Source: Verrucomicrobiia bacterium (lineage in GTDB: Bacteria > Verrucomicrobiota > Verrucomicrobiia > Verrucomicrobiales > Akkermansiaceae). From it: DNA of 36,630 nt. Below are positions 1 to 36,630 of the stretch, piece by piece (positions within the stretch are counted from its first letter, which is position 1; every line of letters starts with the position of its first letter). Position numbers and translations under genes: made by a program. The notes beneath the pieces were generated by a model. It was not told the DNA's origin. It ran no database searches and was given only the letters and a program-made list of their open reading frames with translations. The stretch lies in NCBI GenBank assembly GCA_030432565.1, contig JAUIGV010000045.1:1-36630 (forward strand), read 5' to 3'.

Positions 1-2456
1 ATGCCGGGTTGGGTGAAGATACCACCCCGGCGGGGATCGTTGAGTTTGACTTTACGGAGGCGGGCGCCCCGGATGTCTTCGCGACGATAGATCCACTTTC
101 CGAGGACCTGGTTCATGTAGGTGTAGTCGGAGTCGATGAACTGAGCGATGCGCCCGTTGGTGGTGAGGATGTCCTCGAAGTAGGTGGTAACCTGTTTCAG
201 CAACATGGGCTCAACCTTGAGGTTCTTGTAAAACTGATAGTCACCACCGGAGGGCGGCATTTTTCCGAGCTTGTCGAGTCGCAGCCAGGCCGAGGTGAAG
301 TGGCGGATGAAGGCGGCTGCTTTGGGATCCTTGAGCATGCGCTCGATTTGGCGGTCGAGCTCGGAGGGTTCATGAAGTTTGCCTGCCCGGGCGAGTTCGA
401 AAAGCTTCGCGTCAGGCATCGATGACCAGAGGAAGTAGCTCAGCCGCGAGGCAATGGCGAAGTCATCGAGCGGTCCCGGTTTCTCTTTTAAGTAAAGGAA
501 TTGCGGTGAGCAAAGAACGGCCGCGTAGCCATCCTGCATTGCACGAATGAGGGGAGGAAGGGAGTCTTTTTTTTGTTTCTGATTGTTCTTCTGTCGAAGG
601 CTGTCGACTGAAAGCCTGGCGTGGTTGGAGCCCGGTTCGGTCCATCCGGCCCGGAATTCGTTGGGTTGCCCGAAGGCAAGATATTCAACGCGGATGTCGT
701 GCGGACCTTTTTTTAACGTGACTTTTCCCTTTCGAAGTTCCTGTCCGTGAAGTCCGTCGTGCTCGACCACTTTGTTGCCGTTGATGAGAATGCGGGCACC
801 ATCATCGGAAGCCATTTCAAGAGTGTATTCACCGGCGGTGGGAGCATTGATCTTTCCCTCGAAGACGATGCCGTAATATTCCTTCCGCTGGGCGACCTTG
901 ATATCGAGATATCCTCTTGGCAGTTTTCCTTGGGCGATGGGATTGAGTTGATCGAATTCCGGAAGCTTGCCCCATTTGCCGTCATAGACCCGATAGGTGA
1001 GGTCCTGAATGCCGCCTTCCATTTCCACCACGGGTTCGACTTGCTGACGCAGGACCAGTTGGACGAAGGGTTCGATTTCAGCATTGCTGATCGGACGTCG
1101 GAAAGCGCGCGTGGCAAAGGATTTCACGAGCCGGCGGATCTCGGCCTCGGTGCCCGTTCCCTTTCCATAAAGATTGGTGTGGCTTTGCGGTGGCCAGGTG
1201 TTGATGAGGGGTTCGAGAGTCAGGCTGTGAACGCGCAGGTGCGGGCCGGGATACCGGCCGTTGACCAAAAGTTTTTTCGCCATGTCGAGTGGCCACGATT
1301 CGTGGGCTTCTTTGTCGATTTTCTTGTCGGGTCGTGCGGTGAGGAGTTCGGGGTGGAATTTTTTCAAGATGCCCTCTCCCCGGAATGGGCGGGAGTTCGG
1401 CCCGTTTTCCCAACCGATCCATGGGGTCCAGGTTTCATCGATCCAGACTTCATGTGAAAAGGTGTGTGCTTTACCATCGGGTGGCACGGACCAAAGGGCC
1501 AGAGGGGTCGAGGTGATTCCGGCGAGGCCACCGTTTTTGGTGTCGGCGATATTGAGGCAGAGCTGGAAAGGGTCCTTGTCTTCCAGTTTAGTCATCTCTT
1601 CCCACGGATGTTGATCCTTGTTGTGTGCCGAGGCTTCCACGGTGATTCGATAGCGTGTACCAACCCCGACTCCACCACGAAGATCCGTGGGGGAAAGGCG
1701 GCCCTGGACTTCGTATCCCGTCATAATGAGGTCGAAATCGGGATTCAGTTCACGCGAGGCGGTCTCGATGAGATGGCCTCCGCGCCCCTTGATGAGGTGA
1801 CCGGCAAAGCGTCGCGTTTCGACATCGGGCCGGGGTTCGAGATGGGTTGCTTCGGCGAGCGTCTCCTCCACCGCATTGAGAGTGAGCTTGAGGAGGAAGT
1901 CGGACATCACCAGGTTGTTTCCGATATTGAAGAAGCCGTCTTCGGCTTCGTCTTCGGGGAAGAAACGAAGGGGATCCCTGCCGGTGCGTTCGACGCTTCC
2001 GTTTCCGTTGTTGTCGATCAGTCGCGAGCCGGCGGCGTCAGGACGGTAATGGGCTCCGTTGAGGTAGAGAAGGTCGCGCAGGGTGTTCCGAAGTTCGTGT
2101 CGATTGAGTCGGCGTAGAACGGTTTGTCCGCCGGTGCTTCGAGCTTGTTCGTAGGCTTTGGTGAGTTCCCCGGAGAGGAGATTGACGATGGGGATGACTT
2201 CCTTCTGCTTCGGTTGGGGAGCCTTGCGGGGAGGCATTTCGCCGAGGTTGAGTTGATCAAGAATGCCCTGCCAGATTTCGAGATTTTCAATCTCGGTGAG
2301 ATCGTTCCCGAGGGTATCGAAACGCAGGTCGCCTTTTTGTTTTTCGGAGCCATGGCAGTCGTAGCAATGATGCTCAAGAAAGGGTTGGGCCCTTTCAAGT
2401 GGATTGCCAAAGAGCAAGCCCGGAGCGCAGAGCAAGAGCAGGAGGCGGGTTCTCAC
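1..2456 (-). CDS. DUF1592-family PSD protein with haem-binding cytochrome c motif (3' end off window)
   Basis: Only the first 818 codons are present; the frame is open from the GTG at 2456 to the left edge. The leader is hydrophobic (RLLLLLCAPGLLFG) and is followed by a CYDCHG haem-attachment motif at C31-H35 and a GEMPP motif, as in the PSCyt cytochrome domain. Next comes a DUF1587-like stretch (LRRLNRHELRNTLRDLLYL, near residue 110) and a DUF1595-like segment containing ATRAFRRP near 440. A PA14-like beta domain (EYYGIVFEGKI, SDDGARILINGN) lies at about 510-610, and the start of DUF1592 (SRLSYFLWSSMPD) follows. The family is nearly confined to Planctomycetes and Verrucomicrobia; its biochemistry is poorly known, and periplasmic redox or polymer-related roles are inferred. 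It starts 9 bp after the DUF1552 gene, so the two form an operon. No Shine-Dalgarno is visible. The DUF1588 and DUF1585 domains expected at the C-terminus would lie beyond the edge. Confidence 0.88.
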   Translation of the reverse strand, partial: MRTRLLLLLCAPGLLFGNPLERAQPFLEHHCYDCHGSEKQKGDLRFDTLGNDLTEIENLEIWQGILDQLNLGEMPPRKAPQPKQKEVIPIVNLLSGELTKAYEQARSTGGQTVLRRLNRHELRNTLRDLLYLNGAHYRPDAAGSRLIDNNGNGSVERTGRDPLRFFPEDEAEDGFFNIGNNLVMSDFLLKLTLNAVEETLAEATHLEPRPDVETRRFAGHLIKGRGGHLIETASRELNPDFDLIMTGYEVQGRLSPTDLRGGVGVGTRYRITVEASAHNKDQHPWEEMTKLEDKDPFQLCLNIADTKNGGLAGITSTPLALWSVPPDGKAHTFSHEVWIDETWTPWIGWENGPNSRPFRGEGILKKFHPELLTARPDKKIDKEAHESWPLDMAKKLLVNGRYPGPHLRVHSLTLEPLINTWPPQSHTNLYGKGTGTEAEIRRLVKSFATRAFRRPISNAEIEPFVQLVLRQQVEPVVEMEGGIQDLTYRVYDGKWGKLPEFDQLNPIAQGKLPRGYLDIKVAQRKEYYGIVFEGKINAPTAGEYTLEMASDDGARILINGNKVVEHDGLHGQELRKGKVTLKKGPHDIRVEYLAFGQPNEFRAGWTEPGSNHARLSVDSLRQKNNQKQKKDSLPPLIRAMQDGYAAVLCSPQFLYLKEKPGPLDDFAIASRLSYFLWSSMPDAKLFELARAGKLHEPSELDRQIERMLKDPKAAAFIRHFTSAWLRLDKLGKMPPSGGDYQFYKNLKVEPMLLKQVTTYFEDILTTNGRIAQFIDSDYTYMNQVLGKWIYRREDIRGARLRKVKLNDPRRGGIFTQPG

Positions 2457-2465
2457 GGAAGAGAG

Positions 2466-3764
2466 TTAGGCTTTGGATTCGAGACCGCTTAGGCTGCCCG
2501 TGCTCGAACCAAAGCGATCAATCTCAAGTCCTGAATTTTGGAGGATGGAGAGAAGGAGGTTGGCGGCTGGAACGCGGTTGGCATCGTGGGCAGGGTAGAC
2601 TTTATGCTCTCCGTGTTTGAATCCGCCCCCGGCGAGGACGAGGGGGAGGTTCTTCGTCTGGTGGGTGCCGGCGGCCATCCCGCAACCGTAAAGAACCGAC
2701 GTGTGATCGAAGAGAGTGCCCCCATTGATGGGGTCTTCCTGCGCCTTGAGGAGATCGATGAGATAGGACATCATTTCGATCTGATAGCCTTCGATTTTTT
2801 TCAAGGCGGCCACGGGATCTGGTCGTTCGCCGTGGTGGGAAAATCCATGGTAGCCTCCGTTGAGTCCGAAGTCTCCGTTGGCGAATCCGGAGGACAGGGT
2901 GATGGCGCGGGTCGAGTCGGTTTGCAAGGCAAGGGCGATGATCTCGATGGTGGCCTTGAGCTGCTCTGCGGTGCCGTTGCCGGGATTGGGTTCCGGGACG
3001 TCGGTCTTGGGCTTGGGCCGGTTGATCCAGGGCTCCTGTTGGATAATTTTCTTCTCCAGCGTGCGGACCGAATCGAAGTATTCCTCAAGCTTCTCCTGAT
3101 CTTGTTTGCCGAGTTCCTTGTTGAGTGACTTGGCCTGATCGCGCACCACATCGAGGATGCTGCTGTGGCGTTTTAAGTTTTCCGCCGAGGTCGCTTTTGT
3201 TTCCGCCGAGTCTTCGAAAAACATGGCGCGATAGGCGGCGCGGAGATCGATGGAAGGAACCTGAACGCCGGTGCGGGTGAAACTGAGAAGGTTTTTTTCG
3301 CGGCATCCGAGGGTCAGCGAGGAAAAACGGGTGGCGGCGCCGTGGTGCTCGGCGAGTTTTTGATCGAGGCTCATGTTCCCCTCGGCGTAGTTGTGCGCGA
3401 GGATGGGTCGCACGCCACTGAGGAGAACGGGCACGCCCTGATGTCCGCCGGTGAAGCCGTGATCGAGGTTTTGAAAAACGGTGAAATCCTCGCGGTGTTT
3501 CTTCAGGGCCTTGAGGGTTTCCGGCATTTCGTAGTTTCTTCCGGCCTGAGAGGGATCGGGAAAGAAGGCCTTTTGATAGACGCCGTAATTGTTGGAGAGA
3601 CAGACGAATCGTTTAACGGGTTTCTTGCCACGAGTGGCCGCGCGTCCGACCGGAACCATCGCTTCAAGCATGGGCAGGGCCATGGCCACTCCGGTTCCGC
3701 GAAGGAGGGTGCGTCGGTTCAAAGTCGTCTTCACTTGGGGCAATATGACGGGGATTTTGCTCAC
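2466..3764 (-). CDS. DUF1552 family secreted protein
   Basis: This 432-residue protein starts with GTG. A twin-arginine-like leader (NRRTLLRGTGVAMALPMLEA, from about residue 16) suggests Tat export. The body has features typical of DUF1552: FVCLSNNYGVYQKAFFPDP, VLLSGVRP, SLTLGCRE, an SLDQKLAEHHG segment, and a C-terminal TSVLYGCGMAAGTHQTKNLP block. DUF1552 proteins are almost always encoded next to DUF1592 proteins, as here, although their molecular role is not established. Length and domain content are normal for the family. The order (DUF1552 first) is the reverse of what I recall as the more common arrangement. The gene is divergent from the FAD oxidoreductase, with 91 bp between the starts. 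Family assignment is confident; function is unknown. Confidence 0.92.
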   Translation of the reverse strand: MSKIPVILPQVKTTLNRRTLLRGTGVAMALPMLEAMVPVGRAATRGKKPVKRFVCLSNNYGVYQKAFFPDPSQAGRNYEMPETLKALKKHREDFTVFQNLDHGFTGGHQGVPVLLSGVRPILAHNYAEGNMSLDQKLAEHHGAATRFSSLTLGCREKNLLSFTRTGVQVPSIDLRAAYRAMFFEDSAETKATSAENLKRHSSILDVVRDQAKSLNKELGKQDQEKLEEYFDSVRTLEKKIIQQEPWINRPKPKTDVPEPNPGNGTAEQLKATIEIIALALQTDSTRAITLSSGFANGDFGLNGGYHGFSHHGERPDPVAALKKIEGYQIEMMSYLIDLLKAQEDPINGGTLFDHTSVLYGCGMAAGTHQTKNLPLVLAGGGFKHGEHKVYPAHDANRVPAANLLLSILQNSGLEIDRFGSSTGSLSGLESKA

Positions 3765-3855
3765 TTTGAATCTAAAACTTGAGGATTTCCGGGCACTGTG
3801 GCTTTTCGTGTCGGTTTGGGTGAAGTAGGATGGGTCCAGTCAAGCAAGACAATCC

Positions 3856-5112
3856 ATGTCCAATTCCGAACAAACCGACCGACGCCAATTTATCCAGAAA
3901 TCGATTTTGGGGGGGATGGCGATCTCCTCGACAAGTGAGGTATTTGCACAAAGCGAGGAGGGGGCGAAGGAATCCGACCTAACCCAGGAGGTGGATGTCC
4001 TCGTGGTGGGAGGAGGAACTGCGGGTAATATCGCGGCGATTCAAGCGGGGCGGGCGGGAGCCAAGACTCTGATTATCGAGAGGGGAGCTCAGTTGGGTGG
4101 CACGACTACGACGGGTGGGGTGGCTTTTCCCGGGCTTTTTGACGCCTGGGGGAAGCAGATTATTGCCGGGATAGGGTGGGAGTTGGTGAAGGAGTGCGTG
4201 GAATTGGATGGCGGAAAATTTCCAAACTTCGCCAAGGTGCCCAAGCGGCATTGGCAGAACCAGGTTTTCGTGAATCAGTTTTTGTATGCCATTCTTGCGG
4301 AAGAGAAATGTGAGCAGGCCGGAGTAAAAATTGCTTATCATGAATTTCCGCAATCGGTTCAAAAGGCCGGGATAGGTTGGGAGGTGGTTTGCGTGGGGTT
4401 TGGGACCCGGCGACGGGTTCGGTGCAAGCAGATCATCGACTGCACCGGTGGGGCGGAAGTGGTCGGCATGATGGGATTGCCTCGCCTCCGGGAAGAGGAA
4501 ACGCAACCTGGTTCGATGCTCTTCAATTTGGGAGAGGCGAACAATCCCGGACACCATCAACTCCACCGGCTTTATGTTCACGGAGCTGACTCGTCGAATT
4601 CACGAACGGTGACGCTGGCCAATCTTACCGGACGTAGATCGGTTCTGGAAAAGGTGCGAAAGGAAAAGAAGCGCCTGATGCACCTGCAACCTGAAACGGG
4701 ATTTAGAGAGAGCTTCCGCATTGTCGGGGAAACCATGATCACGGTGAACGACTACACCAATGGCCGGCTATTTAGGGATGCTGTTTCCAATGCCTTCTAC
4801 CCGGTCGACCTTCATACCAAAAGCGGGGTGAAGCCGAAGCCGCTCAAACCTGGCACCGTTCCCACTATTCCGCTGGGAGCTCTCGTGCCCAAGGGAAGTC
4901 AAAATCTCATGGTGGCGGGGCGTTGTGTTTCGAGCGACCGCCTGGCAAACTCCGGACTTCGTGTGCAGGCCTCTTGCATGGGGATGGGGCAGGCCGCAGG
5001 GGTTACGGCTTCGTTGGCAGCAGCTCAAAGTACGACGCCTCTCGAAGTTCCGCTTGGAGAGATTCATCGTGAGCTTGCAAAGCACGGAGCGATTCTTCCC
5101 GGAAAGTCATGA
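3856..5112 (+). CDS. Tat-exported FAD-dependent oxidoreductase (FAD_oxidored family)
   Basis: The product has 418 residues. The N-terminus carries a twin-arginine signal (DRRQFIQKSILGG, residues 8-20) and a likely cleavage site near VFAQ, so a folded flavoprotein is probably exported. A Rossmann dinucleotide-binding motif VVGGGTAGNIAA is at 50-61, with an acidic residue (E75) at the end of strand 2, followed by LGGTTTTGGVAFPG, typical of the FAD_oxidored (PF12831) group. The C-terminus has the usual second FAD contact (LMVAGRCVSSDRLANSGLRV). The substrate is not evident. The stop codon overlaps the ATG of the next gene by 4 bp (ATGA), so expression of the two is coupled. A second, only distantly similar member lies at 19008. 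No Shine-Dalgarno precedes the ATG. Confidence 0.9.
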   Translation: MSNSEQTDRRQFIQKSILGGMAISSTSEVFAQSEEGAKESDLTQEVDVLVVGGGTAGNIAAIQAGRAGAKTLIIERGAQLGGTTTTGGVAFPGLFDAWGKQIIAGIGWELVKECVELDGGKFPNFAKVPKRHWQNQVFVNQFLYAILAEEKCEQAGVKIAYHEFPQSVQKAGIGWEVVCVGFGTRRRVRCKQIIDCTGGAEVVGMMGLPRLREEETQPGSMLFNLGEANNPGHHQLHRLYVHGADSSNSRTVTLANLTGRRSVLEKVRKEKKRLMHLQPETGFRESFRIVGETMITVNDYTNGRLFRDAVSNAFYPVDLHTKSGVKPKPLKPGTVPTIPLGALVPKGSQNLMVAGRCVSSDRLANSGLRVQASCMGMGQAAGVTASLAAAQSTTPLEVPLGEIHRELAKHGAILPGKS

Positions 5113-6044
5113 AGTATGGCGAACCCGGCAAGGCGCGGCGAAGAATCACTTCGTTGCTGAGCATGCTCACTTTTGTCGTGATGGCAGTGACGGGAGCGCT
5201 GGCGTTTTTCCTTCCCTTTTCGATTGAGATCGCAGGTCTTCACTCCCTGATGGGGTTTGTTTTTGTGGCCTTTATTGCGGTGCACGTCCTGAACAACAGT
5301 CGACAATTAAAAGGGTATCTCCGGAGTCGGGTTGTTGGCTTGGCGCTAGCGGTGACGGTTGGGTTGGGTGTGGTTTTCTTTTTTCAACCGGCTCCCGTGA
5401 AAGCTGTTTTGGGATTGAGTCAAAACCTTGGTCCGGCCCTCGATCGTTTCGAAGTCCAGGAAGACGGCATGGTTTACCACTATGCCCCGTCGGATGATTA
5501 CCGGATGGAATTGACCGTCAAAACCGGTCCGAACTTTGATCCGGAAGATCCGCCCGAGATTGCGATCTGGCTCGAGAATCAAGGCGACTACCATATTAAA
5601 ACCCTGCTGGGGCCTGCTGGGATCAGCGACGATCTTCCCTACTGGTCATTTAAAAGACGAGGGTGGGAAAAGGCGAAAGAAGAAGCAGGGAATGAAGAAG
5701 AGATCGATGCCGTTTCGACTCCGACTCCCAATGGATCCTTTGATCCGGCCGACTACATCCTTCCGGCTGATCCTGACACCTCGACACCCTACAAGCTTCT
5801 CATCGAGATCAACCAAAGCGGAGATGCGTACGGGGAATACGACGACCAACCGTCACTTGTTTACTCGGTTGAGATCGACAATTTACGCCCGGCTACTTTT
5901 CAGATTCTCGATCTTGTTGGTTATCCCAAGCGCGAAGACGAAGACGGCAAAGAAGCCTGGTCACTCTATTTCGTGGATGAAGGTTTTGGGTCGGCGTTAA
6001 AACTGGTCGACAGCGTGCTGCTTCGGGTCGAGCGGGGATTGTAA
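5109..6044 (+). CDS. Membrane protein with DUF4405-like helices and DUF2271-like extracytoplasmic domain
   Basis: The product has 311 residues. Three hydrophobic helices lie at about 13-36, 42-61 and 75-93. Helix 2 carries H45 and H59, 13 residues apart, the spacing of haem b ligands in cytochrome b-type anchors and DUF4405 proteins. The remainder is soluble and resembles DUF2271: IAIWLENQGDYHIKTLLGP, then LPYWSFKRRGW, then an EIDAVSTPTPNGSF segment that parallels the DAVTGATP motif of that family, then YKLLIEINQSGDAYGEY. The gene overlaps the upstream FAD oxidoreductase by 4 bp. My inference is a membrane electron-transfer partner for that exported flavoprotein. Against this, only three helices and one His pair are seen, so haem binding is not certain. 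Confidence 0.75.
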   Translation: MKYGEPGKARRRITSLLSMLTFVVMAVTGALAFFLPFSIEIAGLHSLMGFVFVAFIAVHVLNNSRQLKGYLRSRVVGLALAVTVGLGVVFFFQPAPVKAVLGLSQNLGPALDRFEVQEDGMVYHYAPSDDYRMELTVKTGPNFDPEDPPEIAIWLENQGDYHIKTLLGPAGISDDLPYWSFKRRGWEKAKEEAGNEEEIDAVSTPTPNGSFDPADYILPADPDTSTPYKLLIEINQSGDAYGEYDDQPSLVYSVEIDNLRPATFQILDLVGYPKREDEDGKEAWSLYFVDEGFGSALKLVDSVLLRVERGL

Positions 6045-6062
6045 AATCAGGACAACGAGATC

Positions 6063-7715
6063 CTACTCTTCGGCCACCCGGAAGAAGAGCTTTGGAGTGC
6101 CGGCCGGGATTCCGCTGACGGTGTAGCTGGTGGTTGCTCCTTGTGATTCCCAAAAGTCTTCTTCTTCCTGCCAGTTTCCCTCAAGATTCGGACTGGATTC
6201 AATACGGTAGGAGCGTCCCGGTCTCGATTGCCAGGTGATGGTGGCACTTCCCGGATCTCCCGGGGTGTATTCGAGCGAAGTGATGGCAAGATCGCCCCCT
6301 CCGGTCATACCACCCGACATGATCTCCCTCACCTCTGCTTGGGTCAATCCGCTGTCATAAATGCGGAGATCGGCGAGGTTTCCTTCAAAGCCGCGAATCG
6401 CGCCTCCTTGCAGGCGGCCGCCCAAGGTCACGGCAAAAGGGCCTCCGGTATTTTGGGTGTTGATGGGAACCGAAGTGAGAAGATCGACCGGATCAAGCTC
6501 ACCGTCCAAGTAAAAGACAACGTCGGAAATATCGGGATCAGCATCTTCCTCGAAGACGATGGCACCATGATGCCAGAGACCATCGTTGGCCGGAGTTGTG
6601 GCGACGGTTCGTCCATTTTGGATTTCCAGTCGGAGTGCGCCAACCGGCCCGTCTGCCGCGGCCGTATTCAGGCGGGCATGCCACTTCAGGCCGCCTCCCG
6701 CTGCGTTGCCCCAACCAAGAATACCATTGTCAAAGGTCAGGCTTGTCTTGAACCAGAACGTCACTGACCGCGAGGCTGTTCCTCCAATGCCTTCATAGTC
6801 GGTCCTGAGCAAATCGTTGTTGTTGGCAAAAAGGAGTGAATGGGAGAGGTGGTCGGGGGCATCATTGCTCCACGTTGGCGCAATGGGTGTGGGATCGATG
6901 AGAGTTCCATCGTTATCCCCGCTCCCCAGGTCTGCGGCGAGAGTTCCGCTTCCTTCATCGAGCGGGAAGTGCATTACCAATCCGTCGGTGGTGGGTGCGG
7001 CGGCAGATAATTGCGCCACTTCGGCGGCAGATAAGGCGCGGTCATAAATGCGAACATCATCGAGTTGCCCGGGGAAGTAGCCGGGTAACCCACCCTGGTT
7101 TCGGCGTCCCACGGTAACCGGATCGGCTGTCACGCTGGTATTGACGGGCTGGGTTGAGCCGCCGTTGCCTCCTGGAGCCTCGGCTACTCCGTCAATGTAG
7201 TGAATCACGGTGCCCAGTTCACCCCCGCCTTCCGGGTAGACACTGGCGACGTGATGCCAGTTTCCGTCGTTTATGGAGGTGCTGCCGATGGTGAAATCGC
7301 CCTGGGTTTCGGTGCGAATTGCTCCAACGGGACCATTGTTGGCGTTATCGTTGAGTCGGACGTGCCACTTGGTTCCGTTGATCGTTGAATTTCCCCAGGC
7401 CACGATTCCATGACTGCCGGCCGTCGTTGTTTTGATCCAAAACGCGACCGTTCGTGCGGCATTGCCGGCAATCCCGGGGTATGCGGTATCAATATACCGG
7501 CCGGCTCCGTCCAGTTCGAGTGAGGCAGCATTCGCAAATCCGGTGGTGGGAACGTCGGTCGACCAAATCGGAGAGTTGGCGATGATGGCGTCATTTCCGT
7601 TGGGAGAGGAATCGGCATAGAGTGTTCCTTCCCCCTCGTCGAAGAGCCAATGCCCCACCAAATCAGCGCTGGTGTTTCCGACGATGAACAAATTTACAAC
7701 GAGAATTTTCTTCAT
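6063..7715 (-). CDS. Secreted protein with two LamG (concanavalin A-like) domains
   Basis: The product has 550 residues from the ATG at 7715. I chose this start over an in-frame TTG at 7757 because it gives a clean signal peptide (MKKILVVNLFIVGNTSA). Two LamG/Laminin_G_3 domains follow at about 20-235 and 240-460. Each has an opening HWLFDEG or HFPLDEG strand, a WHHVA or WHHGA turn, a YIDG or YLDG hairpin and a closing DDVRIYDRALSAAEV or ADLRIYDSGLTQAEV block. Residues 470-550 form a fibronectin-like C-terminal domain (SATITWQSRPGRSYRIESS ending in LFFRVAEE), also found at the end of the large protein at 22306. Such proteins are probably exported glycan-binding or adhesion factors. The 3' end faces the DUF4405-like gene with 18 bp between them. 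No enzyme domain is seen. Confidence 0.85.
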   Translation of the reverse strand: MKKILVVNLFIVGNTSADLVGHWLFDEGEGTLYADSSPNGNDAIIANSPIWSTDVPTTGFANAASLELDGAGRYIDTAYPGIAGNAARTVAFWIKTTTAGSHGIVAWGNSTINGTKWHVRLNDNANNGPVGAIRTETQGDFTIGSTSINDGNWHHVASVYPEGGGELGTVIHYIDGVAEAPGGNGGSTQPVNTSVTADPVTVGRRNQGGLPGYFPGQLDDVRIYDRALSAAEVAQLSAAAPTTDGLVMHFPLDEGSGTLAADLGSGDNDGTLIDPTPIAPTWSNDAPDHLSHSLLFANNNDLLRTDYEGIGGTASRSVTFWFKTSLTFDNGILGWGNAAGGGLKWHARLNTAAADGPVGALRLEIQNGRTVATTPANDGLWHHGAIVFEEDADPDISDVVFYLDGELDPVDLLTSVPINTQNTGGPFAVTLGGRLQGGAIRGFEGNLADLRIYDSGLTQAEVREIMSGGMTGGGDLAITSLEYTPGDPGSATITWQSRPGRSYRIESSPNLEGNWQEEEDFWESQGATTSYTVSGIPAGTPKLFFRVAEE

Positions 7716-7884
7716 GATTGGCAGAGAGGGTAAGCTGCCCAAACCGGGGTTCGGCAAGGCAATTTTTGAACACCCGAAGAGACTGCCTTCGAAAAAAAAG
7801 AATTTCCGGTATTAGATGTTGGGTGGACCTGGCGGATCTGCCTAAATTCCAGCGATGCTACGATGAAGGAATCAGAGATGTTTT

Positions 7885-8892
7885 TTGAGGTCAGTTTGGA
7901 CCAGGATGTTTCTTTTGCTTTTGCTCTCTTCGCCGACCGTCTTTGCTGAGACCAATCCGCTGCTTGAGCGGCCAATTCCCAGTGATGGAGGGCCGACCAT
8001 TGTTGAGTGCACCCTCGGGATTCTTGATATCGATGGCATCAGCAATGTGGACCAAACTTTCACCGTGAATGTATTCACCCTTTTCAGGTGGCAGGATCTG
8101 CGACTTCGTCATGATGGGCCGGGAAATGCCCGGATGGAAATCACCGAGATCTGGCATCCCAATTTGATGTTTCTCAACCGTCAGCGGATCTGGGCTTCGT
8201 TGGATAAGATTGCTGAAATTACTCCGGAGGGTGAAGTAACCTTGAGGCAACAATTTTGGGGCGACTTCTCGCAACCCATGGACTTACGTGATTTTCCCTT
8301 CGACCAACAATCATTTGAAATTCATATCGTTTCTTCCGATGCGGGAACGACCGATAAATTGAAGTTGGTGGAGAATGTCGACATCCCTTCGTTTCTGCCC
8401 GGGAAGTATTCGGTTCCCGATTGGGAAGTCGTTGGTTTTACTGCAGAAGGCAAGGCGCTGAATGTGCCAAATGTTGGGGAGGTTTCGTCGTTTAAAATGA
8501 CCTTCACCGCCGACCGAATCTCAAACCACTACCTGGTAAAGGTGATGGCGCCGCTCCTCATGATTGTCCTCCTTTCGCAGGTGGTGTTCTGGCTGAGCCC
8601 ATCGGAGGGCGGTAGTCAGCTTGGTGTTGCGGTGACTTCGTTCCTCACCGTCATCGCCTACCACGTCGCTTTAAATTCCAAGTTGCCGCAAATCTCGTAT
8701 TTGACCAGGTTGGACGTCTGCGTGTTCTGGGGGACCAGCTTGGTTTTCCTCTCCATGATCGAGGTCGTGATTACCACGGGGTTGGCTCAAAAGGGTAAGA
8801 AAGGCATGGCTCAAAAATTAGACCGCAAGTGTCGTATCATCTTTCCCAGTCTGACGATTCTCGGCGGTGTCTATGCCATCTTCTGGTTTTAG
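7885..8892 (+). CDS. Prokaryotic pentameric ligand-gated ion channel (Cys-loop receptor superfamily)
   Basis: The product has 335 residues and is predicted to form a homopentameric ion channel. A signal peptide (MFLLLLLSSPTVFA) precedes a beta-rich extracellular domain (about 22-213) with WHPNLMFLN and the superfamily signature RDFPFDQQSFEIHI at 135-148. The cysteines that define the eukaryotic Cys-loop are replaced by Q130 and F144, as in bacterial homologues. Four transmembrane helices follow: M1 (215-237), pore-lining M2 (about 245-263, then LPQISYLTR), M3 (278-299) and M4 (319-335). The M3-M4 loop is very short, the bacterial form. The 9' pore position appears to be Leu254. The track-like TTG start at 7885 gives a basic n-region; an ATG at 7906 is an alternative. 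The stop overlaps the convergent lyase gene by 4 bp. The ligand is unknown. Confidence 0.92.
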   Translation: MRSVWTRMFLLLLLSSPTVFAETNPLLERPIPSDGGPTIVECTLGILDIDGISNVDQTFTVNVFTLFRWQDLRLRHDGPGNARMEITEIWHPNLMFLNRQRIWASLDKIAEITPEGEVTLRQQFWGDFSQPMDLRDFPFDQQSFEIHIVSSDAGTTDKLKLVENVDIPSFLPGKYSVPDWEVVGFTAEGKALNVPNVGEVSSFKMTFTADRISNHYLVKVMAPLLMIVLLSQVVFWLSPSEGGSQLGVAVTSFLTVIAYHVALNSKLPQISYLTRLDVCVFWGTSLVFLSMIEVVITTGLAQKGKKGMAQKLDRKCRIIFPSLTILGGVYAIFWF

Positions 8893-9803
8893 GAATTCCA
8901 GGTTAACAGTTTCCGGGCGCATTCTCCGACACGGGAGGTGTCGTTTGGTTCGAGAGAGCTAAGCAAAGGAAGGGCTGGTCCGGTTTGGCCGATGCCGGCG
9001 GCGGCGACGGCTTCGTGAAGGACGCGGATGGGGTTAATCTCGTTGCGAAGATCTTCGAGGGGACGGAAGATTCCGCGGATGTTTTCGGCAAGATCAAGGT
9101 TGCCGGAGTTGATGGCGGTGAGCATTTTCTGGGAGAGGTCGGGGCGGACACAAACGCAGCCCGAGGTGAAGCCATTGATCTGAAATTTTGTAAGATGGGT
9201 GATGGCGGGTTGCTCGCCGATTCCGCTGACGATGAGGCGGGGATCGACAAGCCCGATGAGGCGGGACAGGTAATCATCCTGCGCAGGGTCCTCGCGGACG
9301 ATGGCGTATTTGATCCATGAAACGAGTCCGTCGTTGACCAGTTCGGCGACGGTTTCGGGTTCCAGGTACCCTTCAAACTTGATGTAAAGAACAGCGGGTT
9401 TACCGAGGGCTTCGACGAACTTGCGAAAGCCGGCGGCGACTCCGGCATCGGTGGTGAGGCCCTGCATGGGAAGAACCATCACGGTGGGGAAATCGAAGTC
9501 GCGGAGGGTCGTCATTTGATCCATCATGACGCCATAAGTAGGGCCGACGGATGGAACGATGAGGGTGTCGTCCGCGCATTCGGTTGAGATGACTTCCAGC
9601 GCCTCGGCATACTCGCTGGGAGCGATGTGGTAGAAGTTGGCATTTCCGCCATAAAGAAGCGAGGAAACGCCCCCGGCTTCGATGTGGCGAATGATTTTCC
9701 CGTTTTCTTTGCGGTTGATTTTGAGCTTGGCATCGCGTGCCAAAGGCGGAACGGCGATGATGGAGGAATTGAGTTGCTCGGGAGTGACTGGTGAAGTTTG
9801 CAT
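8889..9803 (-). CDS. Dihydrodipicolinate synthase (DapA/NanA) family lyase, probably sugar-acid pathway
   Basis: The product has 304 residues, a normal length for class I aldolase/dehydratase TIM barrels of this family. The Schiff-base lysine is predicted to be K142 in AVLYIKFEG. The substrate carboxylate-binding loop seems to be LLYGGNANFYHI (49-60), and IVSGIGEQP occupies the late-strand position. The catalytic Tyr of DapA (YYNRP motif) is not recognisable; the corresponding stretch reads MVLPMQGLTTDAG. The gene follows an IlvD/EDD pentonate dehydratase by 12 bp. I infer that it acts on the 2-oxo-3-deoxy acid made by that enzyme, either as an aldolase or as a dehydratase giving 2-oxoglutarate semialdehyde. 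A role in lysine synthesis is unlikely given the neighbour and the missing Tyr. Confidence 0.82.
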   Translation of the reverse strand: MQTSPVTPEQLNSSIIAVPPLARDAKLKINRKENGKIIRHIEAGGVSSLLYGGNANFYHIAPSEYAEALEVISTECADDTLIVPSVGPTYGVMMDQMTTLRDFDFPTVMVLPMQGLTTDAGVAAGFRKFVEALGKPAVLYIKFEGYLEPETVAELVNDGLVSWIKYAIVREDPAQDDYLSRLIGLVDPRLIVSGIGEQPAITHLTKFQINGFTSGCVCVRPDLSQKMLTAINSGNLDLAENIRGIFRPLEDLRNEINPIRVLHEAVAAAGIGQTGPALPLLSSLEPNDTSRVGECARKLLTWNS

Positions 9804-9815
9804 GGGTCTGGAAAT

Positions 9816-11543
9816 TTAGTGAATGCCGGGGTCCGGAGTGCAGGAGCCGTCGTTGTGGAGGAAGCGGAAGTCGCAGCCTTCGTTGGCTTGGGTGACTTCG
9901 TCCTGGAAGAGTTTTCCGTATCCACGCGAATAGTGCTTTTCGGGTGGAGTCCAGGCGGCGCGACGCTTCTCCAATTCTTCATCGCTCACGTGCAGAGTGA
10001 TTTTTCGGTTGGTGAGATCGAGTTCGACGAGATCGCCATCTTCGACGAGCGCGAGCGGGCCACCGACGGCGGCTTCCGGTGAGACGTGGAGGACGCAGGT
10101 GCCGTAAGAAGTGCCGGACATGCGGGCATCCGAAACGCGGAGAATATCGCGCACTCCCTTTTCAAGAAGGTATTTTGGAATGGGAAGCATCCCGGATTCG
10201 GGAATGCCGGGAGCGCCAATCGGGCCGGCGTTCTGCATGATGAGAACGTGATTCTCGGTGATCCCGAGAGCGGGATCATGAATGCGGTTTTGAACGTCGG
10301 GGTAATCCTTAAAAACGATGGCGGGTCCTTTGTGATGAAGGAATTCAGGCGTGGCTGCGGAGGTTTTCACAACCGCACCATCGGGCGCGAGATTGCCGCC
10401 CAGGATGGCGGTGCCGCCTTGTTTGGCCACGGGGTTGTTGAGGGTTCGGATAACGTCGTCGTTGTAGACTTCCGAGCCATCGAGGCATTCGCCCAGGGTT
10501 TTGCCAAAGACGGTGGGGGCGTCGAGGTGAAGGTGTTCGCGGATGCGATTGAGAAGAGCAGGCAGGCCGCCGGCATCGAAGAAGTCGGCCATCACGTATT
10601 TGCCGGACGGTCGCAGGTTGGCGAGGACGGGAGTCTTGGCTGAGATTTCGTCAAAGAGCTCCAGGGGAAGCTCAACCCCGGCACGTTTGGCCAGGGCGGT
10701 GATGTGGATGATTGCGTTGGTGGACCCGCCAATGGCCATGTCGGCGGTGATGGCGTTTTCGAAAGACTTGCGGGTGAGATAAGTTGAAGGTTTGAGATCT
10801 TCCCAAACCATGTCGACGATGCGGAGTCCGCAAGCCGCGGCCATTCGTGAGTGGGCGGCGTGAACGGCGGGGATGGAGGAAGCGCCGGGAAGAGTGAGGC
10901 CAAGGGTCTCGGTAATGGACGTCATGGTCGAGGCCGTACCCATTGTCATGCAGTGGCCGGGACCAGGGGTGATGTGGTCTTCGAACTCTTCCCAATCTTC
11001 GCAGGAAAGATTGCCCGCGCCGCGTTCGGCCCAGTACTTCCAGACATCGGATCCGGAGGCCAGAGGTTCACCGCGCCAGGAAGCTCGCATCATCGCGCCA
11101 CCGGGCATGAAGACGACAGGGATATCGACCATGATCGCGCCCATGAGAAGAGCGGGGACGGTTTTGTCGCATCCTCCCATAAGGACAGCCCCGTCGATCG
11201 GATGGGCGCGGAGCGTTTCCTCGACCTCCATCGCGAGCATGTTGCGATAGAGCATGGAGGTCGGCTTCATAAAGGTTTCGCTGAGGCCCATGACCGGCAT
11301 TTCGACGGGATAGCCACCGGCCTGCCAAATGCCCCGTTTGATTTCCTCGGCCCGCTGGCGGAAGTGGGAGTGGCAGGGAAGGAGGTCGTTCCAGGTGTTG
11401 AGAATGGCGATGACCGGCTTGCCCTTGTATTCCTCGTCATTGATGCCGAGTTGTTTGTGGCGGGAGCGGTGGCCGAAGGCGCGCAGGTCGTCCGGCGCGA
11501 AAAAGCGGTGTGAGCGGAGTTGGTCTGGTGAGAGGCGGCTCAT
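9816..11543 (-). CDS. IlvD/EDD family pentonate (L-arabinonate/D-xylonate-type) dehydratase
   Basis: The product has 575 residues from the ATG at 11543; longer in-frame starts add sequence unlike the family. It dehydrates an aldonic acid to the 2-oxo-3-deoxy acid using an Fe-S cluster. The three cluster cysteines are C57 (NDLLPCHSHF), C125 (MGGCDKT) and C198 (GPGHCMTMGTAST). This pattern is shifted by two from the 59/127/200 I recall for the rhizobial L-arabinonate dehydratase, which is about 579 residues long. The catalytic serine lies in SDARMSGTSYGT. The overall fit is to the sugar-acid branch rather than to dihydroxy-acid dehydratase of branched-chain amino acid synthesis. It is the first gene of a two-gene operon with the DapA-family lyase. 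Which pentonate or hexonate is the substrate cannot be read from the sequence. Confidence 0.88.
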   Translation of the reverse strand: MSRLSPDQLRSHRFFAPDDLRAFGHRSRHKQLGINDEEYKGKPVIAILNTWNDLLPCHSHFRQRAEEIKRGIWQAGGYPVEMPVMGLSETFMKPTSMLYRNMLAMEVEETLRAHPIDGAVLMGGCDKTVPALLMGAIMVDIPVVFMPGGAMMRASWRGEPLASGSDVWKYWAERGAGNLSCEDWEEFEDHITPGPGHCMTMGTASTMTSITETLGLTLPGASSIPAVHAAHSRMAAACGLRIVDMVWEDLKPSTYLTRKSFENAITADMAIGGSTNAIIHITALAKRAGVELPLELFDEISAKTPVLANLRPSGKYVMADFFDAGGLPALLNRIREHLHLDAPTVFGKTLGECLDGSEVYNDDVIRTLNNPVAKQGGTAILGGNLAPDGAVVKTSAATPEFLHHKGPAIVFKDYPDVQNRIHDPALGITENHVLIMQNAGPIGAPGIPESGMLPIPKYLLEKGVRDILRVSDARMSGTSYGTCVLHVSPEAAVGGPLALVEDGDLVELDLTNRKITLHVSDEELEKRRAAWTPPEKHYSRGYGKLFQDEVTQANEGCDFRFLHNDGSCTPDPGIH

Positions 11544-11900
11544 GTGTTGGAGGAGATTGCAGGAAAGAGTGCGCGGGGGAAAGAGAGGAATCCAGCCAAT
11601 CAACATCCTCAAGCACAGGAACCGAACTTCTTTGAATAACTTAGCAAGAAGAAAGTTTCGCCCTACTCCAATTTGCCCTCCTTTTCCAAACCAATCCGAA
11701 GGGTTCTCTACTGAGAATGAATAGATTAAGCTATTTAAACTTTTTTAATGCCTTGCCTATTCTCTTCGTGATGATCGACCTACGGTTCAGGGCGGTTCCC
11801 GAGGCTTGACGGTGTTTCCAGCTAACCCCGGGGAGCTCCTTCTCTGAATCGGAAATCCAAGTCGAATGTTGACTGTTAGAACTCATCCAAACTAGTTTGG
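11544..11900. other. Divergent intergenic region with no gene found
   Basis: This 357-bp stretch separates the dehydratase operon (minus) from the DUF1328 gene (plus) and must hold both promoters. It contains an AT-rich patch near 11720-11755 and a long pyrimidine-rich tract (minus strand) just before the dehydratase start. A short minus-strand reading frame at 11731-11919 has no recognisable features and crosses the palindrome at 11882; I do not call it. I could not settle on a convincing -35/-10 pair for either gene. Confidence 0.6.
11547..11556 (-). promoter_or_regulatory. Shared pyrimidine-rich element before the dehydratase start
   Basis: The minus strand reads TCTCCTCCAA here, ending 3 nt before the ATG at 11543. 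The identical 10-mer occurs before the amine oxidase start (18067-18076) and at the M24 peptidase start (28324-28333). It sits where a Shine-Dalgarno would normally be, but has the opposite (anti-purine) composition. Its role is unknown. Confidence 0.35.
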
Positions 11901-11905
11901 ATGAG
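11882..11905. promoter_or_regulatory. 24-bp perfect palindrome over the DUF1328 start codon
   Basis: The left arm is CTCATCCAAACT and the right arm is its exact reverse complement, with a CTAG core centred between 11893 and 11894. The right arm includes the ATG at 11901-11903. As DNA it could be a dimeric repressor site; as RNA a 12-bp stem (with a small effective loop) would bury the start codon and its upstream region. Either would control the DUF1328-transpeptidase pair. Function is inferred; the symmetry is directly visible. Confidence 0.6.
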
Positions 11906-12077
11906 ACCGTTACCTCCATTATCCGTGCTTCATTACGCCATTGTATTCATTATCATCGCCCTGATAGCCGGCTTCTTGGGCTTTGGCACACTGTCAGGCA
12001 CCGCCGCTCTCATCGCCAAGGTTTGCTTCATCCTTTTCCTGATCTTCGCAGTGCTCTCGTTTCTTAAGAAGGCGTAA
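11901..12077 (+). CDS. DUF1328 family small membrane protein
   Basis: This short gene encodes 58 residues with two hydrophobic helices, about 11-29 (YAIVFIIIALIAGFLGFG) and 34-53. The stretch ALIAGFLGFGTLSGTAALIAK contains the conserved Gly-rich signature of DUF1328 (YtjA-type) proteins, small inner-membrane proteins of unknown function that are often linked to envelope stress. The start codon lies inside a 24-bp palindrome. The stop is 4 bp before the ATG of the L,D-transpeptidase gene, so the two are very likely cotranscribed, which fits a shared role at the cell envelope. No Shine-Dalgarno is present. Identification rests on length, topology and the Gly-rich motif. Confidence 0.82.
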   Translation: MRPLPPLSVLHYAIVFIIIALIAGFLGFGTLSGTAALIAKVCFILFLIFAVLSFLKKA

Positions 12078-12081
12078 TCCC

Positions 12082-13041
12082 ATGATTGTTTTTCTCAAAA
12101 GCCCGCGAAAGATGAGATGGCTCGCCATATTCTGCCTGTCGTTCATGGCCTTGTTCTTCGTCGGTTGTCAAAAGGCCGGCGGGGGTTCGAGGGGAGTCAG
12201 TGTCCCTTCCATTTTTGGTGGGCTCGGACCCCAGCGCTACACCTGGAAGCCGGAGCGGTCCACGTCGGGGCCATTACTGGTCTTCGTAAGCCTCCCCCGC
12301 CAGGAAGCCGTGGTCTACAGGAATGGAGTAAGGATCGGCCGGGCTGCAGTGAGTACCGGTAAACCGGGCCATGAAACGCCGACCGGAGTCTTCCAAATCC
12401 TGCAGAAGGACATCGACCACCACTCCAGGACCTATGGGAACGCTCCCATGCCCTACATGGAACGACTGACCTGGGATGGCGTTGCCCTTCACACAGGGTT
12501 TAATCCAGGGTACCCGGCTTCGCACGGCTGTGTCCGCCTTCCTGACGGATTTGCCCGTGAACTCTTTAAGATGACCCACGTGGGTGGCACGGTGGTCATC
12601 TCCAACAGTCGCAAGCTGCCGGTGATGGCCTTGACCGATGGACCCGGTCAGGGAGGGGTCAAGGGAGGAACCTGGTCCGGGCTTTCGAGAAACGCCGCCA
12701 CCTCGGTGGTCGTCAGCACCAGCGATCGTCGTGCGGTGGTCTATCAGAACGGACGTCAGGTCGGCAGCAGCCCGGTCGAAGTGCGCGGAGGCATGACCCG
12801 TTTCCAGGGAGAGGAGGCTTTCCTCTACGCCGGGGACCAACGGTGGCACACCGTCGAGGGAACGGATTCCTTGGGCGAACTGGCCAAAGAAGTTCTTTTT
12901 CCGGACGAGTTCCGCGCGGTCCTTCACCAGATCGTGCACCCTGGAACGACCATGGTTGTCACAAGCGAACCACTGGGTAGTCGCGGAAGCCGTAGTCGCT
13001 CGGTAATCGGGCAGCAGACTTCCCCAAACCCGAGCACCTGA
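12082..13041 (+). CDS. Lipoprotein L,D-transpeptidase (YkuD domain) with degenerate second half
   Basis: The product has 319 residues. A basic n-region and hydrophobic stretch end in a lipobox (FFVGC, C29), so it is predicted to be membrane anchored. The YkuD domain runs from about 64 to 180, with the catalytic block H137 and SHGCVRLP (H148, C150, R152). Such enzymes make 3-3 peptidoglycan cross-links or attach proteins to peptidoglycan. Residues 207-297 repeat the domain's outer parts: SVVVSTSDRRAVVYQNGRQV parallels LLVFVSLPRQEAVVYRNGVR, and FPDEFRAVLHQIVHPGTTMV parallels LPDGFARELFKMTHVGGTVV. The HGC catalytic centre is absent from the second copy. It is cotranscribed with the DUF1328 gene. 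Met11 is a possible alternative start, but the lipobox fits either. Confidence 0.9.
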   Translation: MIVFLKSPRKMRWLAIFCLSFMALFFVGCQKAGGGSRGVSVPSIFGGLGPQRYTWKPERSTSGPLLVFVSLPRQEAVVYRNGVRIGRAAVSTGKPGHETPTGVFQILQKDIDHHSRTYGNAPMPYMERLTWDGVALHTGFNPGYPASHGCVRLPDGFARELFKMTHVGGTVVISNSRKLPVMALTDGPGQGGVKGGTWSGLSRNAATSVVVSTSDRRAVVYQNGRQVGSSPVEVRGGMTRFQGEEAFLYAGDQRWHTVEGTDSLGELAKEVLFPDEFRAVLHQIVHPGTTMVVTSEPLGSRGSRSRSVIGQQTSPNPST

Positions 13042-13291
13042 GCGTCGTCAATCATTTGCTTCGGAATGAATCAGCCCAGTTTCAAGCCAGGATTTGTTTG
13101 GGATTTCTGATTTTGTCGTTTGAGTTGGGATAAGGCTCTGGCCGAAGGGCTTGAATTGAATGGAGCGCATTCTCGCCGCATCGTTGGGAAGGGAGTTGGT
13201 CGGTATCAGGCTTTTTTGATTGGGCCGGGAGTGTCAGCATTTCCTTCTTTGGGCAGAGGCGATTTGTGGGTTACTCTTCGCGCCGAAAATC

Positions 13292-13537
13292 ATGAAGTTT
13301 CTAGTCATTGTCCCGTTCGTTCTTTTTGCCGGTCTCTCGTGCTCCAACCCCGGGAAGGTTGAGGAGGCGGATCGTAAGAATCTCTTCCAGGCCGAGTTTT
13401 TCTATGAGCGGGGTTTCACGGCGCGCGCACTGATGCATGCCGAGAGAATCAAAAAATCATCACCTCGTTACGCGGAAGCCCAGGAGTGGGTCCGGCGGAT
13501 CGAGGAGGATCGCACTGCCGCCGGGTTTGGTGAGTAG
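13292..13537 (+). CDS. Small putative lipoprotein with TPR-like helices
   Basis: The product has 81 residues from the ATG at 13292; this start gives a signal peptide (MKFLVIVPFVLFAGLSC) with a cysteine at residue 17 in a weak lipobox (GLSC). The remaining 64 residues are charged and helical: NLFQAEFFYERGFTARALMH followed by AERIKKSSPRYAEAQEWVRR looks like one and a half tetratricopeptide-type hairpins. I do not recognise a specific family. It lies 250 bp downstream of the L,D-transpeptidase and faces the ADP-ribosylglycohydrolase gene, with 23 bp between their 3' ends. It may have an envelope role, but that rests only on the signal and neighbours. Confidence 0.6.
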   Translation: MKFLVIVPFVLFAGLSCSNPGKVEEADRKNLFQAEFFYERGFTARALMHAERIKKSSPRYAEAQEWVRRIEEDRTAAGFGE

Positions 13538-13560
13538 GTTGGCGACGTATTGGGGATCGT

Positions 13561-14379
13561 TTACGTTGGTGACGATTCTCCGATCTCGTCTCCGCGAGCG
13601 GCGAATAGAAGAGCGAATAACATGGAGCGGGCCGAGGTGTCACCGCCTGCGAGACCGTTTTCGCTGACGGCGGTTTGGAAGGTCGCTCCCTCACGGAGGG
13701 CGAAGTAGAGGGCAAGCGGAAAGGCTTCCGGGAGGTGGCAGGTCAGGCCTATTCTTGTTCCTGCGGCAAGAGAGTCGGGGCCAGCTGTGAGAGCTTTATT
13801 GAGATCTTCTTCGGCCTTCAAGGAGGTGTAGTGTCCTTCCTTTACGGCGGTTCGGAAGGCATTCTCAAAAGATTTGCCTTTTTCGGCGGCGAGGACTGCT
13901 CGAACAAAGAATTCCGCGGCCTCGATGACGCCCTCATCGCCATGGGTGAGAGCGGTTTGTGATCTGGCCGCGGCGACTTTTTCATGAGGGGAAAGATCGA
14001 GGTCGAGGATGGGTGCGAGCCGTGAGGCGCCCGCGAGATCGTTGGAATCGGATGGTGATTCCCCTTTGCTGGCGAGGGTTTCCCTGGTGGCACCATCGAG
14101 GTAGCCATCATAGCCGGTCATGCCTGAGAGCCAATCCTGCCGCCACTTTTCCCGGTCGTAGCTCTGTCCTTCGAGGGAGTTTTTGAGTAGCACCATCTGG
14201 TCGCCGTAGTGGGTGAGTTGCCCGGCCTTGCGATTGGGGTGGTATGGGCTCTGGGGATCGGTGGCGGCGGTGATGCCATCCGGATAAACTTGGGCGAGCC
14301 TGCCCTGATTGTAAACCCAGTGAGGTCCGAGCGAGAGGGCATCGGCAGCGCGGGCGGCTTTGAAATATCGATCGTTCAT
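13561..14379 (-). CDS. ADP-ribosylglycohydrolase family protein
   Basis: The product has 272 residues. The N-terminus has AARAADALSLGPHWVY, equivalent to the opening helix of the ADP-ribosylglycohydrolase fold, followed by LTHYGDQMVLLKNSL. The metal-binding C-terminal motif is clear: GLAGGDTSARSMLFALLFA (about 246-264), with GGDT(S/D) as in the DraG family. A further acidic motif THGDEGVIEAAEFF is near 145. The N-terminal acidic motif (usually TDDT) is altered to HYGDQ, so substrate and metal use may differ from the reversing enzymes for ADP-ribosylated arginine. The gene lies 119 bp downstream of the decarboxylase gene in the same direction and could share its transcript. No toxin or ADP-ribosyltransferase partner is encoded nearby. 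Family call is good, substrate unknown. Confidence 0.83.
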   Translation of the reverse strand: MNDRYFKAARAADALSLGPHWVYNQGRLAQVYPDGITAATDPQSPYHPNRKAGQLTHYGDQMVLLKNSLEGQSYDREKWRQDWLSGMTGYDGYLDGATRETLASKGESPSDSNDLAGASRLAPILDLDLSPHEKVAAARSQTALTHGDEGVIEAAEFFVRAVLAAEKGKSFENAFRTAVKEGHYTSLKAEEDLNKALTAGPDSLAAGTRIGLTCHLPEAFPLALYFALREGATFQTAVSENGLAGGDTSARSMLFALLFAARGDEIGESSPT

Positions 14380-14498
14380 TTAGGTGATCTTAGTCTGGTG
14401 GAGATTTTTGATTCCACCAGCGAAAGGTTTGGAGGCTTGACCTTCCCAACCATGATATTTCTCCGCCGCTTTGATGCGGAGTTCTTGAGGCAAGCGGT

Positions 14499-16289
14499 TT
14501 AGAATTTCTTGCAGGGTGGCCAGCTTGGGTTCTGATATTCGTCTTCGCCAACACCCTTGGCGTCCGAATCCAGAGCTCCTGGAAGGTCGGTTTTTGGGAT
14601 GACAATTTCAACGAGGTAGTTGCCGCCGGGATCGGATGCGATCTCGCCGAGCACTTCGTGAAGTCCGGCGTGGTCCGCTGCTTTTCGACCTTTGGCTCCA
14701 AATCCTTCCGCAAGTTTTACGAAGTCCCATTTAGGGAGTGTGTTGTATTTGAAGACGGTATTCAGATTCTGGTCGGGGTAGTCTTTTTTGTCATCCGGTT
14801 CCCGAAAGGGATTGGGATTCACGATGAATTGTTCGATCCCGTAAATTCCGTTCGAGAGCACAAAGACGACGGTGTTCTGACCATCGGCAGTGTGGTCCGA
14901 GATGGCTTGGCAGGTTTCGTGGAAGGCTCCGTCTCCGACGACCACCACAACCCGCTTGTCGGGGTTGGCCATCTTAACCCCGGTGCCTGCGGCGACGGAG
15001 TAGCCGATGGCGAGCCAAGCAGCTTGGGCGAGAAATCCGCCACGTTCGCGGATCTTGAGACTCTGAGCGCCGATGAGCGGGAAGCCGGCATCGACAACGA
15101 GCATGTGGTCGCGAGTGATCCATGAATCAAGCGCTCCGAAAAAGGCGTCGTATCCCAGCTTTTCAGACGAGTTCGACTCGAGGGTCAGAGGCAGGCGGGG
15201 TGCTTTCGAAGTAACGCGCAATGCGGCGAGATTTTGTGCGGGGATGCTCTTTAGTTTTTCGATCAGTCCTTTGAGGAAATCCTCGAGCAGGACCGAGGGA
15301 TAATACTTGGCACCGACGAGGATGCCCCCTTGATAAGAGAGGACGGCGCGATTGCTGCGGATGTTTTCATTGCCGGTATCTTTTCCGACAGTCCAGCCTC
15401 CGATCCCGATGAGGATGCCGTCGTCGCCGAGCAGGGTGTCGATTTCGGCCTTCTTTAAAGTGACACAGCCGTCGAAGTAGGGATTGTCTTCGGAGATCAC
15501 CGATTTGCTCAAGGCGGTGGTGATGAAGCGAATCTGATCGTTGTGCGAAGTGTGGCGGCCGTTGACGGTTTCGAGGAGCTCGAGGAAGTCATCTTGAAGT
15601 CGATATCGTGCGAGTTCGATGCCGGCCCAGAAGAGTGCTTTGGAGCTTCCCTGAATCAGTTCGACGGTAGCCTCGACCGCCGCATCCACTTCGCTGCGGG
15701 TGACGCTTCCGGGTCGGTCGGCGAAGAGTTCTCCCTGTGGTGCCTGGCATTCCGCCCGCCATAGGTCCTCGGCGATCTCGATATAGGCGGGTCGCAATTC
15801 AGTGATCATCGCGGTGAGCGCGGAGTCGATTTGATACGGGGCTTGTGCGGAGTTTGAGATTTGTTCGGCAGCAGCGGTGATGCTCCGGAACATACCGATG
15901 TCAACGGATGCCAATCCGGTGGTGTGCGAGTAAAGGAGTCCGGCGTTTTGCTCGAGGCTGGCTTCCTTGCTCGTTGGTCCACCGTTGATGAGGAGGACGG
16001 GGACTTGCTCCACGTAGGACCCCGCAATGGTGTTGAGAAGGCTGAAGGCGCCCACGCTGTAGGTCACGTAGAGCGCTCCGATTCCATTGTATCGTGCATA
16101 GGCATCAGCAGCGTAACCGGCACAGATTTCGTTCGCATTGGTGGAGATGCGGATGGACGAATCCGGGTCGGCGAGAATGGTATCAAGGAAGCCGGCGGTG
16201 TAGTTCCCGGCGACGCCAAACATGGCGCCGAGACCCAATTGTTCGAGGCGTGTCTTGAGGTAGGACGCGATGGTGACAGTTTCAGACAT
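14499..16289 (-). CDS. ThDP-dependent 2-oxo-acid decarboxylase (pyruvate/indolepyruvate decarboxylase family)
   Basis: The product has 596 residues, close to the usual 550-600. The catalytic glutamate that activates ThDP is E54 in NANEICAGYAADAYAR. The ThDP-Mg motif starts with GDG at 452-454 (VVVGDGAFHETCQ) and ends near 480 with VLSNGIYGIEQ. GVAGNYTAGFLD near the N-terminus matches the opening of pyruvate and indolepyruvate decarboxylases, and LLYSHTTG recalls the histidine loop of that group. It would convert a 2-oxo acid to an aldehyde and CO2. It begins 18 bp after the flavin amine oxidase gene, suggesting that the oxo acid comes from oxidative deamination. Substrate specificity (pyruvate, branched-chain, phenylpyruvate, indolepyruvate) cannot be fixed from sequence inspection. 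Confidence 0.87.
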   Translation of the reverse strand: MSETVTIASYLKTRLEQLGLGAMFGVAGNYTAGFLDTILADPDSSIRISTNANEICAGYAADAYARYNGIGALYVTYSVGAFSLLNTIAGSYVEQVPVLLINGGPTSKEASLEQNAGLLYSHTTGLASVDIGMFRSITAAAEQISNSAQAPYQIDSALTAMITELRPAYIEIAEDLWRAECQAPQGELFADRPGSVTRSEVDAAVEATVELIQGSSKALFWAGIELARYRLQDDFLELLETVNGRHTSHNDQIRFITTALSKSVISEDNPYFDGCVTLKKAEIDTLLGDDGILIGIGGWTVGKDTGNENIRSNRAVLSYQGGILVGAKYYPSVLLEDFLKGLIEKLKSIPAQNLAALRVTSKAPRLPLTLESNSSEKLGYDAFFGALDSWITRDHMLVVDAGFPLIGAQSLKIRERGGFLAQAAWLAIGYSVAAGTGVKMANPDKRVVVVVGDGAFHETCQAISDHTADGQNTVVFVLSNGIYGIEQFIVNPNPFREPDDKKDYPDQNLNTVFKYNTLPKWDFVKLAEGFGAKGRKAADHAGLHEVLGEIASDPGGNYLVEIVIPKTDLPGALDSDAKGVGEDEYQNPSWPPCKKF

Positions 16290-16307
16290 GAGCTATGGAT
16301 CCGGGTT

Positions 16308-18053
16308 TTAGGATTCCGAAATGATGGGCTTGGGAAGCGGGTCGATCCCAAAGTGTTTGAGCATGACGTCGGCTGATCGAAGTGATCCCTGGACCCAACC
16401 CTGCATGTCCGAGAAGGCTTCGTTGCAGGTGTAGACCCCTTCCACCGGGTTCGCGAGGAAGGGGATGACCTTCCTGTCATCGGCATTGATTCCCCACTGG
16501 TGAACGGCGTATCCGAAGTCGGCCTCGGCATTCCAAAGGCGGTAGCTGGTCATAATGGGAGGCGGAATGTTTGGGAAGAGGAAGACCTCCTGGAATTGTC
16601 GTATGGCTTCTTCGACAACTGCCACCGAGGCGGGAAAGATGGTCTGGTTTTCCTTCCGGGTTTGGATCTCTTGAAGCGGGGATGTGAACTTGTCGCCCAC
16701 GTTTTGAAGTCCGTGCCAGAAGTTGGCATTGTCCCAGTCGCAGTAGATGGTGAGCGCTGCCGGCTGGCCGAGACGTTCCTTCATGGCGGCGGGATCGGTG
16801 CCCTGGACATTGGTCGTGTAGAAGGGATAGATGGCGTTGGCGGGAAGGTCGGTAAAGTTGGGGCCAAATTCGACTGGAATTTGTCCGGTCAGTCCGCTGT
16901 CAAGCCACCAGGGGGTGCGGAAATAGAGGTTGATTTTGAGCAGCTGTTGTTCGGTTGCGGTTTGGAGGGCTTCCCAGATTTCGCGCGCGTTGTCCGCTTG
17001 ATGAAGGACGGGAGAAACAGTGAAGGCTTTCTCCAGAGCGCGGCGTGCGACGGCGAGGATGAGCTTTTTGCCGGTGGCTGTCACCGGGGTTCCCTCGGGC
17101 ACAAAGGGGCTGGCATTTTGCCCCTTGGGTGCGCGGGTCATTTGGAGCTCGAATCCATCGTCTTCTCTCGTGAAATTATTCACGTTGGTTGAAAGATGGA
17201 CCTCGGCTCCCATCTCGATGATTTTTTCATAAACCGCGGTGGTCAGGGTGCTGAAGCCATCGATGAAGGTATGAAACTGGGGATTGGCAGGGAAGTCCTT
17301 GAGCAATTGGAAGGCCTCCCCGGCGCTCATGAGGGAGAGGTAGGGTCCGGCAAATCCGAGGGCATGCGAGAGAAGAACGAGCGCCTCTTCGCTGTTGCCC
17401 ATGTCGCGGAGGAGGCCCCAGAGTTGCCACTTGTTGAGGGTTTCGCCGCGCCAGCTGAATTCGAGACGGAATTTCTGCCAGAACCCGGGTGTAAGGTCTT
17501 CTTCACCGGGAATGGTGAGATATCCGTTCTGTTTGAGGATGGAGAGGAAGGCTGAATCGAGCAGGCTGAGGGGCGAGCGGTCTTTCTCACCGGGTGAGAG
17601 ATCATAGAGCTTTTTCCAGATCGAATTTCCTCCGGCATCGATCTCCTTGGTACTCATGCTGTGACCCCGCACGCAGATCCGGTTTCCTCCTGATTCACTG
17701 CTCATGGGGAAATCGACAATCTGATCTCGAGAGATTCCAAGTTCTTCGATGAGGGCGATGAGCTCGGTCATTTGCCAGGTGAAGCGCATACCCCCTTCCT
17801 CTTCCTTGACGGTGAAGACTGACTTCTGACCGATGGAATCCAAATCCATGGAAAGCGGGCGGAAAAGCTCCTTGGTGTCTTCGTCCACCTCGATAAGGTC
17901 CGACTGCAGACGCCCGCCATAGCGGTTCAGCCGTTCAATGATGACGATCCGCTGTGAGGGATCTTTTTGGAGCATGCGGTAGGCCGTGTAGAGGCCTGCA
18001 ATACCGGCTCCAACAATGAGGACGTCGGCGTTTTGGATGGATTCGTTGGACAT
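16308..18053 (-). CDS. Flavin-containing amine oxidase / L-amino acid oxidase-like protein
   Basis: The product has 581 residues from the ATG at 18053; an in-frame upstream start would place extra residues before a standard N-terminus. The FAD motif VLIVGAGIAGLYTAYRML is at about 11-28, followed by IVIIERLNRYGGRLQS, which has the acidic residue and GG doublet of the monoamine oxidase/LAAO superfamily. The C-terminal flavin motif GVYTCNEAFSDMQGWVQGSL is present near 545-565. No signal peptide is seen, so it is probably cytoplasmic. It oxidises an amine or amino acid with release of ammonia and H2O2. The next gene encodes an oxo-acid decarboxylase, which favours an amino acid substrate. A 10-nt pyrimidine element (18067-18076) and an AT-rich region lie upstream. 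Confidence 0.85.
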   Translation of the reverse strand: MSNESIQNADVLIVGAGIAGLYTAYRMLQKDPSQRIVIIERLNRYGGRLQSDLIEVDEDTKELFRPLSMDLDSIGQKSVFTVKEEEGGMRFTWQMTELIALIEELGISRDQIVDFPMSSESGGNRICVRGHSMSTKEIDAGGNSIWKKLYDLSPGEKDRSPLSLLDSAFLSILKQNGYLTIPGEEDLTPGFWQKFRLEFSWRGETLNKWQLWGLLRDMGNSEEALVLLSHALGFAGPYLSLMSAGEAFQLLKDFPANPQFHTFIDGFSTLTTAVYEKIIEMGAEVHLSTNVNNFTREDDGFELQMTRAPKGQNASPFVPEGTPVTATGKKLILAVARRALEKAFTVSPVLHQADNAREIWEALQTATEQQLLKINLYFRTPWWLDSGLTGQIPVEFGPNFTDLPANAIYPFYTTNVQGTDPAAMKERLGQPAALTIYCDWDNANFWHGLQNVGDKFTSPLQEIQTRKENQTIFPASVAVVEEAIRQFQEVFLFPNIPPPIMTSYRLWNAEADFGYAVHQWGINADDRKVIPFLANPVEGVYTCNEAFSDMQGWVQGSLRSADVMLKHFGIDPLPKPIISES

Positions 18054-18066
18054 ATGGATTGGTCGG

Positions 18067-18076
18067 TTGGAGGAGA
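18067..18076 (-). promoter_or_regulatory. Shared pyrimidine-rich element before the amine oxidase start
   Basis: The minus strand reads TCTCCTCCAA, ending 13 nt before the ATG at 18053. It is identical to the elements at 11547 and 28324. Both this copy and the one at 11547 continue with C after AA. Role unknown. Confidence 0.35.
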
Positions 18077-18102
18077 ATGCGGTCGATACCAGCAATTCAC
18101 CC

Positions 18103-18176
18103 CAATTATTTGTCCAACTTTAGTATTATTAAAAATATATTAACGAAAGAAAAAACATATTATTTATTGGTGTCGA
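18103..18176. promoter_or_regulatory. AT-rich upstream region of the amine oxidase operon
   Basis: About 75 bp of strongly AT-rich sequence stands out from GC-rich surroundings. On the minus strand it contains several TATA-like hexamers (for example TTAATATA and TAATAAT). It most likely holds the promoter for the amine oxidase-decarboxylase operon, but I cannot pick one -35/-10 pair with confidence. Confidence 0.35.
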
Positions 18177-18261
18177 TATGGGGCGGCCAAGAAACCTCGC
18201 GGTCATACCCCCGCGCCCGCTTGGGTCCGCGATTGGCGGATTGTTGATCGTCGGGTGCGGG

Positions 18262-18858
18262 CTACTTTTTGGAAGCTTCGAGTTCGGTAATAAAGATATT
18301 ACGGAATAGGTGCTGTCCGCCTCCGGGGACTTCGGCCTGCACCGCGATGAAACCCGCTTCGAGGTCTTCGAGGCCCTCGCTGTTCCATGCTTCCCTGCCG
18401 TTGATCATGAGGGAGATTTTTGCGCCGTCCACGGTGAGCTTGAATTTGTTCCACTCGCGGTCCTTGAGGAGACCTGTGCTGGTGGCACCTTTAATGCCGC
18501 CGACATTTCCTTCCTTGCCTTTCAGGAGGTTGGCCTGATAGCGCCTTGGCCAAGGGCTTTTCGCGGGAACCGAGGTGTAGCGGAAATAGATGCCGCTGTC
18601 CCACTTGTCCTCGGCCAGAGCCTTCCATTCATATTCCAGGACAAAGTTTTGATACTTTTTCACGGATTGCACGAGGCCGTTGCCGCTTTTGATGAAGAGA
18701 TTACCATCGACGACCTCCGCTTCACACTTGAGGACGGTCCAACCGTCCAGGTTTTTGCCGTTGAAGAGTGAGACGCGTTTTTCATCGGCCGAAGCCAATT
18801 GGGATGTAAGCAGGGAAGCGAGAAGAAGAAGTTGGATAACGAGATTTTTTTTCATCAT
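18262..18858 (-). CDS. DUF1080 (3-keto-disaccharide hydrolase-like) secreted protein
   Basis: The product has 198 residues from the ATG at 18858; a second ATG directly follows at 18855. A signal peptide (MMKKNLVIQLLLLASLLTSQLASA) precedes a single DUF1080 beta-sandwich: VSLFNGKNLDGWTVL, FVLEYEWKALAEDKWDSGIY, YQANLLKGKEGNVGGIKG, EWNKFKLTVDGAKISLMING and FIAVQAEVPGGGQHLFRNIF. DUF1080 proteins are expanded in Planctomycetes and Verrucomicrobia; the fold is concanavalin A-like and some members cleave 3-keto-glycosides. The gene is divergent from the second FAD oxidoreductase with 149 bp between starts, in a region rich in glycan-related secreted proteins. No catalytic role is proven for this copy. 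Confidence 0.88.
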   Translation of the reverse strand: MMKKNLVIQLLLLASLLTSQLASADEKRVSLFNGKNLDGWTVLKCEAEVVDGNLFIKSGNGLVQSVKKYQNFVLEYEWKALAEDKWDSGIYFRYTSVPAKSPWPRRYQANLLKGKEGNVGGIKGATSTGLLKDREWNKFKLTVDGAKISLMINGREAWNSEGLEDLEAGFIAVQAEVPGGGQHLFRNIFITELEASKK

Positions 18859-19007
18859 GCTGGAGAGAGTTACGTGAACTGCAGAATAGTCTGGCAGGAA
18901 TTTCACAGCGGGGAAAGGTTCGAAATGAACCAGGGTTGTGAATCCTTCTTGCAACGGGGCACGGGAAGAGAAGACTGGGGCGGTTGACTGAATCAATCTT
19001 GTCCTTC

Positions 19008-20729
19008 ATGAAAAATTCCCAGGCTTTCCAACATTTCCTGTCGCTGCTGTTGGCCTTTGTTTTTGCCATCGATTCTGCAGCGTTGGCGGGTGGGACCGGG
19101 GGGGGAAGAGAAGCTGATATTGTGGTTTACGGTGATGCGGCTGTGGGGGTTTCGGCCGCGATCCAAGCGGCCCGGATGAACAAGTCGGTTATTCTCATTT
19201 CCCAGTATGGTCACCTCGGTGGCATGACAAGCAGCGGACTCGGTTGGACGGATTTGGGGAGCTCGGCAATCCTTGGAGGAATTTCCCGTGAATTTTATCA
19301 CGAGGTTTATCTGCACTATGCCAGGGCGGACTCGTGGGACCGGCAAAAGAAAGAAGAGTTCCGGAAGAACGGGCAGGGCGGGATTCCCACCTTTGACAGG
19401 GAGACGCAACTGGCTTCGGTTTTTGAACCAAAAGTCGCGGAGATGATTTTTGATAGGATGATCAGGGCTGCCGGTGTGAAGGTGGTGGAGGGTCGCCTGG
19501 ATCTCAAAAGCGGAGCGATTATGAAGGCACGGCGGATTTCGGCAATCCGTCTGGAAGGAGGGAAGGAGATCCGCGGAAAAATGTTTATCGATGCTTCATA
19601 CGAGGGGGATTTGATGGCGGCGGCCGGAGTGAGATACTTGGTAGGCCGGGAGAAAAATGCCAGATTCCAGGAGAGCTCGAACGCCATCACGATGCCTGTT
19701 CATGGTAATAATTTGGTGAATGGAATTGATCCTTATCTCAAGCAGGGAGATCCCTCGAGTGGGCTGCTGCCGGGTGTGAATGGGTTCGATGAAGAGGATG
19801 TGGGGAAGGGAGATCATCGCTTACAGGCATTCTGTTACCGTATGTGTCTGACCAATGATCCGGAGAACAGAGTGGAGATCAAGAAGCCAGCAAACTATGA
19901 CGAGGCAGACTATGAAATTCTCTTCCGGGCGATCGAGACCGGAAAGAAGAAGGGCGGATTTTTTAAGTATTCCCCGGTTCCAAATCTGAAGACCGACTCC
20001 AACAACACAGGCGGAATTTCGACTGACTTCATTGGTGGAAACTACAGCGACCTTCCTCCGGATCATCCCAATTATTGGGATTGGACCACGCTCTCCCATC
20101 AACAGCGTGAGGAGGTGGCGGCGAAACATCGGGATTGGCAGCTCGGCCTCATCTGGACTTTGCAACACCACAAGCGGGTGCCCGAGCCGATTCGGAAACG
20201 CCATCTTGCCTGGGGACTCGCCAAGGATGAATTTGTCGGGAACGATCACTGGCCATACAATATTTACGTTCGGGAAGGTCGTCGCATGCTCTCTGATTTT
20301 GTCATGACCGAGCATCAATGCCGGCAGAATCCCGACTATCCTCCGATCAAGGATTCGGTGGGCATGGGGGCCTACACCATGGATTCGCACAACGTGCAGC
20401 GCGTGGTTTTTAAAGGGCAACTCAAGAATGAAGGGGACATTCAAAAACCTCTGGGTGGCAGGCCCTACCCGATTTCCTATCGGGCGATTGTGCCGCGGGA
20501 GGGTGAGTGCGAAAATCTACTGGTTCCCTGGTGCCTTTCGGCATCACACATCGCGTTCGGCTCGATCCGCATGGAACCGGTGGGGATGGTGCTGGGGCAG
20601 AGTGCCGGAACGGCGGCCGCTCATGCAATCGATGACGAGGTCTCCGTTCAGAAAGTCGATTATGCCAAGCTGAGGAAGCGACTCCTGGAAGATGGCCAGG
20701 CACTCTACCAGAAGGAGTCGGGACAATGA
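19008..20729 (+). CDS. Secreted FAD-dependent oxidoreductase (FAD_oxidored family, Planctomycetes/Verrucomicrobia type)
   Basis: The product has 573 residues from the ATG at 19008; the start gives a signal peptide (SLLLAFVFAIDSAALAGG). The FAD-binding region reads ADIVVYGDAAVGVSAAIQAA (about 36-55), then VILISQYGHLGGMTSSGLGW. Compared with the usual GGTSAGV loop, the first glycine pair is GD here. Later conserved blocks are FIDASYEGDLMAAAGVRYLV and the C-terminal MEPVGMVLGQSAGTAAAHAI. The family is common in these phyla and often mis-annotated as xanthan lyase; the real substrates are unknown, with oxidised sugars suspected. The gene leads a same-strand series with the esterase and the lectin protein. 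Two hairpins follow its stop. Confidence 0.87.
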   Translation: MKNSQAFQHFLSLLLAFVFAIDSAALAGGTGGGREADIVVYGDAAVGVSAAIQAARMNKSVILISQYGHLGGMTSSGLGWTDLGSSAILGGISREFYHEVYLHYARADSWDRQKKEEFRKNGQGGIPTFDRETQLASVFEPKVAEMIFDRMIRAAGVKVVEGRLDLKSGAIMKARRISAIRLEGGKEIRGKMFIDASYEGDLMAAAGVRYLVGREKNARFQESSNAITMPVHGNNLVNGIDPYLKQGDPSSGLLPGVNGFDEEDVGKGDHRLQAFCYRMCLTNDPENRVEIKKPANYDEADYEILFRAIETGKKKGGFFKYSPVPNLKTDSNNTGGISTDFIGGNYSDLPPDHPNYWDWTTLSHQQREEVAAKHRDWQLGLIWTLQHHKRVPEPIRKRHLAWGLAKDEFVGNDHWPYNIYVREGRRMLSDFVMTEHQCRQNPDYPPIKDSVGMGAYTMDSHNVQRVVFKGQLKNEGDIQKPLGGRPYPISYRAIVPREGECENLLVPWCLSASHIAFGSIRMEPVGMVLGQSAGTAAAHAIDDEVSVQKVDYAKLRKRLLEDGQALYQKESGQ

Positions 20730-20753
20730 CCTTTCCTTTTTTGGGAAGGTCAT
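20726..20753 (+). terminator. Hairpin overlapping the FAD oxidoreductase stop codon
   Basis: An 11-bp stem (ATGACCTTTCC pairing with GGGAAGGTCAT, one G-U) surrounds a loop of six T residues. It includes the stop codon at 20727-20729. There is no downstream T run, so it may attenuate or stabilise the transcript rather than end it. Confidence 0.4.
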
Positions 20754-20754
20754 T

Positions 20755-20777
20755 TCATGGAAAATATCTTTCCATGA
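20755..20777 (+). other. Second inverted repeat in the gap before the esterase gene
   Basis: A perfect 9-bp stem (TCATGGAAA and TTTCCATGA) with a 5-nt loop begins 2 bp after the previous hairpin and ends 35 bp before the esterase ATG. Two adjacent stems in an 82-bp gap suggest transcript processing or attenuation between the two genes. No factor is identifiable. Confidence 0.4.
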
Positions 20778-20811
20778 TCCGGTGACGTGGGAGGGTGTTT
20801 TCCCAACGATC

Positions 20812-22227
20812 ATGAAAGAGAAAAAGGGAATCAAGCAGTTGTGGCTCGCCGCGCTTTTGGGGTTCGGGCTCACAGGTAGTCCGCAGGCGAAAGAGAAGCC
20901 GGTCAAAGTGTTCATTCTCTCCGGGCAGTCCAATATGGTGGGTGCCGGCAAGGTTGATGGCGGGAGCAGTCGGTGGGGGTCACAGTTCATCGGTCCGGTG
21001 GTTTCAGTCTACCCGGGCGCCTATGATCCCAAGACAGACTATGATACTCTGAAACCGGTCGAGACCCTCAAGCTGGAGAGTTTCGGTGGCACCAACCCCA
21101 CCCCGTATCCCGAAGGCGGGGTCCAAGTGACGCGCGGATTTGTGCAAGTCAAGGAGACCGGGATTTATGAGTTCCGCCCGGGCTATGGGGGATCGATGAA
21201 CAATATCATGGAGGTTGATGGAAAGGTGGTTCACCATCAGGAACCCGGTCGGCAAGCCGTTCGCAGTCAGGTAAAACTGGAAGCGGGAAAGCAGGTCCCT
21301 TTCAAGATTACTTACCTCACCAATGATGCCAACGGGCTGGGTTGGATCGTGCGACTGGATGTTCCGGGGACCCTGTCGGCCCTCGTCAACTTCGAGGGAA
21401 AGTATCCCTACTTGAAAAATGACAAGGGCCAGTGGACTGCGCGTGATGATGTCTATTACAAGGGGGTGGTGGCTGCGACGGGAAGTCATTGGCTCGGTGT
21501 CAATGGAGGAAGAATCGGTCCCGAGCTGGGTTTTGGACATGTCGTTGGAAATGGCATCGAGGAGCCGGTTCTTCTTTTGAAAGCTTCCCAGGGAAACCGT
21601 GCGTTGGGTTGGGATTTTCTCCCTCCCGGAAGCGAGCAGTATGAATACGACGGCAAGGTTTTCGCAGGCTACAAAGATTCACCGATGTTCTGGGAAAAGG
21701 GCACCGAGCCCAAACCGATCAATTGGTATGCCGGCAAGCAATATGACGATTGCTTTGGGGCGGCTCACGAGGTGCTTGATCACTTCGACAAGAATTTCCC
21801 GCACTGGAAAGGCCGGGGTTTTGAGATCGTGGGTTTCGCCTGGTGGCAGGGCGACAAGGACCGCTATACCGAAGGGTTGGCGGCGCAGTATGAGAAAAAT
21901 CTCGTCCATCTGATCAAAACTCTCCGCACCGAATTCAAAGCACCGGAAGCCAGGTTTGTCGTTGCGACTCTGGGCCAGACAGCCAAGGACACCAAACCGG
22001 AGAATGGTCAGGAGAAAAACGAGAAAATGATTCTCGACGCCCAACTCGCGGTGGACGGATCAACCGGGAAGTATTCCGAATTCAAAGGCAACGTCGCCAC
22101 CGTTTATACCCACCCGCTCAGTCAGGGTGGAGCTTCTAACAGCCACTACAATGGTCATGCCCAGACTTATATGGATGTGGGTGAGGCGATGGGTGAGGCG
22201 ATGCTGAAGCTCCTCAAGGGGGATTAG
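20812..22227 (+). CDS. Secreted SASA-type (sialate O-acetylesterase-like) SGNH esterase with inserted beta domain
   Basis: The product has 471 residues from the ATG at 20812, which gives a signal peptide (IKQLWLAALLGFGLTGSPQA). Block I of the carbohydrate acetylesterase family is VFILSGQSNMVGAG, with nucleophile S40. The later block GFAWWQGDKD is near 341-350, and the catalytic His probably lies in the C-terminal SHYNGHAQTYMDVGEAM segment (H445 or H449). Between about 80 and 200 there is an inserted beta-rich domain (GVQVTRGFVQVKETGIYEFR, then NNIMEVDGKVV) that resembles PA14. The enzyme would remove acetyl groups from extracellular glycans. It lies between the FAD oxidoreductase and the lectin protein on the same strand. 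Confidence 0.87.
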   Translation: MKEKKGIKQLWLAALLGFGLTGSPQAKEKPVKVFILSGQSNMVGAGKVDGGSSRWGSQFIGPVVSVYPGAYDPKTDYDTLKPVETLKLESFGGTNPTPYPEGGVQVTRGFVQVKETGIYEFRPGYGGSMNNIMEVDGKVVHHQEPGRQAVRSQVKLEAGKQVPFKITYLTNDANGLGWIVRLDVPGTLSALVNFEGKYPYLKNDKGQWTARDDVYYKGVVAATGSHWLGVNGGRIGPELGFGHVVGNGIEEPVLLLKASQGNRALGWDFLPPGSEQYEYDGKVFAGYKDSPMFWEKGTEPKPINWYAGKQYDDCFGAAHEVLDHFDKNFPHWKGRGFEIVGFAWWQGDKDRYTEGLAAQYEKNLVHLIKTLRTEFKAPEARFVVATLGQTAKDTKPENGQEKNEKMILDAQLAVDGSTGKYSEFKGNVATVYTHPLSQGGASNSHYNGHAQTYMDVGEAMGEAMLKLLKGD

Positions 22228-22305
22228 TTGGGGGAGGTTCCGGCAAGATTCAGATTGCGTTTCGAGCACTGATTGCATTGCCTTAGGGGAATACCTCCCG
22301 CTGCG

Positions 22306-25300
22306 ATGAATGCTTCTTCCCGCTTGTGCCTCTTTGTTCTGAACTTATTCTACTCCTATTCTTCCGGGTATGCCCAAGTGGTGGCAGGCCCGGTGAGCGG
22401 GCCGGGAGGCAACTTTTATGAGATTATCTTTTTCCCTTCTGCGGCAGATGCGGTGAAGTGGACGAAGGCGGAGGCTCTTGCCGAAGAAAGGACGTCGGTT
22501 GTCGGAGCGGCATCTGCTCACCTTGCCACCATCACCTCACCCGAGGAGGATGTCTTGATCGAGAAGCTCCGTCATCAGGTTTTGACGGCGGCGGGTTTGG
22601 ATCCTCATGCCGGAAATGCTCCGCCGTTTTGGGTGGGGGGATTCCAACCAAATGGGCAGAGTTCTCCTTCCTCAAATTGGCAGTGGGTGAATGGCGGGGG
22701 AGTGGTCAATGGGATTGCGAATTACACAAATTGGCGGCGGGGAGAGCCGAACGATTGGCCTGATACCGGAGTGGAGAGCAATCAGGAAAACCATCTCGTG
22801 ATAGGTCTGGGCGGCCGCTTCACGTGGGCTGACATGACTGGAAACCGGCAGGGCTATGTCGTGGAGTACGAGATGGAGCCGGTGAGCGAGCCGGTTCAAG
22901 AGGGATGGGGGCCGTCGGGGAACTTCTACCGCGTTGTTGTTCCCGGATACAATATGACTTGGGAAGAGGCGGCGCGCGACGCCTGGAAATACGACAGGTT
23001 TGTGCGGGGACGACTTCCTCATCTTGCTACGATCGGTTCCGAGCAAGAAGGAAAGTATATCGAAACTTTGAGGCAAGGATCAGGGGTCGGCTGGGAGAAC
23101 GGATTGTGGTTGGGCGGATATCAAAGACCCTGGCAGGAAAGTTCATCCCATGGGTGGCGCTGGGTTCACGACGAGGGGGTCGTTGGCGGGACAGTGGGGG
23201 GACTTGGATATTCGAACTGGAATACCGGCGAGCCAAACGATTGGCCCTCGGCGGAGGAGAATGGAGGAGAGGACTATTTGGGATTGCGGGCGGGCAGCTC
23301 GTTGTGGAATGACATTTCAACACCCCAGGGCGGTTACGTGGCGGAGTTTGAAGAGGAACCTGCGCGGGAGCGGGAGTTCCGAAGTATGAGATATCCCGGA
23401 GATAGTCATTACTGGTTTGGTCATGAAGAAGAATTCAGCCGTCGTCTTCAGATGACGGTGGAGGCGTGGGTGTATCGTGAGGATTCGAGCCGGACGGAGT
23501 CTGTCTTGAGTCATGGATCGATCTCGGAGGGTTTCTTCTTTGGGTTCGCGAGTGAGAAAATTCGCTTTGGCCGCAGCGGTGGGTTTGCGGTTTTGTCGGA
23601 GGGAGATGTGCCCAGCGGGCAGTGGACTCATGTTGCGGTGAGTTATGACGGAAGCATGGCGAGGTTTTATATCAATGGGGAGGGAGCTGGTGTCCTGCCT
23701 CTTCAGCACGCCGGCTTCTCTCAGACCGGGCCATTGCGGCTCGCAGGAGGGCCGGGAGGAGGGGTACTGGGTTTCAAGGGTTCTCTGGACGAAGTTCGGC
23801 TCTGGTCTGGAGTCCGTTCTGCGGCGGAGTTGAACAGCCGTCGATTTGTGGAGCTGGATGCTTCAAGCAACGAGGAAGATCTTGAGTTGGTTTTTCCAAT
23901 TGGCAGCCGTATTGAAGTTGTGATGGAGGACGGTCCTTGGGCCGACCAAGTGGGAAGTGGGTTATCCCTTGAATATACCGGGGTCTTGCCAAGGGAGTTG
24001 GTGATTCCGCAGGCGAGTAACCATCCGAAATTTGATGGCAATGTCGATCCCCGCACCGAGTATGCGGGCGCGGAAGAATTGGTAATTCGCTACGAGGACG
24101 GTCCTAGTTTCCGGGACGCCAATGCTTACTTGGCTCATGATGGTGAGTTTCTTTATGTGGGGCTTGAGGGGGTTCGTCTCCCTGCCGGGGGGAGCCCGCT
24201 CTCGAACAATTTTCTGACAATCTTTTTAGATCCGGATGGTTCGAGTCCGTGGTTCGATGGCGAGCTGAAGCGGATCCGTTATCGTCTGGACGACGGTTCG
24301 GCCACTTTTTCGAGGTTGGAGACCGAGCCGTTTCCAAGGTGGGTTGAGGATCCGCAGTTGTCGGTTGATTTTCAGGCACTGCGGGGAACGGAGCGGCAGA
24401 GTGAGTTTACCTCGGCGCGCGATGTGGAGTTTCGCATACGGCGTTCGGTCATGGGAGGTTTCCATCTCGATGGCTTTGATCGACTGGCAATCGTTCATGA
24501 AAATCATGGCGGCCCGGGAGGGACAAGCCGTGCTCCGAATGGTGCGCTTGGCAGCCAACCGGCCACATGGGCTGAGATGCGCTACACGCCAAGGGAGACC
24601 GGCTCCCTGCCATACGTTGATATCGAAGGAATTGTGGTAAACCCCGCGAACGGCGATGGAATCGAAGGTGTTACGGTAAGGCTCCGGGGTTTAAACGGAG
24701 AGTATGCGGTGAGGGAAACCAATAGCGCCGGGCGATATAGTTTCGTGGAATATGTGGGAGTGGGGGACCCGCTTCGGGTGGTGATTGATGTTCCGGAGGG
24801 TGGGCAGACCGGGATCCCTTCCGTCAGGCCGGGCGGGGACGTGCCCACCTCAATCTCGGGAGCGGAGGTCAGCTATGCCGGATGTGAAGGCGAATACTGC
24901 TCCTATGCTCACGTGGTTTTCCGGGTGAGGCTTCCTTTGCCACCCACGACGATTCTTTGGTTCACACCCGGTGAAGTTTATCCCGAAGCGGTGACGCGGA
25001 GGTTCCCGGATGGCAAGACGGCTGCCGGGCTGCCCTTCCACGTTGAGATCGCGAACATCCACGATGATCTTACTTTTTATCTTCTGAAGGATCACTGTCC
25101 GAACGATCCGACGGTGTCACCGTCGTGTGTTGAGGGCGTGGATTATTTTCGTCTTGAGGCCACCCGGATCACGCCGGCTGACGGAAGTCCATCGTACTTC
25201 GAGGTGCGGATTCCCGGGCCAAGTGATGGTGCCCCGGAGGTTCCGTTTCCCGGATCTTATCGCCTCGCGGCCCACGACACTTGGGCGCGGCCAGCCAACA

Positions 25301-27198
25301 ATCCGACCCAACCGGGCAGCTGGCGTTACGCCGCGAATCGCGTGGCGGTCGTTCCTCCACCCTATGAAAGTCTTCACGGTTTTCCTTTTATCAATATTGC
25401 TGATGGGCACGATTTGACGACTTATCGGGCAGCCTTTCCGGATCACGTTTGCAATCCACTCTATATGGTCGGAGCGTGGGCTTATGCACCCATTTATCTC
25501 TCGATGGCAGAAGGCGGGCAGTGTGTCGGGATGGTGGTGTCGGCGAATCGGCTGGCGCGCGGTCGTTCTAATCTCCGCCCCGGATCTCCGTTGCATACCG
25601 TTCATGATGACGTGTTGTTTGGGAATGGATTCCGAAATGCCGATGGCTTTATGGGAGATGGAAGCTGGGTCCCGTTCCCTGTTCGGCCTTCCCGATATGA
25701 TGTTTCAAATCCCTGCGCTCCGGAGCCGACTAATATCTGGGGCAGGATTAAGGCGGACCACGCGGTGCAATTTAGCTCGGAGTATATTGGCAAGTTGTTG
25801 GAGCAGTTCGACCTCGGGGAACACGGCCTGGTGATTAATCATGCTGATGTTCTGGAGAAGATTCGCTTCAATCCGCTCCGCTATCAGCTTTGTGTCCGGG
25901 ATGGAGGGAAAGGGCACTGTGTCCAGCCTCTCCGGGTGATCGATACCGTGATCGAGGAAGGGGTGGTTCAGCCTCATCGACATAACATCGAGGTGTGGGA
26001 TCCCAATTGGCCGAATCGAACTCGCGTGATCGAAGTGACCATCGAGCCGGGCCAACCGGGTGAGTATTTTTACGATGCCTTCGGTGGCGGTCCCTGGCAG
26101 GGCAACTGGATGTTTGTTTATGAGATCGATCCGCTTTGGGAGGGGGAGCGGCACATTCCGAGCATCGACACGCTGGCTGCAGCCCTGGCCCAGTTCGGAG
26201 TGACCAGCATTGGGCAATTGCTCCAGCTGGTGATTTCGGGAGATGCGGAAGCGATGGTCTCGGTGCCCGGGCACTCGGCAGGTTGGGATGGCTCCGGAAA
26301 TTTCTCCGAAACCGGCGAAGCCACGTTGGTCATTCCTCCCTTTAATTGGTTGCGCACGGAAGAACCGCCGCTGGGTCATTTGCCGGCGAACATGATCCAT
26401 CGTTTGGAATTTGGAGCTCCCGAGGTGACCGTGCATAACCGGGGGGAGAGTTATACTTTTCATTCAAGCCATGAGGGAACGATGTTTCAATATTTCGTGA
26501 ATGGAGCTGAAGACGGGACGTCGGATGAGTTGGCGTATTTGATGGAGGGAGAACTCGTGACAGGAGTGGATTTTGAGGCCGGAGGAGCGGGCCGTTCCGT
26601 GAATGCCCGGGTCGCGCTCTGCGAAGATGGCGGGAGCTATCCTGCCGCAATGACCTTCGAGAACTTGCCGGTCCCTCTTGGAACTTCGGTGGGAATTTCG
26701 CAGCTCGGCAATACCGCCGGAGTGGAACTTCGAAATGATACCGGCTCTTCTCTTTCCCCACTCGCCAAGGTGATCATTCCCACCTCGATCCAGGGAGGGG
26801 TGGAACCGGAGGAGCTGGATGTGCCTCGAACCGAAGTTCCGGCCGGCGCCTCCATGCGGATGATGCGGGCCGGAGGAACGGGTTTCGAAGATTTATTTAT
26901 CGATATCGATCACGACCGCGATGGCACTCCCGAGTTCTCATACGTTTTTGTCGGCGGGAACGGGGAAATGGTTCAAACAAGTCCGATCTTTGAAACCCGG
27001 ATCGAGGTCACACGGGTTGGTTCATCGGTTCGCATCACCTGGAGGGAGCTGCCGGGGTGGTCGCTTGCTTTTTCCGCGGACCTTGAAAACTGGTCTGCCG
27101 TTGCGAGCGTTCAGATTGAAGATGGCATGGCAGTCTGGTCCAACGACACTATGCCGGAAGGAGGCTTTTTCCGTCTGCAACGGGAGTCTCCTTTTTAA
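22306..27198 (+). CDS. Giant secreted protein: two C-type lectin domains, LamG, carbohydrate-binding-like and CNA-B-like domains
   Basis: The product has 1630 residues from the internal ATG near 22306 (signal peptide ending SGYAQ). Two C-type lectin domains lie at about 36-195 and 205-358; each carries a GEPNDW motif (146-151 and 308-313), and the second has a SLWNDIS block. EPN suggests Ca-dependent mannose-type binding. LamG covers about 375-520 (TVEAWVYRED, WTHVAVSYDG, LDEVRLW). Residues 566-760 resemble a CBM9/DOMON-like sandwich (FDGNVDPRTEYAG, LYVGLEGVRL). A carboxypeptidase-regulatory-like domain (IEGIVVNPANGDGIEGVTVR) follows at 770-860. About 860-1560 is unrecognised. The last 65 residues (VRITWRELPGWSLAFSADLE ending FFRLQRESPF) match the C-terminal domain of the LamG protein at 6063. 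It is probably a cell-surface or released adhesin. Confidence 0.85.
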   Translation: MNASSRLCLFVLNLFYSYSSGYAQVVAGPVSGPGGNFYEIIFFPSAADAVKWTKAEALAEERTSVVGAASAHLATITSPEEDVLIEKLRHQVLTAAGLDPHAGNAPPFWVGGFQPNGQSSPSSNWQWVNGGGVVNGIANYTNWRRGEPNDWPDTGVESNQENHLVIGLGGRFTWADMTGNRQGYVVEYEMEPVSEPVQEGWGPSGNFYRVVVPGYNMTWEEAARDAWKYDRFVRGRLPHLATIGSEQEGKYIETLRQGSGVGWENGLWLGGYQRPWQESSSHGWRWVHDEGVVGGTVGGLGYSNWNTGEPNDWPSAEENGGEDYLGLRAGSSLWNDISTPQGGYVAEFEEEPAREREFRSMRYPGDSHYWFGHEEEFSRRLQMTVEAWVYREDSSRTESVLSHGSISEGFFFGFASEKIRFGRSGGFAVLSEGDVPSGQWTHVAVSYDGSMARFYINGEGAGVLPLQHAGFSQTGPLRLAGGPGGGVLGFKGSLDEVRLWSGVRSAAELNSRRFVELDASSNEEDLELVFPIGSRIEVVMEDGPWADQVGSGLSLEYTGVLPRELVIPQASNHPKFDGNVDPRTEYAGAEELVIRYEDGPSFRDANAYLAHDGEFLYVGLEGVRLPAGGSPLSNNFLTIFLDPDGSSPWFDGELKRIRYRLDDGSATFSRLETEPFPRWVEDPQLSVDFQALRGTERQSEFTSARDVEFRIRRSVMGGFHLDGFDRLAIVHENHGGPGGTSRAPNGALGSQPATWAEMRYTPRETGSLPYVDIEGIVVNPANGDGIEGVTVRLRGLNGEYAVRETNSAGRYSFVEYVGVGDPLRVVIDVPEGGQTGIPSVRPGGDVPTSISGAEVSYAGCEGEYCSYAHVVFRVRLPLPPTTILWFTPGEVYPEAVTRRFPDGKTAAGLPFHVEIANIHDDLTFYLLKDHCPNDPTVSPSCVEGVDYFRLEATRITPADGSPSYFEVRIPGPSDGAPEVPFPGSYRLAAHDTWARPANNPTQPGSWRYAANRVAVVPPPYESLHGFPFINIADGHDLTTYRAAFPDHVCNPLYMVGAWAYAPIYLSMAEGGQCVGMVVSANRLARGRSNLRPGSPLHTVHDDVLFGNGFRNADGFMGDGSWVPFPVRPSRYDVSNPCAPEPTNIWGRIKADHAVQFSSEYIGKLLEQFDLGEHGLVINHADVLEKIRFNPLRYQLCVRDGGKGHCVQPLRVIDTVIEEGVVQPHRHNIEVWDPNWPNRTRVIEVTIEPGQPGEYFYDAFGGGPWQGNWMFVYEIDPLWEGERHIPSIDTLAAALAQFGVTSIGQLLQLVISGDAEAMVSVPGHSAGWDGSGNFSETGEATLVIPPFNWLRTEEPPLGHLPANMIHRLEFGAPEVTVHNRGESYTFHSSHEGTMFQYFVNGAEDGTSDELAYLMEGELVTGVDFEAGGAGRSVNARVALCEDGGSYPAAMTFENLPVPLGTSVGISQLGNTAGVELRNDTGSSLSPLAKVIIPTSIQGGVEPEELDVPRTEVPAGASMRMMRAGGTGFEDLFIDIDHDRDGTPEFSYVFVGGNGEMVQTSPIFETRIEVTRVGSSVRITWRELPGWSLAFSADLENWSAVASVQIEDGMAVWSNDTMPEGGFFRLQRESPF

Positions 27199-27199
27199 G

Positions 27200-28324
27200 C
27201 TAATCAATGATCCAATCGTAGCTGGGAGTGTTGATGAACTCCCAGCCGTCTTCGGTGATGACAACGGTATCTTCGATGCGGCAGCCGCCGTGCTCGGGAA
27301 GATAGAGGCCGGGCTCGATGGTGATGACGTGGCCGGGTTCCATTGCTCTGTCCTGATCGCGGAGTGAAGGGGGTTCGTGAACATCGAGCCCGACGCCGTG
27401 TCCGATGCCACAGTAGCAGCCCTCCCACTTCCCGTCTGCGCGCTGGCGGGTGGGATACCCTGCTGCATCGAGGACGTCGCGCGCCGCCTTGTCGACGGCC
27501 CCCAGCTTTTTCCCTGGCCCAAGCTCGGCGAGGGCGGCTAGGTGGGAATCGTAAACGGTATCGTAGATATGCTGCTGCTTCTCGCTCGGGTCGCCTTTGA
27601 TGAAGGTTCGCGAGAGGTCGCCGAAGTAGAAGCTGTCATCGTCGCGCGGGAAAATATCCACCACAATCATTTCGTGTGCTTTTACCGGACCAAAGCCGAT
27701 GCAGTGACAGTCGGCCGCTTGCAACCCTGAAGCCGCGATGGGGCTGTTGGTTCCGCCTCCGACCGCCGAGGTCGCGACCCGGATTTCCCGCCGCAGGGTT
27801 TCACAGGTGAGAACTTCTCCGTTGTAAGAAAGGGTGTCGTCCGGGCCTACTTCGCTCGTTGATAGGATCTCTCGTACTTTGGCGAAGCCCGCTTCCGAGA
27901 TTCGCGCCCCTTCGCGGCAGCCTTTGATCTCTTCGGCCGATTTGAGCCATCGTTCGGGAAAGAGATCACCATGTTCGATCGCCACAGCGACCCCAAGCTT
28001 CACCAATTCGTCATAGTAAGCTACCGGGTAGTGACGGGGCAGGGTCAAGGTCGGATAGCCCAGTTCTTCAATAAGGACGGCTATCGCGGCTGGCTTGCTC
28101 CTGCTCCCAAACTTTTCCTCGGCCTTGTCCTGATATTCGACCAGCTCATACACCTCGGTGAAACACCCCTCATTCTTGGCCCGCTCCAGCTCCATGCGAT
28201 GAATGAGGCAAACCGGCTTATCCAGAGTGCCCATCAGAGTGATCGGATCCATCGACTTGAACCGGCCAAAGTAATAGCCGTCGGATTCGGTTTCCGTGAT
28301 GGATTCGATCAAGACATGTTTCAT
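27200..28324 (-). CDS. M24 family metallopeptidase (Xaa-Pro aminopeptidase-like)
   Basis: The product has 374 residues with no signal peptide. The pita-bread peptidase domain occupies about 130-374, preceded by a creatinase-like N-terminal domain. All five metal ligands can be placed: D223 and D236 (VVDIFPRDDDSFYFGDLSRT), H309 (GIGHGVGLDVHE), E337 (ITIEPGLYL) and E351 (CRIEDTVVIT). It should cleave an N-terminal residue from Xaa-Pro peptides or act on a related small substrate in the cytoplasm. The gene converges on the lectin gene with a single base between stop codons. A promoter only 8 nt from the ATG and the 10-nt pyrimidine element suggest a very short or absent leader. Confidence 0.92.
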   Translation of the reverse strand: MKHVLIESITETESDGYYFGRFKSMDPITLMGTLDKPVCLIHRMELERAKNEGCFTEVYELVEYQDKAEEKFGSRSKPAAIAVLIEELGYPTLTLPRHYPVAYYDELVKLGVAVAIEHGDLFPERWLKSAEEIKGCREGARISEAGFAKVREILSTSEVGPDDTLSYNGEVLTCETLRREIRVATSAVGGGTNSPIAASGLQAADCHCIGFGPVKAHEMIVVDIFPRDDDSFYFGDLSRTFIKGDPSEKQQHIYDTVYDSHLAALAELGPGKKLGAVDKAARDVLDAAGYPTRQRADGKWEGCYCGIGHGVGLDVHEPPSLRDQDRAMEPGHVITIEPGLYLPEHGGCRIEDTVVITEDGWEFINTPSYDWIID

Positions 28325-28333
28325 TGGAGGAGA
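28324..28333 (-). promoter_or_regulatory. Shared pyrimidine-rich element at the M24 peptidase start
   Basis: The minus strand reads TCTCCTCCAA, the last A being the first base of the ATG. It is identical to the copies at 11547 and 18067 and lies directly after the candidate -10 box. Confidence 0.35.
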
Positions 28334-28633
28334 TTCTTTTTCGAATCGGCAAAGATCTCAAGTCGTTAAAAATATCTTATTTCCCGATGTCGTCGAAGAG
28401 AGCGTTGGAGACAAACTACCCCCGGAGATGAACTCACTTCGGATAGCCGTTACCATCAAAAATGCCAAGATGGTGCGAGCACAGTCCACCTTTACTTCTC
28501 CAGCACTGTTGGCGAAGAGGGTGATGCGGCCTTTTCAATCATGGGCTTGATGGTGACATCGGAAGATTAGGAATTGGCATGTTCTTTTGGTTTGCCGGGA
28601 AGATCGAAAGGGAATCAACGTAGAGAATCAGCG
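28325..28633. other. Divergent intergenic region, no gene recognised
   Basis: The 309 bp between the M24 peptidase and DUF6288 genes hold the short promoter described above and nothing else I can name. Small reading frames on both strands lack family features. A decayed gene cannot be excluded, but there is no recognisable protein sequence. Confidence 0.5.
28333..28361 (-). promoter_or_regulatory. Candidate promoter of the M24 peptidase gene
   Basis: On the minus strand TTGAGA (28361-28356) and AAGAAT (28338-28333) are separated by 17 bp. The -35 matches 5 of 6 and the -10 matches 4 of 6 consensus bases. Only 8 nt lie between the -10 and the ATG, so transcription could begin at or next to the start codon. 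Confidence 0.35.
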
Positions 28634-31306
28634 ATGAAACTTTTATGTATGCTACTCATCTCGGTCATTCCTGTCCTGGCAGCCGTTCCGCGTCCTCTGG
28701 CCGGCCCGGTCCGCGATTTGCGGAAGGAGATCGATTTTGAACGAATCGGGGAATTTCACCTCGGGCCAACGGGTGCGATGGGTTGGATGCATGTGAGCCG
28801 GAATTCCATGACGGGAGAGGCGCGACAGATTTTGGTCACCCGGATCGAGGCCGGATCTCCGGCGGAAGGCGTGTTGAAGGAAGGCGATGTCATTCTTGGG
28901 GTGAATGGAGTGCCGTTTTCCGGCGACGCCCGCAGGGCTTTGGGCCGGGCTATCATCGATGCGGAGACGGAGAAGGGAGAGGGGCGGTTAAAGTTGATTC
29001 GTTGGCGCGCGTTGGAAGGGGGGAATCAACGGCAGGGCAAGGAAGAAAACGTCGTGGTAAAGTTACCGGTTCTTGGAACTTCGTCGGGGTCCACTCCCTA
29101 CCAGTGTCAAAAATCCAAAAGAATTCTGGACCAAGCGGTGGCGCGTTTGCTGGAGCAAAAAGACTGGGGGAAATTTGGTGACAAGGCTCTGGCGTTGTTG
29201 GCGACGGGTGAGAAAAAACATCATCCGCTGGTTCGCGATTACATTCACGCGGCAAAGTTTGCCAAGCCCGATTTGAAGATCAGTTTGGATGACGGCGGTT
29301 TGGTCTGTTGGGGCTACGGCTATCACAGTATCCTCCTTGCCGAATACTATCTCGCCACTGGTGATGTGTATGTTCTCCCGGCAATTCGCGAGTATGCCAT
29401 TAAGATTTCCATGGGGCAAAGTAGCGCGGGAACGTGGGGACACGGCTTCGCCTGGAAAGTCACGAATGGGGGTGAAATTCATGGTCGATTGCGTGGGTAT
29501 GGTGCGGTCAACCAAGCCGGTCTCCCGTGCTTTCTCTCGCTGGCACTTGCCAAAAAATGCGGCATTGAGCACCCTGAAATCGATGCCGCCATCGCGCGGG
29601 CTTCTGAATTTTTTGAATGCTTCGTGGGCCATGGGTCGATTGGTTATGGCTTTCATCGGCCGAGTCTTGAAATTCGGGCGAGCGGGAGCAACGGGATGTC
29701 GGGGAACGGTAAGAATGCTATTGCAGCGGTGGCCTTTCGCTTGCTTGGGAATGACGAAGCGACCCGCTATTTTTCGCGCCTCACCGCGTCGCTTCCCAAC
29801 ACGATGGAGTATGGGCACAGTGGAAATTCCTACAGCTATTTTTGGGATGTCCTCGGTGCGCATTGTGCGGGCCCGGAGATGGCGACGGCCTTTCTGAAGG
29901 ACATCGAGTGGTATCACACGCTGACGCGAAAGCCGGACGGCCGCTTTGTGAACCAGCCGCTCGGGGGAATCTACGGGAAGGGACTTCTTGACCCGACTGC
30001 AGCGCAGGTTCTTATTGCGACGCTGCCGCGACGCGCACTTTTTCTCACTGGAAAAGAAATGGGCGGAAAGTCCTTGCTCAATGAAAAGGAGGTTTCGGAA
30101 ACCATCGCGGCGGGCCAATGGCGTTTGGTTGATCCCGCTTCGGTAAGTGCGGATGAGCTCATTTTGAAACTAGACTGCTGGTCACCGATTGGGCGTGAGT
30201 GGGTTGCCAGGCATCTCGCCACCAAAGAAGGGAACTTTACTCCTCGTCTGATCGAATTGCTGAGGAGTGAAAAAGCAGAAGCGCGCGCCGGAGCTTGTGC
30301 CGCGTTGGGATACCAGGGAGAGAAGGCTGGTGCGGCCGTGGAGCTTCTTGCGAAAGCCCTCACGGACGAGCCGATTGTCGCCATTCCGGCAAGCTATGCA
30401 CTCGCCCGGATCAGCAAGCCGGCGGCCAGGGTCATGCCGGAAATTCTTCGGGCGATTTTGGATCGGAAGGAAGGTGGTGAGATGCGTCCCATCCATCAGG
30501 CAATGGCCTTTGGTTTGGGATACAATGCCGGCCGTATTGCGCCGCTTTACTTCGACGGCCTTCTTCCAGGTCTGGCCGGAGAAGGGAATCCTTTGGAAGG
30601 GGTCGATCGTAAGTTGCTGCACCCGGCGTTGGCGAAGTTGCTCAAGGATCCCAGTGGACGAACCCGTGGGGGAGCGGCTTATGCGTTTACCCACTTCACG
30701 CGCGAGGATCTCGCTGCGATGGCCCAGGAGGTTTATGATGCCATCACCAAGCCCGCACCGCACTATCGCATGTTCAGCGACGACGCTCGTCAGCAGGCCC
30801 TCAGTCTCTTTTTGAAATACCGCATCGCGGAAGGAATCCCCTTGGCAATTGATTCCCTGGACCTCAAGGATTGGGGTGCCGGGATGCGTCTTCCCCATCG
30901 TTGGGAAACATTGAAGGGTTATGGTGGAAGTGCGAAACCCTACCTGCCCCGGTTGCGGGCCTTACGTAAGAATTTTAAGGAAGGAAGTGAAAACCGGAAA
31001 TCGCTGGAAGAGGTAATCGCGACGATCGAGAAGGATGAGAATGCGGCTGCGCTGATCAGTCTGCACACCCTCGTCGATGAGCAATTGGCCCGCGACCTTG
31101 CCTTGTTCGAAAGCAAAGAGCTGGAAGCGACAGCCTGCCGGTCTTTGATCAAAGAGAGTGCTGATCAGCCATTCTATCAAGCCGCTTGCCTGCGTCGTCT
31201 GGTGTCCCTTGAAGGGGAGCGGGCCCGCCGAGATGTCGAGAAGGCCTTGAAGTCGGAGAACGGGATTTTCCGGGCGGCAGCGGAAAAGCTGGCTGCTGAA
31301 AAGTAG
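28634..31306 (+). CDS. DUF6288-like secreted PDZ protein with helical repeats
   Basis: The product has 890 residues from the ATG at 28634, which starts a signal peptide (MKLLCMLLISVIPVLAA). A PDZ domain spans about 50-150 (ILVTRIEAGSPAEGVLKEGD, then VILGVNGVPFSG). Residues about 160-480 form an alpha/alpha-toroid-like region (VCWGYGYHSILLAEYYLATG, GTWGHGFAWKV, YGAVNQAGLPCFLSLALAKK) with many paired helices. From about 525 on, HEAT-like repeats appear (ARAGACAALGYQGEKAGAAV, PASYALARISKPAARVMPEI). This organisation fits the large DUF6288 proteins of Planctomycetes and Verrucomicrobia, whose function is unknown. It converges on the DUF1501 gene with 19 bp between stops. No protease catalytic motif is seen. 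Confidence 0.8.
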   Translation: MKLLCMLLISVIPVLAAVPRPLAGPVRDLRKEIDFERIGEFHLGPTGAMGWMHVSRNSMTGEARQILVTRIEAGSPAEGVLKEGDVILGVNGVPFSGDARRALGRAIIDAETEKGEGRLKLIRWRALEGGNQRQGKEENVVVKLPVLGTSSGSTPYQCQKSKRILDQAVARLLEQKDWGKFGDKALALLATGEKKHHPLVRDYIHAAKFAKPDLKISLDDGGLVCWGYGYHSILLAEYYLATGDVYVLPAIREYAIKISMGQSSAGTWGHGFAWKVTNGGEIHGRLRGYGAVNQAGLPCFLSLALAKKCGIEHPEIDAAIARASEFFECFVGHGSIGYGFHRPSLEIRASGSNGMSGNGKNAIAAVAFRLLGNDEATRYFSRLTASLPNTMEYGHSGNSYSYFWDVLGAHCAGPEMATAFLKDIEWYHTLTRKPDGRFVNQPLGGIYGKGLLDPTAAQVLIATLPRRALFLTGKEMGGKSLLNEKEVSETIAAGQWRLVDPASVSADELILKLDCWSPIGREWVARHLATKEGNFTPRLIELLRSEKAEARAGACAALGYQGEKAGAAVELLAKALTDEPIVAIPASYALARISKPAARVMPEILRAILDRKEGGEMRPIHQAMAFGLGYNAGRIAPLYFDGLLPGLAGEGNPLEGVDRKLLHPALAKLLKDPSGRTRGGAAYAFTHFTREDLAAMAQEVYDAITKPAPHYRMFSDDARQQALSLFLKYRIAEGIPLAIDSLDLKDWGAGMRLPHRWETLKGYGGSAKPYLPRLRALRKNFKEGSENRKSLEEVIATIEKDENAAALISLHTLVDEQLARDLALFESKELEATACRSLIKESADQPFYQAACLRRLVSLEGERARRDVEKALKSENGIFRAAAEKLAAEK

Positions 31307-31325
31307 GCGAAGAGTGGATGGCCTC

Positions 31326-32828
31326 TTAGGCGAGAATCTCTCTGATCACTCCGCCGTGCACGTCGGTGAGGCGACGTTCGATTCCATTGTGATAGAAGCT
31401 CAGGCGTTCGTGATCGAGGCCCAGAATGTGGAGAATGGTGGCGTAGAAATCGTAAACGCTGGTCACTCCTTCCACAGCTTTATGGCTGAATTCATCCGTC
31501 GCTCCGTAACTGAACGGGGCTTTTACGCCGGCTCCGGCCAGCCAGGCGGTGAAGCCATCGGGGTTGTGATCCCGTCCGCTGGCACCTTTTTGGAAGGTTG
31601 GCATTCGGCCAAACTCGGAACAGAAAACGACAAGGGTGTCTTCGAGGAGACCCCGGGATTTGAGGTCTTTTAGAAGCGCCGCGGTTGGCTGATCGAGGAC
31701 CGGCCCATGAATGTCATATTGCTCTTTGATTTTCTTGTGGCCATCCCAGTTGCTCACTCCCTCCCCGCCGGTTTGATAGGCGCCATTGAACAGTTGCACA
31801 AATCGCACGCCCCGCTCAATCAGACGCCGCGCCAAGATACAATTGCGCCCATAGGCGGCGCGGAGATCCAGGATTTTATTCCCTGATTCGTCGGCTCCAT
31901 ATTCCCGGAGAATGTAATCTGGCTCGCTGTTTAAGTCGGTAATCTCGGGGATGCTGAGTTGCATGCGCGCCGCCAATTCGTAGCTCGCGATTCGTGCCGC
32001 CAGCTGCGAGTCCCCGACGTGATTTTGGAGATGACGATGGTTCTGTCGTTGAAGAAATGCCCGGGTCGCAGCGTCGGTGGTTCCGGTGATCCCGTTTGGG
32101 ATGGAGAGATTTCGCACCGGTTTGGCGGCATTGAAGCTGGTGCCCTGGAAGGCTGCCGGCAGGAAGCCCGGCCCCCAGCAGTTCACACTTGATTGGGGGG
32201 TCCCGCGGACGTCCGGAATGGCGACGTAGGCCGGTAAATCATCTGCTTCGCTGCCGAGGGCATAAGTTGTCCAGGCTCCGGCGCTTGGAAAACCATCCAG
32301 TGTGAATCCGGTGCACATGAAGTTCTCACCCGGTCCGTGGGTATTGGTCTTACCGGTCATGCCGTGGAGGAAGCACATCTCGTCCGCAAGGTCTCCAAGC
32401 CTGGGGAGAAGGTCCGTGACCATCTTGCCACTTTGCCCGCGCGGTTTGAATTCCCACGGGCTCTTCATTAAGTTCCCCTGCTGTCCCTGAAAGGTGATGA
32501 GTTTGTCACCGCCCGGCATGGGCTGGCCGTGACGTTTGATGAGCTCCGGTTTGTAGTCCCAGGTGTCGACCTGACTGATCGCTCCGGAGCAAAAGATCAT
32601 CAAAACCTGCTTGGCCCTTGGCTCGGTATGGGGAATGCGGGGAGCATGGGGGTAGGCAGGGTCAATCGAAGGCCGGATAGGCATTTTTCCCGCCGCACTT
32701 TCCCGAAGCTTCTCGGCGCCAAGAAGTCCTTCGCGGCCGAGAAGAGATGCCAGAGCCACTCCGCCCAGTCCATTCACTGAATGCGAGAGGAAATTGCGGC
32801 GGTCGAGAAGGTGACGGGGATCAATCAT
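31326..32828 (-). CDS. DUF1501 family Tat-exported protein
   Basis: The product has 500 residues. A twin-arginine leader ([21 protein letters not shown]10-R11) indicates Tat export. DUF1501 hallmarks are present: [69 protein letters not shown] and [19 protein letters not shown]. The fold is of the alkaline phosphatase/sulfatase type but catalytic activity is unproven. The ATG directly follows the stop of the DUF1549/DUF1553 gene (TAAATG, no intervening base), so the pair is translationally coupled, as usual for this partnership. The 3' end faces the DUF6288 gene. Confidence 0.94.
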
Positions 32829-35267
32829 TTAGAAAATAAAGAGGAACTCACTGGTGTTCAGCATGGCGCGGCAGAAGGAAACAAGGCCATGCTGACCGAT
32901 AAACGTTTCGGAGTCTGCCAGTTCCTCGACGGTCGCGGGCCGGTTATAGAGTAGTTCGAAAGCACTTGCTACGGGAGATTGCGTACCTTTGAGACGTTCC
33001 GCCAGTTTCTCCGCCTGCTGCATCGTAAAGCGGCTGTTGAAAAGATTGAGAGCCTGCAGGGGCGTGGTTGAACGATTGCGGGTCGGAACGACCTGATTGC
33101 CATCCGGGCAGTCAAAGGCCCCAAAGACGGCATCCTGCTCTTGTCGGATTTTGAAGAGGTAGATCATGCGACGCCACTCCGCCGGACCGGTTTCCTCTTT
33201 GGGGTGATAATGAACCACGTTCTCGCGATCGACTTCAAAGAGGTGAAATCCCGGCCCTCCCATTTTTAAGTCCAGGGTGCCGGCGGCTGCGAGCATTCCG
33301 TCGCGAATGGCCTCGGCTTCAAGACGACGCGGGGGGAATCTCCACAGGTATCGGCTGGTGGCATCGATGCGGGCGGCCGAGGAATTGGTTTGGCTTGATC
33401 GCTGGAAGGCCTCCGAGTTTAGCAGAAGGCGCAGGGTGTGTTTCATCGACCATCCGTGTGCCATGAAGTCGGACGCCAGCCAGTCCAAGAGCCCGGGGTG
33501 GGTCGGCAGGGTTCCGTTTGTCCCAAAATCGCTGGGCGTGTCCACGATCCCGATTCCAAAAACGAACTGCCAAAGACGGTTCACCGCCACCCGTGCGGTT
33601 AGTGGATTTTCTTCGCGGGCGATCCAGTCGGCGAGCGCCAGTCGGCGCGCTTGTTCGGGCGTGTCCATGGCAAGATCGAGAGACCCGATCACCTTCAAGG
33701 CATCCGGTGGCACTTCCTCCCGTTTCGCCATTGGGTCTCCCCGATGCAGGCGATGGGTTGCGCCGGGTTTGGAGAAATTTGCCACCCAGGCTTTCACGCC
33801 GTTTTGGAGTTCGGCGATGCGTGATTGGGTGTTCTCGATTCTCGCGATGAGCTTGCGGGCTTGATTCGCTTCGTGTTCGCCAAGCTTGGTGAGAAACGCG
33901 TTCGGGTCGCCTTTCTCGTCGAAGGGGGAGCGGTCCTCGGAGCTTGCCGCGAGGTCCCAGTGATCTCCATCGACCGATAACTCGATCAGGTAATCAACTG
34001 CGATCCGGTCGACGAAGCGGCCGTCCCGGTCTCTGGACCATTCGATTCGCTCGACCGGTGACACTTTGGCAAACTCGATTTGGACCCAGCCTTTGCCGGG
34101 CTGGTTGGAAATCCAGCTCGAATTGTTTCCCGTCTTCCCGTCATTAAGGTGAGCCAGTTGATGAATGGGGTAGCCTTGCAGGTTGCCTGACGAGGTCGCA
34201 ATGGCCCCGGATTTTGCGAGGGCGACATTCTCTCCACCGCGGGCAAAGACTGCGAGTTCATCGAGGCAGGGTTCGGAGCTGTTGGTGCGCCTAATGGTGA
34301 AGCGGACAAATTTTGCGGGTGTGGCCTCGAAGGCTTCCGTGTTCATCCGGGCGTTCACCGGAGGACGTCGCTGTGGAATGTCTCCCTCCTTGTTCGCTGC
34401 GATCGCTTTCAGTTTTTCCAGTTCATTTCTGGCGGTAATCAACGACTTATGCAAAGCGGCCAGCTCTTTTTCGCTGTCCGGGGTGACCTGCTTCGTGACC
34501 GGTCTTTCACCAAATTTCACGCCCGCGAAAACCGCCTGCATTGAATAGTAGTCCTGCTGGCTGATCGGATCGAACTTGTGATCGTGACAGCGCGCGCAGC
34601 CGATGGTCATTCCAAGAAAGGCGGTGCCGGTGGTGTTGATCATGTCCGCCAACTCATCCTGCCGCTGCATTAAAGTGAGGTTCGGGTCCGGGCTTTTGAC
34701 GATGTCGTAGGGTCCGGCCACGAGGAACCCGGTTCCGATGTCAGCCCCCAGGGCATCTCCCGCGAGATGCTCCTTGATGAACTGATCGTAGGGTTTGTCT
34801 TGGTTGAAGGATTCGATCACGTAGTCGCGAAAGCGCCACGCGCTCGGACGTTCCCGGTTGGTCTCGAAGCCATTGCTCTCGGCAAAGCGGGTGAGATCGA
34901 GCCAGTGCCGCGCCATTCGTTCCCCGTAGTGGGGGCTGGCTAAAACGCGATCCACAAGTTCTTCCCATGCCTTGGGAGATCCGTCATTGATAAAACGCTC
35001 CACCTCCTCCGGTGATGGCGGGAGCCCCAACATCACCAGAAAGAGACGCCGAATGAGCGTGCGTCGGCCGCCGTGGTCCAGAGGCCGCAAATTCTTTTCC
35101 GCGAGGGCTTCGTCAAGGTAGGCATCGACTCCGCTGTGCCGGTGTTTTGCAGCCACCGGTTGAAACGACCAATGGCTGGTGACCGGGGGATCGTTTTTCT
35201 TCTGGGCAGCAACGGGCCCGCTGAAAGCCAGCAAAGAAGAGAAAAGGGCCTGGAGTTTTCGTTTCAT
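32829..35267 (-). CDS. DUF1549/DUF1553 PSD protein with discoidin-like insert, lacking the N-terminal cytochrome domain
   Basis: The product has 812 residues. A signal peptide (LQALFSSLLAFSGPVAAQ) leads straight into a HWSFQPV segment and then DUF1549 (about 45-250), including RRLFLVMLGLPPSPEEVERF, a GERMARHWLDLTRFAES block and the haem-like CARCHDHKFDPI at 224-235. A discoidin/F5-8-like beta sandwich (about 315-440; FVRFTIRR, SSWISNQPGKGWVQIEFAKV) is inserted before DUF1553 (NPLTARVAVNRLWQFVFGIG, then LRLLLNSEAFQRSS and PPRRLEAEAIRDGMLAAAG). Most relatives begin with a PSCyt1 cytochrome c domain, which is absent here. The partner DUF1501 gene starts immediately after the stop. A plausible promoter lies 38 bp upstream. 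Confidence 0.93.
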   Translation of the reverse strand: MKRKLQALFSSLLAFSGPVAAQKKNDPPVTSHWSFQPVAAKHRHSGVDAYLDEALAEKNLRPLDHGGRRTLIRRLFLVMLGLPPSPEEVERFINDGSPKAWEELVDRVLASPHYGERMARHWLDLTRFAESNGFETNRERPSAWRFRDYVIESFNQDKPYDQFIKEHLAGDALGADIGTGFLVAGPYDIVKSPDPNLTLMQRQDELADMINTTGTAFLGMTIGCARCHDHKFDPISQQDYYSMQAVFAGVKFGERPVTKQVTPDSEKELAALHKSLITARNELEKLKAIAANKEGDIPQRRPPVNARMNTEAFEATPAKFVRFTIRRTNSSEPCLDELAVFARGGENVALAKSGAIATSSGNLQGYPIHQLAHLNDGKTGNNSSWISNQPGKGWVQIEFAKVSPVERIEWSRDRDGRFVDRIAVDYLIELSVDGDHWDLAASSEDRSPFDEKGDPNAFLTKLGEHEANQARKLIARIENTQSRIAELQNGVKAWVANFSKPGATHRLHRGDPMAKREEVPPDALKVIGSLDLAMDTPEQARRLALADWIAREENPLTARVAVNRLWQFVFGIGIVDTPSDFGTNGTLPTHPGLLDWLASDFMAHGWSMKHTLRLLLNSEAFQRSSQTNSSAARIDATSRYLWRFPPRRLEAEAIRDGMLAAAGTLDLKMGGPGFHLFEVDRENVVHYHPKEETGPAEWRRMIYLFKIRQEQDAVFGAFDCPDGNQVVPTRNRSTTPLQALNLFNSRFTMQQAEKLAERLKGTQSPVASAFELLYNRPATVEELADSETFIGQHGLVSFCRAMLNTSEFLFIF

Positions 35268-35305
35268 GGAAAAAGGGAGATTCCGGGCATGGACGGAACC
35301 CGGTG

Positions 35306-35335
35306 ATCATAGCGATACGGGCTGGATGGCTTCAA
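35306..35335 (-). promoter_or_regulatory. Candidate promoter of the DUF1549-DUF1501 operon
   Basis: On the minus strand TTGAAG (35335-35330) and TATGAT (35311-35306) are 18 bp apart. The -10 matches 5 of 6 consensus bases and the -35 matches 4 of 6. The start codon at 35267 lies 38 nt past the -10, giving a leader of about 30 nt that contains AATCTCCC and no Shine-Dalgarno. Confidence 0.4.
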
Positions 35336-35869
35336 TCTTGTAAGTGGATTGTTTCCGGAGACCGGGAAGAGACATTTTCAGGGGAAACGAAGGGGGATCG
35401 ACTTTGTTTGCAAAGGCACCGTAGACTCGTCGCACATGGAGATATGTTCCCGGCAGCAACCACCGGAATGAGAGCAAGAGGAAACGACTCGTGGCAAGAA
35501 TCCCTCGCCGGCGATTCCATCGCATTGGACGAAGACGATTTTAAAGATCTTTTGCAGCATGTTACCGATCGGAATCAGGATTGGACGCGCGAAAGAAAAT
35601 TGCCCGGCCGATCCGTGCGTCATAATTCCGGTAAACAAACGCGTAACCTCGCCTTTTCAAAATATCTCCAAATCAGCCCCAGTCTGCCATGCACAAAAAC
35701 GCGGGAAACCACCGCAGTTACAGGAATGAAGGAAATCGTGCCTGCTAGATGCCCGGCATATTTCTTCCCTGTCTTTTACCCCAATACACTTTATCAGCCC
35801 ATCACGCAAAATCACCCTGGGGGTGCCACTTTCCCTGGGTCGCTAATGATTAGGGTTGGACCGCGCTGT
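35336..35869. other. Intergenic stretch without a recognised gene
   Basis: About 530 bp between the DUF1549 promoter and the toxin gene. A long plus-strand reading frame (from GTG 35303 to 36268) crosses it and continues antisense through the toxin and antitoxin genes, but its product shows no domain, signal or family similarity and its composition looks like a shadow frame. I treat the region as noncoding or decayed. Confidence 0.45.
35806..35825 (-). terminator. Weak hairpin downstream of the toxin gene
   Basis: On the minus strand CACCC and GGGTG form a 5-bp stem with a CCA loop, followed by ATTTT. It lies about 45 nt past the toxin stop and could end the toxin-antitoxin transcript, but the stem is short. 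Confidence 0.25.
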
Positions 35870-36178
35870 TCATTCTTCCTGGAACTCAATCGGCACATGA
35901 CTTCCAAGATTCATCGCGCCGTGGAGAATGCGCACGATCAGGAGGACGTCATCGTTGACCTGGAACAAGATGAGATGTCGGCCCTCGAATGCGACTTGGC
36001 ACCGTGGAAACAAATCCTCCCGGAATCTCCAGCGATCGGGAGATTCGAGAATCTCAGAAAACTTGCGGTAAAGGTTTTTGAGATACTTCTCCTCCTGCTC
36101 TGCACCCCAAGTATCCAGCGTATAGGCGCTGATGTCCTGCAAGTCGGCCGCAGCGTGTTCAGTGAGGTCGAGAATCAC
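35870..36178 (-). CDS. parE: ParE/RelE-type toxin of a type II toxin-antitoxin system
   Basis: The product has 102 residues and starts with GTG. It has the compact RelE/ParE layout: an N-terminal strand and two helices (LTEHAAADLQDISAYTLDTW, then AEQEEKYLKNLYRKFSEI), then strands with RCQVAFEGRHLILFQVNDDV and the closing VLLIVRILHGAMN, the ILH segment being typical of ParE. ParE toxins target DNA gyrase, whereas RelE cleaves mRNA; the long helical hairpin and ILH motif favour ParE. The GTG overlaps the antitoxin stop by 4 bp (GTGA). No truncation is visible. It may stabilise the adjacent mobile DNA. Confidence 0.88.
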   Translation of the reverse strand: MILDLTEHAAADLQDISAYTLDTWGAEQEEKYLKNLYRKFSEILESPDRWRFREDLFPRCQVAFEGRHLILFQVNDDVLLIVRILHGAMNLGSHVPIEFQEE

Positions 36179-36426
36179 GATTTCTTCTTGGGCGTCTTCC
36201 TGGCCAGAGCGAGAAACTCTTCCTCGCTGGTCACCCGGGTGACGTTACCGGCTACCGCATCCTCGTAGCCCTTCATCGCCTCATTTCTCAGCCAGTCTTC
36301 CTGAAGGCGTTGTTTTTCCCATACCCGCAGGGCTTCCCGCAGGACCTCGCTCACGTTGTTGTAGCGGCCCGAATCCACGCAGCCTTTGACCAGGCTTTCA
36401 TAATGAGGTGTCAGTGAAATATTCAT
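36175..36426 (-). CDS. parD: ParD-type ribbon-helix-helix antitoxin
   Basis: The product has 83 residues from the ATG at 36426, chosen because AAAGGAGA lies just upstream with about 5 nt spacing; a longer in-frame start would extend through the promoter. The N-terminal ribbon-helix-helix (MNISLTPHYESLVKGCVDSG, then RYNNVSEVLREALRVWEKQ) is the ParD DNA-binding and dimerisation fold. The C-terminal part is charged and probably disordered until it wraps the toxin. It should neutralise the toxin and, with it, repress the promoter at 36449-36477. Gene order (antitoxin first) and the 4-bp overlap are standard. Confidence 0.88.
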   Translation of the reverse strand: MNISLTPHYESLVKGCVDSGRYNNVSEVLREALRVWEKQRLQEDWLRNEAMKGYEDAVAGNVTRVTSEEEFLALARKTPKKKS

Positions 36427-36430
36427 TTTC

Positions 36431-36438
36431 TCTCCTTT
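36431..36438 (-). promoter_or_regulatory. Strong Shine-Dalgarno of the antitoxin gene
   Basis: AAAGGAGA on the minus strand, 4-5 nt before the ATG at 36426. This is the only clear Shine-Dalgarno I found before any gene in the window and it decides the antitoxin start. Confidence 0.75.
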
Positions 36439-36448
36439 CCTTTTGGTT

Positions 36449-36477
36449 ATCATAATAAAGATTGCTAATCTTTGCAA
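36449..36477 (-). promoter_or_regulatory. Sigma70-type promoter of the toxin-antitoxin operon
   Basis: On the minus strand TTGCAA (36477-36472) and TATGAT (36454-36449) are separated by exactly 17 bp. The -10 matches 5 of 6 and the -35 matches 4 of 6 consensus bases. The leader to the ATG would be about 16 nt and contains the Shine-Dalgarno. Confidence 0.65.
36457..36473. promoter_or_regulatory. Operator-like inverted repeat inside the toxin-antitoxin promoter
   Basis: AAAGATT and AATCTTT form perfect 7-bp arms around a 3-bp centre. It fills the spacer between -35 and -10, where a ParD dimer would block RNA polymerase. Binding is inferred from position and symmetry. Confidence 0.55.
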
Positions 36478-36509
36478 GACATCAGTAAAGACAGTGGCTT
36501 GTGTGCCTA

Positions 36510-36599
36510 TTGGAATCAAAACTGAAGTGCAACGTTTGAGGTTGGCAATAGGCCAGGGCCTGAGAGACGCTCTGGTTCGATCGCCAAACCAAACTCAAA
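36510..36599. mobile_element. Possible left end of an IS30-family element
   Basis: Sequence upstream of the partial transposase contains AAAACTGAAGTGCAACGTTT, with a GTGCAAC/GTTGCAC core of the kind found in terminal repeats of some IS30 elements. The right end is outside the window, so the boundary and any target duplication cannot be confirmed. Confidence 0.3.
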
Positions 36600-36630
36600 G
36601 TGAATCAATACAAGCACCTGACCCGTCAAG
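36600..36630 (+). CDS. Start of an IS30-family transposase (runs off right edge)
   Basis: Only ten codons are present. From the GTG at 36600 they read MNQYKHLTRQ (GTG as Met). Many IS30-family transposases begin with a segment of the form YKHLT-x-x-ERYQI, so the match is suggestive but short. It points away from the toxin-antitoxin module. The call depends on the sequence continuing with ERYQI-like residues beyond the edge. Confidence 0.45.
   Translation, partial: MNQYKHLTRQ

Follow-up and report, generated by a model that had tools for sequence, protein, structure and literature searches.

Which ions would pass through a bacterial channel whose pore entrance departs from those of the few bacterial channels studied so far? 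The question is raised by a gene in the 36,630-nucleotide stretch of Verrucomicrobiia DNA analysed here (the window), which encodes a subunit of the pLGIC superfamily. Its pore entrance is nearer to that of the animal chloride channels than to that of the studied bacterial relatives, so that different ions may pass. Of the four solved bacterial pLGICs compared here (GLIC, ELIC, sTeLIC and DeCLIC), two commonly stand in for human receptors as models, and all four have an acidic filter and a short linker between the membrane helices M1 and M2. A large bacterial clade in which the linker is long and the filter uncharged would supply Cys-less bacterial models of anion-type pores, and would make it possible to ask whether anion selectivity preceded animals.

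The gene is a 335-residue open reading frame at 7885..8892 on the plus strand, as the first-pass annotation had it, with a TTG start and a possible alternative in-frame ATG at 7906. Residues 1-21 (7885..7947, immediately before position 7948) are probably a signal peptide: with the TTG start, two arginines come ahead of a hydrophobic stretch, which fits what is expected of one, and residues 2-14 are helical in the structural model. The extracellular ligand-binding domain (residues 22-213, 7948..8523, from the model and from Pfam PF02931 over residues 28-151) includes the Pro-loop FPFDQQ (residues 137-142, 8293..8310). It is followed by the M1 helix (residues 214-236, 8524..8592, with Pro223 and a terminal Trp236), the M1-M2 linker up to position 0' (residues 237-245, LSPSEGGSQ, 8593..8619), the M2 pore helix (residues 239-264, 8599..8676, placed by register and model), M3 (residues 275-302, 8707..8790) and M4 (residues 306-333, 8800..8883), which in the model starts three residues after M3; all lie on the plus strand.

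The protein is a genuine member of the superfamily, and it is complete. Both Pfam domains are present, Neur_chan_LBD (E 7.9e-17, 61.8 bits for a cut-off of 26) and Neur_chan_memb (E 3.6e-12, 47.5 bits for a cut-off of 28.1), and the best PDB sequence match (E 7.1e-30) is far beyond chance. The NCBIfam channel models TIGR00860 (E 2.5e-36) and NF033918 (E 7.4e-32) also match, both with scores under their curated cut-offs, which marks a distant member. A single-chain AlphaFold2 model, for which the window protein was aligned with 47 relatives (48 sequences in all), has a mean pLDDT of 92.0 and a pTM of 0.80, and consists of the beta-sandwich and the four helices delimited above. The full architecture that had been read from the sequence, with its short M3-M4 loop, is thus borne out. 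Superposed on solved structures the model reaches Z scores of up to 28.7 over 311 residues; with the GABA-A beta3 homomer (9fev) the values are Z 28.6, 311 residues and rmsd 2.3. In the Foldseek list 49 of the 50 matches are GABA-A or glycine receptors, the remaining one being a GLIC mutant, and the 50 matches listed by VIA are animal anion receptors or GLIC-GABA-A chimeras; nicotinic receptors and ELIC are absent among the matches listed by either. Such lists track deposition frequency, and a difference between rows of less than Z 1 amounts to a tie; they are not counted as a test.

Family hallmarks point the same way. The available text of PMC4795631 gives [F/Y]PxD with an invariant proline as the pLGIC motif. 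The window protein has it as F137, P138 and D140, and the proline and aspartate are conserved in all 59 rows of the clade described below. Arg211 before M1, Trp180 in beta9, Pro223 in M1 and Pro268 between M2 and M3 are also present. The Cys-loop pair is missing, as had been noted: the only cysteines, at 42, 279 and 316, do not flank F137-P-F-D140.

With Leu254 taken as 9', the residues along the pore are Glu241 at -4', Gly243 at -2', Ser244 at -1', Gln245 at 0', Gly247 at 2', Thr251 at 6', Ala258 at 13' and Val261 at 16'. Recomputation returned the same residues at 9', 2' and -2' as the first-pass annotation, which had aligned the protein with GLIC through a shared LP. That register needs a two-residue gap against GLIC; it is gap-free against the membrane domains of glycine and GABA-A receptors, a point that was missed at the time and is more telling. 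Glu241 (8605..8607), which had been placed two positions outward from -2', does stand at -4', but this site lies toward the cytoplasm. No other charge occurs between -6' and 20', and no other acidic residue between -6' and 23'. The selectivity-filter region from -2' to 2' (Gly243, Ser244, Gln245, Leu246, Gly247; 8611..8625) is uncharged and lacks the acid of the cation-selective pore type. The usual pore-facing positions of M2 run without breaks, so that an interrupted pore-lining face, the finding named in advance as counting against a channel, is absent at the sequence level.

Linker length can be expressed as the span from the M1 tryptophan to 9'. The span is 17 residues in the window protein, as in the glycine alpha1 and GABA-A alpha1 receptors, 16 in nAChR alpha7, and 15 in each of GLIC, ELIC, sTeLIC and DeCLIC. 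At the head of the PDB sequence matches stand two chimeras that join the GLIC extracellular domain to the membrane domain of a glycine or GABA-A receptor; both align without gaps across the linker, whereas GLIC itself needs two gap positions. Judged by this shared linker length, the useful comparison for the pore is with the animal anion channels.

Relatives were collected by a profile scan of genome_contigs, which yielded 94, the best 80 being kept as loci (Verrucomicrobiota, Pseudomonadota, Myxococcota, Acidobacteriota, Bacteroidota, Ignavibacteriota and others), and by sampling further genomes from the window's phylum, the Gammaproteobacteria and a Thermodesulfobacteriota group. A first residue set was reduced from 112 frames (score at least 150) to 96 unique sequences, of which 95, all but L108, are readable at 9'. 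The set used for the span, drawn from 163 frames that scored at least 90 and covered at least 180 profile positions, has 124 unique members, counting the window protein. Of these 124 homologues 122 have a span of 17; the other two have 15 and 19. This sample is weighted toward relatives of the window protein. A less biased one comes from 398 Pseudomonadota genomes searched by the extracellular domain only, the genome at the centre of that set having been picked because it contains a channel: the family occurs in seven of them, and the seven genes with a readable linker, of eight, have a span of 17 in five cases, 15 in one and 24 in one. The long span is therefore common in the bacteria sampled. 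GLIC, ELIC, sTeLIC and DeCLIC, all short, appear as the exception in a sample leaning toward kin of the window protein.

The tree was built without the linker columns from 90 of 137 rows, thinned at 62% identity after removal of the two frames of the broken L175. It places the window protein in a clade of 59 of the 90 rows, with support of 99 in the quick tree and 99/99 in a careful tree whose bootstrap had not settled. The protein thus belongs to a large bacterial clade that contains none of the four solved bacterial channels; these, the glycine receptor and nAChR alpha7 all fall outside. Inside it the span is 17 and -1' is uncharged in 59/59 rows, and an acid within -2' to 2' occurs in 2/59, against 24 of the 29 bacterial rows outside, the four solved channels (4/4) among them. 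The other five outside rows also lack a filter acid, so an uncharged filter occurs beyond the clade as well. The pore of the window protein is typical of its own clade and unlike GLIC, ELIC, sTeLIC and DeCLIC, and the "altered" pore entrance for which the gene was first singled out is not supported, given the spans of the 122 homologues and the -1' residues of the 59 rows.

Position 0' is most often Gln in the clade (41/59 rows: 30/39 and 11/20). In the available text of Jaiteh et al. (PMC4795631) a basic residue stands at 0' in 79% of sequences over the superfamily, and is the only residue there conserved in prokaryotes and protists. Gln at 0' is found in 67 of the 124 homologues, none with an acid at -1'; Arg is the 0' residue of every one of the 15 homologues whose -1' is acidic (Asp). 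In the unthinned set 7 of 95 rows combine Pro at -2' with Arg at 0', and one clade member, L089 from Haliea, reads PARVG from -2' to 2', identical to the glycine receptor.

In a separate bacterial clade (L015, L009, L013, L120 and their kin) the linker is long and -1' is usually Asp, followed by Arg at 0' (SDR/GDR). This clade is probably cation-type, and it provides a natural control for the window's clade. At M2 15' the commonest residue is Arg (65/95 rows), and the window protein has His260; in known structures this position faces the subunit interface and not the pore. L003 and L008 are two channel genes on one contig (G041:C126), about 2 kb apart, and L058 has its channel genes as two open frames close together; such pairs perhaps form heteromers.

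What an uncharged filter entails can be gauged from mutants. ELIC and GLIC are cation-selective, and ELIC admits small anions once its -1' glutamate is removed (E229A; PMC3119659, in the excerpt available). Anion-selective animal subunits carry Pro-Ala in place of the -1' Glu (PMC4055736, likewise in excerpt). In the accessible parts of PMC8011927, a -1' change alone gives slight anion selectivity in 5-HT3A, A-1'E alone makes the glycine receptor cation-selective, and deletion of one linker residue with A-1'E reverses the selectivity of a GABA receptor; in alpha7 experiments the -1' change alone was without effect, Val13'Thr and a Pro insertion being also needed. An acidic filter is described, in the part of PMC9897478 available, for all known cation-selective pLGICs. 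The window pore is without it, which suggests a pore that is anion-permeable or poorly selective, and the earlier proposal that selectivity could differ from GLIC and ELIC is a fair one, since their filter acids (Glu at -2' and at -1', respectively) are missing here. Two points count against reading too much into the filter. Jaiteh et al. state, in the text available, that this region is in general no predictor of selectivity in prokaryotes (PMC4795631); and sTeLIC and DeCLIC carry their acid at 2', so that the place of the filter acid can move.

The preferred reading, to which a probability of about 0.5 may be given, is that the window protein forms a homopentameric channel without an acidic cation filter and is anion-permeable or poorly selective. 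The subunit would be exported and would assemble with four copies of itself; by analogy with the family, the pore, with its gate at Leu254, would open when the extracellular domain senses some ligand or condition. The narrow cytoplasmic filter is uncharged and is carried in a longer linker of glycine-receptor length, and, with no acidic ring there, anions should enter, giving a pore that would be anion-preferring or poorly selective. Anion permeability as such, selective or not, would have roughly even chances on the filter residues, and true anion selectivity is more doubtful. Of the anion-type features, the span of 17 and the absence of an acid at -1' (Ser244) are shared; the Pro-Ala-Arg/Lys of -2', -1' and 0' is replaced by Gly-Ser-Gln, and the hydrophilic 13' (Thr) by Ala258. 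Because Pro at -2', Arg at 0' and Thr at 13' are absent and Glu241 is kept, chloride selectivity is a testable hypothesis and not a result.

Glu241 is also the basis of the most serious competing explanation, in which the channel is cation-selective and an outer ring at -4' serves as the filter. As the only charge in this part of M2, Glu241 could form such a ring by analogy with nAChR alpha7, sTeLIC and DeCLIC, where -4' is also acidic, and DeCLIC has been called cation-selective from two acidic rings at its cytoplasmic mouth, a selectivity that its authors consider not yet clearly validated (PMC9897478, in the part available). Against this, -4' is acidic in just 19 of the 59 clade rows, so that Glu241 is neither a clade trait nor a conserved filter, and the window protein has no inner acid such as GLIC, ELIC, sTeLIC and DeCLIC possess; a cation channel of this kind is on balance improbable. 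It is distinctly unlikely that the pore serves chiefly uncharged or organic solutes, as the uncharged, small side chains at -3', -2', -1' and 2' (Gly at both -2' and 2') might suggest, for Leu at 9' and Ala at 13' make an ordinary gate, and the glycine receptor, likewise with Gly at 2', yet passes chloride. A barely conducting sensor with a vestigial pore, signalling by conformation or scaffolding a membrane complex, would suit the statement that up to 2016 the pLGICs of unicellular organisms had no known biological role (PMC4795631, in the text available) and the phospholipase-D-family genes adjoining some relatives, but it is very unlikely given that Thr251, Leu254 and Thr255 in M2 and Pro268 beyond it are invariant in the 48 aligned sequences, window protein included, as they would be in a working pore.

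An anion-permeable or poorly selective pore thus being preferred, a more far-reaching version may be put forward tentatively: the window protein and its clade would be naturally anion-selective, the first such prokaryotic channels as far as the searches go, the glycine-receptor-type linker would predate animals, and the clade would perhaps be kin to the stock of the inhibitory receptors. Among the literature matches listed, represented by the openings of abstracts and parts of some papers, no anion-selective prokaryotic pLGIC is reported. The AU test does not reject a tree that groups the 59 rows with the glycine receptor (p 0.418), a result that does not show this grouping either, and the PARVG of L089, the animal signature letter for letter, fits this version. 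Descent of the animal anion receptors from the window's clade is unsupported, the animal rows being long branches and only two animal receptors being included.

The stimulus is not readable from known sites, since the site residues of GLIC, ELIC and the glycine receptor differ. Proton gating of the GLIC type is unlikely: Glu35, described as the key proton sensor of GLIC (PMC5760087, in the part available), corresponds to Gln57 in the window protein and to Gln in 59/59 clade rows, and His235 corresponds to Val256. Amine gating of the ELIC type is unlikely as well. If the ELIC site is taken to comprise Glu131 and Phe133 in loop B, Phe188 and Tyr175 in loop C, and Tyr38, then Glu131 is replaced by Val149, Phe133 by Ser151, Phe188 by Val200 and Tyr38 by Phe64, Tyr175 falling in an alignment gap. 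What we take to be the loop D arginine of the glycine receptor, R65, corresponds to Leu66.

Neighbouring genes in the window give no operon role, with no adjacent gene on the same strand and nothing that suggests a ligand. The channel gene stands alone on the plus strand, between a LamG protein gene and a DHDPS-family gene, both on the opposite strand, and its 3' end overlaps the latter tail to tail by four bases. The window further encodes an L-arabinonate-dehydratase-type protein (NCBIfam), LamG proteins, FAD oxidoreductases and a thiamine-pyrophosphate enzyme, among others; a 311-residue frame at 5109-6044 on the plus strand is without Pfam or NCBIfam match. Near relatives L029, L030 and L031, the last two from one genome, are 58-60% identical to the window protein. 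In these three and in L032 and L044, five relatives belonging to Verrucomicrobiota and Halieaceae, a phospholipase-D-family gene adjoins the channel gene: a domain scan finds PLDc_2 at L029:4095-5627, L030:2709-4448, L031:4111-5616 and L032:1231-2784, with the PLDc active-site motif also in L031 and L032, and similarity alone places the gene of L044 at about 2481-4064 on the minus strand. The family is matched in 8 of the 176 locus records, several of which are duplicates and many of which have short flanks. A search of the window for it gave no match; a homologue (34% identity) lies on a different contig of the same genome. In L029:1647-6787 genes for DUF3299, an Ion_trans_2 ion channel, the pLGIC, the phospholipase-D-family protein and DUF389 follow one another on a single strand; L030 again has both DUF3299 and DUF389, and L031 has DUF3299.

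The gene is patchily distributed. It is single-copy in its own genome (no other match at E <= 0.001) and is matched in 6 of 58 genomes, own included (1/26 others of the genus), and, across the phylum, in 17 of 387 genomes, again counting its own. Plasmid matches are six Azospirillum records, about 21% identical to the window protein; viral contigs gave just two short, weak matches, to residues 218-254, and a single-protein scan of genome_contigs gave 35 pattern stretches, none of them a relative.

Set beside known systems, the window protein shares with sTeLIC and DeCLIC its bacterial origin and the acid at -4', and differs in their span of 15, their acid at 2' and their separate clade in the tree. 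ELIC, the amine-gated channel of Erwinia/Dickeya, has the same architecture with Leu at 9' and Ala at 13', but its span is 15 instead of 17, its -1' and 0' residues are Glu and Arg instead of Ser and Gln, and its amine site is unmatched. GLIC shares the whole architecture, the Cys-less Pro-loop and the short M3-M4 loop, and among natural PDB chains GLIC-type sequences (phmmer E about 1e-27) rank slightly above the best listed GABA-A chain (alpha2, 2e-26); its M1-M2 span is two residues shorter, and Glu at -2', Glu35 and His235 stand where the window protein has Gly243, Gln57 and Val256. The glycine and GABA-A receptors share the span of 17 and the uncharged -1', and the glycine receptor also Gly at 2', Thr at 6', Leu at 9' and Thr at 10'. 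Pro at -2', Ala at -1', Arg at 0' and Thr at 13' of the glycine receptor have no counterpart in the window protein, nor do the Cys-loop cysteines of the glycine, GABA-A and GluCl receptors (family knowledge, and the available text of PMC4795631).
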